Shown: positions 1 through 64,000 of the stretch, piece by piece
Position numbering within the stretch: position 1 is the stretch's first letter
Layout: each line of letters starts with the position of its first letter
Origin: Allomuricauda sp.
GTDB lineage: Bacteria; Bacteroidota; Bacteroidia; Flavobacteriales; Flavobacteriaceae
DNA: 64,000 nt
Direction: 5' to 3'
Assembly: GCF_002699205.1 (NCBI RefSeq)
Contig: NZ_PABT01000032.1
Span: 1 to 64,000, forward strand
Translations under genes and position numbers: made by a program
Notes under the pieces: generated by a model
The model's input: the letters and a program-made list of their open reading frames with translations, nothing else
Database searches by the model: none
What the model was told of the DNA's origin: nothing

Positions 1-1388
1 TGATTGCCGAATAGAATAAAATCCGTTAGGGATATGGCGTCCAAATCACTGCCTCCTGTGTTTGTAACGGTGAACGTATAGCGGATACTGTCCAAACAGC
101 CATCTGCATTGGTGTCCACCAACACGCCCTCTTTTATCAGTCCGATATTTGGTCCATCGGTACAGGCGTCATCCGGTACAGGGGTCCTTGTGGGGTCGTC
201 CTCCAGAAGACTGTCGTTGTCGGACTGGTCGGAAACAGGAATATTTGCAAAAGACACAGCAGTTACTGTAGCTTGGTTGATAACCGATTGATTGTCTATG
301 TCAGTTTGTGTGATGGCATATACAGCTTCGTAGGCCCAGGTTTCTCCAACGGAAAGAATGCCATCGTTGCCGATATCGGTTCCGTCTACAGGCCCGGGAA
401 TTGCACCCCCGAACAATGGATCTTCAACAGTAATATCGACCAAATCCACATCTCCTGTATTGGTGACGGTGAAAGTGTATAGAATACTGTCCATACACCC
501 ATCTGCATCAACATCTATCACTGTACCCTCTTTAATGAGTCCAATTGAAGGGTTTTGGCAACTACTGACATCCATTATAGTAGGTTCATCTTCAAATATG
601 CTGTCGTCATCTGAAAGGTCTTCTATCTCTATGTTGGTATTTTCTATGGTCGCCGTAACTGTTGCTTGGTTTACGATTTCACCTAGGTTTATATCAGCTT
701 GTGTAATGTCATATTGTATTTGGTATATCCATGCTTCATTGGGATCCAAGGTATTGGAGTTATTATCATCTCCAGACTGTGGACCTGGAACGACACCTCC
801 CAAAAGAGGGTCCGTGATCACAATGTCCTCAAGTGGTTCGGGACCTTGGTTGGTTACGGTGAAAACGTATAGAAGGGCGTCACATCTTGGCTCAGCATCA
901 GGGAGTAACAAATATGCTCCATTCTTAATTAATGCGATAGAAGAGGGTGGACAATGACTAATATCGATTACTGTAGGATCATCTTCAAATATGCTGTTAT
1001 CATCTGAAAAATCTTGTATTACAAGGTTCGTATTTTCTATAGTGGCCGTAACTGTTGCTTGGTTTTCAATTTCCCCTTTAACTTTATCAGCTTGGGTAAT
1101 GTCATACTGTATTTGGTAGATCCATGCTTCATTGGGATCCAATGTGTTGGAATTATTATCATCTCCAGACTGTGGACCTTGAACAGCACCTCCCAAAAGA
1201 GGGTCCGTGATCACAATGTCCTCAAGCGGTTCAGTACCTTGGTTGGTTACTGTGAAAACGAATAGAAGAGCATCACATCTTGGCTCGGCATCAGGGAGCA
1301 GTGGGAATGCTCCTCGCTTTACCAAAGCAATAGCTGATTGACAATGTGTTAAGTCTATTTGAAGATCATTACTTTGGATATTGACAGC
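1..1388 (-). pseudogene. Downstream part of DUF11-type repeat surface protein, out of frame and running off the window
   Basis: Read on the minus strand from about 1388 to the window edge, this frame is open and encodes tandem domains of about 110-130 residues. Each domain carries a motif of the type YTFTVTNTG followed by a VTDP-like strand, an NxxxLDPNE turn and a VTATxEN end. This is the usual look of DUF11/SdrD-like extracellular beta-sandwich repeats. It continues the fragment at 1369-1860 but sits in a different frame; the switch falls on the G8 tract at 1388-1395. It has no start of its own, so it needs the upstream signal peptide to be expressed and exported. Four repeat units are visible, and the C-terminus, including any type IX sorting domain, lies outside the window. 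Large adhesin or cell-surface role is inferred from the repeats only. Confidence 0.75.
573..1359 (-). repeat. Two near-identical 393-bp tandem repeats inside the surface protein gene
   Basis: Landmarks recur exactly 393 bases apart: tccatgcttc at 728 and 1121, cacatcttgg at 881 and 1274, tttctat at 641 and 1034. By eye the two units are around 90 percent identical in DNA. 393 is 131 codons, so gain or loss of one unit would keep the frame. The flanking units at lower coordinates are clearly related in protein but far more diverged. This points to a recent in-frame duplication of one domain. Unit borders are approximate. Confidence 0.85.
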
Positions 1389-1860
1389 CCCCCCCTCCTT
1401 GAACATCGGCTGTTACCTCCGCCGTTCCATCGACTAAGCCGTTATCCAGATCATTTTGGGTGATTTGATACAAAACCGTATAGTCCCATATTTCACCTGG
1501 ATCCATAACTCCATCATTGTTCATGTCGTTATTTGGGGCTTGTGCAATAGCACCTAAAAAATCATCCACAATTACAACGTTTTCAAGTATCTCACCAGAA
1601 TCACTTTCGTTGGTTACGGTAAATGTGTATTCAATAAAGGCACATCCACCTGTTGCTCCTAAACCATCTAGTGTATTCGCAGACTTTGTCAATGATATAC
1701 CTGGTGTAAATGGTTTATTATCGATAATGGATGTGATATCCATCTTTTCTAATGGATAATTTGGGTTATCTGCTCTTACGTTTATGGTATACGCAAAAAG
1801 AGATACGAAAAAAAGGACAAAGAATTTCTCCTTAATAATTGAGTCAAGTTTATAGTACAT
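1369..1860 (-). CDS. N-terminal fragment of secreted DUF11-type repeat protein, ended by a G8 frameshift
   Basis: The 163-residue ORF begins with a signal peptide: basic start, hydrophobic FFVLFFVSLFAY core, and likely cleavage after NVRA. One DUF11-like domain follows, with motifs EYTFTVTNES and MDPGEIWDYTV. The frame runs through GGGG encoded by the eight-G run (plus-strand C at 1388-1395) and stops five codons later (CQYPK). One G fewer, or two more, would join it directly to the open frame covering 1-1388, giving a continuous run of repeat domains. The gene is therefore either phase-variable, decoded by slippage, truly broken, or carrying a sequencing error. No TAnnTTTG box was found just upstream. 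Confidence 0.75.
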   Translation of the reverse strand: MYYKLDSIIKEKFFVLFFVSLFAYTINVRADNPNYPLEKMDITSIIDNKPFTPGISLTKSANTLDGLGATGGCAFIEYTFTVTNESDSGEILENVVIVDDFLGAIAQAPNNDMNNDGVMDPGEIWDYTVLYQITQNDLDNGLVDGTAEVTADVQGGGGCQYPK

Positions 1861-2223
1861 GGTGGGAGTATTTTGTTATCGATGTAATCAATTGTCTATT
1901 TTTTTGATTAACAGTGGAGCTTCACATTCACTTGAATATCATCGATTTACTAAAAAATCAATCTAATGTTGTAATTCAATTACAGAATGTTCCAGTTTAT
2001 TATTTGCGCGCAAATATCTGGGAAGATGATGAGGTAATGGGACATGACTTATTGTAACCACCTTTTCAATTGATGGATACCATATATGATCTGACGGAAT
2101 TAGGCTGGCACTCTTTTATTTTGATTTAATCGTAAGATTAATCCTGTAATAGTGAGAGTTTTATACACGAAATGATGACCGATACGATTCGGTCTTTGTC
2201 ATTTTAGATTCTAAAGAATCTTA
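1861..2223. other. 363-bp gene-free region with two palindromes
   Basis: No coding signal was found between the surface protein gene and the uvrA stop. It holds two palindromes that could be regulator sites for the surface gene: TGTAATTCAATTACA at 1970-1984 (odd-length, symmetric) and the perfect 16-mer TATTTGCGCGCAAATA at 2001-2016. Near the uvrA end lie two short hairpins. One is given separately; the other is GATTCT-AA-AGAATC at 2207-2220. Confidence 0.5.
2177..2194. terminator. Hairpin downstream of uvrA
   Basis: The inverted repeat GACCGA-N6-TCGGTC has a perfect 6-bp stem. It lies 30 bases past the uvrA stop, where a minus-strand terminator would be expected. The T-rich stretch (tttgtcatttt) is however on the plus-strand side, so the assignment as the uvrA terminator is weak. 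Confidence 0.35.
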
Positions 2224-5001
2224 TTAAAGACTATTCTTTAGATATTTTGCAGTATGGGATTCTTTGTTCTTGATAATTTCTTCCGGGGTGCCTTCAACTA
2301 CCAAATCCCCACCTTTTTCCCCACCTTCTGGGCCAAGGTCGATAATATAGTCCGCACATTTTATAAGTTCCATATTGTGTTCTATCACAATAACGGAATG
2401 CCCCTTGTCCAAGAGCTCATCAAAAGATTTCAGCAGCTTTTTAATATCATGGAAATGAAGTCCCGTAGTGGGTTCATCAAAGATGAACAGGGCTTTTTCC
2501 TTGGTATGGCCCTTTACCAGGAACGAAGCCAATTTTATACGCTGTGCCTCACCTCCGGATAGGGTAGAGGAGGACTGCCCTAAGGTAACATACCCCAATC
2601 CTACGTCTTGCAAGGGCTTCAGTTTGGTTACTATTTTGTCTTGTTTATGGGTTGAGAAGTGTTCAATGGCCTCATCTATGGTCAGATTAAGGATGTCATC
2701 AATATTTTTGCCTTCAAACTGAACTTCTAAAACTTCCTTTTTGAATCGTTTACCATTACACGCATCACATTGCAAATGCACATCTGCCATAAATTGCATC
2801 TCCACCGTAATTTCCCCCTCACCTTTACATTTTTCACAACGGCCGCCATCAACGTTAAAGGAGAAATGCTTGGCCTTGTACCCTCTTAGTTTGCTCAGTT
2901 TCTGTGATGCAAACAAACTGCGGATATCATCGTATGCCTTTATATAGGTAACAGGATTGGAACGCGATGAGCGACCAATGGGGTTTTGATCTACGAACTC
3001 CACATGTTTTATATGGGCATATTTCCCTTCAATGGCCGTAAATTGCCCAGCTTTCTCACCATAGCCCCCTGTTTCCTTTAACATGGCGGGATATAGGATT
3101 TTCTTTACCAAGGTGCTTTTACCACTACCAGAAACACCCGTGACCACCGTGAGCACATTTAAGGGAAATGTAACATCTATATTTTTCAGGTTATTTTCCC
3201 GAGCACCTTTGATTTGGATGTAGTGTTTGGAATTTCTACGTTCCTTGGGAACAGCAATTTCCATGGTTCCATTGAGGTAGGAGGCTGTCAAAGAATCGGA
3301 CTTAAGAATGGCCTCCCAATTCCCTGTGGCCACAACTTTGCCACCAAGGGTTCCCGCTTCTGGGCCTATATCGATAATTTCATCGGCTGCTTTCATAATA
3401 TCCTCGTCGTGTTCCACCACGATAACTGTATTGCCCAAGTCCCGTAGCGATTTGAGGACCTCTATCAAATTTTCGGTATCCCTAGGGTGAAGCCCGATAC
3501 TGGGTTCATCCAAAATGTACATGGAACCTACCAGGCTACTTCCCAAAGATGTTGCCAGATTGATCCGTTGACTCTCCCCACCGGAAAGGGTATTGGATTT
3601 TCGATTTAATGTAAGATAGCTTAAACCTACTTTGTCCAAAAAATCCAGCCGGGTAATAATTTCCTTGAGCAATCTTTTGGAAACCTTGGCATCGTGTTCA
3701 GAAAGTTCAAGAGCCTCAAAAAATGGGATCAATTTATTGATGGGCAATTCAATGAGGTCAGAAATGGATTTTCCTCCTACCTTTACATAATCGGCTTCTT
3801 TCCGAAGTCGTTTCCCCTTGCATAAGGAACATCTAGTTTTTCCACGATAACGTGAGAGCATTACCCTGTTCTGTATTTTATAACTCTTTTCTTCTAGTTG
3901 TTCAAAAAACTTATGGATTCCAATAAAATAATCGTTCCCGTCCCAAACCAACTGTTTTTGTTCTTCAGATAGCTCAAACCACGGTTTATGAATTGGAAAA
4001 CCAAACTTGTATGCCGAGTTCACCAATTGATCACGGTACCAGCCCATACTTTCACCTCGCCACGGGAAAATTGCGTTTTCGTAGACAGAAAGTGCCGTGT
4101 CTGGAATCACAAGATCCTCGTCGATGCCGATAACATCCCCATATCCTTCACATTTTGGACAGGCACCATAGGGATTGTTAAAACTGAAAAGATGCACATT
4201 GGGTTCCAAAAACTTCATTCCGTCCAGCTCAAACTGGTTGCTGAATGTTTTGATTTCGCCAGTCTGAAGGTTTTCGATGGCACATTGTCCCTTACCTTCA
4301 AAAAAGGCATTGTCCACGGCATTGGCCAATCGATTGTAAAAATCTTCATCATCCTTCACAATGATTCTGTCCACCACCAAATCAAATTCTCTTCCAATAT
4401 CTTCTGGAGCTTGGTCTATTCGGATAACCTCACCTTTATATTTGATACGGGCATATCCCTGTTTGGAAAAAAGCTCCAACGATTTTAGAGGTTCCCGCTC
4501 TTCCTTTATGGCAATGGGTGCCAACAACAGCAATTTGTCCCCCTCGTTGAGTCCTTTTATATATTGGACAACATCGGTCACGGTATGTTTCTTTACCTCT
4601 TTGCCGGAAATAGGGGAAATGGTTTTTCCGACACGTGCGTAAAGCAGTTTTAGGTAATCGTATATTTCTGTGGTGGTACCTACCGTAGATCTTGGGTTGG
4701 TAGAGTTTACCTTTTGTTCAATGGCAATGGCAGGAGCAATACCTTTGATATAGTCAACTTTTGGCTTGTCCAGTTTCCCCAAAAACTGTCTTGCGTAGGA
4801 AGATAGGCTCTCCACATACCTCCGCTGGCCTTCGGCATAAAGGGTGTCAAACGCCAAGCTGGACTTGCCAGAACCCGATAAGCCAGTGATAACCACGAGC
4901 TTATTTCTTGGGATAACTACATCAATATTTTTAAGGTTATGTAATTTGGCACCTTTAATAATAATATTCTGCTTGGGATCTACGTTGATATTGGTTGCCA
5001 T
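2224..5001 (-). CDS. uvrA: Excinuclease ABC subunit A
   Basis: UvrA is the DNA-damage sensor of nucleotide excision repair. It works as a dimer with UvrB to find bulky lesions and then loads UvrB. The 925-residue protein has two ABC ATPase halves. Walker A is GLSGSGKSS near residue 40 and GVSGSGKST near residue 620. Signature motifs are LSGGESQR and LSGGEAQR, and there are two zinc-finger modules (CPKC...CSLC and CEKC...CDAC). Length is slightly under the roughly 940 residues usual for the family. It is monocistronic, with ATG at 5001 and a TATCTTTG box just upstream. Flavobacteria often carry extra uvrA paralogues; the full architecture here suggests the repair copy. Confidence 0.98.
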   Translation of the reverse strand: MATNINVDPKQNIIIKGAKLHNLKNIDVVIPRNKLVVITGLSGSGKSSLAFDTLYAEGQRRYVESLSSYARQFLGKLDKPKVDYIKGIAPAIAIEQKVNSTNPRSTVGTTTEIYDYLKLLYARVGKTISPISGKEVKKHTVTDVVQYIKGLNEGDKLLLLAPIAIKEEREPLKSLELFSKQGYARIKYKGEVIRIDQAPEDIGREFDLVVDRIIVKDDEDFYNRLANAVDNAFFEGKGQCAIENLQTGEIKTFSNQFELDGMKFLEPNVHLFSFNNPYGACPKCEGYGDVIGIDEDLVIPDTALSVYENAIFPWRGESMGWYRDQLVNSAYKFGFPIHKPWFELSEEQKQLVWDGNDYFIGIHKFFEQLEEKSYKIQNRVMLSRYRGKTRCSLCKGKRLRKEADYVKVGGKSISDLIELPINKLIPFFEALELSEHDAKVSKRLLKEIITRLDFLDKVGLSYLTLNRKSNTLSGGESQRINLATSLGSSLVGSMYILDEPSIGLHPRDTENLIEVLKSLRDLGNTVIVVEHDEDIMKAADEIIDIGPEAGTLGGKVVATGNWEAILKSDSLTASYLNGTMEIAVPKERRNSKHYIQIKGARENNLKNIDVTFPLNVLTVVTGVSGSGKSTLVKKILYPAMLKETGGYGEKAGQFTAIEGKYAHIKHVEFVDQNPIGRSSRSNPVTYIKAYDDIRSLFASQKLSKLRGYKAKHFSFNVDGGRCEKCKGEGEITVEMQFMADVHLQCDACNGKRFKKEVLEVQFEGKNIDDILNLTIDEAIEHFSTHKQDKIVTKLKPLQDVGLGYVTLGQSSSTLSGGEAQRIKLASFLVKGHTKEKALFIFDEPTTGLHFHDIKKLLKSFDELLDKGHSVIVIEHNMELIKCADYIIDLGPEGGEKGGDLVVEGTPEEIIKNKESHTAKYLKNSL

Positions 5002-5019
5002 ATGTTAAAATTAGGGTTT

Positions 5020-5027
5020 CAAAGATA
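5020..5027 (-). promoter_or_regulatory. Bacteroidota -7 box for uvrA
   Basis: On the minus strand this reads TATCTTTG, matching TAnnTTTG. It ends 18 bases before the uvrA ATG. I could not place a convincing -33 TTG. Confidence 0.5.
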
Positions 5028-5120
5028 CGATACACCGCACTTAATACGTATATTGTAACAGTTAACATATAAAAATCGTCAACTCACAACATAGATTTTT
5101 AGGTCGCCTCCCTATTTATC

Positions 5121-5128
5121 TATATTTG
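5121..5128 (+). promoter_or_regulatory. Bacteroidota -7 box for the sigma factor gene
   Basis: TATATTTG matches TAnnTTTG on the plus strand. It would give a long leader of roughly 115 bases before the ATG at 5251. That leader holds the inverted repeat listed next. Confidence 0.45.
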
Positions 5129-5164
5129 AAGTGTAATTAAAATCCTGATAGGCCTATACAGAAT

Positions 5165-5247
5165 AATTACTTTTTTAAAGATTAAAAACTGAATAACTAA
5201 AGTCTTCCTATAACAGGAGGTACTGTGTTTTAACCAAAAAAGTAATT
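5165..5247 (+). promoter_or_regulatory. Long-range inverted repeat in the sigma factor leader
   Basis: AATTACTTTTTT (5165-5176) is an exact inverted repeat of AAAAAAGTAATT (5236-5247), with 59 bases between. The right arm ends three bases before the ATG. Pairing in the mRNA would therefore bury the initiation region. An AGGAGG at 5216-5221 lies in the loop, too far from the ATG to be its ribosome site. Function is inferred. Confidence 0.4.
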
Positions 5248-5250
5248 TGT

Positions 5251-5835
5251 ATGGAACAACTACAGATTAAAGACTCGATTTTAGTAAAGAACTACATTAA
5301 CGGAGACGAAAAGGCTCTAGAAACACTGATCAACAGGCACAACCAAAGAATTACCAGCTTTATTTACAGCAAAGTTTTGGACAGAGATGTGGCAGAGGAC
5401 ATCTTCCAGGATACTTTCATTAAGGTGATCAAGACCTTAAAAAGAGGTTCTTATAGCGAAGAAGGTAAATTTTTACCTTGGGTAATGCGAATTGCACACA
5501 ATCTGGTCATAGACCATTTCCGCAAGAACAAAAGAATGCCCAAGTTTGAGGGGAGTGATGACTTTAACATCTTTTCAGTTATCAAGGACGATAAATTGAA
5601 TATCGAAAAGCAAATCATCAAAGATCAAATCGAAAGTGACCTAACACAGTTGATCGATGAATTGCCAGATGATCAAAAAGAAGTGTTGATCATGCGTATC
5701 TACAAGGATATGAGCTTTAAGGAGATATCCGAAAACACTGATGTAAGTATAAATACAGCTTTGGGGAGAATGCGATATGCGTTGATAAACCTCAGAAAAA
5801 TAGTGGAACGGAAAAACATCGTTTTAACGAATTAA
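5251..5835 (+). CDS. RNA polymerase sigma-70 family factor, ECF-like
   Basis: The 194-residue protein has the two sigma domains of the ECF group. Region 2 is roughly residues 25-95, with the DVAEDIFQDTFIKV helix and the -10 recognition part FLPWVMRIAHNLVIDHFRK. Region 4 is roughly residues 130-185, with the helix-turn-helix MSFKEISENTDVSINTALG. It lacks region 3 and the long region 1 of primary sigma factors. No anti-sigma factor with a membrane segment lies next to it, which is unusual for ECF genes; instead a 47-residue ORF follows. Control may be through the leader inverted repeat. The regulon cannot be deduced from sequence. Confidence 0.92.
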   Translation: MEQLQIKDSILVKNYINGDEKALETLINRHNQRITSFIYSKVLDRDVAEDIFQDTFIKVIKTLKRGSYSEEGKFLPWVMRIAHNLVIDHFRKNKRMPKFEGSDDFNIFSVIKDDKLNIEKQIIKDQIESDLTQLIDELPDDQKEVLIMRIYKDMSFKEISENTDVSINTALGRMRYALINLRKIVERKNIVLTN

Positions 5836-5912
5836 TCGTACATTACGTCGAAGTCTGCAATATATCCAATCTAGCGCCGTTATAAAATGGAAACAATTAC
5901 TTACGCTAGAAT

Positions 5913-6056
5913 ATGGAAAACATTTACTCTGAAGAACAAAAATCCGTAAAAACGGTAAAAGCTAGTCAGAAAACAGTTGATTTCTTACTTAGCTTTTCAA
6001 AATCGATTCATGTAGTTGATTACAGAAAACACCAGTTTGAAGTAACATTGAATTAA
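5913..6056 (+). CDS. Small 47-residue protein downstream of the sigma factor
   Basis: This ORF is too short for the ORF track. It begins MENIYSEEQKSVKTVK, continues with a predicted helix (KTVDFLLSFSKSIHV) and ends with VDYRKHQFEVTLN. It is soluble, charged and has no membrane segment. It starts 77 bases after the sigma stop and ends 22 bases before a strong bidirectional terminator, so it is most likely the last gene of that transcript. I recall similar short ORFs next to this type of sigma gene in other flavobacteria, but I cannot verify that here. Function unknown. A competing ATG at 5887 opens only about 20 codons. Confidence 0.6.
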   Translation: MENIYSEEQKSVKTVKASQKTVDFLLSFSKSIHVVDYRKHQFEVTLN

Positions 6057-6078
6057 TTTAAGGATCAAACTGACGAAA

Positions 6079-6099
6079 AGAGCCGCAATTAGCGGCTCT
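6079..6099. terminator. Bidirectional terminator between the sigma unit and nth
   Basis: AGAGCCGC-aatta-GCGGCTCT is a perfect 8-bp GC-rich stem. TTTTT follows on the plus strand and AAAA precedes it, giving a T run on the minus strand. It serves both converging units. The nth stop codon (6089-6091) lies inside the loop. Confidence 0.85.
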
Positions 6100-6751
6100 T
6101 TTTGTTTTGGTAATACTCGTTGATAACCGATTTACGTCCAATGGTCTTGGTAATGATGTCTTTTTCCAAATCCCAACCCCGGGCAGGGGAATATTCCCGC
6201 CCGTACCATATAATTTGAAGGTGCAAACGATTCCAGATTTCTTTCGGGAACAATCTTTTGGCATCCCGCTCTGTCTGCACTACATTCTTTCCATTACTGA
6301 ACCCCCAACGGTACATCAGCCTGTGTATGTGGGTATCCACGGGAAAAGCTGGTATTCCAAAAGCTTGGGAAACCACAACGCTGGCCGTTTTGTGCCCCAC
6401 GCTTGGCAGTTCTTCCAACAAAGCAATATCCCTGGGTACCTCACCATTATATTTTTCGATCAATATTTTGGAAAGCCCATAAATACCTTTGGATTTCATT
6501 GGCGACAGCCCCACCGGTTTGATAATTTCCCGAATTTCCTCTTCCGAAAGCTTCACCATATCATACGGATTGTCCGCTTTTTCAAATAAGATCGGAGTAA
6601 TCTGATTTACCCGTACATCGGTACTCTGTGCAGATAACAATACCGCTATCAACAGTGTGTAAGGGTCCTTGTGGTCCAACGGAATTGGTATGGTAGGATA
6701 AAGCTCATCCAAGGTTTTGATTGCAAAATCAACCTTTTCTTGTTTGGTCAT
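6089..6751 (-). CDS. nth: Endonuclease III without iron-sulfur cluster
   Basis: Endonuclease III is a DNA glycosylase/AP lyase that removes oxidised pyrimidines in base excision repair. The 220-residue protein keeps the helix-hairpin-helix LPSVGHKTA with catalytic Lys at about 121, and the catalytic Asp at about 139 (PVDTHIHR). The C-terminal segment that normally carries the C-x6-C-x2-C-x5-C [4Fe-4S] loop is replaced by GREYSPARGWDLEKDIITK. The whole protein contains no cysteine. It is thus a cluster-free member of the family, which I believe is common in Bacteroidota (from memory). The ATG at 6751 is sound. The gene is alone on the minus strand, divergent from bcp. Confidence 0.93.
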   Translation of the reverse strand: MTKQEKVDFAIKTLDELYPTIPIPLDHKDPYTLLIAVLLSAQSTDVRVNQITPILFEKADNPYDMVKLSEEEIREIIKPVGLSPMKSKGIYGLSKILIEKYNGEVPRDIALLEELPSVGHKTASVVVSQAFGIPAFPVDTHIHRLMYRWGFSNGKNVVQTERDAKRLFPKEIWNRLHLQIIWYGREYSPARGWDLEKDIITKTIGRKSVINEYYQNKKSR

Positions 6752-6758
6752 ATATGTT

Positions 6759-6766
6759 TAACTTTG
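6759..6766 (+). promoter_or_regulatory. Bacteroidota promoter for bcp
   Basis: The -7 box TAACTTTG sits 16 bases after a TTG at 6740-6742, a good -33/-7 pair. The leader before the bcp ATG is about 40 bases. Confidence 0.55.
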
Positions 6767-6806
6767 TTTATCTGAATATTAAACATTTAATTCAAGAGCG
6801 AGGCAC

Positions 6807-7259
6807 ATGAATATGTTAAAAGTAGGGGATAAAGTACCTGATTTTTCGGCAAAAGACCAAGACGGGAACACAATTAATCTGAGTGATTACAAGGGAAAAA
6901 AACTGGTGGTCTTTTTCTATCCGAAAGCCAGTACACCGGGTTGTACGGCCGAGGCCTGTAATCTAAGGGATAATTACAAGGAACTACAGGCCCAGGGCTA
7001 CGAACTTTTGGGCGTAAGTGCCGATTCTCAAAAAAGACAGCACAATTTCAAAACTAAATATGAATTCCCGTTTCCATTATTGGCCGATGAGGATCATACA
7101 GTAATCAACACCTTTGGTGTCTGGGGGCCTAAAAAATTTATGGGCAGGGAGTATGATGGAATCCATCGGACCACTTTTGTGATCAATGGAGATGGCATTG
7201 TTGAAAATGTCATTGAAAAGGTAAAGACCAAAGACCATGCAGCACAGATATTGGCATAA
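6807..7259 (+). CDS. bcp: Thioredoxin-dependent thiol peroxidase (BCP-type peroxiredoxin)
   Basis: This cytoplasmic enzyme reduces hydrogen peroxide and organic hydroperoxides using thioredoxin. The 150-residue sequence has the AhpC/TSA fold with the signature TPGCTAEACNLRD. The first Cys (about 48) is peroxidatic, and the second five residues later is the resolving Cys typical of alpha-type BCP. The RTTFVINGDG strand near the C-terminus also fits. Translation may start at the ATG at 6807 or at the one two codons later (MLKVGDKVPDF). It stands alone, with its own promoter and a REP-like repeat behind it. Confidence 0.96.
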   Translation: MNMLKVGDKVPDFSAKDQDGNTINLSDYKGKKLVVFFYPKASTPGCTAEACNLRDNYKELQAQGYELLGVSADSQKRQHNFKTKYEFPFPLLADEDHTVINTFGVWGPKKFMGREYDGIHRTTFVINGDGIVENVIEKVKTKDHAAQILA

Positions 7260-7294
7260 ACAGTAAAAAGGCGGTCTAAAAAGTATTGAAATAC

Positions 7295-7374
7295 GTCATT
7301 CTGAACTTGTTTCAGAACCCCATTATATTGATAAACAAAGTATTATGAGAACCTGAAACAAGTTCAGGTTGACA
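7295..7374. repeat. REP-like inverted repeat element
   Basis: gtcattCTGAACTTGTTTCAG (arm core 7301-7315) faces an exact inverted copy CTGAAACAAGTTCAG at 7353-7367. The flanks also partly match (gtcatt/gttgac and aacc on the inner side). The spacer is 37 AT-rich bases. It lies between two converging genes, the usual place for repetitive extragenic palindromes. Only one copy is in this window. It might also end transcription of one or both genes, although there is no T run. Confidence 0.65.
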
Positions 7375-7403
7375 AAAACCGATTTTTTAGATAGCCTCTT
7401 TTA

Positions 7404-8855
7404 CTATTCTTTTTCTTCAAGGACCTTTCTCGTGAACAGGTTCTTTTCTTTTATAATTTCTGCAATACCTTCGGGCAGTTCATTTTCCCACCCATCCTCT
7501 TTGTTTATGATTTTCTTGAGCACATCCCGTGAGAAAATATGGAGCACATCTGGGTCATAATCAATAATATCCATCACTTTTCCGTTGTACTTGAAGAATT
7601 TGTACAGTTCCTTCATTCTCGGATGTACCTTTACATTATTGCTGGTAAGTACTTGTCCGGTTTCTGGATCTTTCATGGGGTAGAGATACACCTTTAGGTC
7701 TTTAAAGAACAATTTTCCAAAGGCCTCCAAGATACCACCGCTTAGGTGGCGATAATATTTTTCATCAAATACATCTATCAGGTTATTGACCCCCATGGTC
7801 AATCCGATCTTGGCCTTGGTATAGTTATTAAAGTACTCAACCAATCTGTAATACTCTTGGAATTTGGATATCAATACCGTATGTCCGAGCGAACATAACA
7901 GTTCGGCTCGATCCATAAAGTCCTGTTCGTCGATCTCTCCGGAAGCCTTAAGGTTGGAAAGGGTTATCTCGAAAACGACAATGGCGTTTTCCACATCCAC
8001 CGTTTGCTCCCTAATGAAAATATCGTACGATTTTTGGAACATATCCATGTTCACCTTGGTAACGGGCCTAAAGCTACCGCGCAGTGCCAAGATATTTTTC
8101 TTGTACAGGACAGCCGCAGGAAGCAGGTTGTGTCCGTCAGGGCCAAACATTACCGCATCGGTCATGTCGTTTTTAATGAGCTGAAGGCTCATCAAACGAT
8201 TGTCAACATTCTCAAAATTGGGTCCCGTAAAATTGATCATATCAATTTCCAAGGTGTCGTGGTCAATATGATCGTACAGATATTTTAAAAGTTTTCTAGG
8301 TTTATGGAACTTAAAAAATGCGCCATAAATTAAGTTCACCCCCAAAATCCCCAAGGTTTCTTGCTGTAACCTCGCTTCATTTTGTTTAAAACGGATATGA
8401 AGTACAATTTCATCGTATTCCTTTTGGTCCGGATCCAATTGAAAACGAAGACCTACCCATCCGTGTCCTTTGTAACGTTTGGAAAAATCAATGGTTGCCA
8501 CGGTATTCGCATAAGTAAAAAAGAGATAGTTGGGGTTGTTCTTCCTACTTATCCGCTCCTCGACCAAACGCATTTCGTGGTCCAACATCTTTTTTAAACG
8601 AGACTGTGTCACGTAGCGACCATCTTCCTCAACACCATATATGGCATCACTAAAAGATTTGTCGTACGCACTCATTGCCTTTGCTATGGTGCCAGAAGCC
8701 CCACCAGCCCTGAAAAAGTGTCTGGCAGTCTCTTGTCCTGCACCAATCTCGGCAAAGGTTCCATAAATATCTTGGTTCAAATTTATCCTAAGGGTTTTCG
8801 CCTTTATGGAAGGAATGTTTTCGAAGGCATTTTCTTTGCTTGGTATGCTTGGCAT
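7404..8855 (-). CDS. Conserved protein of unknown function (about 480 residues)
   Basis: I recognise this as a large conserved family in Bacteroidota that is annotated inconsistently in databases. I do not know its activity. The N-terminal part contains GTFAEIGAGQETARHFFRAG and GTIAKAMSAYDK, the best conserved stretch. There is no signal peptide or membrane segment, so it should be cytoplasmic. The ORF track begins at a TTG (8879), but that codon lies inside a perfect -7 box (8877-8884). The first ATG after the expected transcription start is 8855 (MPSIPSKENAF), giving 483 residues. It diverges from the MBL hydrolase gene, sharing a compact intergenic region. Confidence 0.85.
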   Translation of the reverse strand: MPSIPSKENAFENIPSIKAKTLRINLNQDIYGTFAEIGAGQETARHFFRAGGASGTIAKAMSAYDKSFSDAIYGVEEDGRYVTQSRLKKMLDHEMRLVEERISRKNNPNYLFFTYANTVATIDFSKRYKGHGWVGLRFQLDPDQKEYDEIVLHIRFKQNEARLQQETLGILGVNLIYGAFFKFHKPRKLLKYLYDHIDHDTLEIDMINFTGPNFENVDNRLMSLQLIKNDMTDAVMFGPDGHNLLPAAVLYKKNILALRGSFRPVTKVNMDMFQKSYDIFIREQTVDVENAIVVFEITLSNLKASGEIDEQDFMDRAELLCSLGHTVLISKFQEYYRLVEYFNNYTKAKIGLTMGVNNLIDVFDEKYYRHLSGGILEAFGKLFFKDLKVYLYPMKDPETGQVLTSNNVKVHPRMKELYKFFKYNGKVMDIIDYDPDVLHIFSRDVLKKIINKEDGWENELPEGIAEIIKEKNLFTRKVLEEKE

Positions 8856-8876
8856 GTCCGTTTTTTTAATATAACG

Positions 8877-8884
8877 CAAAGTTA
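8877..8884 (-). promoter_or_regulatory. Bacteroidota -7 box for the 483-residue protein gene
   Basis: The minus strand reads TAACTTTG. It overlaps the TTG start proposed by the ORF track and thereby argues for the ATG at 8855. Confidence 0.55.
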
Positions 8885-8918
8885 CACTCTTCGATTAATC
8901 TATTAAATAAATAAGTTA

Positions 8919-8926
8919 TAATTTTG
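8919..8926 (+). promoter_or_regulatory. Bacteroidota -7 box for the MBL hydrolase gene
   Basis: TAATTTTG fits TAnnTTTG. The ORF-track start (TTG at 8924) lies inside it. Transcription should begin near 8932, favouring ATG 8945 over a leaderless ATG 8933. Confidence 0.5.
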
Positions 8927-8944
8927 ATTTTAATGGATGATAAG

Positions 8945-9709
8945 ATGACCATTACTTTTTTAGGCACGGGTACTTCCCAAGGAATCCCCATTATTGGAAG
9001 CAATCATCCCGTATGCCTAAGCAAGGATCCAAAGGACAAAAGACTGCGTGTATCCGTACTTATATCTTGGAAGGATTATAACTATGTTATTGATTGTGGT
9101 CCGGATTTCAGACAACAGATGCTCGCCAATCCCATAGATAAATTGGATGGAATTTTGTTTACCCACGAACATGCCGACCATACTGCGGGAATAGACGATA
9201 TTCGCCCCTTTTTTTTTAGGCAGGGTGACATTCCCATTTATGCACACCCAAGAGTTTTGGATTCCCTGAGAAAACGTTTCGACTATATTTTTGCCGATGA
9301 GGACCGATATCCCGGGGCCCCTGCCGTTCAGGTTTATGAAGTCCATAAAGACCACAGTATCCCACTTGGCGATTTGGATGTGGTCCCTATTGAAGCCTAC
9401 CATAATAGGTTAAAGGTATTCGGTTACAGATTTGGTGAGTTTGTCTATATGACCGACGTAAAAAGAGTTGAAGAAGAAGAAATCAAAAAAATTAAAGGGG
9501 CCAAGGTCTTGGTGGTTAACGCATTAAGAAAAGAACCGCACCATTCCCATTTCAATCTTGAGGAAGCACTGGAGTTCGCTGAAGAAGTGGGGGCGGAGAA
9601 AACCTATTTTACCCATATTAGCCACTTGTTGGGATTCCATGAAGAAGTTGAAAAAATCCTGCCCAAAAACATACATTTGGCCTACGATAACCTACAATTG
9701 AAAATTTAA
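8945..9709 (+). CDS. MBL-fold metallohydrolase, PhnP-like
   Basis: This is a metallo-beta-lactamase fold hydrolase of the PhnP/ribonuclease Z-like branch, which cleaves phosphodiester bonds such as cyclic ribosyl phosphates. The substrate here is not known. The start GTGTSQGIP is typical of the branch. The metal site THEHADHTAGIDD gives the HxHxDH motif, and further His residues occur at YHNR and in the C-terminal THISHLLGFH. The length of 254 residues is normal. The start is taken as ATG 8945 (MTITFLGTG) because earlier starts lie in or at the promoter. A small membrane-anchored protein gene follows after five bases. Confidence 0.88.
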   Translation: MTITFLGTGTSQGIPIIGSNHPVCLSKDPKDKRLRVSVLISWKDYNYVIDCGPDFRQQMLANPIDKLDGILFTHEHADHTAGIDDIRPFFFRQGDIPIYAHPRVLDSLRKRFDYIFADEDRYPGAPAVQVYEVHKDHSIPLGDLDVVPIEAYHNRLKVFGYRFGEFVYMTDVKRVEEEEIKKIKGAKVLVVNALRKEPHHSHFNLEEALEFAEEVGAEKTYFTHISHLLGFHEEVEKILPKNIHLAYDNLQLKI

Positions 9710-9714
9710 GACCG

Positions 9715-10212
9715 ATGAAGAACAAAATTTTTCTATACCTATTCGTTTTTGCCGCATTATTGGCCCTCTTTCAATTTGTCAGTGGGAACAATATGCAAAA
9801 AGCATTGAGCGCAGACGTCAATCAATTGCAGACCGAAGTGCAAGAACTTAAGGACTCCCTACAAACAATGCAGCTTAAAGTGTTGGATATGCAGTACTTT
9901 ACTTTGGAGAACAATGATGATGCCCTAGCGTATTACGATCATTTGGATTTGGATGATCCATCCCAATATATCCAAGATAAGTTATTGGAAACCAATGAAA
10001 AACCAGGGGACAACCCCTTGATTCCGTATGAAGGTATGGAGAGCGATTTTAAAATAAACAAAATCAAGGTGCTGAACCACAAGTGGATTTTGGCCGATTT
10101 CTCCGATGGAAAATATTGGGGGGACCTCATAATAAAATATGAACTAAAGGATGATCTAAGTGTGGATTTTACCTTGGCCGAGCATTTACTTTATGCCCCA
10201 CGGGACTATTAG
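9715..10212 (+). CDS. Membrane-anchored coiled-coil protein, unknown function
   Basis: The 165-residue protein begins with one hydrophobic segment (residues 4-22), then a short coiled coil (roughly 28-60: LQTEVQELKDSLQTMQLKV), then a compact soluble domain ending in LLYAPRDY. The segment is probably an uncleaved anchor that places the domain in the periplasm. It is almost certainly cotranscribed with the MBL hydrolase five bases upstream. I recognise it only as a conserved flavobacterial hypothetical protein. Confidence 0.8.
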   Translation: MKNKIFLYLFVFAALLALFQFVSGNNMQKALSADVNQLQTEVQELKDSLQTMQLKVLDMQYFTLENNDDALAYYDHLDLDDPSQYIQDKLLETNEKPGDNPLIPYEGMESDFKINKIKVLNHKWILADFSDGKYWGDLIIKYELKDDLSVDFTLAEHLLYAPRDY

Positions 10213-10299
10213 GTTTTGTACCTCGTTTCCACTACGCTCAACGTTCAAAAAGATATGTCCCTTGAACATGGGAAATCTTAGGACTTTTTCCTAAATGCC

Positions 10300-10959
10300 T
10301 TAAATCCGTTGCTCCAACCACTTTTTAAAGGAAAAGAAATTCTGCTGGGAAACCCCGTGACCCACAGGAAATTCTTGATACGTGGTATTAATATTGAGCT
10401 TTTCAAGAAATTCTGGAGCTTTTTGGGCCCATTCCAAGGGAATCACCTGGTCTACTTGCCCATGGGATATGTAGATGTTTAGGTTACTATGGTCTTTATC
10501 GGCATAATCGTTGACCAAAATATTTTCGTTGATATATCCGCTTAAGGCCACTACATTCCTTACCTTTTCCGGGTACGATAAGGCCACTGCATAACTCAAA
10601 ATAGTGCCCTGGCTAAACCCTAAAAGGGTTATATTTTCCTTATCGAGGTCGTATGCTTCAATCGCTTCATCAATAAATGCAACAATTTTCTCCCTCGATT
10701 CCTTGGCCTGTTCATCATCGCTCCATTTGCCCTGTTCTGCATCAAAATTGATAGCGTACCATGCATGGCCAAAAGGTTCAAGGTCATAAGGGGCTTTCAA
10801 GGAAAAAACCATCAGTTCACGGGGAAGTTCCGAAGCAAAGGAAAATAGATCCTCCTCGTTACTGCCGTAACCATGGAACATAAATAGCGCCGGTATTTTA
10901 CCGGAAGTTATCGAAGATGGTCTAAGTAAATATGTTAAGGATAAAGGTTTTTGGGACAT
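10300..10959 (-). CDS. Alpha/beta hydrolase, phospholipase/carboxylesterase family
   Basis: This 219-residue serine hydrolase resembles the YpfH/carboxylesterase group (COG0400). The nucleophile elbow is GFSQG (Ser about 116), preceded by the HGYGSNEEDL oxyanion region. The acid is likely the Asp in HGQVDQVIP and the base the His in FPVGHGVS. There is no signal peptide, so it acts in the cytoplasm on small acyl or acyl-thioester substrates. It is the last gene of the BatA-led minus-strand operon, starting 9 bases after the preceding gene. Substrate unknown. Confidence 0.88.
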   Translation of the reverse strand: MSQKPLSLTYLLRPSSITSGKIPALFMFHGYGSNEEDLFSFASELPRELMVFSLKAPYDLEPFGHAWYAINFDAEQGKWSDDEQAKESREKIVAFIDEAIEAYDLDKENITLLGFSQGTILSYAVALSYPEKVRNVVALSGYINENILVNDYADKDHSNLNIYISHGQVDQVIPLEWAQKAPEFLEKLNINTTYQEFPVGHGVSQQNFFSFKKWLEQRI

Positions 10960-10968
10960 TTTATTGGT

Positions 10969-11292
10969 TTATGATATAAAGGTGAACCATTGTTGAAAAT
11001 ATTTACCCACAACGGGCAACGGTTTTGTCGTTTCATTCAAAACTTGGAGAAAACCATATACCCAAATAACAAGGTAAAAAATATAAATCGGAATTGACAG
11101 GTATGCCAACCCAGTGTACGTCAGCAATATAGCCAAAGCATGAAACAATATATGAATGCCAAAGGCCTGTCGAATATGAAAACGGGCAAAGGCATTCTTA
11201 GGTTCGATATTCATGGTAATGGCGATCAAACAGCCTACAATGGTAATATAGGCCACGATAGCAGTGGTTTTACCGGGTGTGGAATTACTCAT
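10969..11292 (-). CDS. Small DUF4870/Tic20-like membrane protein
   Basis: The 107-residue protein has about three hydrophobic helices (near residues 10-28, 46-62 and 65-85). The KNAFARFHIRQAFGIHI segment between helices one and two is typical of DUF4870-type small membrane proteins (an R/H-x-RQ motif). Its ATG overlaps the stop of the upstream dihydroorotase-like gene by one base (TAATG), so translation is likely coupled. Function of the family is not established. Confidence 0.78.
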   Translation of the reverse strand: MSNSTPGKTTAIVAYITIVGCLIAITMNIEPKNAFARFHIRQAFGIHILFHALAILLTYTGLAYLSIPIYIFYLVIWVYGFLQVLNETTKPLPVVGKYFQQWFTFIS

Positions 11293-12545
11293 TATAATGT
11301 ATTTTGGTCATTATTGATGATACCGTAAACTTTTCCTTTTAGTTTGGCCCCCACAAACATGCTGTTTTTGGAAGTGGAAAGAATATCCTCTGTATCAAAA
11401 GTATATTCACCATCTGGGTTGAAAAGGGTCAGACATGCTTTGGCCCCCTCTTTGAGCGCGGGCATTGCCACTTGGAACCGGGAGCGTCCTTTGGTCAAAA
11501 GGGCAACGGTTTCTTCGAGTCCAAAAATGGTGTTCAAGCCTCCAAATGCGGATTCCAACCCAATGCTCCCACTTTTGGCATTGTCAAACTCCACACGTTT
11601 GTGCTCAATATCCATCGGGATATGGTCCGATGTCACGTAATCTATGGTTCCATTTTTTACCCCTTTGATCAATGCTTTACAATCCGATTTTGTTCGAAGG
11701 GGAGGTGATACCTTAAAATGTGTGTCAAAATCTGTCAAGGTCTCATCAGAAAAGAAAAGATTATGAACAGCCACACTGCAGGTAATGTCCAATCCTTTTT
11801 TCTTGGCTTCGGCAATAAGTTTTACCGAACCTGCGGAAGAAATCGTAGGGATATGGAGTTTGCCCCCGGTATATTCCAAGATAAAAAGGTCACGCGCAAT
11901 CTGCAACTCCTCAGCCAGGGCAGGAATGCCCTTTAGTCCCAATTTTGTTGAAACTTCCCCTTCGTGGGCAACACCTTTACCTTTGATGTGGCCATCTTGT
12001 GGAAAGGAATATACCAGTCCATCAAAATTTTGAGCATACAACAATGCTATCTTCAGTAAATTGGGGTTGGAAATCTGTTTCTTGAAATCATAAAAGCCAA
12101 CAGCACCGGCGTTTTTCATATCAAAAAGTTCAGCGAGATCGATCCCGTCCGAATTTTTGGTCAATGAACCAATAGGGTGAACATTCGTTGCCTTTCCCTG
12201 TCCACGCTCCTTTAAAAACACAATATCTGAGCTGGTGTCCGGGACCGGATTGGCATTGGGGTTCAGAACAATATCGGTGAACCCACTTTTACCCGCTGTA
12301 AAAAGTCCATTTGAAATGGTTTCCCGTTCCTCAAAACCGGGTTCGCCAAAACATACGCTGCTATCAAACCAACCAAGGGATACATGCAGGTTATCTTTTT
12401 CCACAACCTTGGTATGGGATGTAGCTTCAACAGAGGCGCCAATTTTCTCAATAATTCCTTTTTTGATAAGGATATCACGTTTTTTTAGGTGAAGTTCCTT
12501 GTTCTCCAGGCATACAATTTTTGCAGACTTCAGCAGAATGTTCAT
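11292..12545 (-). CDS. Dihydroorotase-like protein lacking most metal ligands
   Basis: The overall sequence matches type I dihydroorotase (amidohydrolase fold): the FGEPG loop, the NPNANPVPD segment, AHEGEVSTKLGLKGIP and TSDHIPMD. The metal-binding HxH of active enzymes (DxHxH after strand 1) is replaced by DSSVCFGEPG. The His of the next ligand region reads VYSFPQDG, and the AHVS-type His reads PTISSAGS. Only the final Asp/His pair is left. It is probably a non-catalytic homologue, like inactive PyrC-prime proteins of other bacteria. The start is ATG 12545: it forms an ATGA overlap with the upstream BatA gene and removes a 23-residue unconserved extension in the ORF track. Length is 417 residues. 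Confidence 0.85.
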   Translation of the reverse strand: MNILLKSAKIVCLENKELHLKKRDILIKKGIIEKIGASVEATSHTKVVEKDNLHVSLGWFDSSVCFGEPGFEERETISNGLFTAGKSGFTDIVLNPNANPVPDTSSDIVFLKERGQGKATNVHPIGSLTKNSDGIDLAELFDMKNAGAVGFYDFKKQISNPNLLKIALLYAQNFDGLVYSFPQDGHIKGKGVAHEGEVSTKLGLKGIPALAEELQIARDLFILEYTGGKLHIPTISSAGSVKLIAEAKKKGLDITCSVAVHNLFFSDETLTDFDTHFKVSPPLRTKSDCKALIKGVKNGTIDYVTSDHIPMDIEHKRVEFDNAKSGSIGLESAFGGLNTIFGLEETVALLTKGRSRFQVAMPALKEGAKACLTLFNPDGEYTFDTEDILSTSKNSMFVGAKLKGKVYGIINNDQNTL

Positions 12546-14464
12546 GTAACAAATTTTTGAATGATAACCTCTATTAGCGCCAGAAGCAACGCTAAAATAA
12601 CAAACCATTTCCAATATGCGGTAATGTTGTTCTCCGCTTTCAGGTATTCAAATAGCTCTGGAACGGATTCCATGGTGTTTACATTTTCCAATGTTCCCAT
12701 ACCCAGATATTTGAGCTGACTTTCCCTTCGTGGGTAATTAAAACTGATATTTTGTAATGGTTGTCCGTTTTGCAAAATGGAATAGATCCCATCTTCCGTT
12801 GGATTTTGGTCAAAAGTAAGTCGTACACGGTTTGGAAAAGTTTGCTGCAATGGAATAAAGGCATACCCTTCTTTGGAAACCTCTAAAATATCATCGTTGT
12901 CAATGTGAACGGAAACATCGACCGTGGCAACGTTCCCAATGGTTTGATAGGGCTTTGGCAATTGCAGGCTGGATTGCGCCATATTGTAAAAAGTAGGCAC
13001 AATAAGAGGAGAGTTGATGAAATTGGAATTTTCCAATTCCAAGGGAACCGTGAAAACATACAATCCGTTATCCCCGGACAAAAAGGAATCGCCGCCCTCT
13101 AACGACAAGGCATTGGGCAGCTCGGTCCGTATCCTAAAATATTCTTTAACGGAGGGGTATTGAAAATTGGTCACTTCCTTCTCAAAAACATTGCGGTACA
13201 ATGGATGGTCGAAAGTGATGGTGGTCAATTGGGTACTGGATGATATTTTTTCTGTAAACCTAGTGGACGATAAACCGGATAAAAATGTATTGTATGAGGA
13301 AATATCACTGTTGATGGCGGGTACTATAATTAAAGTGCCACCATCGTCCTTAAAAGTGCGCAGGATATTTTGCAAGCTGCTTGGGATGGTTCTTAAGTTA
13401 TCCAGAACCACCACATTTTGATCACCCAAATTACTGTAATCCAATTGGCTTAAAGTATATTTTTGAAAAGCAAACTCATCACCTCGGAACAATCGGTCCA
13501 AATAATCGTTGTCCGACCCACTAATGGCCAAGACCTTTATTTTTTCAATGGAATTAATGTTGAAATAGAAGGTATTGTCATACCCCAAACCATTGTCCAT
13601 AATACGCAATTGCCCGTTCAGTGCCCCATTGCCCGGAATGGTGAACTCAACTTCCGCATCTCCTGAAGATCTGAACTTTGCTCCCGTTTTGGCAATCAAT
13701 TCATCGTTATTGTACAGTGAAATGGGTAAGACATCCTCTTCATTGCCACCGGATAGAAATACTTGAAGGGTAGCTTGTTCATTTAAACCATCATCCAAAA
13801 AAACGGAATCAATGGAAATGTTTTGGATTTCCCGTGGACGCATCGGAACAAAGTGTACGGACAACGTTGAATCTAAAACAGGATTTCCCGCTGTCAATCT
13901 TTCTTGGAAGTCAGAAACCACGATCAGGTTTTTTATACTGCCCTTATTTTGGGAAAACAAACTGTTGGCCTTTAAACTAATTTCGTTCAGGTTCAATTGT
14001 TTGTAGGAGTAGGGGAGTGACAGCAAAGAATTTTGAATATCGGCTATCCGAACATTGGTAAATGTTTTTTCATTGGTGAACAGACTGAAAACCGTTTCTC
14101 CATCAATATTTTTCAGTAAATCCTGAACCGCTTTTTCCAAAAGGGAGATACCATTGTTCTTGGCCTGCATACTGAAGGAATCGTCCAAATAAACAACAGT
14201 TTCCTTTTCCCGAAGTGCCGTAATGGCAGACGTAAAGGGTTGGGCAAAGGCAATTATGATAGCAGCAAGTAACAATAGGCGTGTAAAAAGGAGCAGCCAT
14301 TTTTTAAGGGAGTTGCTCTTTCTGGACTCCGAAACCACCTTTTGCAGCATGGCCACATTGGTAAATGGAGTTTTGGTAAAACGACGTAATTGAAATAAAT
14401 GAATCAAAATGGGTATGACTAGAAGAAAAAGTGCCCAAAGAATTTCTGGATGTTTAAACTGCAT
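12542..14464 (-). CDS. BatA-type membrane protein with vWA-like domain
   Basis: This protein of about 640 residues has the BatA/aerotolerance N-terminal double-helix domain (FKHPEILWALFLLVIPILIHLF, then KKWLLLFTRLLLLAAIII). A von Willebrand A-like domain in the periplasm follows, with YLDDSFSMQAKN as a DxSxS-type metal site. After that come beta-rich domains and a C-terminal helix (WFVILALLLALIEVII). It is predicted to sit in the inner membrane with most of its mass outside. Two in-frame ATGs exist (14473 and 14464); family members begin at the MQFKHPE-type start, so 14464 is used. It heads an operon with the dihydroorotase-like, DUF4870-like and esterase genes. The role in flavobacteria is undefined. 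Confidence 0.88.
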   Translation of the reverse strand: MQFKHPEILWALFLLVIPILIHLFQLRRFTKTPFTNVAMLQKVVSESRKSNSLKKWLLLFTRLLLLAAIIIAFAQPFTSAITALREKETVVYLDDSFSMQAKNNGISLLEKAVQDLLKNIDGETVFSLFTNEKTFTNVRIADIQNSLLSLPYSYKQLNLNEISLKANSLFSQNKGSIKNLIVVSDFQERLTAGNPVLDSTLSVHFVPMRPREIQNISIDSVFLDDGLNEQATLQVFLSGGNEEDVLPISLYNNDELIAKTGAKFRSSGDAEVEFTIPGNGALNGQLRIMDNGLGYDNTFYFNINSIEKIKVLAISGSDNDYLDRLFRGDEFAFQKYTLSQLDYSNLGDQNVVVLDNLRTIPSSLQNILRTFKDDGGTLIIVPAINSDISSYNTFLSGLSSTRFTEKISSSTQLTTITFDHPLYRNVFEKEVTNFQYPSVKEYFRIRTELPNALSLEGGDSFLSGDNGLYVFTVPLELENSNFINSPLIVPTFYNMAQSSLQLPKPYQTIGNVATVDVSVHIDNDDILEVSKEGYAFIPLQQTFPNRVRLTFDQNPTEDGIYSILQNGQPLQNISFNYPRRESQLKYLGMGTLENVNTMESVPELFEYLKAENNITAYWKWFVILALLLALIEVIIQKFVT

Positions 14465-14666
14465 TCCCAACATTGCTTGATCAAAGATAGGGATTAATAC
14501 ATTCTGATTTCAATGTTCATTTATCAATTGTCAATGAACGACCATAATAATGTTGTTCCAAGCGCAGTGAAAAAGTCTTTTTTGGCACAAATCGGACAAA
14601 TTATTTGAAGGTCATTATTTCCCATTTTGGTCACCGTCAAGAAATCTTATCCAAAACAGCGTTGAA

Positions 14667-15674
14667 TCAACAGAAAAAGAAATAGTCCTCCATAGGTGAT
14701 TGCCCCAACTTTGAAAAATAGTTTCGGATTTCTTCTTGGGCATCTTCATTGGCCACAGTGATAATGCTTTGTGGGTTTTCCAAATCCTGCAATGCTTCAA
14801 AATGAACCAGTTTTTTATCGTAGATACTTTTGCCGATTTTTTTAGGATTATCACAGAGCCAAACAAAATCAATCCCTTGCTCTATCAGTCCTTTTGCAAT
14901 ATTCTTTCCCTTAAACCCAGCTCCCCAAACCACCAATGGACGAGTCATATCGTAATTCAATTTTAAAAAATAATGAAGCTTGATGTCAAGAAAATAATTT
15001 TGGGCATAGTGTACATGGGTACGCGAAGTTCGCGTATCGTAGTCTCTCCAAAGGTGTAATATTTCCCTGCATGGAATAATTTTAAAACCTTGTTCGTAAA
15101 ACCGGAAGGTAAGGTCGTAATCTTCAGGATAACGATTGGGTTTAAACCCCTCGCATTGTTCAAAATCTTCCCGGTGGGCCATCCAACAGGGAGAGGGAAT
15201 GACACATTCCTTATAGATTTCATCAAAATTGCTTCCGGTAGAAGTCAACCGGTTCAACCATTTCTCATATCGTTCGTATCCATTGCTGATGCCCCGATTT
15301 GAAAAATACCGTACCTGTCCCACGGCAATGTACCCGGTTCCTTTTTCATTTAAATTGTTTACCATAACCTTTAATCGATCAGGTTTCATAATATCGTCCG
15401 AGTCCATACGGGTAACAAAGGCCCCGTTGCTTTGGGCATACGCTGTTTGGAGTGCGGGAATAATCCCTGACCCTTTATTTTGAAAGACTTTTATACGTTC
15501 GTCTTTTTTGGAATAGGAGGAAAGTAACCCCAAACTTTCATCGGTGGAATGGTCGTTTACCGCCAAGACTTCCCAATTGGTATAGGTTTGGGCCATAATG
15601 GAATCCAAACATTCGGGGAGATAATGTGCTGTGTTTTTAAAAGGAATTACAATGCTGACCTTACCGTTTTGCAT
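14667..15674 (-). CDS. Family 2 glycosyltransferase with C-terminal Rossmann-like extension
   Basis: The first 220 or so residues form a GT-A glycosyltransferase: VSIVIPFKN at the nucleotide-binding strand, VNDHSTDES, and the DxD-type MDSDD near residue 93. There is an acceptor region with PEDYDLTFRFYEQG. The last 90 residues are an unusual addition beginning RPLVVWGAGFKGKNIAKGL, a dinucleotide-binding-like GxGxxG fold that continues as VWLCDNPKKIGKS. Such a tail is seen in sugar-processing or methyltransferase proteins; here it may bind a nucleotide or sense a cofactor. There is no membrane segment, and no polysaccharide cluster is nearby, so the acceptor is unknown. Confidence 0.85.
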   Translation of the reverse strand: MQNGKVSIVIPFKNTAHYLPECLDSIMAQTYTNWEVLAVNDHSTDESLGLLSSYSKKDERIKVFQNKGSGIIPALQTAYAQSNGAFVTRMDSDDIMKPDRLKVMVNNLNEKGTGYIAVGQVRYFSNRGISNGYERYEKWLNRLTSTGSNFDEIYKECVIPSPCWMAHREDFEQCEGFKPNRYPEDYDLTFRFYEQGFKIIPCREILHLWRDYDTRTSRTHVHYAQNYFLDIKLHYFLKLNYDMTRPLVVWGAGFKGKNIAKGLIEQGIDFVWLCDNPKKIGKSIYDKKLVHFEALQDLENPQSIITVANEDAQEEIRNYFSKLGQSPMEDYFFFC

Positions 15675-15706
15675 GCTGCAAGATAACCATAATTCATGGT
15701 AGCTCT

Positions 15707-16102
15707 CTACTTGAATGGCAGCAAGTCCGGTGCCAAATAGGTTGTTTTCGCCAAAGGATCCCCAATAACATTTTTCCTGTAATGTTGATATAACAATTGT
15801 CTAAAAGAGGTGTTCAGTTTTGGAAATTCAGTGATAAATTCCTCAAATGTGATTGCGTTTGAATTTTGCTTGAAATGATAGACCATTTTAACTGCTGCCA
15901 CGGTCAAAGTGACATGATATTTTGTGCCATCGCCATGCAGTCTATCAAAATTTTGGATAGCCCTACATGTTTTGTCAATGGCCATTTCTTCACTAAACTG
16001 ATTTAAATACGTCCAAGCCAGTTTGATATGTGCTTTATGATTGAACCCCTCCGGTGGAAAGTCCCCTGATTCAAATGCTTGGATAAAATCAGGGCTCTCC
16101 AT
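15707..16102 (-). CDS. Conserved hypothetical protein (131 residues)
   Basis: This small soluble, probably all-helical protein starts MESPDFIQAFESGDFPPEGFNH and contains the conserved segment HKAHIKLAWTYL. I recognise it as an uncharacterised family found in scattered bacteria. ATG 16102 directly follows the stop of the SGNH hydrolase gene (one base between), so the 12-residue extension in the ORF track, which would overlap that gene, is rejected. It is cotranscribed with that gene. No catalytic motif stands out, though several conserved His residues could be functional. Confidence 0.75.
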   Translation of the reverse strand: MESPDFIQAFESGDFPPEGFNHKAHIKLAWTYLNQFSEEMAIDKTCRAIQNFDRLHGDGTKYHVTLTVAAVKMVYHFKQNSNAITFEEFITEFPKLNTSFRQLLYQHYRKNVIGDPLAKTTYLAPDLLPFK

Positions 16103-16103
16103 G

Positions 16104-16799
16104 TTATTTGTTTTCCAGCACTTTGTCAATGGCCTCATTGACCATTTTTTCCATAATCTCGTACCCGGCTTTGGTCACATGCACTTCATCTGTAGTCAGT
16201 TTGGGGGGCAGCCCATTCCTTTCATCTGCCATTTCAGTAAAATAATCGAGATACATGACGTCTTTTTCTTCAGCCATTGTTTTGAGCATATCGTTGAGCT
16301 TCGGAATTTTGATATTTGGCTTTAGGCCCGGGCGCCAAGGATAATCATAGGCAGGAAGCACCGAGCAAACAATGGGTGCGATACCGTTCATTTTGGCCAG
16401 TTCCACCATCGACATGATATTATCCCGAGTTTGTTCGAGTGTCATAGGGCCAGTATTTCCGGCAATATCGTTCGTGCCGGCCAAAATCACCACTATTTTC
16501 GGATTCAGGTCAATAACATCTTGTCGAAACCTAAGTAGCATCTGCGGTGTGGTCTGCCCACTGATCCCTCGGTTCACATACGGATGGTACTCAAAAAATT
16601 CAGGGTGGGCATCTTTCCACATTTCGGTGATGGAATTACCCATAAAAACGACCCTGTTTCCATCCTTTTCGGGGACGGACAGCGCCGCATTGGCTTTTTT
16701 GTATTTGTTTAGATTTGGCCAATCTTGGGCGTTGATTTTAGAAGAGGTCGATAATCCCAAAAAAGATAGCATAATCCAGAGTATGGTTTGTTTTTTCAC
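16104..16799 (-). CDS. Secreted SGNH/GDSL hydrolase
   Basis: This is a 231-residue periplasmic or exported esterase of the SGNH superfamily, probably acting on acetylated sugars or lipids. The signal peptide (ILWIMLSFLGLSTSSKINA) is followed by block I FMGNSIT (catalytic Ser about 55), block II NRGISGQ, block III AGTNDI and block V DEVHVTKAG with the Asp/His pair. The start codon is GTG (16797-16799); no ATG lies between it and the signal peptide core. A 131-residue protein gene follows immediately. Confidence 0.88.
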   Translation of the reverse strand: MKKQTILWIMLSFLGLSTSSKINAQDWPNLNKYKKANAALSVPEKDGNRVVFMGNSITEMWKDAHPEFFEYHPYVNRGISGQTTPQMLLRFRQDVIDLNPKIVVILAGTNDIAGNTGPMTLEQTRDNIMSMVELAKMNGIAPIVCSVLPAYDYPWRPGLKPNIKIPKLNDMLKTMAEEKDVMYLDYFTEMADERNGLPPKLTTDEVHVTKAGYEIMEKMVNEAIDKVLENK

Positions 16800-16854
16800 T
16801 ACAGACGAATTTTGTTAAAAATATGAAATTCTATTCATACGTCTAATAACAAAT

Positions 16855-16885
16855 AAGCGGCGCGGACCAAAGGACCGCACCGCTT
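16855..16885 (-). terminator. Terminator after the S10 peptidase gene
   Basis: On the minus strand AAGCGGTGCGGTCC-ttt-GGTCCGCGCCGCTT forms a long GC-rich stem with one G-T wobble and one mismatch. It is followed by atttgttatt. It lies 27 bases past the peptidase stop and separates it from the SGNH gene. Confidence 0.8.
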
Positions 16886-16911
16886 AAAACTTTTAGTTTC
16901 TATGGTTTAGA

Positions 16912-18396
16912 TCAATACTTTGCGCTCTTTCCCTTAGTCTGGGTCCTTAAAATGAAAGCTCTAATATCATCGTTGGCTGTTTTTAGATCTTCTTTCCTCA
17001 AATACATCATGTGCCCAGAACGGTAACCCTTCCATTCAAATCGGTCCTTCATTTTACCACTGGGGTCTATCTGTGACATGGTGTACTTGGCTGCAAAATA
17101 AGTGCAGGCACCATCATAATATCCAGATTGGATCAAAACATTGAGGTATGGGTTTTGGGCCATCGCCTGTCTCAAATTGTCCCTTACATTGTCCTTGCTG
17201 TCATCCCAAGGGTGTACAGGACCGAACATGTTATACTTGATATCCGTTTTGAAGTTAAGCTCCTCTTGTAAGTAATAGTTTATGGCAGGCGTAAAACTGT
17301 GCAACCACGAGGTCAATTCGGGTGAATAATCTGGTCGTGTACCCGCCAACGTCTTATCAATTCCCAAATAACGGCTATCCAAACGGCCAATGGTATATCC
17401 ACCTTTTTCACGCAATAGAGCTTTCCAGAAAAACTGGGTGGGGACATCCAGATTATGATTGATGATATCCTGAACATCCAAACCGGTATAACGGGACATT
17501 TTTTCGGCAACGGCTTTACGCTCTGCATCTGCAATAAAACCACCTTTGGCGATTGCCGGCAACAATTTGTTTATTGTAAATTCCTCTACCTCTGGCAATA
17601 CCTCCAAAAGGTCCTTGCTTTGCAAATCCGGCGGTAAGGCCTTATGGTGCCATGCGGTAGCGGCAAAATATGGAAGGTTCAGGGCACTGGAAACAGGATC
17701 GTTGTCCCGGAACACTTTATAGTCCGCAGGGGAAACCATGATCACCCCGTTCAAGTACATCCATTGTTGATTTTGAAGCGCCAACGAAAGTCCCATAACA
17801 CGGGTCCCCCCATAGCTTTCACCTATAATGTACTTGGGTGAGTTCCAACGGTTGTTCCGTGTTACGAAAGTGTTTAGCCATTCGGCCAAATATTTGGTAT
17901 CGGCATTGATCCCGAAGAATTTTTTACGATCCACTTCCTTGCCTGTTTCTGGAATGGTACGGGAATATCCCGTATTTGCCGGGTTTACGTACACAATATC
18001 GGTCACGTCCAATACAGAATACGGGTTTTCCTTTACCCCATAAGGCTGTACGGGATACCCCTCATCGTCAATTTTAAGGATTCGTGGGCCAGTATATGCC
18101 AAGTGCATCCATACGGAGCCGGAACCGGGACCACCGTTGAAGGAAATCAATAAAGGTCTTGAAGACCTATCCTTCACCCCATTTTTGGTGTAATAGGTAT
18201 AGTGAAGCGATGCAATGGGTTCCCCCAATTCGTCCCATACCGGTTGTGTTCCGGTAGTTGCGGTATAATCGATTCTAGAACCATTGATGGTGACGGAATG
18301 TTGTGTGGTGATCGTGGTGTCAATGGGTAATTTTCTACTTTGGGCAAAGGCCATTGATGCGCACATTGCCAAACCTAACACTAAGAGTTTTTTCAT
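16912..18396 (-). CDS. Secreted S10 family serine carboxypeptidase
   Basis: This is a 494-residue exported peptidase of the serine carboxypeptidase family. A signal peptide (LLVLGLAMCASMAFA) is followed by the S10 hallmarks. FNGGPGSGSVW forms the oxyanion region. GESYGGTR carries the nucleophile Ser (about 192). An Asp lies in SGYYDGACTYF, and the catalytic His is in GHMMYLR near residue 465. It probably works in the periplasm or outside the cell on peptide C-termini. It is a single-gene unit with a strong terminator. Confidence 0.93.
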   Translation of the reverse strand: MKKLLVLGLAMCASMAFAQSRKLPIDTTITTQHSVTINGSRIDYTATTGTQPVWDELGEPIASLHYTYYTKNGVKDRSSRPLLISFNGGPGSGSVWMHLAYTGPRILKIDDEGYPVQPYGVKENPYSVLDVTDIVYVNPANTGYSRTIPETGKEVDRKKFFGINADTKYLAEWLNTFVTRNNRWNSPKYIIGESYGGTRVMGLSLALQNQQWMYLNGVIMVSPADYKVFRDNDPVSSALNLPYFAATAWHHKALPPDLQSKDLLEVLPEVEEFTINKLLPAIAKGGFIADAERKAVAEKMSRYTGLDVQDIINHNLDVPTQFFWKALLREKGGYTIGRLDSRYLGIDKTLAGTRPDYSPELTSWLHSFTPAINYYLQEELNFKTDIKYNMFGPVHPWDDSKDNVRDNLRQAMAQNPYLNVLIQSGYYDGACTYFAAKYTMSQIDPSGKMKDRFEWKGYRSGHMMYLRKEDLKTANDDIRAFILRTQTKGKSAKY

Positions 18397-18943
18397 TTTA
18401 CAAGTTGAATTAGTCTAGCCATAAAAATAAGGAATTTGAAAGTTTTTCTCTTGTCAAAAGATTTGAAAGAATAGGTATTGATGCATATATCTTATTTTAA
18501 AGGACAAACTAAAACCAATTGCAATGAATAAATAGTTTTACCTGAAGGAATTTTAATAGTTTAACCGCAAAAGGATTTGGAGGGGCCACATTAACATATG
18601 CCATGGGTACAAATCAAGATAAAGAAAATTGGGAATTGCCTTGGACTTTGAACCAGGTTTTGGATTTGGGGGATGATTTCTACCCTCAAACCAATAGGCT
18701 ACATGTTTTTTTTCTTTTTACCACAAAGTTTCCAATATATTGAAATAAAACAAGTTATGTTTTAGGTCATTCCATATACATTAATTTTGTCTTTTAAGTT
18801 GAAATAGCTCTCTAAATAGCAATTTGGGTAAGAATTATACTGCTAAAATGCTTAATATCAACATTTAATAGTAAATAAAATAGTTTTTGGCATGTAAGTT
18901 GCTCATAAATTGACTTCATTTGTAAAACCAAATCTTATCCATT
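18397..18943. other. 547-bp region without a convincing gene
   Basis: This AT-rich region lies between the divergently arranged S10 peptidase and a lipoprotein gene. One patch looks like former coding sequence. In the plus frame ending at 18743, a readable stretch GFGGATLTYAMGTNQDKENW and onward runs for about 55 codons, with ATG 18603 opening 46 codons. The codon usage resembles real genes until a poly-T run, and an upstream in-frame stop cuts it off. I see it as a possible gene remnant, not as a confident gene. No clear promoter box was found for the lipoprotein. Confidence 0.4.
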
Positions 18944-19759
18944 ATGAAAAAACTAATAATACCTACATTAGTCCTATTGTTCACTAGTTGCGAAAAAGAA
19001 GATACTGTTTATGAAACCAATACTGAAGGCGCTGTCGATGCTTTGACCGAGTATGTTACGGTAAGCAAAGTCTTTCAGGATATTGGAAACAACAACGGTG
19101 ACGTCATTTTATCGGCTGAAAGCTCGGAAGACCCATCAACAAACAAATATTTGGAGACCATATCAGCAAATCCAGAAATAACCATTTCGCCCGTAGACCT
19201 TGTTACTTTTCCAAAAACAATAACTGTTGATTTTAAAACAGGAGTGTTGGGTAAAGATGGTATCACCCGAAAAGGTACCGTTACCATTGTATCTACCGGT
19301 TGGTATAGGGAATCTGGCAGTGAGCATACGGCAACCTTTACCGATTACTATCACAACGATTATAAAGTGGAAGGAACACATATTGTAAAAAATATGGGAG
19401 AAAATGAAGATGGCGATTTAGAATATTCAGTTGTTATTGAGGATGGGAAAATTACCACAGAAACGGATGCTGTTATCGAATATGAAGAAAATTCGACAAG
19501 GACATGGATAGCTGGCGATGAAACACCTTTAAATATTTGGGATGATGAATATTTATTGGATGGCTTACAAAATGGCATCAGTTCCTCAGGTTTGGATTAT
19601 ACCATAACCATTGAAGAATCGTTGCATTTTGTGTTATATCCTCGAAGCATTGAATCGGGAATTGTGAATATTGACATAGCTGATATTAAAGACATTAAGA
19701 TAGATTACACCAATTCCACCATCACTATTTTAGACTCTGAATATCCGTTGGCTAAATAA
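18944..19759 (+). CDS. Lipoprotein of unknown function
   Basis: The 271-residue protein has a lipoprotein signal: MKKLIIPTLVLLFTSC with Cys 16 in the lipobox LFTSC, then an acidic tether (EKEDTVYE). The body is acidic and beta-rich with threonine-rich strands such as KGTVTIVSTGWYR and FTDYYHNDYKVEGTHIVKN. It resembles flavobacterial outer-membrane lipoproteins with no assigned role. It stands alone and is followed by a terminator. Its base composition is slightly more AT-rich than its neighbours. Confidence 0.8.
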   Translation: MKKLIIPTLVLLFTSCEKEDTVYETNTEGAVDALTEYVTVSKVFQDIGNNNGDVILSAESSEDPSTNKYLETISANPEITISPVDLVTFPKTITVDFKTGVLGKDGITRKGTVTIVSTGWYRESGSEHTATFTDYYHNDYKVEGTHIVKNMGENEDGDLEYSVVIEDGKITTETDAVIEYEENSTRTWIAGDETPLNIWDDEYLLDGLQNGISSSGLDYTITIEESLHFVLYPRSIESGIVNIDIADIKDIKIDYTNSTITILDSEYPLAK

Positions 19760-19768
19760 TAAATTGTC

Positions 19769-19816
19769 AAAAAAAAAAAGGCTTATTAATACTAAGTTGG
19801 TAGGCCTTATTTTTTT
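19769..19816. terminator. Terminator between convergent lipoprotein and transglutaminase-like genes
   Basis: A run of A, then AAGGC...GCCTT with a long interior, then ATTTTTTT. The stem is short, but A and T runs on both sides suit a bidirectional terminator between converging genes. Confidence 0.55.
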
Positions 19817-19833
19817 GAGTTAGCGCATTATTT

Positions 19834-20469
19834 CTAGAGTTTAAATTCGGTGATATCTTCTTTCGTGTCAAAAATATGCGGGTAGTGTTCCTTGATATTC
19901 TTTTTCATGAATTCCAACGGTACGTCCTCAAAATGCCCGTAATCTGCAGTATATTCCATAAAACGTGTCCCGGCACTATTGTACGCTTGCAAAAACGAGT
20001 GGTTTTCACCGTCAAACTCCAAAGGTTCTACATTTAGTTTTTCGCACAGGGTTTTGTTGAACGCCGGAGACATTTTCAACCATTTATTGTTGAGAAAAAC
20101 ATTTACCATTCCATGGGGCGTAAGTTCGTTAGATCCAAATTTTTCCATCAATCTATCCACGGCAATGTGGTTTTTTACCTTTCCCAAATGAAGTCTGGCG
20201 GGTATCCGCATCGCCCTGAGCCCTGCGATCAACAATATTGATTTTTCAACACAGTTCCCGGTGGATTTTTGGGCAATACTACTGGCCCTATAGTTTTCTT
20301 TGGCTAGGCTGATGTTGTAGGGGTCGTATTTCCAATCGTCCCGTACCTTGGTGTACAGCTCAATCGTTTTTTCTTTATCCGTTAATGATTTTCCCGAAAA
20401 TTCGGATATAAGTGATTGAACCGGATCACTTTCAAAGTCAAAAAAATAAGAAGGTTCCAAGTATTTCAT
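19834..20469 (-). CDS. Transglutaminase-like domain protein
   Basis: The 211-residue protein carries the transglutaminase/protease-like core. The catalytic Cys is in STGNCVEKSILLIAGLRAM (about 88), followed by IPARLHLGKV. The His is in TPHGMVNVFLNNKW, with a following conserved acidic/Asn site in the KMSPAFN region. There is no signal peptide, so it is probably cytoplasmic. Such proteins may be peptidases or amidases rather than true cross-linking enzymes. It is separate from the TIGR02757 gene by about 100 bases. Confidence 0.8.
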   Translation of the reverse strand: MKYLEPSYFFDFESDPVQSLISEFSGKSLTDKEKTIELYTKVRDDWKYDPYNISLAKENYRASSIAQKSTGNCVEKSILLIAGLRAMRIPARLHLGKVKNHIAVDRLMEKFGSNELTPHGMVNVFLNNKWLKMSPAFNKTLCEKLNVEPLEFDGENHSFLQAYNSAGTRFMEYTADYGHFEDVPLEFMKKNIKEHYPHIFDTKEDITEFKL

Positions 20470-20572
20470 TAATTAATGATTTAAAGCCAAAATATTGATG
20501 CTACCAATTTAATTTTTGAAAAGATAGTAGATCCTATGCTTGCCCAAAAGTTCTATTGGAGAATTAAATAAT

Positions 20573-21337
20573 TTAAAACCGCTCAAAAACCCCCAGCCCA
20601 AACAACGCAAAATCATACTTTACCGGGTCTGTTGCATCCAGTTTTCGTAGGTTTTTGTCCAGTTCCTGTAAAGCCTTGGCATCATTTTGTTTACGTTTGA
20701 GCAATTTTAGCTTACGCGCCACGTTGCCCGAGTGCACATCCAAAGGGCAGGAGAGTTTGGCCGGATCAATATCCTTCCAAATCCCAAAGTCCACTCCGGT
20801 GTCATTGTCACGGACCATCCAGCGCAAAAACATATTGATCCGCTTGGCCGCCGAACCTTTGTTGGGATCAGATACGTGTTTCTGGGTCCGGGCTTGGTGG
20901 GGCAGCTCAAAAAATACTTCCTTGAACTTGGAAACAGCAAGCTGCATGGAATCCTCGGTCTGATGCGCTGTAAAAACAGCTTCCAAACCACCGTGATTTT
21001 TATAAATGTTTTGCAGACTGCTTACAAAGTAAGCAAGGTCCGATCCATTAAAAGTCCGATGCACAAAAGGGGAGAGGACTTCCAAGTCGTCCTCCGAATG
21101 GTTCATAACAAAATCATATGGTGAGTTGCCCATCAAATCCATTAACCTGGATGCATTGTTGATAATGCTCTTACGGTTGCCCCAGGCAATGGTTGCTGTC
21201 AAAAAAGCACTGATTTCAATGTCTTCCTTTTGGTTAAACCGGTGAGGAACCTGAAGAGGGTCGTCCTCCAAAAACTTAGGATTGTTGTATTCAATCACCT
21301 TGGCATCCAAAAATTCCTTGAGTTCCGCTTTGGTCAT
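20573..21337 (-). CDS. TIGR02757 (DUF2400) family protein
   Basis: This 254-residue protein of a conserved family of unknown biochemical role is helical and recognisable from FLTATIAWGNRKSI near residue 50, HRTFNGSDLAYFV, and the C-terminal PLDVHSGNVARKL and DPVKYDFALFGLG. The conserved Asp, His and Arg residues suggest nucleic-acid or nucleotide binding; this is inference. Its ATG lies one base after the lolD stop region, so the two are cotranscribed. Confidence 0.92.
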   Translation of the reverse strand: MTKAELKEFLDAKVIEYNNPKFLEDDPLQVPHRFNQKEDIEISAFLTATIAWGNRKSIINNASRLMDLMGNSPYDFVMNHSEDDLEVLSPFVHRTFNGSDLAYFVSSLQNIYKNHGGLEAVFTAHQTEDSMQLAVSKFKEVFFELPHQARTQKHVSDPNKGSAAKRINMFLRWMVRDNDTGVDFGIWKDIDPAKLSCPLDVHSGNVARKLKLLKRKQNDAKALQELDKNLRKLDATDPVKYDFALFGLGVFERF

Positions 21338-21338
21338 A

Positions 21339-22007
21339 TCAATCTTTGGAAACGATCAAACCATCTACCATTGTGAGTTTCCTGTCCGCCATATCGGCCA
21401 GTTCAAGGTTGTGGGTAACAAGGACAAAGGTCTGCCCAAACTCGTCCCGTAGTTGAAAAAACAGTTTGTGGAGATTGTCCGCACTTTCAGAATCCAGATT
21501 TCCACTGGGTTCATCCGCCAAAACTACCGACGGTCTGTTCATTAGGGAACGTGCCACGGCTACACGCTGCTGCTCACCACCGGAGAGGGCGTTGGGCTTG
21601 TGGTGATAGCGATCTTTCAATCCCAAAAAATCCAAGAGTTCTTTGGCACGTTTTTCTGCTACCGTCCGTGGTGTTTTTTTAATGAAAGCTGGAATGCACA
21701 CATTTTCCAAAGCAGTAAACTCGGGCAACAACTGGTGAAATTGAAAAATAAAACCGATATGCTCATTTCTAAATTGCGCCAAACTTTTGTCATTTAGCCG
21801 GTTGACATCCGTGTCGTTGATCAACAGTGTGCTTTCACCTTTGTTGGTAGGGGTGTCCAAGGTGCCCAAAATCTGCAATAAGGTCGTTTTTCCTGCACCC
21901 GAGGCGCCAACTATGGAAACCACTTCTCCTTTTTTTATTTCCAAATCGACCCCTTTCAAAACCTTGAGGTCTCCGTAACTTTTTTGAATATTTGTGGCCT
22001 TTATCAT
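21339..22007 (-). CDS. lolD: LolD-like lipoprotein-releasing ABC transporter ATPase
   Basis: This is the ATP-binding subunit of the system that extracts lipoproteins from the inner membrane for transport to the outer membrane. The 222 residues contain Walker [10 protein letters not shown] (about 34), Q-loop [15 protein letters not shown], signature [15 protein letters not shown], Walker [14 protein letters not shown] and switch His VTHN. The [11 protein letters not shown] segment is typical of the LolD/MacB subgroup. No permease gene is adjacent, as is usual in flavobacteria where lolC/E lies elsewhere. A MacB-type exporter ATPase is the alternative. Confidence 0.88.
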
Positions 22008-22148
22008 AAATACAGCTTCGGTGGTCGAAGATAATCATTACAGTTGTATGACAAAGATGGGGGTTTTTGGCTAAAGTTCTGTGTCGTTTTTCGACTAAAC
22101 GTAAAAGAAATATATGGTGTATTCAAACTTTTGCACCTAAATATTGTT

Positions 22149-22156
22149 TAGCTTTG
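22149..22156 (+). promoter_or_regulatory. Bacteroidota promoter for msrA-folE
   Basis: The -7 box TAGCTTTG lies 15 bases after TTTG at 22130-22133. It ends eight bases before the msrA ATG, so the leader would be very short. Confidence 0.5.
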
Positions 22157-22163
22157 ACTTGAA

Positions 22164-22718
22164 ATGGATAAACAGAATAATTCAAATTTTGAGACTGCAA
22201 TCTTTGCCGGAGGTTGTTTTTGGTGCACCGAAGCTGTTTTTCAGCGACTTAATGGGGTAGTGGAAGTGGTGTCCGGGTACACTGGCGGGAACATAAAGAA
22301 TCCGGCATATCGGGAAATTTGTACCGGACGGACCGGACATGCCGAGGGCGTTAAGATCACTTTTGACCCAAATATTATTTCCTACATGGATCTTTTGGAG
22401 GTGTTTTTTGCCACCCATGACCCTACAACGTTGAACCGGCAGGGAAATGATGTGGGCACACAATATCGTAGTGAGATTTTTTACACCACACCGGAGCAAA
22501 AACAAATGGCAGAGGATCTCATCCATCTTTTGGAGCGAAAAAAATTATTTGATTCCCCGATCGTTACAGCTGTTTCGGAAGCAAAGCCCTTTTATGTGGC
22601 CGAGAAGGAACATCACGACTATTACAACGAAAATAGGGAGCAACCCTATTGCCAATTTATAATTGATCCCAAGATCAAAAAACTGAACCGTTATTTTTCA
22701 AAAAAGTTAAAAGCATGA
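22164..22718 (+). CDS. msrA: Peptide-methionine (S)-S-oxide reductase
   Basis: MsrA repairs oxidised methionine (S form) in proteins and as the free amino acid. The catalytic motif GGCFWCTEA (Cys about 18) is present, with the conserved [41 protein letters not shown] and [10 protein letters not shown] segments. The 184-residue length is normal, and no MsrB domain is fused. There is no signal peptide, so it is cytoplasmic. Its last bases overlap the folE start (ATGA), so the two are translated together. Confidence 0.97.
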
Positions 22719-23314
22719 CATCATATAGGAACCTCGAAGAATACAATATTGAAATCACCAATGAGGTAAAAGACCATTTCTCTAAAATCGTGGATGATAT
22801 TGGTGAGGATATTACCCGCGAGGGATTGATAAAAACTCCTGAACGGGCTGCAAAAGCTATGCTTTTCCTGACACAGGGGTATAAGCAAGACGCAGAGGAA
22901 ATCCTAAGAGGGGCCATGTTCGAGGAAAGTTATGATGATATGGTGATCATTAAGGACATCGAATTGTATTCGCTCTGCGAGCACCACATGCTCCCCTTTT
23001 TTGGAAAGGCCCATGTTGCATATATCCCTAATGGGCATATTGTGGGGTTGAGCAAGATTCCAAGGGTGGTGGATGTTTTTGCCCGCAGGTTGCAGGTGCA
23101 GGAACGTTTGACCCATAATATTTTAGAGTGCATAAACAATACATTAAAGCCCAAGGGGGTCGCTGTTGTAATAGAGGCTTCCCATATGTGCATGATGATG
23201 CGCGGTGTCCAAAAACAAAATTCGGTTACCACAACTTCCGGTTTTAGGGGGCAGTTTGAAAAAATCGAGACCCGAAACGAGTTTTTAAAGCTGATCAGCG
23301 CCGATTTGTCTTAA
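22715..23314 (+). CDS. folE: GTP cyclohydrolase I
   Basis: FolE converts GTP to 7,8-dihydroneopterin triphosphate, the first step of folate (and pterin) synthesis. The 199-residue protein has the zinc and catalytic residues in [20 protein letters not shown] and [17 protein letters not shown], plus the [10 protein letters not shown] motif near residue 42. It is the zinc-dependent IA form. Translation is coupled to msrA by a 4-base overlap. A small membrane protein gene follows. Confidence 0.98.
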
Positions 23315-23354
23315 TTGGTTTTCCCAATTGGGTGGTAATTGCTATTTTTCCCCT

Positions 23355-23639
23355 ATGACAGAAGAAAAAGACAATAAATATCGCATTCTCCTATTGGGTC
23401 TACTGTTTGATGGTATTGGTATGCTATCCTTTGTTATACCTGGCATAGGGGAGTTTTCCGATGTGATCTGGGCGCCCGTTGCCGGATGGCTCATGACCCG
23501 TTTGTACAAGGGCAGGGTAGGGCAGGCTGCTGGTTTGATCACTTTTGCCGAAGAATTGGTGCCGGGTATGGATGTAATCCCCACCTTTACCTTGACTTGG
23601 ATATACACTTACCTTTTGAACAAAAAAAAGAACAAGTAG
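23355..23639 (+). CDS. Small membrane protein, unknown function
   Basis: The 94-residue protein has two or three hydrophobic segments (ILLLGLLFDGIGMLSFVIPGIG, VIWAPVAGWLM, IPTFTLTWIYTYLL) and a Lys-rich C-terminus. The ATG at 23355 (MTEEKDNKYR) is preferred over the upstream non-ATG start of the ORF track, which adds nine unlikely residues. It lies 40 bases after folE and ends in a terminator. I know it only as a conserved flavobacterial hypothetical protein. Confidence 0.75.
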   Translation: MTEEKDNKYRILLLGLLFDGIGMLSFVIPGIGEFSDVIWAPVAGWLMTRLYKGRVGQAAGLITFAEELVPGMDVIPTFTLTWIYTYLLNKKKNK

Positions 23640-23662
23640 TTCCAAAAAATTACTACTTGTTC
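23630..23662. terminator. Bidirectional terminator, 11-bp perfect stem
   Basis: GAACAAGTAGT-N11-ACTACTTGTTC with a run of eight A before it and a short T stretch after. It overlaps the last codons of the small membrane protein gene and faces the converging TonB receptor gene. Confidence 0.75.
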
Positions 23663-23687
23663 TTTACGATTCGTTATGCTCTGTTTT

Positions 23688-25967
23688 CTAGAATGGAATA
23701 CTCAAGCTAACCGCAATGTTTCTACCTATATTGGCAATACCATCTGCTTTCAACCTGGATAGGTGCGAAATATAATCTTTATCAAAAAGGTTGTTCCCTG
23801 TAATGGAATAGTTCATTTTTTGATTAAAGATTCGAATATCCCCACCAACGCCCACATTGAACAAGTTGTATCTAGCTGTTGGAGTTTCAAAATCTGCCAC
23901 CTTGTTCTGATCAAAGAAGGTTTGAAGTGTTACAAATGCAAAGCATCGATATTCCTGATTTTGTTTTTTCCATTCCACCCTAAAGGTGTTGGTCCAACGA
24001 TTGGCGGGAATCAATGGAAGGTTTGAATTATCTTCCAATTCTCCGTAAACAATATCATAACTACTCTCCAAATGCAGCCAATCTATGGGGTGGGGGTGTA
24101 AATGAAATCCAAATTCACCACCATACAGTATGGCATTTTGTTGCTGAAAATTATAAATAGGATCGGAATCCCTGTATTCACCGGTTGGCTCCAAATAAAT
24201 ATAATCGTTTACAATGTTATAGAACGTATTGATGTACGCTTCGATATGTTTGTTTCCGTATTCCAATGCCAGATCGACTTGGAAGTTTTGTTCACTATCA
24301 AGGTCTGGATTTCCAATCTCGACCCTATTGGCTCCACTGTGCAATCCGTTCGAGGTCAATTCCGATAAGTTTGGTGCCCTGAACCCAGTGGCAAGATTTA
24401 TACGCCCTATAATATTTTCGGTAAGATCCATACGGTACCCTGCAGCAGCATTGAAACTATTGAAGTCCTTATTTATGGAAGGGATGTATTCTTCGTCACC
24501 TTCAACACCACTTTCTTCGCCGTTGATGGATCTTAGGTCGTATCGCAGACCTATCTGGAGGTCACTGTTATCAAAATGGATATGGGATGTGGCCAAAACA
24601 CCAAAGTCGTTGGTAGTGGCATTGGGCACCAATACTTCTTCTCCAAAGTTTTCATTGGTTTGATGCATTCCTTGGACCCCAAAAATAGTCGTCATTTTCC
24701 CCCACTGTGGATTATACTGGATATTGTAGTTGAATGTTTTCAACCTCATGTCCAGTGCAGCCCCTTCTTCCTCTTCTCCGTGTTCCTCCTCCTCCTCATG
24801 ATCTTCCTCTTCATGGTCCTCTTCCTCCTCATCGTGATGGTGCTCTTCAAACTCTTTCCGATTATTTATCGTGTAACCGAAAGTGGCTTCCAAACTCGAT
24901 TTCTTGAAAAATAGATTGTTCTTGGAACTTAGGATGTGTGTGGAGAGTTCTTGATAAGGCAATAAGGGGTCGCGGTCGTTGTTCTGCACCCCGATTTCTT
25001 CCGGAATTCCAAGTTCCGAAGCATTATAATTGTACCTGAGTTCCGATTTGAACTTAGCGGTTTGGTACGCAAGCCCTGTTTTTATGTCAGCTTCGTTGAA
25101 CCTAGAGTTTGTAACACTGGTCCCGTCGCCAGTTTCGTAATCTGCGTTGGAAGCATAGGCACCACGTACCAGAAATTTTAGTTTTTCCCCAGAGGTCTTG
25201 AACCCTGCATTGGCATTGTATCCAAGGGTGTTTGTAAAATACCTCATGTTAATATCCCCCGATGTTTCCCCAGAGGTTTCAAATTTTTCCGGATTCAGGT
25301 ATAGAACACCGCCCAGTGCGTCCGAGCCATACAATAACGAAGCCGGTCCCTTAATTACCTCTACACTTTCAATCCCTGCATCGTTAAGACCCAATCCATG
25401 TTCGCCTCCATATTGTTGGTTTTCCAGACGAACACCCTGCGTATATACCAGGACACGGTTAAAGCTCAGTCCACGAATAACCGGCTTTCCGATTCCAACA
25501 CCTGTGGAAACAGAGGAAACCCCCGGAATGTTCGTAATTCCTTCAGATAATGTAATACCTCCTTGCTGTTTCAGTTCTTCCATGGATTTTTGCTCCACTT
25601 TCATCACATTTTCCCGCTGTAATTTGTGAAAGGGTGTAGAAAGGACCACTTCATCCATTTCTATGGCAGAAGGAACCATTTGATGGTCAAAGCTGTTACT
25701 TCCGGGATTAATTTCAAAGGAGGTGGAATACGTTTCAAATCCAATATAGGAGATGACCAATTTATAGTTTCCCTCTGGTAGGTTTTTCAGTGTATAGTTT
25801 CCATTTTGGTCGGTTACCGTACCATTCTCCAATTGTGGAATGTATACGGATACTTGCTCTAAAGGTTCTCCGTTTTCAGCGTCCACAATCTTACCTGACA
25901 GTGTATTCTGCGAATATGTTAAAATCGGAACCAATGCCAAAAACATTGAAATATATAATTGTTTCAT
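23688..25967 (-). CDS. TonB-dependent receptor, probable zinc/metal uptake (ZnuD-like)
   Basis: This 759-residue outer-membrane active transporter has a signal peptide (ISMFLALVPILTYSQ), a carboxypeptidase-like beta domain (residues 22-105, GKIVDAENGEPLEQVSV), a plug with VIRGLSFNRVLVYTQGVR and EVIKGPASLLYGSDALGG, and a beta barrel ending in the typical aromatic C-terminus (NIAVSLSIPF). An extracellular loop near residues 385-415 is packed with His, Glu and Asp (EEHHHDEEEEDHEEEDHEE). This is the kind of loop that captures Zn or another divalent metal in ZnuD-type receptors. A small His/Cys-containing protein gene lies upstream in the same direction. Ligand assignment is inference. Confidence 0.92.
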   Translation of the reverse strand: MKQLYISMFLALVPILTYSQNTLSGKIVDAENGEPLEQVSVYIPQLENGTVTDQNGNYTLKNLPEGNYKLVISYIGFETYSTSFEINPGSNSFDHQMVPSAIEMDEVVLSTPFHKLQRENVMKVEQKSMEELKQQGGITLSEGITNIPGVSSVSTGVGIGKPVIRGLSFNRVLVYTQGVRLENQQYGGEHGLGLNDAGIESVEVIKGPASLLYGSDALGGVLYLNPEKFETSGETSGDINMRYFTNTLGYNANAGFKTSGEKLKFLVRGAYASNADYETGDGTSVTNSRFNEADIKTGLAYQTAKFKSELRYNYNASELGIPEEIGVQNNDRDPLLPYQELSTHILSSKNNLFFKKSSLEATFGYTINNRKEFEEHHHDEEEEDHEEEDHEEEEEHGEEEEGAALDMRLKTFNYNIQYNPQWGKMTTIFGVQGMHQTNENFGEEVLVPNATTNDFGVLATSHIHFDNSDLQIGLRYDLRSINGEESGVEGDEEYIPSINKDFNSFNAAAGYRMDLTENIIGRINLATGFRAPNLSELTSNGLHSGANRVEIGNPDLDSEQNFQVDLALEYGNKHIEAYINTFYNIVNDYIYLEPTGEYRDSDPIYNFQQQNAILYGGEFGFHLHPHPIDWLHLESSYDIVYGELEDNSNLPLIPANRWTNTFRVEWKKQNQEYRCFAFVTLQTFFDQNKVADFETPTARYNLFNVGVGGDIRIFNQKMNYSITGNNLFDKDYISHLSRLKADGIANIGRNIAVSLSIPF

Positions 25968-26008
25968 TGTAAAAAAATAAGCGGTTTAAAAATCCTAAAT
26001 CAATCTTA

Positions 26009-26347
26009 CTATGAAACAGCTGGAGGGGCTCTTAATCCCTGAAAGGAAATTTTTAAAGGTGTATAAATGAAGGTGTAGTTAGCGATGGAATACCTTATTT
26101 CGGATACATCAACCAAGAGATGGTTAAAAGAAGCGTTGAAAAGTACTAAGTTGGTCAGTGTAAAATCATGGAAATCACATCCCAAATTGGATTTGTGTAT
26201 ATGATTGGTGCCATAAGCAATACATTTCTCTTCTTGGCTATGCTGATATAGCGTATGCCCCAATCTTATTATGGAAGGGGCAAGCATACCCACTACCATT
26301 AAAATGGAAGTTAATTTGAATATTGGTTTGGTGAGGTTGAACAACAT
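26009..26347 (-). CDS. Small protein cotranscribed with the TonB receptor
   Basis: This 112-residue protein has an N-terminal hydrophobic helix (KLTSILMVVGMLAPSI). The predicted exported part contains Cys and several His residues (EEKCIAYGTNHIHKSNLGCDFHDF) that could bind a metal. The start is ATG 26347; the ORF-track start (GTG 26371) lies upstream of the -7 box. It ends 41 bases before the receptor ATG, which suggests one transcript. I infer a role with metal handling; the family is unnamed to me. Confidence 0.7.
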   Translation of the reverse strand: MLFNLTKPIFKLTSILMVVGMLAPSIIRLGHTLYQHSQEEKCIAYGTNHIHKSNLGCDFHDFTLTNLVLFNASFNHLLVDVSEIRYSIANYTFIYTPLKISFQGLRAPPAVS

Positions 26348-26353
26348 ACTTGG

Positions 26354-26361
26354 CAAATGTA
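26354..26361 (-). promoter_or_regulatory. Bacteroidota -7 box for the metal receptor operon
   Basis: The minus strand reads TACATTTG. It ends six bases before ATG 26347, so the mRNA would be leaderless or nearly so. This also argues against the upstream GTG start. Confidence 0.5.
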
Positions 26362-26402
26362 ACCCAGCCACTTGTTACTTTTACGTTAAGAAAACCTTAA
26401 AA

Positions 26403-26918
26403 CTATGGCAGAAAAGCTCCCAAACCCATACGTTTCAACATTTTTTTCTCAAAATCCCAAAAAAACCGATACTGGCCGAACAGCCAGCCAATAACAACAA
26501 GAAGGATTTGGTAGATGGGAAAAATCAAAAGAATTCGGAGTGTCCAATATATAGCACCCGGGACATTATCATTGTCCAAACCGATCCAATGAACCAATGG
26601 ACCGGCCAATTTACCTGAGGCACTACCGGTTAGGGCAAATACAATGAAAATTGCGATCATTTCCCATTTGAAATTGGTTTTCCACCTATTTTCCAATTTT
26701 TTGAAACACCAAAGAAAAAATTTAACAAATATAAAATATAGTAAAAGGGTATTGGCCAGAATTAATCCCCATTGAAGCAAGGTGCTTACAAATTTAAATG
26801 CGGCAATTATTTTATATGAAACGAAGTAGGTGGTAAGCAGGGTCAGTATCACTCCCAATATTGGAAAAAGGATTTGCCAATTTTTTTGGATTTCCCACCG
26901 CTGTTTTAATTTTTGCAT
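26403..26918 (-). CDS. Flavobacterial membrane protein (DUF6787-like)
   Basis: The 171-residue protein has four hydrophobic helices (roughly residues 14-36, 43-68, 84-102 and 125-147) and a basic C-terminus FFWDFEKKMLKRMG. The N-terminal KQRWEIQKNWQILFPILG and the C-terminal FEKKMLKRMG are conserved in a Bacteroidota family that I recall as DUF6787; some entries call it diacylglyceryl transferase without evidence. Role unknown. It has its own -7 box. Confidence 0.75.
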   Translation of the reverse strand: MQKLKQRWEIQKNWQILFPILGVILTLLTTYFVSYKIIAAFKFVSTLLQWGLILANTLLLYFIFVKFFLWCFKKLENRWKTNFKWEMIAIFIVFALTGSASGKLAGPLVHWIGLDNDNVPGAIYWTLRILLIFPIYQILLVVIGWLFGQYRFFWDFEKKMLKRMGLGAFLP

Positions 26919-26936
26919 TATCAGAATGAATTAATA

Positions 26937-26944
26937 CAAAAGTA
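26937..26944 (-). promoter_or_regulatory. Bacteroidota -7 box for the DUF6787-like gene
   Basis: The minus strand reads TACTTTTG, ending 18 bases before the ATG at 26918. Confidence 0.5.
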
Positions 26945-26949
26945 GCATT

Positions 26950-27408
26950 TTATATCCGTGGAATGAAAGGGCCCAAGCGTTGGTTATATTTTCTTTGGAA
27001 ATAAATGAAGTAATTGTAGAGCTTATAGTTGACCTCATAACCATAATCGATGCTGGGGTCGTAATTGATTTGCATTTCATAGAGGTTGGGGTCGTACCTA
27101 TTGGGTTGCAACACCCTTTGGTTCCATGTAGTTACCATGATTGCGTTTCTGTTTTCCAAAAATGACTGCGAGTAGTACCCCTTCGGTCTTGCAATGGATT
27201 GTAGCCATGCGTTGAACCCAGGTTCAATAATGATGATTTCGTACTCAGTTTCCTCATCTTTGATCTCAACAGGTTCCTCCCCGCCGGACTCAAAAATGGC
27301 CTTTTCATCATCTGTGATATCCGGTATGGCTTTTTGTGAAGTACATGAGAACACACAAAACGCTAGTGCCGAACAGAACAATAATGGATTTGAAAACTTC
27401 TTTTTCAT
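26950..27408 (-). CDS. DUF6146-like lipoprotein
   Basis: The 152-residue protein has a lipoprotein signal (PLLFCSALAFCVFSC, Cys about 22), an acidic linker, and a conserved C-terminal domain (FNAWLQSIARPKGYYSQSFLENRN, RYDPNLYEMQINYDPSIDYG, YNYFIYFQRKYNQRLG). I recall this family as DUF6146, restricted to Bacteroidota. The start is ATG 27408; the ORF-track start lies inside the upstream terminator hairpin. Anchored in the outer or inner membrane; function unknown. Confidence 0.78.
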   Translation of the reverse strand: MKKKFSNPLLFCSALAFCVFSCTSQKAIPDITDDEKAIFESGGEEPVEIKDEETEYEIIIIEPGFNAWLQSIARPKGYYSQSFLENRNAIMVTTWNQRVLQPNRYDPNLYEMQINYDPSIDYGYEVNYKLYNYFIYFQRKYNQRLGPFIPRI

Positions 27409-27426
27409 CTCAATAAGATACAAAAA

Positions 27427-27451
27427 AGCCATTTGAAAAGTTCAAATGGCT
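27427..27451 (-). terminator. Terminator of the DUF937 gene
   Basis: AGCCATTTGAA-3-TTCAAATGGCT is a perfect 11-bp stem. On the minus strand it is followed by TTTTTTG. It lies 27 bases past the DUF937 stop. Confidence 0.85.
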
Positions 27452-27477
27452 TTGTTAAATATCGTTAAGTTGAATTT

Positions 27478-28119
27478 TTATTTACCAAAAAGTCCTCCCA
27501 ACATACCGCCAAGACCACTTTTGTTCTGGCTTCCATTATTTAGTACCATACCGGCCAAATCATCTATGACACTACCATCTCCATCGCTATCCAAGAAGGA
27601 TTCGACTAAAGATTGTTGCTTTGCGGCAGATTCGTCACCGCCCATCAATCCACCCAACAATCCGTTTAGGCCTTCAGGGCTGCTTACATTTTGTTGTTTG
27701 GTCTGTTTTCCCAAATAACCCAAAAGAATGGGGGCTGCAATTTTTAATATTTGTGCAACTGAACCAGCATCAATACCTGATTTGCTACTTAGGGCATTTT
27801 CAACTTGAGGTTGTTTGGTACCCAATATGTGTCCCAATATACCAGCGCCATCATCCATTACATCCTGATCTACGCCACCTCCAAAAAGGCCTCCCAAATC
27901 ATCTAATATACCACCGTCATGTTTGGATGAAAGTGCGTTCATGAGACCTTGCGCACCTCCTGGGGTAGATGCATTTTTTTTCATGGCTCCCATCAAAACT
28001 GGCATGGCCATGCTCAAGACTTCTGCTGTTTTGTTTTCCGGCTGCCCTGTTTGTCCAGCGACACCGCTAATCAACTGTTTGCCCATGGGGCTGTTGATCA
28101 AATCTAATAATCCTGACAT
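27478..28119 (-). CDS. DUF937 family protein
   Basis: The 213-residue protein is rich in Gly, Leu, Asp and Asn, starting MSGLLDLINSPMGKQLISG. It contains two DUF937-type helical modules (AMPVLMGAMKKNASTPGGAQGLMNAL and IAAPILLGYLGKQTKQQ) and the Gly-rich end LGGMLGGLFGK. A short DGDGSVIDD stretch resembles a calcium or dockerin-like loop. The start is ATG 28119; the 27 residues before it in the ORF track lie in the serA-DUF937 spacer. Function unknown. Confidence 0.85.
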   Translation of the reverse strand: MSGLLDLINSPMGKQLISGVAGQTGQPENKTAEVLSMAMPVLMGAMKKNASTPGGAQGLMNALSSKHDGGILDDLGGLFGGGVDQDVMDDGAGILGHILGTKQPQVENALSSKSGIDAGSVAQILKIAAPILLGYLGKQTKQQNVSSPEGLNGLLGGLMGGDESAAKQQSLVESFLDSDGDGSVIDDLAGMVLNNGSQNKSGLGGMLGGLFGK

Positions 28120-28200
28120 TATGTTAGTGTTTATGTTAAGGTTAATCGGCAATGTACGAAAAAGTGTCTTTTTAATGATGGTTTCCGCTAAGAAAACCAT

Positions 28201-29154
28201 TTATTTTAGTTGTTTGATAACTTTTTCTGCCAGTTCCATTCCAATACGTTCTTGAGCTTCGATCGTACTGCCACCAATATGGGGGCTGAGGGAAATCTTG
28301 GGGCTCATCAATATTTTGATCTCAGGGGAGGGCTCGGATTCAAACACATCAAGTCCTGCGAATGCTAAATGATCGGATTCCAAAGCTTCTATTAAAGCGA
28401 CTTCGTCCAAAACCCCGCCACGTGAAGTATTGATGATTCCGGAGCCAGGTTTCATGAGTCCCAGTTCTGCTTTTCCAATTAGGTATTTTTCTTGGGAGGG
28501 GACATGAAGACTCACAAAATCGGCATTGGCCAACACTTCTTTCAAGTCTTTGCTTTTTAAATCAAAACTGATTTCTCGTCCATCATAAAAGGAAATGGAC
28601 AGTGTGGTTTCTTTTATATGTTTATCGGTATACAACACTTCCATGCCCATTGCAAGGGCTTTTTTTGCTGTGGCCTGACCAATTCTACCAAAACCTATTA
28701 TCCCCAAGGTCTTACCCCTAAGTTCAGTGCCCCCGGCATAATTTTTCTTAAGTTGTTTAAATTGGCTATCCCCTTCCAAGGGCATGTTCCTATTGGAATC
28801 GTGCAAAAACCGAACGCCGTTCAGCAGGTGGGCAAATACCAGTTCAGCTACGGATTCCGAAGATGCTTCGGGTGTGTTGAACACATGTATCTTTTTGGAT
28901 TCCGCGTATTTCACATCTATATTGTCCATACCAACACCTCCACGGCCAATCAATTTCAAAGTGGGACAATCGTCGATCAATTTCTTATCCACTTTGGTGG
29001 CACTGCGCACCAAAAGCACATCTATCTTGTTCTTGTTTATGTAATTCGCCAATTGCTCTTGGGCAACCCTTGTGGTTTTTACTTCAAAACCTTCTTTTTC
29101 GAGCAGGTCTATTCCAGCTTGCGCCAAGCCGTCATTCGCTAAAATTTTCGTCAT
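28201..29154 (-). CDS. serA: D-3-phosphoglycerate dehydrogenase (short form)
   Basis: SerA oxidises 3-phosphoglycerate to 3-phosphohydroxypyruvate, the first step of serine synthesis. The 317-residue protein has the D-2-hydroxyacid dehydrogenase fold: substrate loop VRSATKVD, NAD-binding GIIGFGRIGQATAK (about 150), catalytic Arg in NTSRGGVLDE, Glu in AGLDVFESEP and His in SPHIGGST. It lacks the C-terminal ACT/serine-inhibition domain of the long form. It starts five bases after serC, so the two form an operon for the same pathway, which makes the substrate assignment firm. Confidence 0.95.
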   Translation of the reverse strand: MTKILANDGLAQAGIDLLEKEGFEVKTTRVAQEQLANYINKNKIDVLLVRSATKVDKKLIDDCPTLKLIGRGGVGMDNIDVKYAESKKIHVFNTPEASSESVAELVFAHLLNGVRFLHDSNRNMPLEGDSQFKQLKKNYAGGTELRGKTLGIIGFGRIGQATAKKALAMGMEVLYTDKHIKETTLSISFYDGREISFDLKSKDLKEVLANADFVSLHVPSQEKYLIGKAELGLMKPGSGIINTSRGGVLDEVALIEALESDHLAFAGLDVFESEPSPEIKILMSPKISLSPHIGGSTIEAQERIGMELAEKVIKQLK

Positions 29155-29159
29155 TGAAA

Positions 29160-30224
29160 TTATCCTTTCTTTTCGAGTTCACTCATTATATCCACCAAAA
29201 CGCCAACACTTTCCAAAGGAAGTGCATTGTACATGGATGCCCGGTAACCACCAACAGACCTGTGTCCGTTGATTCCACTTATCCCTGCCTCTTTGCACAT
29301 CTCATCAAACACATCCTTTAATTCGTCATCGGTGATGTTAAAGGTTGCGTTCATGATGGAACGGTCTTCCTTGGCCGCAATACCTGAAAACAAAGGATTT
29401 AGTTCAATTTCAGAATAGATAAGGTTCGCTTTGCGCTCGTTGATTTCCTCAATAGCGGCGATCCCACCTAAATCCTTTAACCACTGCATGGTGAGCATGG
29501 AAACGTAAACGGCGAAAACAGGTGGGGTATTGAACATACTGTCCTTGGCCACATGCACGGAATAATCCATCATGGATGGTATCTTTCTGGATACTTTGCC
29601 CAATACGTCTTCTTTCACCACCACAAGGGTCGTTCCTGCTGGGCCCATATTTTTCTGCGCTCCGGCATAAATCAGGTCAAATTGTGAAAAGTCCAATTGT
29701 CTGGAAAAAATGTCTGAACTCATATCGCACACCACAGGTACATCAGTTTTGGGAAATTCCTTGAACTGTGTCCCAAATATGGTATTGTTGGAGGTAAGGT
29801 GGAGGTAGTCCAGGTCGGTAGGGATGTCGAATCCCTTTGGGATATGTTTAAAATTATCCTCCTGTGAAGATGCGACCTCTACGATCTCGCCAAACAAACG
29901 GGCTTCCTTGATCGCTTTTTGACTCCATGTACCTGTATTGACATACCCTGCTTTTTTATCCAAAAGATTATAGGCGGTCATCAAGAATTGCATACTGGCA
30001 CCTCCCTGAAGAAACAATGCTTGGTATCCTTTACCTTCCAGGCCCAACAGTTCCAAGGCCAAGGAACGGGCTTTCTCCATAATTGCGACAAATTCTTTGC
30101 TGCGGTGAGAGATTTCTATTAGGGACAGTCCAATGCCATCAAGTTCTATAACGGCCTCGGATGCCTTTTGCATGACCTCTGCGGGCAATATGCAGGGACC
30201 GGCACTAAAATTATGCTTTTTCAT
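29160..30224 (-). CDS. serC: Phosphoserine aminotransferase
   Basis: SerC transfers an amino group from glutamate to 3-phosphohydroxypyruvate using pyridoxal phosphate, making phosphoserine. The 354-residue protein starts MKKHNFSAGPCILP. It has HRSKEF, QGGASMQF, and the PLP lysine in YAGAQKNMGPAGTT (about 193), plus GHRSVGGYRASMYNA near the C-terminus. The start is ATG 30224; the ORF-track start is a TTG two codons earlier. It is the first gene of the serC-serA unit. Confidence 0.97.
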   Translation of the reverse strand: MKKHNFSAGPCILPAEVMQKASEAVIELDGIGLSLIEISHRSKEFVAIMEKARSLALELLGLEGKGYQALFLQGGASMQFLMTAYNLLDKKAGYVNTGTWSQKAIKEARLFGEIVEVASSQEDNFKHIPKGFDIPTDLDYLHLTSNNTIFGTQFKEFPKTDVPVVCDMSSDIFSRQLDFSQFDLIYAGAQKNMGPAGTTLVVVKEDVLGKVSRKIPSMMDYSVHVAKDSMFNTPPVFAVYVSMLTMQWLKDLGGIAAIEEINERKANLIYSEIELNPLFSGIAAKEDRSIMNATFNITDDELKDVFDEMCKEAGISGINGHRSVGGYRASMYNALPLESVGVLVDIMSELEKKG

Positions 30225-30296
30225 TTCCAATGTTTAAGGGACCAAAGGTCTTAAAAAATGTTGGATCTAAAAATGTTTCCCAAGGTTAGGATTTTC

Positions 30297-31343
30297 TTAA
30301 AGTTTCAGTAGAAACTCCATGGTGTCTATTCCATCCGCGTAGTCATTGAGACCCGGCCTCTGGGTTTGCCCAAAATTAACTTGGTTTTCAACTATTCCGT
30401 TTGATACCACGCATTGGATTTGTTCATCAAGTTCTTCCAATTCTTTTTTTAGACTTGTTTCATCCTCATAAAAGGAATAAAACAATGCAGAAATAGGGGA
30501 GGAGAGCCCATTGTCTTCCTTTAAAACCAAAAAACCGTTGTCCAGGATCTTAAATTCACTCATCAAATACACCGCCTTGTTATAATCATAATTATTGGCA
30601 TATTTATGTTGGTGGATAATGTCCTTATAGTGAAAGAGTGCATTGAACAGCTTCTCAAAATTATAATCTTTTGGCACATAGATCTTGGAAACATTACGGC
30701 ATCCCAATCCATAGTACCTGAAAATATCTTCCCCGAGTGCCCTTAGTTCATCTTCCGTTTCATTTCCTGAAAGTACAGCTACCGAATTTCTGTTTTTTCT
30801 GATGATGTTCGGTTTTTTCCCGAAATAATGTTCAAAATAGCGGCTTGTATTATTGCTTCCCGTGGCAATAACGGCATCAAAGTTTTCGAGACGGCCATCC
30901 ACAAACTCGATCCTATCTGCCAATGATGGTTCCTGCCGGATCAGATATTTTGACAGAAAGGGCAATAGCAGTTTATCATTGGAAGAGAGCTTGGCCAATG
31001 CTTTGTTGCCCGAGAGCAAAACACAAAGAAAATCGTGAAATCCAACTAGGGGAATATTGCCCGCCATCACAATACCAACTGTTTTTGGATCGGGACTACC
31101 TTTTAGATCGTAGTTGGACAGCCAGTCCTTCAGGTTCCCTTCCGTTAACAATCCTCCCCATTGTCCAAGGGAGAACAGGATATTGTCTTCTGTAAACCAT
31201 CCGTTATGGTGCCCAGCCTGTTCAATAATTGCCTTGAGTTCATTATCAAATTCGGTGCCGTCGGAATAACAATTGTCACAATAATCCGTTAGTTGTTTTC
31301 CAAGTTTAACAAAAGCATCTATGGTTTTAATATACGGTGCCAT
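30297..31343 (-). CDS. Acyl-CoA reductase (LuxC-like)
   Basis: The 348-residue protein is of the kind annotated in flavobacteria as acyl-CoA reductase of the aldehyde dehydrogenase superfamily. Visible pieces include VGIVMAGNIPLVGFHDFLCVLLSGNKALAKLSS, DAVIATGSNNTSRYFEHYF, and YYGLGCRNVSKIYVP with the likely active-site Cys. It would reduce acyl-CoA to aldehyde with NAD(P)H; actual substrate unknown. It is divergent from a ferredoxin gene with closely packed promoters. This gene pair recurs in Bacteroidota, as far as I recall. Confidence 0.82.
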   Translation of the reverse strand: MAPYIKTIDAFVKLGKQLTDYCDNCYSDGTEFDNELKAIIEQAGHHNGWFTEDNILFSLGQWGGLLTEGNLKDWLSNYDLKGSPDPKTVGIVMAGNIPLVGFHDFLCVLLSGNKALAKLSSNDKLLLPFLSKYLIRQEPSLADRIEFVDGRLENFDAVIATGSNNTSRYFEHYFGKKPNIIRKNRNSVAVLSGNETEDELRALGEDIFRYYGLGCRNVSKIYVPKDYNFEKLFNALFHYKDIIHQHKYANNYDYNKAVYLMSEFKILDNGFLVLKEDNGLSSPISALFYSFYEDETSLKKELEELDEQIQCVVSNGIVENQVNFGQTQRPGLNDYADGIDTMEFLLKL

Positions 31344-31371
31344 TAAATTTGTACACTAATTTAGTAGGGGT

Positions 31372-31388
31372 TATTTTTGTCAAAAGTA
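31372..31388. promoter_or_regulatory. Back-to-back divergent promoter boxes (acyl-CoA reductase / ferredoxin)
   Basis: TATTTTTG (31372-31379, plus strand, for ferredoxin) and TACTTTTG (31388-31381, minus strand, for the reductase) are separated by one base. The start site of each promoter falls in or beside the box of the other. Simultaneous use of both is therefore unlikely. Confidence 0.55.
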
Positions 31389-31428
31389 AGCATGCTGACA
31401 GGAATCAGCCCAAAAGGAAAGGAAAATT

Positions 31429-31782
31429 ATGGCAATTATTATAACAGATGAATGCATAAATTGTGGTGCTTGCGAGCCAGAATGCCCGAACACGGCAATT
31501 TATGAAGGTGCGGATGAGTGGAGATATAGTGATGGGACTTCGTTAAAGGGCGATGTGGTTTTGCCCAATGGCAAGGAGATCAATGCCGATGAAGTCCAAG
31601 AGCCCATTAGTGATGAGCTTTATTATATTGTTCCAGATAAATGCACGGAGTGCAAAGGTTTTCATGAAGAACCACAATGCGCGGCAGTATGCCCAGTCGA
31701 TTGTTGTGTCCCGGATGAGGACCACGTGGAAACCGAAGAGGAACTACTTAGTAAGCAAAAGTTCATGCATCCCGATGGTTAA
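31429..31782 (+). CDS. 2[4Fe-4S] ferredoxin
   Basis: The 117-residue electron carrier starts [20 protein letters not shown], giving the first CxxCxxCxxxCP cluster. The second cluster set is spread as [22 protein letters not shown], with a longer insert between the first two and third Cys, as in the YfhL/FdxN-type ferredoxins. A roughly 45-residue insert lies between clusters. It is probably a partner of an oxidoreductase. It is transcribed divergently from the acyl-CoA reductase gene and followed by a strong terminator. Confidence 0.95.
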
Positions 31783-31805
31783 GGAGAAAAAAACATTTAA
31801 TTTAG

Positions 31806-31834
31806 CCCGGACCTAAAATGGTTCGGGTTTTTTT
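31806..31834 (+). terminator. Rho-independent terminator after the ferredoxin gene
   Basis: CCCGGACC-taaaat-GGTTCGGG forms an 8-bp stem with one G-T wobble, followed directly by seven T. Confidence 0.85.
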
Positions 31835-31963
31835 ATGCAAGAAAAAGAGAAAGAATATAACGGTATTTGGAAGCAAATAGGGTGCGTACTATCCCTTATC
31901 GCCATTTTTGGCATTATCGCCTTGGCAATCATAGGTTTATATTTGTTGATAAAAAATTATTAG
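31835..31963 (+). CDS. Putative 42-residue membrane peptide
   Basis: Too short for the ORF track. It starts MQEKEKEYNGIWKQIGC and continues as one hydrophobic helix (VLSLIAIFGIIALAIIGLYLLI) ending KNY. The charged N-terminus plus single transmembrane helix looks like a genuine small membrane protein. Its ATG directly follows the T run of the ferredoxin terminator. Its expression would thus depend on read-through or an unseen promoter, which keeps confidence moderate. Confidence 0.5.
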   Translation: MQEKEKEYNGIWKQIGCVLSLIAIFGIIALAIIGLYLLIKNY

Positions 31964-31986
31964 GCTTTAGTACCAAAACTTCATGT

Positions 31987-31994
31987 TATATTTG
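31987..31994 (+). promoter_or_regulatory. Bacteroidota -7 box for ychF
   Basis: TATATTTG, an exact TAnnTTTG match, 24 bases before the ychF ATG. Confidence 0.6.
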
Positions 31995-32018
31995 CAGCCT
32001 CAAAACACAAGAATTTAG

Positions 32019-33113
32019 ATGAAAGCAGGTATTGTAGGATTGCCCAACGTTGGAAAATCAACGCTTTTTAACTGTCTGTCCAACGCTAAGGCACAAAGTG
32101 CCAATTTCCCGTTTTGTACCATAGAGCCCAATATTGGTGTGGTAAACGTGCCCGATAAACGCTTGGAAAAATTGGAGGAACTGGTCAACCCTGAGCGTGT
32201 ATTGCCTGCCACAGTGGAGATTGTGGACATTGCCGGTTTGGTAAAAGGGGCCAGTAAAGGTGAGGGACTTGGAAACCAGTTTTTGGGGAACATCCGCGAA
32301 ACCGATGCCATTTTGCACGTGCTCAGGTGTTTTGACAACGACAATGTTGTGCACGTTGATGGTTCCGTAGACCCCATCAGGGACAAGGAGACCATTGATA
32401 TGGAATTGCAGCTTAAAGATTTGGAGAGTGTTGAGAAGAAACTCGACAAGGTAAAACGTGCCGCCAAAACAGGAAATAAAGAGGCCCAAAAAGAAGAAGC
32501 CGTGCTATCCGCACTAAAAGAGGGACTTGAGGCTGGAAAATCTGTAAGGGCCATTGAAATTGGTGAAGATGAACGTGAGGAATTTGTAAAACCGTTACAA
32601 TTGATCACGGATAAACCCGTAATGTATGTTTGCAATGTGGATGAAGATGCAGCAGTTGATGGAAACGCTTACGTGGAAAAGGTAAAGGAAGCCGTAGCCG
32701 ATGAAAATGCCGAGGTCATCTTTTTGGCCGTGGGCACCGAAGCCGATATCACCGAGTTGGAAACTTTCGAAGAACGCCAAATGTTTTTGGAGGACCTAGG
32801 TCTTTCCGAACCCGGTTCCGCCAAATTGATCCGTGGCGCCTACAAATTACTTGACCTGGAAACCTATTTTACCGCAGGAGTGAAGGAAGTCCGGGCATGG
32901 ACCATTCCTGTTGGGGCCACAGCCCCTCAGGCCGCAGGTGTGATTCATACTGATTTCGAAAAAGGGTTTATCCGTGCAGAGGTCATCTCATACGATGATT
33001 TCGTAAAATATGGCAGTGAGGCCAAAGTCAAAGAGGCTGGACGTATGCGCGTGGAGGGCAAAGAATATATTGTTAAAGATGGCGATATAATGCACTTTAG
33101 GTTCAACGTGTAA
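32019..33113 (+). CDS. ychF: Redox-regulated ATPase YchF (Obg family)
   Basis: YchF is a universally conserved Obg-family P-loop protein that binds ribosomes and prefers ATP over GTP. The 364 residues include G1 GLPNVGKSTLF (about 8), switch II DIAGLVKGASKGEGLGNQFL, and NVDE at the G4 position, where other Obg proteins have NKxD; this change explains the ATP preference. A coiled coil around 130-160 and the C-terminal TGS domain (FTAGVKEVRAWTIPVGATAP) complete the standard layout. It has its own promoter. Confidence 0.98.
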   Translation: MKAGIVGLPNVGKSTLFNCLSNAKAQSANFPFCTIEPNIGVVNVPDKRLEKLEELVNPERVLPATVEIVDIAGLVKGASKGEGLGNQFLGNIRETDAILHVLRCFDNDNVVHVDGSVDPIRDKETIDMELQLKDLESVEKKLDKVKRAAKTGNKEAQKEEAVLSALKEGLEAGKSVRAIEIGEDEREEFVKPLQLITDKPVMYVCNVDEDAAVDGNAYVEKVKEAVADENAEVIFLAVGTEADITELETFEERQMFLEDLGLSEPGSAKLIRGAYKLLDLETYFTAGVKEVRAWTIPVGATAPQAAGVIHTDFEKGFIRAEVISYDDFVKYGSEAKVKEAGRMRVEGKEYIVKDGDIMHFRFNV

Positions 33114-33168
33114 GCGCTGGGCATTGTAATCCTTTATCTTTTTGGTTTTCCGATCTACTGACATGGAA

Positions 33169-33176
33169 TAGCTTTG
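33169..33176 (+). promoter_or_regulatory. Possible -7 box directly before the DMT transporter gene
   Basis: TAGCTTTG ends four bases before the ATG at 33181, implying a leaderless mRNA. The bases also form the small hairpin ATAGC-ttt-GCTAT. A TTTG at 33141-33144 is a possible, slightly distant -33. Confidence 0.35.
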
Positions 33177-33180
33177 CTAT

Positions 33181-34083
33181 ATGTCTAGTAAGAGCTTGGG
33201 GATTTTATACGGTGTTTTGGGAGTGGTTATGTTTTCATCCAAAGCTGTTATGGTAAAACTTGCCTACGCTTATGATGTGGATACCCTTGATCTACTCATG
33301 TTCCGGATGCTATTCTCCTTACCGTTTTACATGATCATTCTCTTTTTGACCAGAAAGAAAACGACAAAGACCGAAATTCTCCAAAAAGATTATGCTTGGT
33401 TACTCCTTTTTGGGTTTGTGGGATACTACTTGGCCAGTTATTTCGATTTTTTAGGACTGAATTACATTAAGGCAGGGTTGGAGCGCATTATTTTATTTGT
33501 GTATCCTACTATCGTTGTCTTTCTCACATGGATTATATTTAAACAGCGGATTGGCCGAGTGCAACGTATTGCGATTGCCATAACGTACTTGGGAGTTTTG
33601 ATAACCTTTTGGAATGAGTTGGATATTTCGGGAAATCAAGTTTTACTGGGTGGATTTTTGGTATTGTTGAGCGCCATTACCTATGCATCATACTTGGTTG
33701 GCAGTGGCTGGCTGATTCCCAAATTTGGAGTGCTCCGGTTTACGTGCTACGCCATGATCGTTTCCACTTTCTGTATTGTGATCCATTATTTGATATCAGG
33801 ACATTGGAAATTGATGGATTACCCTTGGCCAGTTTATATATATGGGTTGGCCATGGCCATTTTTGCCACATTGATTCCATCCTTTTTGGTATCGGCCTCC
33901 ATTCAGAGGTTGGGAGCCTCCAATTTTTCTATTTTGGGAAGTTTGGGCCCCATTTCCACCATATTGTTGGCCTTTGTATTTTTGGACGAAAAACTCACCA
34001 TTTGGCAGTTATTGGGCATGCTAATCGTTATTTTTGGCGTCACCTATCTTTCGGTTCAGGAAAAAAAACGGGCAAAGGGCTGA
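33181..34083 (+). CDS. EamA-type drug/metabolite transporter
   Basis: The 300-residue inner-membrane protein has ten predicted helices in two EamA repeats. The first repeat starts LGILYGVLGVVMFSSKAVMVKLAY, and the second starts after about residue 150 (GGFLVLLSAITYASYLVGSG). The hallmark end of each repeat is visible (GLNYIKAGLERIILFVYPTIV; LGASNFSILGSLGPISTILLAFVFLDEKL). Members export or import small metabolites; the substrate cannot be told. It lies between ychF and parE with no obvious coupling. Confidence 0.93.
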   Translation: MSSKSLGILYGVLGVVMFSSKAVMVKLAYAYDVDTLDLLMFRMLFSLPFYMIILFLTRKKTTKTEILQKDYAWLLLFGFVGYYLASYFDFLGLNYIKAGLERIILFVYPTIVVFLTWIIFKQRIGRVQRIAIAITYLGVLITFWNELDISGNQVLLGGFLVLLSAITYASYLVGSGWLIPKFGVLRFTCYAMIVSTFCIVIHYLISGHWKLMDYPWPVYIYGLAMAIFATLIPSFLVSASIQRLGASNFSILGSLGPISTILLAFVFLDEKLTIWQLLGMLIVIFGVTYLSVQEKKRAKG

Positions 34084-34184
34084 TTTATATTAACAATAAT
34101 ATTTTTCATTGTTGATTACTTTCTACCTTACACCCTTTTATTTTTGCTCCTAAATTTTATATTGCAGGGATTAACCCTTAACTA

Positions 34185-36044
34185 ATGGCAGACACCCAAT
34201 ATACTGAGGATAATATCCGTTCGCTGGACTGGAAGGAGCATATTCGTATGCGTCCAGGGATGTACATTGGAAAATTGGGCGACGGTTCCTCTGCAGATGA
34301 CGGCATTTACATCCTCCTCAAGGAAGTAATCGATAACTGTATCGATGAATTTGTGATGGGAGCGGGGAAGACCATCGAGATCAACATTAAAGACAATACC
34401 GTCCACGTGCGGGATTATGGTCGTGGAATCCCTTTGGGAAAAGTGGTCGACGTAGTCTCCAAAATGAACACCGGAGGAAAGTACGATACCCGTGCCTTTA
34501 AAAAATCGGTTGGATTGAACGGGGTAGGTACCAAAGCCGTAAACGCCCTTTCCACATATTTTAGGGTAGAATCCAACAGAGATGGCAAATCCAAGTCCGC
34601 GGAGTTTAAGGCAGGAAACTTGGTGAATGAAGAACTTTTGGAACAATCTTCCAGAAGAAAAGGGACCAAAGTCAGTTTCACACCTGACGAATCCATCTTT
34701 AAAAAATATAAATACAGAAGCGAGTATGTGGAACGCATGCTCAAAAATTATGTCTATCTAAACCCAGGGTTGACGATTGTTTTCAATGGTGAAAAATTCC
34801 ATTCAGAAAATGGTTTGAGGGATTTATTGGAGGACAACAACAACGAAGAGGATTTTCTATATCCAATCATCCATTTAAAAGGTGATGACATTGAAGTGGC
34901 CATGACCCACAGCAAGACCCAATACAGCGAAGAGTACCATTCTTTCGTGAACGGACAGCATACCACACAGGGAGGTACGCACCAATCCGCGTTCAGGGAA
35001 GCTGTGGTCAGGACCATTCGTGATTTCTACGGGAAAAATTACGATGCGTCGGATATTCGAAAATCTATCATATCCGCAGTTTCCATAAAAGTCATGGAAC
35101 CCGTGTTCGAGAGCCAGACCAAAACAAAACTGGGCTCCACCGACATGGGAGGCAACCTGCCCACCGTACGGACATATATAAACGATTTTGTGGGCACACA
35201 ACTGGACAATTATCTCCATAAAAACCCGCAGACAGCGGAAGCACTTCAAAGAAAAATAGTGCAGGCGGAGAAAGAACGTAAGGAGCTTTCCGGAATTCGA
35301 AAACTGGCCAGGGAACGTGCAAAAAAAGCAAGCCTCCACAATAAAAAGCTTCGGGATTGCCGTATCCATCTCCAGGACATGAAAAAGGACCGCCGTTTGG
35401 AAACCACACTTTTCATCACCGAAGGGGATTCCGCTTCAGGTTCCATTACCAAATCCAGGGACGTGAACACGCAGGCCGTCTTCAGTCTTCGGGGAAAACC
35501 GTTGAATTCCTACGGAATGTCCAAAAAAATCGTCTATGAGAACGAAGAGTTCAATCTTTTGCAGGCTGCGCTCAACATTGAGGACTCCATGGAAGACCTA
35601 CGATACAATAATATTGTGATCGCCACGGATGCCGATGTGGACGGAATGCACATTCGCTTGCTGTTGATTACCTTTTTCTTGCAGTTTTTCCCAGAACTGA
35701 TCAAGGAAAATCATTTATATATTCTTCAAACCCCGCTATTTCGGGTCCGCAATAAAAAAGAAACCATTTATTGCTACAGTGAAGAAGAGAAAAGGCAAGC
35801 CATTGAAAAACTCACAGGAAAACCCGAGATTACCCGATTTAAGGGATTGGGTGAAATTTCGCCTGATGAGTTCAAACATTTTATTGGTGATGATATCCGC
35901 TTGGAGCCTGTTATGCTGGACAAAGCAATGAGCATAGACAATCTTTTGAAGTTTTATATGGGAAAAAACACACCGGACAGGCAGGAGTTTATCATAAACA
36001 ACCTTAAAGTAGAACTTGATTTAGTAGAAGAAAACCAACTATAA
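34185..36044 (+). CDS. parE: DNA topoisomerase IV subunit B
   Basis: ParE is the ATPase subunit of topoisomerase IV, which decatenates chromosomes. The 619 residues have the GHKL ATPase site ([38 protein letters not shown]), a transducer domain, and the Toprim part with EGDSASGSI (about 415) and [15 protein letters not shown]. The protein follows the ParE-sized layout, without the long GyrB insert. It directly precedes parC by 24 bases, confirming the pair. Confidence 0.96.
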
Positions 36045-36068
36045 CCCAAATAAATGCCGTGCTTCTAG

Positions 36069-38696
36069 ATGGAAGATAATGAAGAACTGAACGAAGAAAG
36101 TTTAGATAACCAAGAAGAATCCCAAGAAAGCCTGGTAAGGGTTACTGGGATGTACAAGGATTGGTTTTTGGATTACGCTTCGTATGTTATATTGGAGCGT
36201 GCCGTACCTGCTATTGAAGATGGTTTTAAACCTGTGCAGCGCAGGATCATGCATGCATTGAAAGAACTGGACGATGGTCGCTACAATAAAGTAGCCAACG
36301 TAGTGGGCCATACCATGCAGTACCATCCTCACGGTGACGCCAGTATCGCAGATGCCATGGTTCAGATTGGTCAAAAGGACCTCCTTATCGATACCCAGGG
36401 TAACTGGGGGAATATTTTGACCGGAGATGGAGCTGCCGCCCCACGTTACATAGAGGCGCGGCTTTCCAAATTCGCACTTGAAGTTGTGTACAGTCCAAAA
36501 ATTACGGAATGGCAACTTTCTTATGACGGCAGAAAGAAAGAACCCGTAAACCTTCCGGTTAAGTTCCCATTATTGCTCGCCCAAGGAGCGGAAGGGATCG
36601 CAGTGGGGCTTTCCACCAAAATTCTCCCCCATAATTTCAATGAATTGATAGACGCTTCCATAAAGCATTTAAAAGGAAAGCGATTTACCATTTATCCGGA
36701 TTTTCCAACAGCCGGAATCATTGATGTGACCAATTATAACGATGGTATGCGTGGTGGCAAGATAAGGGTAAGGGCCAAAATATCCACTTTGAACAAAAAT
36801 ACCCTTGTTATAAATGAAATACCATATGGGACCAATACTTCCTCTTTAATTGATTCCATCTTAAAGGCTAACGATAAGGGAAAAATCAAAGTCAAAAAGA
36901 TAGAGGATAACACGGCTGCGGAAGTGGAGATCTTGGTGCATTTGCCAAACGGCATCTCCCCGGACAAAACCATTGACGCACTGTATGCCTTTACCGCCTG
37001 TGAGTCTTCCATATCCCCATTGGGATGTGTTATCGAAAACAACAAACCATTGTTTATCGGCGTCACGGAGATGCTTGAAAGATCCACGGACAAAACAGTG
37101 GATCTACTTAAAGCAGAGCTTCAAATACAGTTGGACGAACTTGAAGAGCAATGGCATTTTTCTTCATTGGAACGAATTTTTATAGAGAACAGGATTTACC
37201 GAGAGATAGAAGAAGAGGAAACCTGGGATGGGGTGATCAAGGCTATCGATGAAGGCCTGAAACCCCATATTTCACATCTAAAAAGAGCCGTGACCAAGGA
37301 CGATATCGTTCGGTTGACCGAAATACGAATCAAGCGTATTTCAAAGTTTGATTTAGATAAAGCACAACAACTCATTGAAAGTCTGGAAGATAGGATTGCC
37401 GAAACCAAACACCACCTGGAACATTTGGTGGACTATGCCATCGCATACTTCAAGGAATTGAAGAAGAAATATGGTGCAGGCAGGGAACGAAAATCGGAAA
37501 TAAGGGTTTTTGATGAGATCGAAGCCACAAAAGTGGTCATCAGGAACACGAAACTCTACGTGAACCGCAAAGAAGGTTTTATCGGAACCTCCTTGAAAAG
37601 GGACGAATACGTTACGGATTGCAGTGATATTGATGACATTATCGTCTTTACGCAAAAAGGGGAGATGATGGTCACCAAGGTGGATTCCAAGGTATTTGTC
37701 GGGAAGAACATCATCCACGTGGCCGTATTCAAAAAGAAAGATACACGCACCACCTACAATATGATCTATAAGGTCATGAAGGGGGGTCCCAGTTATGTAA
37801 AGCGCTTCAATGTAACCAGTATAACAAGGGACAAGATATACCAGCTCACTGGGGACAAACCATCCGCGGAAGTGCTTTATTTCTCCGCCAATCCAAATGG
37901 TGAGGCCGAAGTTGTCACGGTAATGTTGCGTCAATCAGGAAGTATCAAAAAACTGAAATGGGACCTTGATTTTTCAGACGTGCTCATCAAAGGCAGGGGA
38001 TCCAAAGGGAACTTGGTCACCAAATATCCAGTAAAGCGCATTGAACTGAAAGAAAAGGGAGTATCCACCCTGAAACCCAGAAAAATTTGGTTTGACGATG
38101 TAGTAAACAGACTAAATGTTGATGGAAGAGGGGAGTTGCTTGGTGAATTCAAAGGGGACGACCTGCTTTTGGTGATAGACCAAAAGGGCGTGGTTAAAAC
38201 CATTCCCCCGGATTTGCTCACCCGATTCAACGACGATATGGTCGTATTGGAAAAATGGAATCCAGAAAAACCTATTTCCGTGGTCCATTACGTAGGAGAC
38301 AAGGAACGTTACTATCTAAAAAGGTTCTTGGTAGAAAACCCCAACAAGGAAGAAGTGGTCATCACCGATGACCCTAAATCCCATTTGGAACTTGTATCTA
38401 CGGATTGGAGACCCAGGTTGGAAATAGAATTCGTAAAGCCACGGGGGAAAGACCCCAAACCCAACCTAGAAGTAAACGTGGAAGAGTTCATAGCGGTAAA
38501 AGGAATAAAAGCCCTGGGAAATCAGCTTACCCCTGAGAAAGTCAAGAACATCAATGCCCTGGAACCTTTGCCCTACGAAGAGCCCAAGGAACAAAAAACC
38601 GAGGACATCGAGGTAGTTGACGAAGAACAAATAGAAAAGGGTGATGATGATATAGAAACAAAGAATGACGGTTCGGACCAAACTACTTTGTTTTAA
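36069..38696 (+). CDS. parC: DNA topoisomerase IV subunit A
   Basis: ParC is the DNA-cleaving subunit. It contains the winged-helix region RAVPAIEDGFKPVQRRI, the quinolone-pocket region HPHGDASIADAMV, and the catalytic Tyr in APRYIEARLS (about 133). The tower and coiled-coil segments follow, then a C-terminal DNA-wrapping region that ends in an acidic tail (EDIEVVDEEQIEKGDDDIE). Length is 875 residues, longer than the roughly 750 of E. coli ParC but usual for Bacteroidota. Transcribed with parE. Confidence 0.96.
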   Translation: MEDNEELNEESLDNQEESQESLVRVTGMYKDWFLDYASYVILERAVPAIEDGFKPVQRRIMHALKELDDGRYNKVANVVGHTMQYHPHGDASIADAMVQIGQKDLLIDTQGNWGNILTGDGAAAPRYIEARLSKFALEVVYSPKITEWQLSYDGRKKEPVNLPVKFPLLLAQGAEGIAVGLSTKILPHNFNELIDASIKHLKGKRFTIYPDFPTAGIIDVTNYNDGMRGGKIRVRAKISTLNKNTLVINEIPYGTNTSSLIDSILKANDKGKIKVKKIEDNTAAEVEILVHLPNGISPDKTIDALYAFTACESSISPLGCVIENNKPLFIGVTEMLERSTDKTVDLLKAELQIQLDELEEQWHFSSLERIFIENRIYREIEEEETWDGVIKAIDEGLKPHISHLKRAVTKDDIVRLTEIRIKRISKFDLDKAQQLIESLEDRIAETKHHLEHLVDYAIAYFKELKKKYGAGRERKSEIRVFDEIEATKVVIRNTKLYVNRKEGFIGTSLKRDEYVTDCSDIDDIIVFTQKGEMMVTKVDSKVFVGKNIIHVAVFKKKDTRTTYNMIYKVMKGGPSYVKRFNVTSITRDKIYQLTGDKPSAEVLYFSANPNGEAEVVTVMLRQSGSIKKLKWDLDFSDVLIKGRGSKGNLVTKYPVKRIELKEKGVSTLKPRKIWFDDVVNRLNVDGRGELLGEFKGDDLLLVIDQKGVVKTIPPDLLTRFNDDMVVLEKWNPEKPISVVHYVGDKERYYLKRFLVENPNKEEVVITDDPKSHLELVSTDWRPRLEIEFVKPRGKDPKPNLEVNVEEFIAVKGIKALGNQLTPEKVKNINALEPLPYEEPKEQKTEDIEVVDEEQIEKGDDDIETKNDGSDQTTLF

Positions 38697-38758
38697 TGCA
38701 ATTTATGGTTAAATTTCACAAAAACACATACTTAGAGCTTAAAGCTTAAATTTTATTT

Positions 38759-39721
38759 ATGGATTTTACAAACCCCCTGGTATATGGCGTGCCAGTATTT
38801 ATCGCCTTCATTTTATTGGAGTTAACATATAGTAAAACCCATGACCACGAACATCACGACCTTTATGATTGGAAGGATTTAGCTGCTAGCGGTTTTATGG
38901 GTATTGGCTCTGCAATTTTGGGGCCCTTGTTCAAGGTCGCTTTCGCTATTCTTCTTTTTGAAGGGACCTATGAGCTTTTCAATCCTGAAGTTGACGGGGT
39001 AAGAACCAATCTTTTGGGATACAAATCCTTTGGGTACGCTTGGTATGTTTGGATTTTATGCCAATTGGCCGATGATTTCACCTACTATTGGTTCCATAGG
39101 GCCAACCACGAGGTTAGAATATTATGGGCTGCCCACATTGTGCACCACTCGTCGGATAATTTTAATTTGGGTACCGCCATACGAAACGGATGGTTCACTA
39201 TTTTGTACAAGCCCTTCTTTTATATATGGATGCCTGCCATTGGATTTCCCCCAGAAATGGTTTTGGTATGCCTGGGAATTGAAGCCTTGTGGCAATTTCA
39301 GTTACACACGGTCTATGTCCCAAAACTTGGTTTTTTGGAAAAATTTCTCAACACACATACCATGCATCAAGTACACCACGCCCAAAATGTGGAGTATTTG
39401 GATAAAAACCACGGAGGTTTCTTGAACATCTTCGACAGGATGTTCGGTACATGGAAGGAATTGGATGATGATGTCGATGTGAAATATGGGGTTATCCACG
39501 CACCTGACTCATACAACCCTATAGTTATCTTGACCCACGAGTTCAAAGATATCTGGAAGGATGTAAAAAAATCAAAGAAGTTGTCCCATAAGTTAATGTA
39601 CATCTTCGGCCCCCCGGGATGGAGCCATGACGGAAGCACCCTTACCGTAAAACAACAACAACGTTTGTTCAAAAAACAAAAGGAAAATGCTCCAGAGCTA
39701 TCATATCAAAGACCAAATTAA
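38759..39721 (+). CDS. Sterol desaturase / fatty acid hydroxylase family protein
   Basis: This 320-residue membrane protein of the di-iron hydroxylase superfamily has several helices and the His boxes HRANHE (HxxxH type), HIVHHSS and HQVHHAQN, followed by a later NHGG site. The boxes face the cytoplasm and hold two irons. Members hydroxylate or desaturate lipids, sterols or carotenoids; the substrate here is unknown. The C-terminal 90 residues are soluble and basic. Its stop codon overlaps that of the converging terC gene. Confidence 0.9.
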   Translation: MDFTNPLVYGVPVFIAFILLELTYSKTHDHEHHDLYDWKDLAASGFMGIGSAILGPLFKVAFAILLFEGTYELFNPEVDGVRTNLLGYKSFGYAWYVWILCQLADDFTYYWFHRANHEVRILWAAHIVHHSSDNFNLGTAIRNGWFTILYKPFFYIWMPAIGFPPEMVLVCLGIEALWQFQLHTVYVPKLGFLEKFLNTHTMHQVHHAQNVEYLDKNHGGFLNIFDRMFGTWKELDDDVDVKYGVIHAPDSYNPIVILTHEFKDIWKDVKKSKKLSHKLMYIFGPPGWSHDGSTLTVKQQQRLFKKQKENAPELSYQRPN

Positions 39722-40536
39722 TGTTCTTTGAGCTTATGCTCTTGTTTTTGTTCTGCATTTTTCTGCATCCTAAGGTTAAGAAATTCAACCATTAGGGAGA
39801 ACGCTATGGCAAAATAAAGGTAACCCTTGGGCACAGACCCAACTTCCTGACCAAATACGACCAAATGTGAAAGATGCGCAGACTCAGCAATAAGCATGAA
39901 TCCGATCAGGATCAAAAAGGATAGCCCCAAAATCTGAATGGAGGGGTGGCGATTTACAAATTCACCGACAGGATTTGCGAACAGCATCATTATTACCACT
40001 GAGATTACGACAGCAGCTATCATGAGAACCAAGGCATCGGTAGGGTTGGGCGAGATCCCGTTGGTCATGCCGATGGCCGTAAGAATGGAATCAAAAGAAA
40101 AAACGATATTGATCACCGTAATCTGAACAATGGCGTTCATTAAAGATGATGAACGGGATTTTGTCACCTCACGTTCATCGTGCCCGCGATCCTCAATTTT
40201 TTCATGAATTTCCCGGGTGCTCTTATAAAGCAGAAAAAGACCCCCTGCAAAAAGTATTACCGCCTGCCAGCTTATTCCGCCTGTTAGCCATTCCTTGTCG
40301 AACACCAAAAAAGGTTTCTTCATTTTTGTCAGCCAGGTAATTCCAAACAGCAAAACTATACGAAGCAACATAGCCAAAACAAGTCCAAGGTTGGTTGCCT
40401 TTCTCCTATCTTTCTTTTCCAATTTGCCCGAAGCGATGGAAATAAAGATAATATTGTCTATGCCCAGTACAATTTCCAAAAAAGTAAGGGTCAGCAACGC
40501 CATCCATGCGTCCGGACTTGTGAAAATCTCAAACAT
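39718..40536 (-). CDS. TerC family membrane protein
   Basis: The 272-residue inner-membrane protein has about seven helices and the TerC signatures FLEIVLGIDNIIFISI near residue 20 and VINIVFSFDSILTAIGMT near residue 150; both Asp residues lie in helices. A His/charged loop (DRGHDEREVTKSRSS) separates the halves. Family members have been linked to metal (Mn) export and tellurite resistance in other bacteria. Converges with and slightly overlaps the hydroxylase gene; the lipoprotein gene behind it is two bases away. Confidence 0.93.
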   Translation of the reverse strand: MFEIFTSPDAWMALLTLTFLEIVLGIDNIIFISIASGKLEKKDRRKATNLGLVLAMLLRIVLLFGITWLTKMKKPFLVFDKEWLTGGISWQAVILFAGGLFLLYKSTREIHEKIEDRGHDEREVTKSRSSSLMNAIVQITVINIVFSFDSILTAIGMTNGISPNPTDALVLMIAAVVISVVIMMLFANPVGEFVNRHPSIQILGLSFLILIGFMLIAESAHLSHLVVFGQEVGSVPKGYLYFAIAFSLMVEFLNLRMQKNAEQKQEHKLKEH

Positions 40537-40538
40537 CG

Positions 40539-40916
40539 TCAGTTTATTTTATGGGCAGTCCCTTTAAATTTATTGTTATCGCCAACAACATTGTATTCAA
40601 AAGTGTATGAAGAATCCGTTGTGCTCAATATTTTTATGTGGATAGGTTTTTCCTCTGCCTTGTTCTTGGGATTCAGATTTTTTAGGACATACTCGCAATC
40701 ATTGATCCAACGTATGGAAGACGAATCTTTTTTTCCTTCAAATTCATCAACCTCCATATCCATCGTTCGATGAAATACCGTCTCTTTTTCCTCACCATTG
40801 ATTGTGGTTTTAAAAGAAAACGAGCCGGTCTTAAAATCTTCACAATTACGTTGTGGGGGTTGTCCGCATGCTAAAAAGAACAGGATGATTACTGAAGAAA
40901 GGAGGTGTTTTATCAT
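40539..40916 (-). CDS. Small lipoprotein, unknown function
   Basis: The 125-residue protein starts MIKHLLSSVIILFFLAC, a lipoprotein signal with Cys 17 in LAC. A small beta-rich domain follows: CEDFKTGSFSFKTTINGEEKETVFHRT, then IRWINDCEYVLKNLNPKN. The two later Cys (CEDF and DCEY) could form a disulphide. Homologues in flavobacteria are sometimes mislabelled as topoisomerase IV because of their neighbourhood. The start is ATG 40916, which removes 12 unlikely residues. It lies downstream of the XRE regulator and two bases upstream of terC. Confidence 0.78.
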   Translation of the reverse strand: MIKHLLSSVIILFFLACGQPPQRNCEDFKTGSFSFKTTINGEEKETVFHRTMDMEVDEFEGKKDSSSIRWINDCEYVLKNLNPKNKAEEKPIHIKILSTTDSSYTFEYNVVGDNNKFKGTAHKIN

Positions 40917-40948
40917 AGCTACAAAGTAACGGAAAGTAGGCGAAAAGG

Positions 40949-41353
40949 TCAATCCTTTTTTGGATTGAATGTTTTAAAACTACCATCCGAATAGAAAAAC
41001 ACGATTTTATAAGGTTCCGTATCCTCCTCCAAATGTTTGTCAATATCAAAACTATTTTTGGAATCCCCATCGGTCTTCGTTTTTAAATCCCCTGGAGTTT
41101 CTGTGCGTTCAATTTTGATTTCGGTGTCCGCCTTTTTCGGAAAATCCCCTTCTCCTTTTAACAGCCAATACAGATCTACTTCGGGGTAGGTGTTGACCAA
41201 TTTCATGACAAAATCCAAACTGGGCTTATTTCGTCCATTTAGTAAATGGGAAATGCTCGATCGCTGTACACCAATCTCATCGGCAAAGGCAGAAACGGAT
41301 AGTTCCAAATGGTCGATGATGGTCTGTATGCGAGTAACGATTTCTTTGTTCAC
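40949..41353 (-). CDS. XRE-type helix-turn-helix regulator
   Basis: The 134-residue protein has an N-terminal HTH domain (FADEIGVQRSSISHLLNGRNKPSLDFVMKL), the standard XRE/Cro fold, followed by DLYWLLKGEGDFP. An acidic, lysine-rich linker and a short C-terminal tail (PYKIVFFYSDGSFKTFNPKK) end the protein. The ORF-track start is a TTG at 41377; the GTG at 41353 (VNKEIVTRIQTIID) fits the domain better. Its start codon sits in a TTAC-N4-GTAA-like repeat, which suggests that the protein represses its own gene. Divergent from an M14 peptidase gene. Confidence 0.85.
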   Translation of the reverse strand: MNKEIVTRIQTIIDHLELSVSAFADEIGVQRSSISHLLNGRNKPSLDFVMKLVNTYPEVDLYWLLKGEGDFPKKADTEIKIERTETPGDLKTKTDGDSKNSFDIDKHLEEDTEPYKIVFFYSDGSFKTFNPKKD

Positions 41354-41618
41354 AATTGTAAATATTAAAACACACAAGGTAACACAATAAGATTAAAATC
41401 AGGAGCCAACATGTTAATCATTTCCATTAAATATAAACTATTACATCATATAAACCATTTTAAACTATTGATATATAAATATTTATATATATTAAAAATA
41501 TTATCGTTTACAATATTATCAAAACTGGTCAAAAACCATACATAAATGATTACAAATGTATCAATTTTCAACTAAAAGAATGTTACAATTGTAAATAGCA
41601 GGTTGGTTACTTTTGTAA
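41350..41618. promoter_or_regulatory. Divergent control region with repeated TTAC-N4-GTAA motifs
   Basis: This is a very AT-rich region between the XRE regulator and the M14 peptidase. Inverted repeats of one type recur: TCACAATTGTAA (41350-41361), TTACAAATGTAT (41550-41561), the perfect TTACAATTGTAA (41583-41594) and TTACTTTTGTAA (41607-41618). The last one contains the -7 box TACTTTTG (41608-41615), and the third covers the TTG at -33 (41589-41591). A 20-bp palindrome ATATATAAATATTTATATAT lies at 41471-41490. These look like operators, most likely for the adjacent XRE protein (inference). Confidence 0.55.
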
Positions 41619-41637
41619 ACTTTAATTGCGATGTTTC

Positions 41638-42741
41638 ATGATCGATCATTCATTATATAAGGAAAAGTCCATACAGGGCAGGTACATTAACATGGAGGCC
41701 ATACAGCCTTGTTTTGCCAAACTTCCATTTCCGCTATTACATATTGGTGATTCTGTCCGTGGTGTTGAAATCAATGCCTTTAAGTTAGGTCAGGGAACAA
41801 AAAAGGTTCTCATGTGGTCCCAAATGCACGGAAACGAATCCACGACTACCAAAGCCGTATGGGACATGGTCAACTTTTTACAATCTGGGGAACCATTGGC
41901 TCACGATATTTTAAAAGAGTGCAGTATTATGGTCGTGCCCATGCTAAACCCGGATGGAGCCAACGTTTATACCCGTGAAAATATAAATAAGGTAGATTTA
42001 AACAGGGATGCAAAAAATCTGACACAACCCGAGAGTATAGCGTTAAGGGGGTTGTTCGAGTCCTTCCAACCTGATTTCTGCTTTAACCTCCATGACCAGC
42101 GAACATTGTTCAGTGCTGGAAACACCAATAAATCTGCCACCGTTTCATTTTTGTCCCCGGCAAGTAACGCAGAACGGCACATAACGCCGCCCCGGGAGAT
42201 TGCCATGAAATTAATTGTGGGCATGAATACCATGTTACAAAAATATATTCCAGGCCAGGTTGGGAGGTATGATGATGGGTTCAACGATAATTGCGTCGGT
42301 GATACGTTTCAAATGCTGGGCGTCCCCACGGTTCTATTTGAATCTGGGCACTACCCCGGTGATTATGAAAGGGAAAAAACCCGGGAATATATTTTTCTTT
42401 CCATTTTGGAAGCGCTTAAAATTGTTGCGAACGATGGTGTTGAAAATTATAAGACAGGAGATTATTTTTCAATCCCTGGGAATCGTAAGTTGTTTTTTGA
42501 TATCCTTATAAAGAACCCAGAGGTGGTTAACCCCGTAATTGAAAAAGGGTATAAAGTCGGAATACGGTTCAAGGAAGTCTTAAGGGACAATAAGGTCATT
42601 TTTAAGCCAGAAATCACTGAAATTGGCCCACTAGAGGGGTTTTACGGACATCAGGAAATAGAATGTATTGATACCAAGGATTTTGGCTTCACACCCTCTC
42701 AACAAGAACTTATCGATCTACTCCAGAAAATAGAAAAATAA
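41638..42741 (+). CDS. M14 family zinc carboxypeptidase-like protein
   Basis: The 367-residue cytoplasmic protein has the M14 metal site: WSQMHGNEST (HxxE) near residue 58, VPMLNPDGANVYTR with NxxxxDLNRDA following, and the third ligand His in FCFNLHDQR. The catalytic Glu is probably in VLFESGHYPGDYERE. The C-terminal 100 residues form an extra domain. Such proteins may cleave cell-wall peptides or amino-acid conjugates. ATG 41638 is used because the TTG start in the ORF track (41626) would leave almost no leader after the promoter. Confidence 0.88.
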   Translation: MIDHSLYKEKSIQGRYINMEAIQPCFAKLPFPLLHIGDSVRGVEINAFKLGQGTKKVLMWSQMHGNESTTTKAVWDMVNFLQSGEPLAHDILKECSIMVVPMLNPDGANVYTRENINKVDLNRDAKNLTQPESIALRGLFESFQPDFCFNLHDQRTLFSAGNTNKSATVSFLSPASNAERHITPPREIAMKLIVGMNTMLQKYIPGQVGRYDDGFNDNCVGDTFQMLGVPTVLFESGHYPGDYEREKTREYIFLSILEALKIVANDGVENYKTGDYFSIPGNRKLFFDILIKNPEVVNPVIEKGYKVGIRFKEVLRDNKVIFKPEITEIGPLEGFYGHQEIECIDTKDFGFTPSQQELIDLLQKIEK

Positions 42742-42814
42742 AAGGCTATTTTACAAGCTCTTGCGTTTTATTTAAAAAAAAACCATTTTTATTACGTATT
42801 TTTTCTTTTTTAAC

Positions 42815-42822
42815 TACTTTTG
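42815..42822 (+). promoter_or_regulatory. Bacteroidota -7 box for the Lrp-type gene
   Basis: TACTTTTG, 17 bases before the ATG at 42840. No clear -33 TTG; the upstream region is T-rich. Confidence 0.5.
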
Positions 42823-42839
42823 CTGCAAAAACTAACCTA

Positions 42840-43320
42840 ATGAATAAAGTAAAACTAGACGAGATAGATCATCAGATTTTGGACATGCTAATCGACAATA
42901 CCCGTACACCGTTCACGGATATTGCTAAAAAACTACTGATTTCCGCAGGTACGGTACATGTCCGAGTCAAAAAAAATGGAAGAATCAGGAATTATAAAAG
43001 GTTCCTCCCTTACTTTGGACTATGTTAAGCTGGGATATTCTTTTATTGCCTATGTGGGCATATTCTTGGAAAAAACGCACCAAACCAAATTTGTGCTAGA
43101 AAGATTGAGCCAGATACCGTATGTAACCGTGGCTCACATTACCACTGGAAAATTCAATATTTTCTGTAAAATCAGGGCAAAGGATACAACGCACGCCAAA
43201 AACATTATTTTCAAAATAGATGATATTGACGGCATCAGCAGAACGGAGACCATGATTTCCTTGGAAGAGAGCATCAACGATAAAAGACGTTTGATGCACA
43301 CCATCTTCAACGAGCTGTAA
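42840..43320 (+). pseudogene. Lrp/AsnC family regulator split by an A8 tract
   Basis: Two overlapping ORFs together form one classic feast/famine regulator. The first (42840-43028) encodes the HTH domain up to SAGTVHVRVKK. The second (from 42958) resumes at MEESGIIKG and carries the RAM ligand domain (VAHITTGKFNIFCKIRAKD, RTETMISLEES). The switch is at AAAAAAAA (42969-42976); with seven A the frame is continuous and gives a 159-residue protein. The family is highly conserved in flavobacteria, so a full protein is expected. Explanations are transcriptional slippage on A8, phase variation, real inactivation or a sequencing error. The second ORF could alone make a RAM-only protein. Confidence 0.85.
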
Positions 43321-43335
43321 TATCTTTTTACATAG

Positions 43336-43854
43336 ATGCTCCTTTCGGAACTGCCCTCTTCTGAATACAATCCATTTTACCGGACCTATATTATGGCACT
43401 CGGTGACATTGATTTGATTGGGGGGCTAAAAATGGGTAAAACCGAGTTGTTGTCCCTTTTTGAAAAGATTCCAGAAGAAAAACTTGATTTTGCTTACGCC
43501 GAGGGCAAGTGGTCCTTGGCGGAAGCAATAGTTCATATGATAGATACCGAAAGGATATTTCAATACCGTGCACTTTGCATTGCACGTAACGATAAAACTC
43601 CGCTTCCAGGTTTTGACCAAGATGCCTACGTGCCCTATTCAAACGCCTCCAATCGGACAAAAAATGATTTGTTTGAAGAATATAGGGCAGTCAGGAGCTC
43701 AACGATTGCACTGTTTTCATCTTTTGATGAAGAAGCAATAAAAAGGACAGGAACGGCCAGCGGCTCAAAAATGAGTGTCCGGGCACTGGGATTTATAATC
43801 AGTGGACACCAAGCGCATCATATCCGAATAATCAAGGAAAGATACTTGTCTTAA
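43336..43854 (+). CDS. DinB-family protein
   Basis: The 172-residue four-helix protein of the DinB/YfiT superfamily has the likely metal triad of His: EAIVHMIDTERIFQYRAL (first His), and SGHQAHHIRII near the C-terminus (second and third). The N-terminal helix and EGKWSLAEA motif are typical. Family members are metal-dependent thiol-using transferases or hydrolases; the substrate is unknown. It starts 15 bases after the Lrp-type gene, so they are probably cotranscribed. Confidence 0.88.
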   Translation: MLLSELPSSEYNPFYRTYIMALGDIDLIGGLKMGKTELLSLFEKIPEEKLDFAYAEGKWSLAEAIVHMIDTERIFQYRALCIARNDKTPLPGFDQDAYVPYSNASNRTKNDLFEEYRAVRSSTIALFSSFDEEAIKRTGTASGSKMSVRALGFIISGHQAHHIRIIKERYLS

Positions 43855-43866
43855 ACCAATATTAAA

Positions 43867-44187
43867 TTAAAGGTCTTCTTCCACGTCGTCGGAAGTAGGC
43901 TCTAAACCGTCGTAGGTATCTTCTTCAAAATCGGAAGCCACCAAATCCTTGTCAAGTTCCTTTTCAATCGTTTCCTCAAAATTGGAAATAAAACTGGAAA
44001 GGCTCTTGCTTATTTTTACTAAATAAACCGTATCCTCTGTTTTTACTTCCACAGCCTTTATTACCTCTCCATTTGGCTTTTTGATGGTAATGATGTCGTC
44101 GTCCCCATAACCGTCAGGGTACGTGTCGATTAAAATGGCCGCCACTTTGTGGTCCAACTTTTTGTAGTCTATCAAAATTCGTTTCAT
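43867..44187 (-). CDS. Acidic conserved protein, unknown function
   Basis: This 106-residue protein is very acidic, especially at the C-terminus (SDFEEDTYDGLEPTSDDVEEDL). The N-terminal half (MKRILIDYKKLDHKVAAILIDTYPDGYGDDDII) looks folded. Homologues in flavobacteria are sometimes called DNA primase without support. No catalytic motif. It converges with the DinB gene with 12 bases between stops. Confidence 0.75.
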   Translation of the reverse strand: MKRILIDYKKLDHKVAAILIDTYPDGYGDDDIITIKKPNGEVIKAVEVKTEDTVYLVKISKSLSSFISNFEETIEKELDKDLVASDFEEDTYDGLEPTSDDVEEDL

Positions 44188-44280
44188 AATGGTTAGTTAT
44201 TAATTGTATTCTAAACTATGAAATTTTGAATTTGACGGATCTAAAGAGTTGCGAACGCAAAAAAAAAGTATACGAAGTGT

Positions 44281-45336
44281 TTATTCCATGTAGTAAGCGA
44301 ATGCTTTTTGGAATAGTTCTTCAGGAACTGTAATGTCCGTAACCGCTTCTCCAATAGCTTGCAACAACACAAAATTCACATTGCCATGGGAATTCTTCTT
44401 ATCGTATTTCAATAATTCAAGAATGGCATTAATGTCCTCATCACTAAAGTCCACTTTGTCAAAATGCTTCATAAACCCCTTTTTGATTTCATCCAATGCC
44501 AATTTGGAAAGCCCTCGGAGCTCATGGGACAAATACCCCTCCAGAACCATTCCCACAGCAATGGCTTCACCGTGCAAAAGGGTCCTCTTGTCCTGATTTT
44601 CCAGACAATATGATTCAATGGCGTGACCAAGGGTATGCCCGAAATTTAAAATTTTTCGCAATCCCTGTTCCGTAGGGTCCTGTAAGACCACTTCGTTCTT
44701 GATGGCTATGGATCTTTGGATACATGAGGGGTCGGCAAAGTTATTTTTCTCCGTCAAATCTTTCCAATAGGCCTTATCTTGAATCAACCCGTGCTTCAGC
44801 ATCTCGGCATACCCACTTTTTGTTTGACGCTTGTCCAAGGTTTTCAAAAATTCTGGAAAAATCAATACCATCTGTGGCTGGTTGATGACACCAATCTGGT
44901 TTTTCAATGAACCGAGATCTACACCTGTTTTACCACCGATTGACGCATCCACCATGGAGAGTAGGGTAGTGGGGATATTGATGAAATCGATTCCCCTTTT
45001 AAAGGTAGAAGCCACGAATCCCCCCATATCGGTCAAAACCCCTCCGCCAAGGTTTATGAGCAAGCTTTTTCTGTCGCCATCCAAATTGGAAAGATCTTCC
45101 CAGAGCTGAACACAAGTCTGGATGTGCTTGTTCTCTTCCCCGGACTGGATTTCCAATATGGAATCTATGGTGCCGTCAAAAATTTCATTAAAAACAGGCA
45201 AACAATGTTCCTTGGTGTTTTCATCCACCAAAAGGAATGTTTTGGAATATTTTCTATTGGCAACATGTTGGTTAAGAGCCGCTTTCGCCAATTCATTGAT
45301 ATGCACCTCGTAGGATTGTGATTTAACCGATTCCAT
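44281..45336 (-). CDS. aroB: 3-dehydroquinate synthase
   Basis: AroB makes 3-dehydroquinate, the second step of the shikimate pathway to aromatic amino acids, using NAD and a divalent metal. The 351-residue protein has GGGVLTDMGGFVASTFKRGI (NAD site), PTTLLSMVDASIGGKTGVD, the metal Glu in GYAEMLKHGLI, and the metal His pair region FGHTLGHAIE and LHGEAIAVGM. It is a single gene, divergent from proline dehydrogenase. Confidence 0.97.
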   Translation of the reverse strand: MESVKSQSYEVHINELAKAALNQHVANRKYSKTFLLVDENTKEHCLPVFNEIFDGTIDSILEIQSGEENKHIQTCVQLWEDLSNLDGDRKSLLINLGGGVLTDMGGFVASTFKRGIDFINIPTTLLSMVDASIGGKTGVDLGSLKNQIGVINQPQMVLIFPEFLKTLDKRQTKSGYAEMLKHGLIQDKAYWKDLTEKNNFADPSCIQRSIAIKNEVVLQDPTEQGLRKILNFGHTLGHAIESYCLENQDKRTLLHGEAIAVGMVLEGYLSHELRGLSKLALDEIKKGFMKHFDKVDFSDEDINAILELLKYDKKNSHGNVNFVLLQAIGEAVTDITVPEELFQKAFAYYME

Positions 45337-45397
45337 AATTTTATTTACACCGCTAAATAAAGACTATTTTTATATATATGGTTATAGATTCCCTACT

Positions 45398-45405
45398 TAT
45401 CTTTG
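45398..45405 (+). promoter_or_regulatory. Bacteroidota -7 box for proline dehydrogenase
   Basis: TATCTTTG, 22 bases before the ATG at 45428. Confidence 0.5.
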
Positions 45406-45427
45406 AATCTTTAATGGATTATAATTA

Positions 45428-46600
45428 ATGCGACCAGATTTTGAGAATACTGCAATAGCTTTCGAGCTTAAGTCGGACTCCCAGTTGGAGCGAGCCTATT
45501 TCCTATTTAAAATGATTTCCAAAGAACCCCTGGTTCGAATTGGCACGGCAGTTACCAATTTTGCCATTAAGGCACACCTTCCCGTTGAAGGTTTGATCAG
45601 GGCCACGGTATTCGACCATTTTTGCGGTGGGGTAAGTGAAAAAGATTGTCTGCCCATTATTGATAATATGTACAGTAAAGGGGTATGTTCCATTTTGGAT
45701 TATTCGGCCGAGGGAAAAGAAGTGGAGGACCAGTTTGATTTTGCCATGGAGAAAATTTTGGACATCTTGGATTTTGTCAAGGAAAAGGATGCCATGCCGT
45801 TCACCGTATTTAAACCCACGGGTTTTGGCCGTTTTAAACTGTTTGAAAAAGTATCTGCCGGTACCGAATTGAATGAAAAGGAACAAGCAGAATGGGGCAG
45901 GATTGTAAACCGGTTTGACAAAGTCTGTCAAAAAGCCTATGATTTGGATGTTGCGCTGTTGATAGATGCCGAAGAAAGCTGGATGCAGGATGCTGCGGAC
46001 GATTTGATCCTTGATCTTATGCGCAAGTACAATAAACAGAAAGCCGTGGTGTTCAATACCTTCCAAATGTACCGTTGGGACCGCATGGACTACATAAAAA
46101 AGTTATATGAAATGGCGGTGGATGAAGGCTTTCATATCGGGGCGAAAATTGTTCGTGGGGCCTATATGGAGAAAGAGAACGAAAGAGCCAACGAAAAAGG
46201 GTATGAAAGTCCTATTTGCAAATCCAAGCGGGATACCGATAAGAATTTTGATGCGGCCATCGATTTTATGGTGGAGCATTTGGAACACTTTACCATTTTT
46301 GCAGGCACCCATAATGAACAAAGCACCCTTAAATTGGTCGACCTCATGGAAAAAATGCAGCTTCCAGCAAACCATGGGCAAATTTGGTTTGGGCAACTGT
46401 TCGGGATGAGCGACCATATCACCTATAATCTGGCAGCGCAGGGGTACAACGCCGTAAAATATGTTCCATTTGGCCCTGTGAGGGATGTAATGCCATACTT
46501 GATCAGAAGGGCAGAAGAAAACACTTCGGTTGCCGGGCAAACATCACGTGAACTGGCCTTGCTTGAAAAAGAACGGAAACGCAGGAAGTTGGCGGATTAA
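45428..46600 (+). CDS. Proline dehydrogenase
   Basis: This monofunctional FAD enzyme oxidises proline to pyrroline-5-carboxylate, the first step of proline use as carbon, nitrogen and energy source. The 390-residue beta/alpha barrel has LLIDAEESWMQ, NTFQMYRWDRMDYIKKL, KIVRGAYMEKENERA, FAGTHNEQST and the C-terminal YVPFGPVRDVMPYLIRRAEEN, which carries the substrate Arg pair. It has no fused P5C dehydrogenase domain, so the second step must be encoded elsewhere. Acts in the cytoplasm near the membrane quinone pool. The symbol prodh/putA is not assigned with certainty. Confidence 0.95.
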   Translation: MRPDFENTAIAFELKSDSQLERAYFLFKMISKEPLVRIGTAVTNFAIKAHLPVEGLIRATVFDHFCGGVSEKDCLPIIDNMYSKGVCSILDYSAEGKEVEDQFDFAMEKILDILDFVKEKDAMPFTVFKPTGFGRFKLFEKVSAGTELNEKEQAEWGRIVNRFDKVCQKAYDLDVALLIDAEESWMQDAADDLILDLMRKYNKQKAVVFNTFQMYRWDRMDYIKKLYEMAVDEGFHIGAKIVRGAYMEKENERANEKGYESPICKSKRDTDKNFDAAIDFMVEHLEHFTIFAGTHNEQSTLKLVDLMEKMQLPANHGQIWFGQLFGMSDHITYNLAAQGYNAVKYVPFGPVRDVMPYLIRRAEENTSVAGQTSRELALLEKERKRRKLAD

Positions 46601-46606
46601 ATTCAA

Positions 46607-46729
46607 ATGAAATTTTATATGAGGGGAAAAAAAGCACTTAATTTTATTGTTGTAGCCCTAATTACCTTTATTTTTTTCTACTTTATAATTTTTAAAAATT
46701 GGGAGGAAATAAAAGCTTTTTTCTTGTAG
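46607..46729 (+). CDS. Putative 40-residue membrane peptide
   Basis: Too short for the ORF track. It starts six bases after the proline dehydrogenase stop and reads MKFYMRGKKALNF, then a single hydrophobic helix (IVVALITFIFFYFIIF), then KNWEEIKAFFL. Basic N-terminus, one helix and an amphipathic end are typical of bona fide small membrane proteins. The tight spacing suggests cotranscription. No homology could be checked. Confidence 0.5.
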   Translation: MKFYMRGKKALNFIVVALITFIFFYFIIFKNWEEIKAFFL

Positions 46730-46832
46730 TTACCAATTACCTTTTTAATATGACGTTTATTTATAGCCCTATGGTAATAGATGTTATATATGGGTTAAGG
46801 CATCAATTATTGTTTAGAGACTATTTAAGGAT

Positions 46833-47693
46833 ATGAACCAAAAACTCAAAACCAAAGGTTGGGTACGCGTACTCCTAATCATAATTCCCTATTTCTTAAC
46901 AATTGGTTTTCTTCAGGAATTGGGCACTTATATTTCCGGTCAAGAAAACTCTTCTGAACTAATAACTGAAAGTACTGAAGAGCTACTGATAGTTTCATTT
47001 TTCGCATTTCTAGGAACAGTGTTGGTTATCTATCTTTTTATGAAAAAGATAGATAAAGAACCTTTTGGAAATTTAGGGCTTTATTGGAAAAGTCATAAGA
47101 GAGGAGCTGTAGTTGGTCTGTTAACAGGGTTGGCAATAATGATAATAAGCTATTTATTTCTCTTTTTTTTTAAAGAAATAAAATTCGTTAAAACAACTTT
47201 TTTAAGTGGCGATTTTTTTTCTACAATACTTTTATTTTTCATAGTTTCCTTATCAGAAGAAATAATGTTCCGTGGATATGTTCTTCGAAACCTTATGGGG
47301 TCCATGAATAATTTTATAGCCTTGTTGATATCTGCAATGGTATTTGCATTAATGCATGCGGCCAACCCTAATCTTTCCTTAATTGGAAATATTAATCTTT
47401 TCCTTGCAGGAGTTTTATTGGGATTGCCCTACATCTATACAAAAAACCTTATGTTTCCCATTGCTTTTCATTTTAGCTGGAATTACTTTCAATCCCTATT
47501 TGGGTTTAATGTAAGTGGTCTTGATTCCTATTCTCTGATTGAGTTTGAAACCACACAGAACACCTGGGTCAACGGAGGTGATTTTGGTTTTGAAGGCTCG
47601 GTTTTAGCTACTGTTCTTCAAATAATTTTAATAGTTGCACTATACTTTGTATTCAACAATAAGAAAAGTGAAAAATTAAGTGTTGGTTTTTAA
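46833..47693 (+). CDS. CPBP family intramembrane glutamic protease
   Basis: The 286-residue membrane protein of the CAAX-prenyl-endopeptidase/bacteriocin-processing (Abi) group has about eight helices. Motif 1 SLSEEIMFRGYVLR (Glu-Glu-x3-Arg) is near residue 142, motif 2 is FALMHAANP, and motif 3 is IAFHFSWNYFQS. These form the intramembrane active site. Targets are unknown; roles in surface protein processing or immunity are possible. The gene is more AT-rich than its neighbours and next to a truncated regulator, so local rearrangement is likely. Confidence 0.9.
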   Translation: MNQKLKTKGWVRVLLIIIPYFLTIGFLQELGTYISGQENSSELITESTEELLIVSFFAFLGTVLVIYLFMKKIDKEPFGNLGLYWKSHKRGAVVGLLTGLAIMIISYLFLFFFKEIKFVKTTFLSGDFFSTILLFFIVSLSEEIMFRGYVLRNLMGSMNNFIALLISAMVFALMHAANPNLSLIGNINLFLAGVLLGLPYIYTKNLMFPIAFHFSWNYFQSLFGFNVSGLDSYSLIEFETTQNTWVNGGDFGFEGSVLATVLQIILIVALYFVFNNKKSEKLSVGF

Positions 47694-47695
47694 AA

Positions 47696-48106
47696 TTATG
47701 TTCCCGTGGATTTCCTCCACTCATCCTCCAAAATCCTCTTGAAAAACACCCCTGGTGTGACCCCTGTTTTATTTTTAAAAGATTTTGTGAAAACGCTTAT
47801 GGAATTAAACCCATACATTTCGGCAATCTGGATCATGGACTTGGTTTTTACGATTTTAGGATTTTCCTTCAAATGATTTATAGCATAGGTGATTCGGATG
47901 TCCTTGAGATAACTGGCAAAATTTTTGTTTTTGTGAGTGTTTATCACCTTGGATAAATAGGTGCTGTTAGTGTGGAGTGTTTTTGCCAATCTTTGCAAGT
48001 TGACCTTGTTGTCCAAAAAGCCACTTTGCTCTTCCCATGAACCAAGTTTTTCAACAATTTCAAAAAATAACTCTGTTTTAATTTTTGATTTCTTGCCGTT
48101 TGACAA
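47696..48106 (-). CDS. Truncated AraC-type regulator (HTH domain only)
   Basis: The 136 residues contain a full AraC DNA-binding domain: VNLQRLAKTLHTNSTYLSKVINTH, DIRITYAINHLKENP, MIQIAEMYGFNSISVFTKSFKNKTGVTPG. In flavobacteria this domain normally follows tetratricopeptide repeats and a membrane helix; none of that is present. There is no ATG start, only TTG (48106). The frame stays open upstream to about 48226 and encodes GLFGYKLRKKSKKK, which looks like the end of a membrane segment and juxtamembrane region. I read it as the 3' remnant of a larger sensor-regulator whose 5' part was lost. Confidence 0.7.
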   Translation of the reverse strand: MSNGKKSKIKTELFFEIVEKLGSWEEQSGFLDNKVNLQRLAKTLHTNSTYLSKVINTHKNKNFASYLKDIRITYAINHLKENPKIVKTKSMIQIAEMYGFNSISVFTKSFKNKTGVTPGVFFKRILEDEWRKSTGT

Positions 48107-48192
48107 ATATGGCTTAATTGGTAATTTCTTTTTTGATTTTTTCCTAAGTTTATATCCAAATAACCCAATACTCCCTTTTGAATTGACGGATT

Positions 48193-48573
48193 TTATTGGT
48201 TGATTATTTTTTTAACGTTTTCCACCGTTACCCCATCTTCACAATTCTTGGCCCGTAACTCCAACTCTTCCCCATTCTGTTCGTGTGAGATAAAATAGGT
48301 TTTGCATGGCTTGGATTTGGTATCGCTTTTCCCAAAATCCACATCGCCATCTTCCAAAAAAGATTGAATCAATAAAGTGTCCCGGTATTGCTCAGGAAGT
48401 GATTCGGAGAAAGTCAAGGGTTTGGATCGCATATCCTTGAGCACCCGGCAATTGGGGAAATAGCAAAAATCAATACCTTCTTCACCTGATTTCTTCTTCA
48501 AAATAAAAACCAAAAAAACCAATCCAATGGACAGGCCAACCAAGTACCATCCCAATCGTTTTAAAAATGCCAT
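48193..48573 (-). CDS. Membrane-anchored DUF4258-like protein
   Basis: The 126-residue protein has one N-terminal helix (LGWYLVGLSIGLVFLVFIL) and a soluble part. Two Cys in CYFPNCRVLKDMRSKPL and a later KPCKTYFISHEQNGEELELRAKNCEDG suggest disulphides or metal binding outside the membrane. I associate it with a DUF4258-like flavobacterial family often found next to alanine dehydrogenase. Its end overlaps the open frame upstream of the truncated AraC gene. It begins five bases after the ald stop, so it is in that operon. Confidence 0.72.
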   Translation of the reverse strand: MAFLKRLGWYLVGLSIGLVFLVFILKKKSGEEGIDFCYFPNCRVLKDMRSKPLTFSESLPEQYRDTLLIQSFLEDGDVDFGKSDTKSKPCKTYFISHEQNGEELELRAKNCEDGVTVENVKKIINQ

Positions 48574-48578
48574 TTACG

Positions 48579-49778
48579 TTAAAAAATAAGAAAGTTAATA
48601 TCGTTATAGTTGAGCCCGAACCAATCCCCGACCGATTTGTTGGTCAGAATCCCATGGTACATATAAAGTCCGTTGCGCAACCCCTTGTCAAACCGAAGGG
48701 AATGTTCCAGACCACCTTCTTCACCAATTTTCAATAAATAGGGGGTAAAAATATTACTGATCGAAATGGAAGAGGTCCTTGGGTACCTGGATGGAATATT
48801 GGGAACCCCATAATGGATCACACCAAATTTCTCAAAGGTCGGTTTTCTGTGCGTAGTTACCTCCGAGGTTTCAAAACACCCCCCCATATCAATGCTCACA
48901 TCAATGATAACAGCACCTTTTTTCATGTTTTCCACCATGGAACTCGACACAACCACTGGTGACCGGTCCTTTCCACGTGTGGCACCAATGGCCACATCAC
49001 AACGTTTAAGTGACTTTATCAAGTTCTTGGGCTGCACGGTCGATGTGTACAGGGTTTGGTTAAGATTTGTTTGGAGATCCCGCAATTTACTGATGGAATT
49101 ATCGAACACTTTAACATTGGCTCCAAGTCCCAATGCTGACCTGGCAGCAAATTCACCTACGGTTCCAGCGCCAATGATCACCACTTCCACTGGGGGTACA
49201 CCACTGATGTTTCCAAACATAAGCCCATTGCCCGTATTTGGATTGGACATCAATTCCGAAGCGATCAGAATGGAAGAAATACCTGCGATTTCACTCAACG
49301 ACCGAACAGCGGGGTAGTTCCCGTCATTATCCCGAATGTATTCAAAGGCAATGGCCGTCAATCTCTTTTTGGCCATGACCTCAAAATATTCCTTGTTCTG
49401 GGTCTTGATCTGCAAAGCAGAAATTATTATGGTCTGCGGATTCAAATAATCTATCTCCGTAAGGGTAGGGGGTTCCACTTTAAGAATCAAGGGGCAGGAA
49501 AATACTTTTTTGGTATCCCGGGTAATCTCGGCTCCTGCATTGGTATAATCAATATCTGAAAAATTGGCCCCTTCTCCGGCTCCGGATTCGACCAAAACCC
49601 GATGCCCGTTGGCAGTAATGGCGTTAACGGCATCCGGTGTAAGACAAACTCGCTTTTCTTGGTACTGGTTCTCCTTTGGAATACCAATAAAAAGTTCTCC
49701 CTTTTGTTTTACAATTTCAAGGGTTTCTTCTTGCGGAAGTAATTGTTGTTTGCTAAATGGGGAAGAAGCTTCACTCAT
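48579..49778 (-). CDS. ald: Alanine dehydrogenase
   Basis: The 399-residue NAD-dependent enzyme converts L-alanine to pyruvate and ammonia. It shows GIPKENQYQEKRVCLTPDAV, the catalytic Lys region LILKVEPP, the Rossmann motif VVIIGAGTVGEFAARSALGLGA (about 205), and a His/Asp pair in the SIDMGGCFETSE and GVIHYGVPNIPSRYPRTSS segments. A long N-terminal extension of about 28 residues and a C-terminal extension are typical of the Bacteroidota form. First gene of a two-gene unit with the DUF4258-like gene. Confidence 0.93.
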   Translation of the reverse strand: MSEASSPFSKQQLLPQEETLEIVKQKGELFIGIPKENQYQEKRVCLTPDAVNAITANGHRVLVESGAGEGANFSDIDYTNAGAEITRDTKKVFSCPLILKVEPPTLTEIDYLNPQTIIISALQIKTQNKEYFEVMAKKRLTAIAFEYIRDNDGNYPAVRSLSEIAGISSILIASELMSNPNTGNGLMFGNISGVPPVEVVIIGAGTVGEFAARSALGLGANVKVFDNSISKLRDLQTNLNQTLYTSTVQPKNLIKSLKRCDVAIGATRGKDRSPVVVSSSMVENMKKGAVIIDVSIDMGGCFETSEVTTHRKPTFEKFGVIHYGVPNIPSRYPRTSSISISNIFTPYLLKIGEEGGLEHSLRFDKGLRNGLYMYHGILTNKSVGDWFGLNYNDINFLIF

Positions 49779-49822
49779 ATAAGGTAAATCTGTTCAAAAT
49801 ACCACTACGTATCAAAGCAAAT

Positions 49823-50371
49823 TTACATTTTTTTTAGAGCAGTCTTCCTTTGCTGCTCCAATTTCTCGCGCTCCTTACGCAATTCCTCTTTTTCCTTAAG
49901 TATACGGAGTTCTGTATCCATTGCATCCAAGTCGATACCGTGTACATGTTTATCCACTAGTTTCAAACGGATAAAATATACAATGGGTACCACAACCATG
50001 GTTACGGCAATTACATACAGAATCTCATTTTCATCAATTCTTTCACTATTGGCATAATTCAAAACGGTGTACAGTTGAAAACTGTACATGGCAATGGGAA
50101 TCAGTATGGCATGGTACCACCAATTTTTGGAAGTTACGAACCATATAATCAAAAGAAGTAGCGGTACTGATTTATTCAAATAATAGTAGAAAGCTAAACT
50201 AACATCATCATCAAAACCATTATCTGTAAACTCGATACCTAAAAAAGTCCATGTCTTGGCACCGACGGGCAAATATTTATAACCATAAAAAATTATTGGG
50301 GAGATAGCAATAAAAAGTGCTATCACTCCTTCGATTATAAACTTTTTCCTAATTCTAGTTTTATCCTTCAT
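49823..50371 (-). CDS. Membrane protein with C-terminal coiled coil, unknown function
   Basis: The 182-residue protein has four hydrophobic segments (FIIEGVIALFIAISPIIFYGY, VPLLLLIIWFVTS, WYHAILIPIAMYSFQLYTVL, ILYVIAVTMVVVPIVYFI). A cytoplasmic tail follows with a strongly charged coiled coil (AMDTELRILKEKEELRKERE and on). No enzymatic motif. It lies between ald and the small secreted peptide gene. I recognise no family. Confidence 0.72.
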   Translation of the reverse strand: MKDKTRIRKKFIIEGVIALFIAISPIIFYGYKYLPVGAKTWTFLGIEFTDNGFDDDVSLAFYYYLNKSVPLLLLIIWFVTSKNWWYHAILIPIAMYSFQLYTVLNYANSERIDENEILYVIAVTMVVVPIVYFIRLKLVDKHVHGIDLDAMDTELRILKEKEELRKEREKLEQQRKTALKKM

Positions 50372-50411
50372 TGTTGTAGATAACTAGAAAAATGAAAGAT
50401 TATTGTAAAAA

Positions 50412-50441
50412 AATAATCCCTTCTCGAAAAAAGGGATTATT
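50412..50441 (-). terminator. Terminator of the 45-residue secreted peptide gene
   Basis: AATAATCCCTT-N8-AAGGGATTATT is a perfect 11-bp stem. Read on the minus strand it is followed by seven T. It lies 22 bases past the peptide gene stop. Confidence 0.85.
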
Positions 50442-50462
50442 GTCTTGGTTTGGAAAAGATTA

Positions 50463-50600
50463 CTAAAGTTTCTTTAGCTGATCTTTTCTGATGCTAGTCG
50501 TTGTTTGATCTTTGTCAATTTTAACAACGCTTGTCGAAACAGCGGTCATTGCCAAAAATGCAACAGCTAGCAATCCAAAAAAAACTTTCTTAGTGTTCAT
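50463..50600 (-). CDS. Small exported peptide (45 residues)
   Basis: This is absent from the ORF track because of its length. It encodes MNTKKVFFGLLAVAFLAMTAVST, a textbook signal peptide with cleavage near AVSTS. A mature part of roughly 22 residues (VVKIDKDQTTTSIRKDQLKKL) follows, rich in Lys, Asp and Thr. It has its own promoter with an exact TACATTTG box and a strong terminator, so it is a complete, independent unit. I recall similar tiny exported proteins in flavobacteria. Function unknown; an envelope or signalling peptide is possible. Confidence 0.75.
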   Translation of the reverse strand: MNTKKVFFGLLAVAFLAMTAVSTSVVKIDKDQTTTSIRKDQLKKL

Positions 50601-50642
50601 CGTAAAAGAGTTTTTGGTTAATAAATGAATTCATTCTCTGAA

Positions 50643-50650
50643 CAAATGTA
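50643..50650 (-). promoter_or_regulatory. Bacteroidota -7 box for the 45-residue peptide gene
   Basis: The minus strand reads TACATTTG, an exact consensus match. The leader would be about 35-40 bases. Confidence 0.6.
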
Positions 50651-50675
50651 GGAAAATATTTCAACTATCCTCACC

Positions 50676-50724
50676 TTTTATCGATAAAATTGGTTTTTAA
50701 GCGAAAAAAACCGACATTTTATCG
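50676..50724. promoter_or_regulatory. TTTTATCGA repeats upstream of the peptide promoter
   Basis: A perfect 14-bp palindrome TTTTATCGATAAAA (50676-50689) lies about 26 bases upstream of the -7 box, where a regulator would touch the -33 region. A second copy of its half, TTTTATCGAAATTGG, begins at 50717. CGATAAAAT and ATTTTATCG also form an inverted pair at 50682-50690 and 50716-50724. Probably an operator; the regulator is unknown. Confidence 0.45.
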
Positions 50725-50775
50725 AAATTGGCTTGCTCAGCACAATAATTACATGGAAGATAAATGGATTGTATT

Positions 50776-51192
50776 TTAAGAAATATTTAACTCGATTGAA
50801 CGTGTGTTTTCTTCGATAAAATGCAAGAATACCCCCACAGCATCTTCTGGTAGTAGCGAAGAAATTTTATCCGGCCATTCTATGAACAACCATGTACCCG
50901 TGTTCAAGTAATCTTCAAAGCCCATGTCCAGGGCCTCCATTTCATCATTGAGCCTATAAAAATCAAAATGATAGGCGAGGGGGGAGTCATTTTCATCGTG
51001 ATACTCGTTCACCAACCCAAAAGTGGGACTGTTGGCCACATCCACTGCGCCAAGCTCTTTGACCAAAGCTTTCACCAATGTAGTCTTTCCGACCCCCATA
51101 TCACCATAGAAACAAAGGACCTTGTTTGGGGCATTTCGGAGTACTTCCTTGGCAACTTCGTGAATTTCATTTAATTGAAAATTTCGCTTCAA
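50776..51192 (-). CDS. tsaE: tRNA threonylcarbamoyladenosine biosynthesis ATPase TsaE
   Basis: TsaE is the P-loop ATPase of the TsaBDE complex that makes t6A37 in ANN-decoding tRNAs. The 138-residue protein has Walker A GDMGVGKTTL (about 31), the SPTFGLVNEY switch, HFDFYRL and the C-terminal FIEWPDKI motif. The start is TTG (51190-51192), eight bases after the porX stop; no ATG fits. Cotranscribed with porX, an arrangement I recall from other Bacteroidota. Confidence 0.94.
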   Translation of the reverse strand: MKRNFQLNEIHEVAKEVLRNAPNKVLCFYGDMGVGKTTLVKALVKELGAVDVANSPTFGLVNEYHDENDSPLAYHFDFYRLNDEMEALDMGFEDYLNTGTWLFIEWPDKISSLLPEDAVGVFLHFIEENTRSIELNIS

Positions 51193-51199
51193 AACACAA

Positions 51200-52744
51200 T
51201 TATTTTGGGTCCAAAACTACAAAAGGAACAATCATTTCTTCCAAAGAAACACCTCCATGTTGATACGTGTTCCTATAATAACTTACATAATGGTTGTAGT
51301 TGTTGGGGTAGGCGAAAAAGAGGTCGTTCTTCGCAAAAATATAACTACTGCTCAAATTAATGTTAGGCAAATGGATCTCCTGTGGGTTTTTGGTCGCCAG
51401 CACATCTTTATCCTGATATGTGAGGCTCCTGCCCGTTTTGTAACGCAAATTCAAACTGGTTTCCCTGTCTCCGATCACTTTGGAGGGTTGTTTCACATTG
51501 ATGGTGCCATGGTCGGTGGTCAAAATCAATTTCATTCCCAAATCTTGCGCTTGCTGGATAATTTCCAGCAACGGTGAGTTTTTGAACCAACTTAACGTGA
51601 GGGAACGATATGCTTTATCGTTGGAAGCAAGTTCCTTCACCACCTCCATTTCGGTTTTGGAATGGGACAGCATATCCACAAAGTTGTAGACAACAACGGT
51701 TAAATCGTTGTCTTTTTGTGATTTAAAATTCTGGACGAGTTGTTTTCCCTGCCTAAGATTGCTTATTTTATGGTATTCCCAATTTAGATCCGTTCCCAAT
51801 CTTTTGAGTTGTTCTCCCAAAAATTCCGATTCGAACAGGTTTTTCCCGCCCTCATCCGTGTCATTTTTCCACCAATCCGGGTAACGCTTTTCCATTTCAG
51901 AAGGCATAAGTCCCGAAAAAATTGCATTTCGCGCATATTGTGTTGCTGTCGGAAGGATGCTGAAATAGGCGCATTCTTGTTTCTTTTTATAGTGGACCGA
52001 TAAGGTTTTTTCAAATGCCAACCATTGGTCATACCGTAAGTTGTCGATAACCACCATAAGCGTTTTGTTGCCTTCCAACTCAGGTTGGACCTTGGCTTTG
52101 AATAAGGTATGGGACATCACAGGGGCATCGCCCCCTTGGAACCATTCCTTATAGTTTTTGTCCACAAATTTTCCAAACTGGGAGTTGGCCTCTACTTTTT
52201 GGGACTCCAATATCTCGAACATTCCAGAGTCTTCGATTTGTTCCAGTTCCAGCTCCCAATAAATCAATTTTTTGTATAGCTCCACCCACTCTTCATAACT
52301 GTTTACCATGGAAAGGTCCATGGCAATCTTTCTAAATTCTTGTTGGTAATTGGCCGTGGTTTTCTCCGAGACCAAGCGGGAATTGTCCAAACTCTTTTTT
52401 AAGGACAAAAGAATCTGGTTGGGATTTACGGGTTTTATAAGGTAGTCGGCAATTTTGGAGCCTATCGCCTCGTCCATTATGTATTCCTCTTCGCTTTTGG
52501 TGATCATCACCACGGGAATGGAACCATCGTATTTTTTTATTTCAGTAAGTGTTTCCAACCCAGAAAGGCCCGGCATATTTTCATCTAGGAAAACGATATC
52601 AAAAAAGGTTTCCTTGATTTCTTCAATGGCATCCTGGCCACTCCGGCTCGTAACCACATTGTACCCTTTGCTCTCTAGAAATAATATGTGTGGTTTTAAA
52701 AGGTCTATTTCATCATCGACCCATAGAATTGTTATCTTGTTCAT
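51200..52744 (-). CDS. porX: PorX: response regulator with PglZ domain, type IX secretion
   Basis: PorX is a two-component response regulator that, with the kinase PorY and a sigma factor, controls and helps assemble the type IX secretion system. The 514-residue protein starts MNKITILWVDDEIDLLKPH; its receiver domain (1-120) has the phospho-Asp in DIVFLDENMPGLSG and Lys in YLIKPVNP. After a helical linker it carries an alkaline-phosphatase-like PglZ domain with the nucleophile Thr/metal region VVIDNLRYDQW...PTATQYARNA and LTTDHGTINV. The start is ATG 52744, dropping a 23-residue extension in the ORF track that overlaps the divergent promoter. Followed by tsaE. Confidence 0.94.
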   Translation of the reverse strand: MNKITILWVDDEIDLLKPHILFLESKGYNVVTSRSGQDAIEEIKETFFDIVFLDENMPGLSGLETLTEIKKYDGSIPVVMITKSEEEYIMDEAIGSKIADYLIKPVNPNQILLSLKKSLDNSRLVSEKTTANYQQEFRKIAMDLSMVNSYEEWVELYKKLIYWELELEQIEDSGMFEILESQKVEANSQFGKFVDKNYKEWFQGGDAPVMSHTLFKAKVQPELEGNKTLMVVIDNLRYDQWLAFEKTLSVHYKKKQECAYFSILPTATQYARNAIFSGLMPSEMEKRYPDWWKNDTDEGGKNLFESEFLGEQLKRLGTDLNWEYHKISNLRQGKQLVQNFKSQKDNDLTVVVYNFVDMLSHSKTEMEVVKELASNDKAYRSLTLSWFKNSPLLEIIQQAQDLGMKLILTTDHGTINVKQPSKVIGDRETSLNLRYKTGRSLTYQDKDVLATKNPQEIHLPNINLSSSYIFAKNDLFFAYPNNYNHYVSYYRNTYQHGGVSLEEMIVPFVVLDPK

Positions 52745-52760
52745 ATAGTAGTTATCTTTG
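52729..52760 (+). promoter_or_regulatory. Promoter of the HD phosphohydrolase gene, overlapping the porX 5' end
   Basis: TTG at 52729-52731, 21 bases, then TATCTTTG at 52753-52760. The -33 element lies inside the first codons of porX. The TTG start used by the ORF track (52758) falls in the -7 box, so translation must begin later. Confidence 0.6.
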
Positions 52761-52781
52761 TGGGAATTAAAACAAAAAACT

Positions 52782-54005
52782 TTGGTAAAAACCAATAAGC
52801 TTAATGTTTTCAACGACCCAATTTACGGTTTTATTGGAACTCCCAATGAACTAATTTTTAGCCTGATCTCACATCCCTACTTTCAAAGGCTCAGAAGAAT
52901 ATCCCAAATGGGACTTTCATATTTAGTGTACCCGGGGGCACATCACACAAGGTTTCACCATGCCCTTGGAAGTATGCATTTGATGACCAAGGCCATCCAA
53001 GTATTAAAATTAAAAAATGTGGAAATTACAGAGGAAGAGGAGAACGGATTGTTATGTGCCATTCTGCTCCACGATATTGGTCACGGACCATTTTCCCATG
53101 CGTTGGAAGGTTTTGTCGCCAAAGAAATAAGCCACGAACAGATCTCATTACGGTTTATGATGGAGCTGAACAAAGAGTTTAACGGACAATTGGACACCGC
53201 CATCGCCATTTTTCAAAAGGATTATCCAAAACCGTTCTTGAACCAATTGGTGTCCAGTCAATTGGATATGGATCGATTGGATTACCTGAAAAGGGACAGC
53301 TTTTATTCTGGTGTCACGGAAGGGAACATCAATTCAGAGCGTCTCATCTCCATGTTGAATGTGGTGGATGGTAATCTGGTGGTGGAGGAAAAGGCATTCT
53401 ACGCTGTGGAAAAGTTTCTGATGGCCCGCAGGTTTATGTATTGGCAGGTATATCTGCACAAAACAGGATTGGTGGCAGAACAATTATTGGTTCGGATAAT
53501 GCAGCGTGCAAGATTGCTTTTGAGCCAAGGCGAAGTACTTTCGGGGAGCCGGCCTTTATTGTTTTTTCTGAACAACAATGAAAAATTATCGTTCGATTCA
53601 GAAGTGTTGGCAACATTTGCCGAACTCGATGACATTGATGTTCTTGGCGCCCTAAAAAGTTGGCAATCCCATAACGACTTTGTACTTTCTACACTATGCA
53701 AGATGCTACTTGATAGAAAACTGTTACATGTTAAAGTGCGAAAACGCCCCATGTCTCCAAAAAGAATGAAAGAGAAATTGGACTGGATCATAGAAAAATA
53801 TAAACTTACAGAGGACGAAGCCTCCAACTTTGTATTCCAAGGAGAAATATCCAACAAGGCCTACAGCAAGGATGAAGCCATTCAAATTTTAAAAAAGAAC
53901 GGGAAAATTTCAGATGTATTAAAGGAATCAGACCAGCTCAGCCTAAAAGCATTGGCCAAAACCGTTACCAAATATTACTCTTGTTATCCAAAGAAGGCCG
54001 TTTAA
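52782..54005 (+). CDS. HD-domain phosphohydrolase, dNTPase-like
   Basis: The 407-residue metal-dependent phosphohydrolase is related to bacterial dNTP triphosphohydrolases (YwfO/SAMHD1-like). It has the characteristic opening [34 protein letters not shown], then the HD metal site [28 protein letters not shown] and [12 protein letters not shown]. The likely start is the TTG at 52782 ([12 protein letters not shown]), because no ATG is in frame and the earlier TTG lies in the promoter. Substrate specificity (dNTP or other) is not determinable. Divergent from porX. Confidence 0.9.
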
Positions 54006-54015
54006 CAAATTTTGT

Positions 54016-54023
54016 TACTTTTG
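54016..54023 (+). promoter_or_regulatory. Bacteroidota -7 box for the lipid A operon
   Basis: TACTTTTG ends five bases before the lpxD ATG at 54029, implying a leaderless or near-leaderless transcript. A good -33 was not found. Confidence 0.5.
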
Positions 54024-54028
54024 CACCA

Positions 54029-55063
54029 ATGAAATTTACAGCTACCCAAATTGCCGGAATCTTAGAAGGGGAAGTTGAGGGGAATCCTCAAATTGCTGTC
54101 CATAAATTGTCTAAGATCGAGGAAGGTGAAAAAGGGTCGTTGACCTTTCTCGCCAACCCAAAATATACATCATACATTTATTCCACAAAGGCATCCATCA
54201 CCATAGTGAACAGGGATTTTGTTCCAGAACAATCCATATCCACTACCTTAATAAAGGTAGATGATGCGTACAAATCCTTTTCCAAATTGCTGGAATACTA
54301 TAATCAGGTGAAAAACAACAAAGTAGGAGTTGAAAAGCCCAGTTATATTTCTGATAGCGCAACGTATGGAGAAGATTTTTACCTTGGTGCCTTTGCCTAT
54401 CTGGGAAACAATGTGACCATAGGAAACAATGTTAAAGTATACCCCAATGCCTATATCGGCGATAATGTGACCATTGGAAACAATGTGATTATATTTGCCG
54501 GGGCCAAGATTTTCTCCGAAACTGTAATTGGCAATAATTGTGTGATCCATGGAGGGGCCATTATTGGGGCGGACGGATTTGGATTTACCCCAAACTCAAA
54601 CGGAGAATACAGCAAAGTGCCCCAGACAGGGAATGTGATCATAGAGGACAATGTGGACATTGGGGCCGGTACCACCATTGATCGTGCTACTTTAGGCTCC
54701 ACCATATTAAGAAAAGGTGTAAAATTGGACAACCAAATCCAGATTGCACACAATGTAGAAATTGGCGAACATACGGCGATTGCCGCGCAAACTGGGGTTG
54801 CCGGTTCCACTAAAATCGGAAAAAACTGTTTGATCGGTGGTCAAGTGGGCATTGTTGGGCATATTACCATAGGTGATAGGGTCCGTGTCCAGGCCCAATC
54901 GGGTATCGGCAGAAATGTGAAAGATGATGAAGTACTCCAAGGGTCACCAGCGTTGAACTATGGGGACTTCAACAAATCATATGTACACTTTAAGAATTTG
55001 CCGAAATTGGCAAATCAAATCTCCAACATAGAAAAAAAAGTTGAAGGTGAGCAAAACAAGTAA
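54029..55063 (+). CDS. lpxD: UDP-3-O-acylglucosamine N-acyltransferase (first copy)
   Basis: LpxD adds the second (N-linked) hydroxyacyl chain to UDP-glucosamine in lipid A synthesis, using acyl-ACP. The 344-residue protein starts [14 protein letters not shown] with the N-terminal uridine-binding domain. A left-handed beta-helix of hexapeptide repeats ([18 protein letters not shown] and on) follows. The catalytic His is in [14 protein letters not shown], and the acyl-pocket segment [11 protein letters not shown] is the standard form. The start is ATG 54029, directly after the promoter; the ORF-track start adds 16 residues from inside the preceding gene. It overlaps the next gene by 17 bases. 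Confidence 0.95.
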
Positions 55064-56459
55064 TAAGCAACGTACCATAGCAAAAAAGGTGACACTGCAA
55101 GGCGTAGGGTTGCATACGGGAGAAAATGTCACCATGAGCTTTCTTCCAGCAAACGAAAATCACGGTTTTGCGTTTAAAAGAATTGATTTGGAAGGCGAGC
55201 CCATCATTGAGGCAGATGCCAATTACGTGGTAAACACTCAACGGGGCACCAACTTGGAAAAGAACGGTGTGAAAATTCATACCTCGGAACATGTGCTTGC
55301 CGCCTTGGTGGGATTGGATATAGACAACGTCCTTATTGAGCTGAATGCACCGGAACCTCCCATAATGGACGGTTCTTCCAAATTTTTTGTGGAAGCATTG
55401 GAGGAAGCTGGTATTGTGGAGCAAGAGCAAGAACGTGAGGAATATGTGGTAAAGGATGTTATATCATATAGGGATGAAACCACAGGAAGTGAAATCACCG
55501 TAATTCCTGCGGACGAATACCAGGTGACCACTATGGTGGATTTCGGAACCAAAGTGTTGGGCACACAAAATGCCACTTTGGAGAAAATGTCCGATTTTAA
55601 AGAACAAATAGCCGATTCCCGTACGTTCAGTTTTCTTCATGAGCTCGAAATGTTATTGGAACATGGTTTGATAAAAGGGGGAGACCTGAACAATGCCATT
55701 GTTTACGTGGACAAGGAAATTTCGGGGTCCACAATGAAAAAATTGGAAAAGGCCTTCAACAAGGAAAAACTTTCCGTCAAGCCAAATGGTATTTTGGACA
55801 ATCTTACATTGCATCATCCCAATGAAGCCGCACGGCACAAACTATTGGATGTAATTGGGGATTTGGCCTTGGTAGGAACACGAATCAGGGGAAAGGTCAT
55901 TGCAAATAAACCAGGTCATTTTGTAAATACCCAATTTGCAAAAAAACTGTCTAAAATCATCAAAATCGAAAAGCGAAACAAAGTTCCCAGCTATGATTTG
56001 AACAAAGAGCCTTTAATGGATGTCAATGAAATCATGGCCAGGTTGCCCCACCGCCCACCATTTTTATTGGTGGATAAAATTTTGGAACTCTCTGATACCC
56101 ACGTAGTAGGGGTCAAAAATGTGACCATGAACGAGCCGTTCTTTGTAGGGCATTTTCCCGGTGCACCGGTAATGCCCGGTGTGCTACAAGTAGAAGCAAT
56201 GGCACAAACAGGTGGAATACTTGTGCTGAGCACCGTTCCGGATCCAGAGAACTATCTTACTTTCTTCATGAAGATTGATAAAGTAAAGTTCAAACAACAG
56301 GTTGTCCCCGGGGATACCTTGATATTTAAGTGTGATTTGATTTCCCCCATCCGAAGAGGAATATGCCATATGCAAGCCTATGCATACGCCAATGGAAAAT
56401 TGGTGTCCGAAGCCGAATTGATGGCGCAGATCGTAAAAACAAAAAATAAAGAATCGTAG
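55047..56459 (+). CDS. lpxC/fabZ: Bifunctional UDP-3-O-acyl-N-acetylglucosamine deacetylase / 3-hydroxyacyl-ACP dehydratase
   Basis: This is a natural fusion typical of Bacteroidota. The LpxC part (about residues 5-305) removes the acetyl group, the committed step of lipid A synthesis. Its zinc ligands are in [11 protein letters not shown] and [18 protein letters not shown]. The FabZ part (about 325-470) dehydrates hydroxyacyl-ACP in fatty acid synthesis, with [13 protein letters not shown] and [21 protein letters not shown]. The fusion ties lipid A and phospholipid supply together. No ATG is available; GTG 55047, overlapping lpxD by 17 bases, is the likely start (470 residues). Confidence 0.96.
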
Positions 56460-57245
56460 ATGAACCAACCGCTAGCATATGTTCACCCAGGGGCCAAAAT
56501 TGCCAAAAATGTGGTAATAGAGCCCTTTACCACCATACATAACAATGTAACCATAGGTGAGGGGACGTGGATTGGTTCCAACGTCACCATAATGGAAGGT
56601 GCCAGAATCGGAAAGAATTGCAACATATTTCCCGGTGCTGTAATTTCAGCAATGCCACAGGATTTAAAGTATCAAGGAGAGGACACCACTGTAATTATTG
56701 GCGACAATACCACTATAAGGGAATGTGCCACCATCAATAAAGGAACTTCCGACCGGATGAAAACCGTTATTGGCAAGAATTGCTTGATCATGGCCTATTG
56801 TCACATAGCACACGATTGCTTGGTAGGTGACGGGTGCATCTTCAGCAATAATTCAACATTGGCGGGGCATGTCACCATCGGACAGAATGTTGTGTTGGCC
56901 GGAATGGTTGCCGTACACCAGTTTGTATCTATAGGAAACCACGCATTTGTAACAGGTGGTTCGTTGGTAAGAAAAGATGTTCCTCCCTACGTGAAGGCAG
57001 CGAGGGAACCCCTTTCTTATGTAGGTATAAATTCAATTGGATTGCGCAGAAGGGGGTTTGATTCCGATAAGATCAGGGAAATCCAAAACATCTACCGAAT
57101 ACTGTATCAAAAAAATTATAACAATTCACAGGCGGCGTCCATTATCGAAGCTGAAATGGAGGCTACCCCGGAACGGGATGAGATACTTCAGTTCATCCGG
57201 GATTCGCAAAGGGGAATTATGAAAGGATATTTCAGTTCAAATTAA
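56460..57245 (+). CDS. lpxA: Acyl-ACP--UDP-N-acetylglucosamine O-acyltransferase
   Basis: LpxA catalyses the first acylation of lipid A synthesis. The 261-residue protein is a beta-helix with the N-terminal AYVHPGAKIAKNVVIEPFTTI, the catalytic His in MAYCHIAHDCLVG (about 122), and the HQFVSIGNHAFVTGGS and GINSIGLRRRGF segments that lead to the helical C-terminal domain. Its ATG directly follows the lpxC/fabZ stop, so translation is coupled. Confidence 0.97.
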   Translation: MNQPLAYVHPGAKIAKNVVIEPFTTIHNNVTIGEGTWIGSNVTIMEGARIGKNCNIFPGAVISAMPQDLKYQGEDTTVIIGDNTTIRECATINKGTSDRMKTVIGKNCLIMAYCHIAHDCLVGDGCIFSNNSTLAGHVTIGQNVVLAGMVAVHQFVSIGNHAFVTGGSLVRKDVPPYVKAAREPLSYVGINSIGLRRRGFDSDKIREIQNIYRILYQKNYNNSQAASIIEAEMEATPERDEILQFIRDSQRGIMKGYFSSN

Positions 57246-57249
57246 ATAT

Positions 57250-57816
57250 ATGGCAAGTACTTCAGATATAAGAAAGGGGTTGTGCATCAAGTACAACAAC
57301 GATATCTACAAAATTGTAGAGTTTCTTCATGTAAAACCTGGTAAAGGGCCAGCTTTTGTCCGTACCAAATTAAAAAGCGTCACTACGGGAAAGGTAGTGG
57401 ACAATACATTTTCTGCGGGACACAAGATCGATGACGTTCGAGTGGAGACACGTTCCTATCAATTTTTGTACAATGAAGGGGATACGTATCATTTTATGAA
57501 TACGGACGATTATACCCAGATTGCTTTGCAAAAAGATGCTTTGGATGCTTCCGACCTGTTGAAAGAGGGTGAAGTGGTGACCATAATTTTCAATGCAGAG
57601 GACAACATGCCGCTTTCCGTTGAAATGCCAGCAAGTGTTATCTTGGAAGTTACGCACACAGAACCTGGTGTCAAGGGGAATACGGCCACAAACGCCACAA
57701 AACCCGCAACTGTGGAAACCGGTGCTACCATAAACGTACCGCTTTTTATAAATGAAGGTGACAAAATTAAGGTTGACACCGAAAAAGCGGCCTATTTGGA
57801 ACGCGCCAAAGAATAG
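57250..57816 (+). CDS. efp: Elongation factor P
   Basis: EF-P relieves ribosomes stalled on polyproline. The 188 residues form three beta-barrel domains. The tip of domain I is KPGKGPAFVRTKLKS, with the conserved Lys at about 34 that carries lysinylation or another modification in many bacteria. Domains II-III include the YQFLYNEGDTYHFMNTDDY and ETGATINVPLFINEGDKIKVDT motifs. Found four bases after lpxA, within the lipid A operon; this position is common in Bacteroidota as far as I recall. Confidence 0.97.
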   Translation: MASTSDIRKGLCIKYNNDIYKIVEFLHVKPGKGPAFVRTKLKSVTTGKVVDNTFSAGHKIDDVRVETRSYQFLYNEGDTYHFMNTDDYTQIALQKDALDASDLLKEGEVVTIIFNAEDNMPLSVEMPASVILEVTHTEPGVKGNTATNATKPATVETGATINVPLFINEGDKIKVDTEKAAYLERAKE

Positions 57817-57821
57817 CTCGG

Positions 57822-58757
57822 ATGAAATTCCCAAAAACCTATACCTTAAAGGAGATATCGGAGATCATTGGTGCCGATTTCATTGGAAACCATGATTTTC
57901 CAGTTTTGGGTATGAATGAAATCCACGTGGTGGAAGAAGGTGATATTGTTTTTGTGGACCACCCCAAATACTACGACAAGGCCCTTCAGTCCAGAGCGAC
58001 CATAATACTCATCAACAAGGAAGTGGACTGTCCGGAAGGCAAAGCATTGCTGGTCTCCGATGACCCATTCAGGGATTTCAATAAATTGACCAAACATTTT
58101 AAGCCGTTTGAAAGTGCCGGTTCCTCCATTTCCGAATCAGCGATGATAGGGGAGGGAACTGTTATTCAGCCAAATACCTTTATTGGCAATAATGTGAAAA
58201 TTGGTAAGAATTGTATCATTCATCCCAATGTAACTATTTATGACGGATGTATTATTGGAGACAATGTGACCATACATGCAGGTACCGTTTTGGGCGCCGA
58301 TGCTTTTTATTATAAAAACAGACCTGAAGGTTTTGACAAACTGCTTTCCGGAGGAAATGTGGTGATTGAAAACAATGTGGACATTGGGGCATCATGTACC
58401 ATTGATCGCGGAGTATCCGGCTCCACCATCATCAAGGAAGGGTCAAAACTGGATAATCAAATTCAAATTGGCCATGACACGGTCATCGGAAAAAAATGTT
58501 TGATTGCATCCCATGTAGGCATTGCCGGTTGCGTTGTTTTGGAGGACGAAGTCACGCTCTGGGGACAGGTCGGGATCACGAGTGGCGCCACAATTGGTAA
58601 AAAAGCTGTGGTTTTGGCCCAATCCGGCATATCTAAATCACTGGAAGGTGGAAAAACCTATTTTGGGTCCCCTGCGGAGGAAGCAAGGGAAAAACTCAAA
58701 CAAATCGCATCCGTTAAAGAGATTCCAGGAATCTTGAAAAAACTGAAAAAGATTTAA
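57822..58757 (+). CDS. LpxD-like UDP-3-O-acylglucosamine N-acyltransferase (second copy)
   Basis: This 311-residue paralogue of lpxD shares the N-terminal domain, the hexapeptide beta-helix (NNVKIGKNCIIHPNVTIYDG) and the catalytic His region LDNQIQIGHDTVIG. The acyl-pocket segment differs: GADAFYYKNRPEGFDKL replaces GADGFGFTP. It may therefore accept another acyl chain or act on another sugar nucleotide. It begins five bases after efp and ends the lipid A operon; sucD then has its own promoter. Two such copies in one operon are known from Bacteroidota by memory, but the second one's reaction is not settled. Confidence 0.85.
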   Translation: MKFPKTYTLKEISEIIGADFIGNHDFPVLGMNEIHVVEEGDIVFVDHPKYYDKALQSRATIILINKEVDCPEGKALLVSDDPFRDFNKLTKHFKPFESAGSSISESAMIGEGTVIQPNTFIGNNVKIGKNCIIHPNVTIYDGCIIGDNVTIHAGTVLGADAFYYKNRPEGFDKLLSGGNVVIENNVDIGASCTIDRGVSGSTIIKEGSKLDNQIQIGHDTVIGKKCLIASHVGIAGCVVLEDEVTLWGQVGITSGATIGKKAVVLAQSGISKSLEGGKTYFGSPAEEAREKLKQIASVKEIPGILKKLKKI

Positions 58758-58788
58758 GAAATCAATAGAAAAAAACTTTAGTAAACCA

Positions 58789-58796
58789 TATTTTTG
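58789..58796 (+). promoter_or_regulatory. Bacteroidota -7 box for sucD
   Basis: TATTTTTG matches TAnnTTTG, 23 bases before the sucD ATG. Confidence 0.55.
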
Positions 58797-58819
58797 TATC
58801 TCTACATTAAGTTAAATAT

Positions 58820-59692
58820 ATGAGCGTCTTAGTAAACAAGGATTCAAACATAATTGTACAAGGATTTACCGGTAGTGAAGGAACCTTCCATGCCGAACAA
58901 ATGATTGAATATGGAACCAACGTTGTTGGTGGTGTGACCCCAGGCAAAGGTGGTCAAGAACATTTGGGCAAACCCGTTTTCAACACAGTGGAAGAAGCCG
59001 TAAAGGAAGTTGGTGCCGACACTACCATTATTTTTGTTCCTCCGGCATTTGCCGCAGATGCCATTATGGAAGCTGCCGATGCAGGAATCAAAGTGATCAT
59101 CACGATTACCGAGGGTATTCCAGTGGCGGATATGGTAAAGGCCTATGACTATATCAAGGACATGGACTGTACATTGATCGGTCCAAACTGTCCAGGTGTA
59201 ATTACTCCCGGTGAAGCCAAAGTGGGCATTATGCCTGGATTTGTCTTCAAAAAAGGAAATGTCGGCATTGTATCCAAGTCAGGTACACTTACCTATGAAG
59301 CTGCCGACCAAGTTGTTCGTCAAGGATTGGGGATCACAACAGCCATAGGAATCGGTGGAGATCCCATAATTGGGACCACAACCAAAGAAGCCGTGGAACT
59401 ATTGATCAACGACCCTGAAACCGAATGTGTTGTCATGATCGGTGAAATCGGTGGTCAATTGGAAGCTGAAGCAGCAAGATGGTATAAAGAGAGCGGCAGT
59501 AAAAAGCCCGTTGTTGGTTTTATCGCCGGTGAAACTGCACCTGCGGGAAGAACTATGGGACACGCTGGAGCCATAGTTGGTGGTAGCGACGATACTGCAC
59601 AGGCCAAGAAAAAAATTATGCGCGATTGTGGTATCCACGTAGTGGATTCACCCGCGGAAATTGGCGCAAAAGTGAAAGAAGTGGTTGGGTAA
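58820..59692 (+). CDS. sucD: Succinyl-CoA synthetase alpha subunit
   Basis: SucD carries the CoA site and phospho-His of succinyl-CoA synthetase in the citric acid cycle. The 290-residue protein has the CoA motif [36 protein letters not shown], and the phospho-His in [14 protein letters not shown] (about 247). The beta-subunit gene sucC is not next to it, which is common in Bacteroidota. It has its own promoter and terminator. Confidence 0.97.
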
Positions 59693-59712
59693 CCAACCGT
59701 TAAAACCATACT

Positions 59713-59740
59713 AAATCCCGTTTTATGCGGGATTTTTTTT
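59713..59740 (+). terminator. Rho-independent terminator after sucD
   Basis: AAATCCCG-ttttatg-CGGGATTT is an 8-bp stem with a run of eight T (59733-59740) overlapping its end. Confidence 0.85.
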
Positions 59741-59762
59741 CGTCTAAACATAAAACAACAAC

Positions 59763-59770
59763 TATATTTG
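59763..59770 (+). promoter_or_regulatory. Bacteroidota -7 box for fabG
   Basis: TATATTTG, an exact consensus match, 29 bases before ATG 59800. It lies inside the longer ORF given in the track, which supports the shorter start. Confidence 0.6.
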
Positions 59771-59799
59771 GTTTAAAACCATTCAAACACAATCATCGT

Positions 59800-60549
59800 A
59801 TGAAACTTTTGGAAGGGAAAAATGTAATCATAACAGGGGCCAGCAGGGGAATCGGCAAAGGAATTGCCAAAGTATTTGCCAAACATGGTGCAAATGTGGC
59901 TTTTACCTATAGTTCCAGTGAAGCCCCGGCGTTGGAGTTGGAAAAAGAATTGACCCAAATGGGTGTTAAGGCAAAAGCCTATAAGAGCAATGCAGCCAGT
60001 TTTGAAGAATCTGAAGCGTTGGTTGCCAAGGTTTTGGAAGATTTTGATGGTAGGATCGATGTGCTCATCAATAACGCGGGTATCACCAAGGACAATTTGT
60101 TGATGCGCATGGGCGAAGACGATTTTGATAAAGTGATCGAGATCAACCTAAAATCGGTTTTCAATATGACCAAAGCGGTACAGCGCACAATGTTGAAGCA
60201 ACGTAAGGGTTCCATTATCAATATGAGTAGCGTTGTAGGCGTCAAAGGTAATGCAGGACAAACCAACTACGCGGCTTCCAAAGCCGGAATGATCGGTTTT
60301 ACAAAATCGGTAGCTTTGGAACTAGGTTCTAGAAACATTCGGTGCAACGCCATTGCGCCAGGGTTTATCGAAACTGAAATGACCGAAAAATTGGATGAAA
60401 AAGTAGTCCAGGGATGGAGGGAAGGTATTCCGTTGAAACGTGGAGGAAAGCCCGAGGATGTCGCGAATGCCTGTGTATTTTTGGCATCTGACCTTTCCGA
60501 TTATGTAACGGGTCAGGTATTGAACGTGGATGGTGGAATGTTAACATAG
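59800..60549 (+). CDS. fabG: 3-oxoacyl-ACP reductase
   Basis: FabG reduces 3-oxoacyl-ACP with NADPH in fatty acid elongation. The 249-residue short-chain dehydrogenase has TGASRGIGKGIA (about 13), NNAG, the catalytic Ser in NMSSVVG, YxxxK in NYAASKAGM (Tyr about 154), and the C-terminal GQVLNVDGG. The ORF-track start adds 25 residues that cover the promoter and terminator, so ATG 59800 is used. The vWA gene follows after five bases. Confidence 0.95.
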   Translation: MKLLEGKNVIITGASRGIGKGIAKVFAKHGANVAFTYSSSEAPALELEKELTQMGVKAKAYKSNAASFEESEALVAKVLEDFDGRIDVLINNAGITKDNLLMRMGEDDFDKVIEINLKSVFNMTKAVQRTMLKQRKGSIINMSSVVGVKGNAGQTNYAASKAGMIGFTKSVALELGSRNIRCNAIAPGFIETEMTEKLDEKVVQGWREGIPLKRGGKPEDVANACVFLASDLSDYVTGQVLNVDGGMLT

Positions 60550-60554
60550 TATGC

Positions 60555-62588
60555 ATGGATTTGAGCACGGTACTTCTTATTGTTTTAGCAGTTGCTGCCG
60601 CGCTTACCCTGGTTTATTTTCAATATTTCTATAAGAACCCAAGAAAAGGTTCACTAAAAATAATATTGGCCGCATTAAGGTTTGTCACCTTGTTTTGCGG
60701 CCTTATTCTTTTGATAAACCCAAAGTTTGTCTCCAAGGATTACTTCGTAGAAAAAGCAAACCTGATTCTATTGGTGGACAATTCCACTTCCATGGAAGAT
60801 GGGACTTCCACAGCCAATCTTTCACGAATCATTGAGGAAATCAAGGAAAATAAAGCTCTGAACGAACGGTTTACTATCCATCAGTATGGGTTTGGGAGCG
60901 ATTTGAAACGTACAGATTCAATCTATTTTGACCAGGGAAATACAGATATTTCCAAGGCGCTTTCTGCCCTTAACGATGTTTTTGCCAATGGAATAAATAC
61001 CGTGGCACTTTTCACTGATGGCAATCAAACACTGGGCAGGGACTACGAATACATCGACTTGAATGAAAATTTTACGGTAAATTCAATTGTGGTCGGTGAC
61101 ACTACACAGTACGAGGATATTTCGGTAGGCTTCATCAATGTCAACAAATACGCTTTTTTAAGGAACAATTTCCCCATAGAGACTTCCATTAGGTATAGAG
61201 GGAGTAAATCTGTTTCAAGAACAGTTACGATTCTCATCAATGGGCAAAGAGTGCACCAGGAACAGGTAAACCTCAATAGCACCAAAAACAGTCAAACCAT
61301 AAATACGTTGGTAGAAGCTCAAAGTGTTGGCATTAAAACCATCAAAATTGAAGTAGGTGCGTTGGAAAACGAAAGGAACACTACCAATAACAGTAAGGAG
61401 ACCGCCATTGAAGTGATAGATGAAAAGACCAATGTGGCCATTGTTTCGGATATGTTACATCCGGATATCGGTTCTTTAAAAAAATCCATTGAGTCCAATG
61501 AACAACGTTCCGTAACCTTGTTAAAACCCAATGTGGGACAAGATGTTCTAGAGGACTCGGACCTTATAATTTTGTATCAACCCAATCGCAACTTTAGTGG
61601 TGTTTATCAGTTTTTAAAAGATACCGGGGGCAATTACTTTACCATTACCGGAAGCAAAACGGACTGGAACTTTCTAAATAGGGTCCAAGAAAGTTTTGCC
61701 ATGTCAGGAAGTAGACAGCCAGAAGATATTTTACCAGTCCTGAACAATGCCTTTGGAGCGTTTGGATTGGGTGAATTTACCGTAGATGATTTCCCCCCAT
61801 TGACCGGGATCCTTGGCGACATCCAAATAAACAAGGATAACGAGACCCTTATGTTCCAACGGTTACAGGGCATTGATTTAGACAAACCGCTGTTCAGCGT
61901 TCTTACAACGTCCAACACAAAAGAAGCCGTATTGTTCGGGGAAGGTATTTGGCGCTGGCGGGCGCAGGTGTACCGCAACGATAAAAGCTTTCAAAAGTTT
62001 GACGAATTCATGGGCAACCTGATGGTCTATTTAGGTTCCGACAAACAACGGAGCCGACTGGAATTAGACTATGATTTGGTTTTTGACAATGCCAATATGG
62101 CCAAGATACGAGCTTCATATTTTGATGAAAGCTACCAGTTTAATTCCAATGCCAGCATTTCCATCAAAGTAAAAGGAAAAGTCAACGATTTTTCAAGAGA
62201 ATCCCCCATGCTTTTAAAAGGGTCTTTTTATGAAGTCGACCTGAGTGATCTGGACGCGGGGGAATACCAATTTACCGTTACGGCCCAGAATGAAAACCTG
62301 AGTCGGTCAGGGACATTTAGGATATTGGATTTCGACCCTGAAAAACAACTGATCTCTGCCAATTATAAAAAATTGGAGCGCTTGGCACATAAAAATAGGG
62401 GCAGACGTTACTTTTTGGATAATGTGCAGACCTTATATGCTGACTTGTCTTCTTCCAAAGAATTTGTTCCGGTTCAAAAGAGCAGGGATAATGTTGTATC
62501 TTTAATAGATTTCCGTATTTTACTCGGACTGATGGTTCTTTCGTTAGCATCAGAATGGTTTATCAGAAAGTATAACGGATTAATATAA
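60555..62588 (+). CDS. vWA-domain membrane protein
   Basis: The 677-residue protein has two N-terminal helices (LLIVLAVAAALTLVYFQYF and ILAALRFVTLFCGLILLI). A vWA domain follows with the metal site LLVDNSTSMED and ALFTDGNQTL, then beta-rich segments and a GATase-like stretch (LIILYQPN...DTGGNYF). One C-terminal helix (FRILLGLMVLSLASEWFI) ends the protein. The layout mirrors the BatA-type protein at 12542-14464, though sequence is only distantly similar. Most of it should be periplasmic. Function unknown. Confidence 0.82.
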   Translation: MDLSTVLLIVLAVAAALTLVYFQYFYKNPRKGSLKIILAALRFVTLFCGLILLINPKFVSKDYFVEKANLILLVDNSTSMEDGTSTANLSRIIEEIKENKALNERFTIHQYGFGSDLKRTDSIYFDQGNTDISKALSALNDVFANGINTVALFTDGNQTLGRDYEYIDLNENFTVNSIVVGDTTQYEDISVGFINVNKYAFLRNNFPIETSIRYRGSKSVSRTVTILINGQRVHQEQVNLNSTKNSQTINTLVEAQSVGIKTIKIEVGALENERNTTNNSKETAIEVIDEKTNVAIVSDMLHPDIGSLKKSIESNEQRSVTLLKPNVGQDVLEDSDLIILYQPNRNFSGVYQFLKDTGGNYFTITGSKTDWNFLNRVQESFAMSGSRQPEDILPVLNNAFGAFGLGEFTVDDFPPLTGILGDIQINKDNETLMFQRLQGIDLDKPLFSVLTTSNTKEAVLFGEGIWRWRAQVYRNDKSFQKFDEFMGNLMVYLGSDKQRSRLELDYDLVFDNANMAKIRASYFDESYQFNSNASISIKVKGKVNDFSRESPMLLKGSFYEVDLSDLDAGEYQFTVTAQNENLSRSGTFRILDFDPEKQLISANYKKLERLAHKNRGRRYFLDNVQTLYADLSSSKEFVPVQKSRDNVVSLIDFRILLGLMVLSLASEWFIRKYNGLI

Positions 62589-62600
62589 ATCAAAATAAAC

Positions 62601-63416
62601 ATGGATAAATTACCAAAGATTGCGTTGCCCGCATTGGCAGCGGTTATTTTTTTAATCATCATCATCTCAAAATCAGCTATAACCATAGGTTCGGGTGAAG
62701 CAGGTGTGCTTTACAAAACCTTTGGTGGGGGCGTGGTTACCGATGAACCCCCATTGGGAGAGGGCTTTCATTTGGTCGCACCGTGGAACAAGGTATATGT
62801 TTATGAAGTTCGTCAGCAAGAAAAACTGGAACAAATGAACGTACTATCTTCTAACGGTCTGGACATTAAATTGGAAGCATCAGTTTGGTTCCAACCTTCA
62901 TATAATGAACTTGGCAAACTGCATCAGGAAAAAAGTGAACAGTATATAGATCGCGTTTTGCTTCCCGCCATTCGTTCTGCGGCCCGTAGCGTAGTTGGAA
63001 GATATACTCCGGAACAATTGTATTCGAGTAAACGGGATGCCATCCAACAAGAAATTTTCGAGGAAACCCAAAAAATCGTGGAAGACCAATACATCCAATT
63101 GAACGAAGTTTTGGTGAGGGATGTAACCTTGCCACCCACGATCAAGGACGCCATCGAACGTAAACTAAAACAGGAGCAAGAGTCTTTGGAATACGAATTT
63201 AGATTGGTAACGGCCCAAAAGGAAGCCGAAAAAGTTCGTATTGAAGCGCAAGGTAAAGCAGATGCCAACCGAATACTCAGTGCTTCATTGACAGATAAAA
63301 TATTGCAGGACAAGGGTATAGATGCGACAATAAAGCTTTCAGAATCACCAAACACCAAAGTGATCGTGGTAGGGTCAGGTGATAGTGGACTGCCATTAAT
63401 TTTAGGAAATAACTAA
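62601..63416 (+). CDS. Prohibitin-family SPFH membrane protein
   Basis: The 271-residue protein has an N-terminal membrane helix (IALPALAAVIFLIIIIS), an SPFH/band-7 domain (about 25-200, AGVLYKTFGGGV through VRDVTLPPTIKDAI) and a C-terminal coiled coil rich in Glu, Lys and Arg (KQEQESLEYEFRLVTAQKEAEKVRIEAQGKAD). It should form large ring-like scaffolds in the inner membrane, often with the FtsH protease. Located 12 bases after the vWA gene and likely cotranscribed. Confidence 0.93.
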   Translation: MDKLPKIALPALAAVIFLIIIISKSAITIGSGEAGVLYKTFGGGVVTDEPPLGEGFHLVAPWNKVYVYEVRQQEKLEQMNVLSSNGLDIKLEASVWFQPSYNELGKLHQEKSEQYIDRVLLPAIRSAARSVVGRYTPEQLYSSKRDAIQQEIFEETQKIVEDQYIQLNEVLVRDVTLPPTIKDAIERKLKQEQESLEYEFRLVTAQKEAEKVRIEAQGKADANRILSASLTDKILQDKGIDATIKLSESPNTKVIVVGSGDSGLPLILGNN

Positions 63417-63426
63417 ATTTCCCTTT

Positions 63427-63454
63427 TTTGATATAAAAATATATTCTACTTTTG
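63427..63454 (+). promoter_or_regulatory. Promoter of the his operon
   Basis: TTTG at 63427-63430, 16 bases, then TACTTTTG at 63447-63454: a full Bacteroidota -33/-7 pair. Transcription would start near 63461, just ahead of the leader peptide ATG. Confidence 0.7.
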
Positions 63455-63461
63455 GGGTGTT

Positions 63462-63515
63462 ATGAGAAACAGAAACACACATCATCATTTTTATACTTGC
63501 CCTCAAGCGAGATAG
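63462..63515 (+). CDS. hisL: his operon leader peptide
   Basis: This 17-residue ORF encodes MRNRNTHHHFYTCPQAR, with three His codons in a row (CAT CAT CAT, 63480-63488). It lies right after the promoter and ahead of a terminator and hisG. This is the classic design of a histidine attenuator. When charged His-tRNA is scarce, the ribosome stalls on the His codons and leaves 63502-63511 free to pair with the left arm of the terminator. When it is plentiful, the ribosome reaches the stop, covers that segment and the terminator forms. Confidence 0.85.
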   Translation: MRNRNTHHHFYTCPQAR

Positions 63516-63557
63516 AAATGTATTGTTGTTTTTAAAATATATTCTAACCCGTTTGAG
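63502..63557 (+). promoter_or_regulatory. Anti-terminator pairing in the his leader
   Basis: CTCAAGCGAG (63502-63511, end of the leader peptide ORF) can pair with CCCGTTTGAG (63548-63557, left terminator arm). There are eight Watson-Crick pairs, one G-U and one mismatch in ten positions. The pairing is exclusive with the terminator. A ribosome at the leader stop codon would cover the first arm. Confidence 0.65.
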
Positions 63558-63579
63558 AAATCAAACGGGTTTATTTTTT
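63546..63579 (+). terminator. his attenuator terminator
   Basis: AACCCGTTTGA-gaaa-TCAAACGGGTT is a perfect 11-bp stem with a GAAA loop, followed by tattttttg. It lies 30 bases after the leader peptide stop and 35 bases before the hisG ATG. No other gene upstream needs a terminator here except the prohibitin gene, so it most likely works as the attenuator. Confidence 0.88.
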
Positions 63580-63614
63580 GCACCCATTTGGTTTTTCAAA
63601 CAAAAAATTGAAAA

Positions 63615-64000
63615 ATGACAAAAATTAGGATTGCCGTTCAGAAAAGTGGCCGTTTAAACGAGGATTCCCTCAAAATTTTAAAAGATTGCGGTATTTCCAT
63701 CGACAATGGAAAAGACCAGCTAAAAGCGACTTCCCATAATTTTCCCTTGGAAGTCTTTTATTTGAGAAACGGGGATATTCCGCAATACCTTCGTGATGGG
63801 GTTGTTGATATTGCCATTATCGGGGAAAATGTATTGATCGAAAAAGGAAAGGATATTTCCATTGCGGAACGATTGGGTTTTTCCAAATGCCGTGTATCCC
63901 TTGCAGTACCAAAAAATGTGACCTACAATTCCATCAAAGATTTTGAGGGTAAAAAAATAGCTACTTCCTACCCAAATACGGTCAAGGAATATTTGGAGTC
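63615..64000 (+). CDS. hisG: ATP phosphoribosyltransferase (partial, 3' end outside the window)
   Basis: HisG catalyses the first step of histidine synthesis, joining ATP and PRPP, and is normally feedback-inhibited by histidine. The 128 visible residues start MTKIRIAVQKSGRLNEDSLKIL and continue with VVDIAIIGENVLIEKG, GFSKCRVSLAVP and KKIATSYPNTVKEYL, fitting the long-form enzyme. It is the first gene behind the attenuator, and the his operon continues past the window edge. Confidence 0.95.
   Translation, partial: MTKIRIAVQKSGRLNEDSLKILKDCGISIDNGKDQLKATSHNFPLEVFYLRNGDIPQYLRDGVVDIAIIGENVLIEKGKDISIAERLGFSKCRVSLAVPKNVTYNSIKDFEGKKIATSYPNTVKEYLE

Follow-up and report, generated by a model that had tools for sequence, protein, structure and literature searches.

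The stretch of DNA analysed here (the window, 64,000 nucleotides from Allomuricauda sp.) closes with the beginning of hisG, and the short region in front of this gene raises the question of whether a member of the Bacteroidota governs its his operon by ribosome-controlled attenuation, a form of regulation best known from enteric bacteria. A preliminary description had placed in this region a complete histidine attenuator, made up of a promoter, a leader ORF with His codons, a terminator and an alternative pairing. The parts that it named and the logic that it proposed are supported by the present analysis, although it missed two elements, namely a protector hairpin (P1) and a strand downstream of the terminator. 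Judged from sequence comparison, the region very probably controls the his operon by ribosome-mediated transcription attenuation that follows the textbook logic.

The assignment of the DNA to the Bacteroidota is borne out by the nearest named relatives of the host, Flagellimonas/Allomuricauda of the family Flavobacteriaceae. All features described below lie on the forward strand. The hisG gene (ATP phosphoribosyltransferase, TIGR00070) occupies 63615-64000, extends to 64472 on the contig and is followed by further his genes past the window end. The his operon of the host is interrupted by genes for a GNAT acetyltransferase, a 23S rRNA-intervening-sequence-type protein and a DUF1572/DinB-like protein, in the same order at contig positions 64482-64922, 68426-68779 and 70139-70654 (= L239:1483-1923, 5427-5780 and 7140-7655).

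Promoter, leader ORF and alternative helices

A promoter-like motif is present in front of the leader ORF, as had been claimed. The predicted sigmaA-type promoter (63428-63454) consists of TTG at 63428-63430 and a -7 box, TACTTTTG, at 63447-63454 that matches TAnnTTTG, the Bacteroidota consensus, which the main text of PMC9723704 places at -12 to -5. A scan with the sigma-70 consensus returned no promoter on the forward strand, including none at the -7 box, as is expected for this phylum. Because of the position given for the box in that text, the transcript is predicted to start near 63459, with a 5'UTR of about 3 nt before the leader ORF. Box and ATG are separated by 7-8 nt at most host-genus loci and by 17-19 nt in another group of genera, so the predicted 5'UTR is 3-4 nt in the former versus roughly 13-15 nt in the latter, and the leader mRNA of the host genus would be nearly leaderless; for comparison, 87% of predicted transcripts in F. 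johnsoniae have leaders >10 nt. A 24-nt sequence just before the terminator (63523-63546) repeats the promoter region 63425-63448 with 83% identity (TTGTTGTTTTTAAAATATATTCTA), which may be a chance product of AT-rich sequence.

The leader ORF (63462-63515; MRNRNTHHHFYTCPQAR), read directly, has 17 codons and ends in a TAG stop at 63513-63515. Its three tandem His codons, CAT CAT CAT at 63480-63488, form the predicted stall site, and the ORF corresponds exactly to the 17-residue leader with three consecutive His codons reported earlier. Overlapping its 3' portion is P1 (63486-63520), in which the third His codon together with the six bases after it (63486-63494) pairs with the stop-codon region at 63512-63520, and 63496-63500 (CTTGC) pair with 63507-63511 (GCGAG) of strand 2. 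P1 folds at -11.7 kcal/mol (z -6.1).

Strand 2 (CTCAAGCGAG, 63502-63511), the 5' strand of the antiterminator, overlaps the last leader codons. Its alternative partner is CCCGTTTGAG at 63548-63557, within strand 3 (63546-63557), which serves both as the left arm of the terminator and as the 3' strand of the antiterminator. The ten-position pairing proposed between the end of the leader ORF and this arm resolves into nine pairs, one of them G-U, and one A·C mismatch. The fold and a matched-versus-swapped test point to further pairs, between 63513-63524 and 63536-63546, that would extend the antiterminator. The intrinsic terminator (63546-63579) comprises an 11-bp stem of AACCCGTTTGA (63546-63556) and TCAAACGGGTT (63561-63571, strand 4) around a GAAA loop, followed by the U tract TATTTTTTG (63572-63579); the 11-bp hairpin with a T run described earlier is confirmed at this position and is conserved in relatives. 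Both states of the leader were folded, as had been suggested: the antiterminator region reaches -17.6 with strand 4 not yet made, and the terminator -16.2 kcal/mol (z -6.1) with strand 2 masked, values that agree with the proposed switching. Compared with dinucleotide shuffles, the folds of the terminator, the antiterminator region and P1 each lie about 6 sd lower, none of 200 shuffles being as good.

P1, 2:3 and 3:4 are, by sequence and covariation, three mutually exclusive helices. When charged tRNA-His is low, the ribosome would stall at 63480-63488 and cover the 5' strand of P1, which begins at the last His codon; the freed strand 2 would capture strand 3 while strand 4 is still to be transcribed, and RNA polymerase would read into hisG. 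When histidine is ample, the ribosome would run on to the stop codon, 1 nt beyond strand 2, and mask that strand, whereupon strands 3 and 4 would pair and transcription would end near 63575. If the leader is untranslated, P1 would hide strand 2 and the operon would be off as well.

Conservation among relatives

Regions upstream of hisG were sampled from 120 genomes of the host family, from 82 loci of other Bacteroidia families and from 36 loci of Bacteroidota outside the Bacteroidia, all reached by a single route, via hisG. Under a strict criterion, which asked for a His run in a short ORF beginning with ATG at most 300 nt upstream of hisG, a leader was found in 113/120, 63/82 and 17/36 loci, respectively, with shuffled controls giving 0.3, 0.3 and 0.15 and the opposite strand 1, 0 and 0. 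By the same criterion the His run was absent from 19 of the 82 loci of other Bacteroidia families and from about half of the other-class loci. The leader ORF is thus conserved in the family, the class and beyond. Leader peptides vary widely among families (e.g. HHHHHVISTMRGRFMF, HNHHHSLAQASR and HHHHENNSGQ), and because they otherwise diverge, the His run is what is kept. The run is short in Flavobacteriaceae leaders, at 3-4 His codons. Elsewhere in the phylum, in classes other than Bacteroidia, ORFs before hisG hold up to ~10 His codons (e.g. HHAHHGHHHIHVQ), and nearly all of these loci (L151-L153, L157, L165-L167, L171, L175-L176, L235) are without a recognisable intrinsic terminator; these terminator-poor His leaders possibly use a different termination or a translational mode.

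In about 190 Flavobacteriaceae, alignment of the hisG upstream regions, a check that the preliminary description had proposed, showed the His run, antiterminator and terminator to be positionally conserved. A terminator between leader ORF and hisG was found automatically in 116 of 119 loci and by eye in the remaining three, and across 41 aligned sequences 100% of its cells were paired. P1 was predicted in 188/193 relatives, with swap z values of -11.2 (species swap) and -5.8 and two-sided changes at 6 pairs; taken together, P1 and the terminator had 93.2% of cells paired and 10 pairs with two-sided changes, which 0/500 shuffles matched. The conserved A of GCGAG, mispaired in 2:3, is accounted for by P1 since P1 pairs it, and P1 is probably also behind the conserved Thr-Cys/Gly codons of the leader.

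The antiterminator had at least nine of ten positions paired in 121/193 loci. Strands 2 and 3 were more complementary within their own genome than across swapped genomes, at z -7.4 in the family and z -6.8 in other Bacteroidia families, where terminator sequences are quite different (e.g. AAGGCTTACC with GGTAAG); the extension gave z -8.1 in other genera and -3.0 in the host genus. In one relative (L068), strands 2, 3 and 4 are altered together. Only one 2:3 pair shows a two-sided change within the family, a weak covariation signal that follows from the helix being so conserved, and a few relatives carry mid-helix mismatches (L116, L375: CTCTTGCG). In 176/193 Flavobacteriaceae loci, strand 2 is separated from the stop codon by exactly 1 nt, the placement required for ribosome masking, in agreement with the geometry suggested earlier, whereby a completed peptide covers the antiterminator arm. 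Since the His run and both pairings are kept in relatives, the lack of conservation that would count against an attenuator was not what we found.

The hairpin could in principle be merely the terminator of the upstream gene at 62601-63416, with the His ORF an accident, as that gene runs in the same direction and ends 46 nt before the ORF. A promoter-like box nevertheless lies in between, and the His run, P1 and the antiterminator are conserved and covary over many families; this conservation effectively refutes the upstream-gene reading, to which we give almost no credence. The attenuator, by comparison, has its characteristic features in place: an ORF with tandem His codons, a terminator, an exclusive antiterminator near the stop codon and a protector hairpin. 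Predicted leader-peptide control of the classical type is kept before hisG across most Bacteroidia, a class in which the regulation of amino-acid synthesis is little studied. These bacteria do not use Shine-Dalgarno sequences, and such control implies transcription-translation coupling at their hisG leader.

A fifth strand before hisG

Strand 5 (TTTTTCAAAC, 63592-63601), whose 3' end lies 13 nt ahead of the hisG start codon, is complementary to 63551-63560, which comprise the terminator loop and the adjoining end of the left arm. In 68 of 128 loci from other genera, 11 or more of 13 positions were paired, against 4.1 loci in shuffles, and matched sequences surpassed swapped ones at z -12.2 (z -8.9 after removal of duplicates). 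For the covariation test each position was left out of the choice of site. At position 8 of the strand 5-loop pairing, CG occurred in 27 loci, TA in 23, AT in 21 and TG in 10, so that 81/98 were paired where independence would give 45.9; positions 9-12 were likewise above expectation. As a shuffle test that ignores the tree was not trusted alone, tree-independent pairs from the HisG tree were added, in which concordant changes stood at 5.7 vs 0.2 pairs for C/G and 4.3 vs 0.1 for A/T, with concordance in nearly all informative pairs and few supported pairs. MAFFT-based counts went in the same direction (14 cells with two-sided change, 0/500 shuffles). In the host genus strand 5 gave z -1.0; the loop hardly varies there, and the genus hence offers no test of covariation.

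Strand 5 occurs in families f1, f2, f20, f21, f23 and f37 and is absent from more distant families, from some lineages and from the trp and phe leaders of the genus; by these comparisons it is a Flavobacteriales feature. It mostly lies 12-15 nt before the hisG ATG, and in about ten loci at 30-66 nt. Seven loci (L012, L062, L067, L092, L101, L108, L117) have an insert between strand 5 and hisG that puts strand 5 ~45 nt from the ATG; the insert bears a hairpin in several relatives, such as GATACCTGCATTCGCAGGAA in L012. A separate hairpin over the hisG start (63592-63599 with 63608-63615), seen in the window and its nearest relatives, was set aside, as strand 5 of other genera lends it no support.

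In the read-through mRNA, strand 5 would be a third possible partner of strand 3. Since it is made only after the choice between termination and read-through, it cannot affect that choice, and a role as a termination aid was rejected. A role solely in a loop-loop pseudoknot was also rejected, since the stem part covaries too (position 3). The likeliest role, which we advance as a hypothesis, is a second, translational gate added to the transcriptional attenuator: when strand 2 is unavailable, strand 5 would invade the terminator from its loop and pair with the left arm and loop, and the resulting ~12-bp helix, located at about -13 to -26 relative to hisG, would lower translation of read-through mRNA; under starvation, strand 3 would be held by strand 2, leaving strand 5 and the start region free. 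This role is favoured because the covarying site mostly falls 12-15 nt before the ATG, within the interval from -20 to +20 in which initiation in F. johnsoniae is sensitive to structure (PMC6847099). It is held at the level of a hypothesis because in 108/116 loci strand 3 is predicted to pair within the terminator hairpin, 3:4 being predicted stronger than 3:5; the loci with the site 30-66 nt from the ATG, the lineages and the trp and phe leaders that do without strand 5, and the z of -1.0 in the host genus also weigh against it, and we regard such a dual-level attenuator as possible but rather doubtful. The same complementarity would allow strand 5 to act as a target in trans, for the terminated leader RNA of roughly 115 nt in histidine-rich cells, with the terminator loop as a possible seed; cis pairing would take place at a much higher local concentration and nothing in the data favours trans, which makes this improbable. 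Trans-acting products of the trp leader are known in Sinorhizobium, as are attenuator-derived small RNAs of rhizobia. A related paper (PMC7298713) concerns the trp-leader peptide. Tentatively, the his attenuators of Flavobacteriales could be five-strand switches in which the fifth strand controls hisG translation, either in cis or via the released leader RNA; if so, one stalled ribosome would govern both transcription and translation of the his operon.

Relation to known leaders

Rfam RF00514 (His_leader) had no match in 62800-64000 at E values up to 10 and none at gathering score among 12 diverse relatives, and T-box covariance models had no match in that region or in the 12 relatives. Matches to the Rfam Phe_leader, RprA and trpB motif models were below gathering score and were dismissed as chance. 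Other candidate leader peptides were seen in the host genome (L241, L255, L264) and in genus relatives (L240-L279), before trp (MINRRVNIWWWNNLRQTS), phe (MTNTYFWTRFYFYFFFQRGAGLL) and ilvD (MKQNNTVIVEVIIVPISG) genes; a thr leader, ..SIFTIVTTTPLG, precedes aspartokinase in the genus and was not seen in the host genome. Terminators were found for the trp, phe and most ilv leaders of the genus and none for thr.

How well such control is documented in the phylum had been left open by the preliminary description. A transcriptome study of F. psychrophilum from 2021 (PMC9723704) already points, in its main text, to clues that amino-acid operons are subject to leader-peptide attenuation, and to a 5' structured element that is conserved before hisG in Flavobacteriaceae genera and matches no Rfam family; this element concerns the same family and the same gene as the one described here. 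The core of the present attenuator is of a known kind because that text had already reported both. It contains no analysis of a hisG His run, helices or covariation, and makes no mention of P1 or strand 5. A comparative survey of 2010 by Lopatovskaya et al., as cited in PMC4833913, may already include Bacteroidetes. We found no description of the class-wide spread, the protector hairpin or strand 5 in the literature outside most subscription journals.

His-leader attenuators are also reported from some Firmicutes lineages (PMC9413887), as are hisS leaders (PMC2965389). Likened by description and not by sequence, the Firmicutes His leaders resemble the present one in having three to five consecutive His codons and alternative hairpins before his genes; they occur in a few scattered lineages, whereas the leader described here spans most Bacteroidia. 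The best-known counterpart is the enteric his attenuator, of the Kolter and Yanofsky type. Both stand in front of hisG and share tandem His codons, a strand 2 lying where the leader ORF ends, and protector, antiterminator and terminator helices that compete for common strands. The two have no sequence relation (RF00514), and the attenuator of this locus differs in its 3-4 His codons, a strand 2 that abuts the stop codon, a predicted 5'UTR of 3-4 nt and the presence of strand 5.
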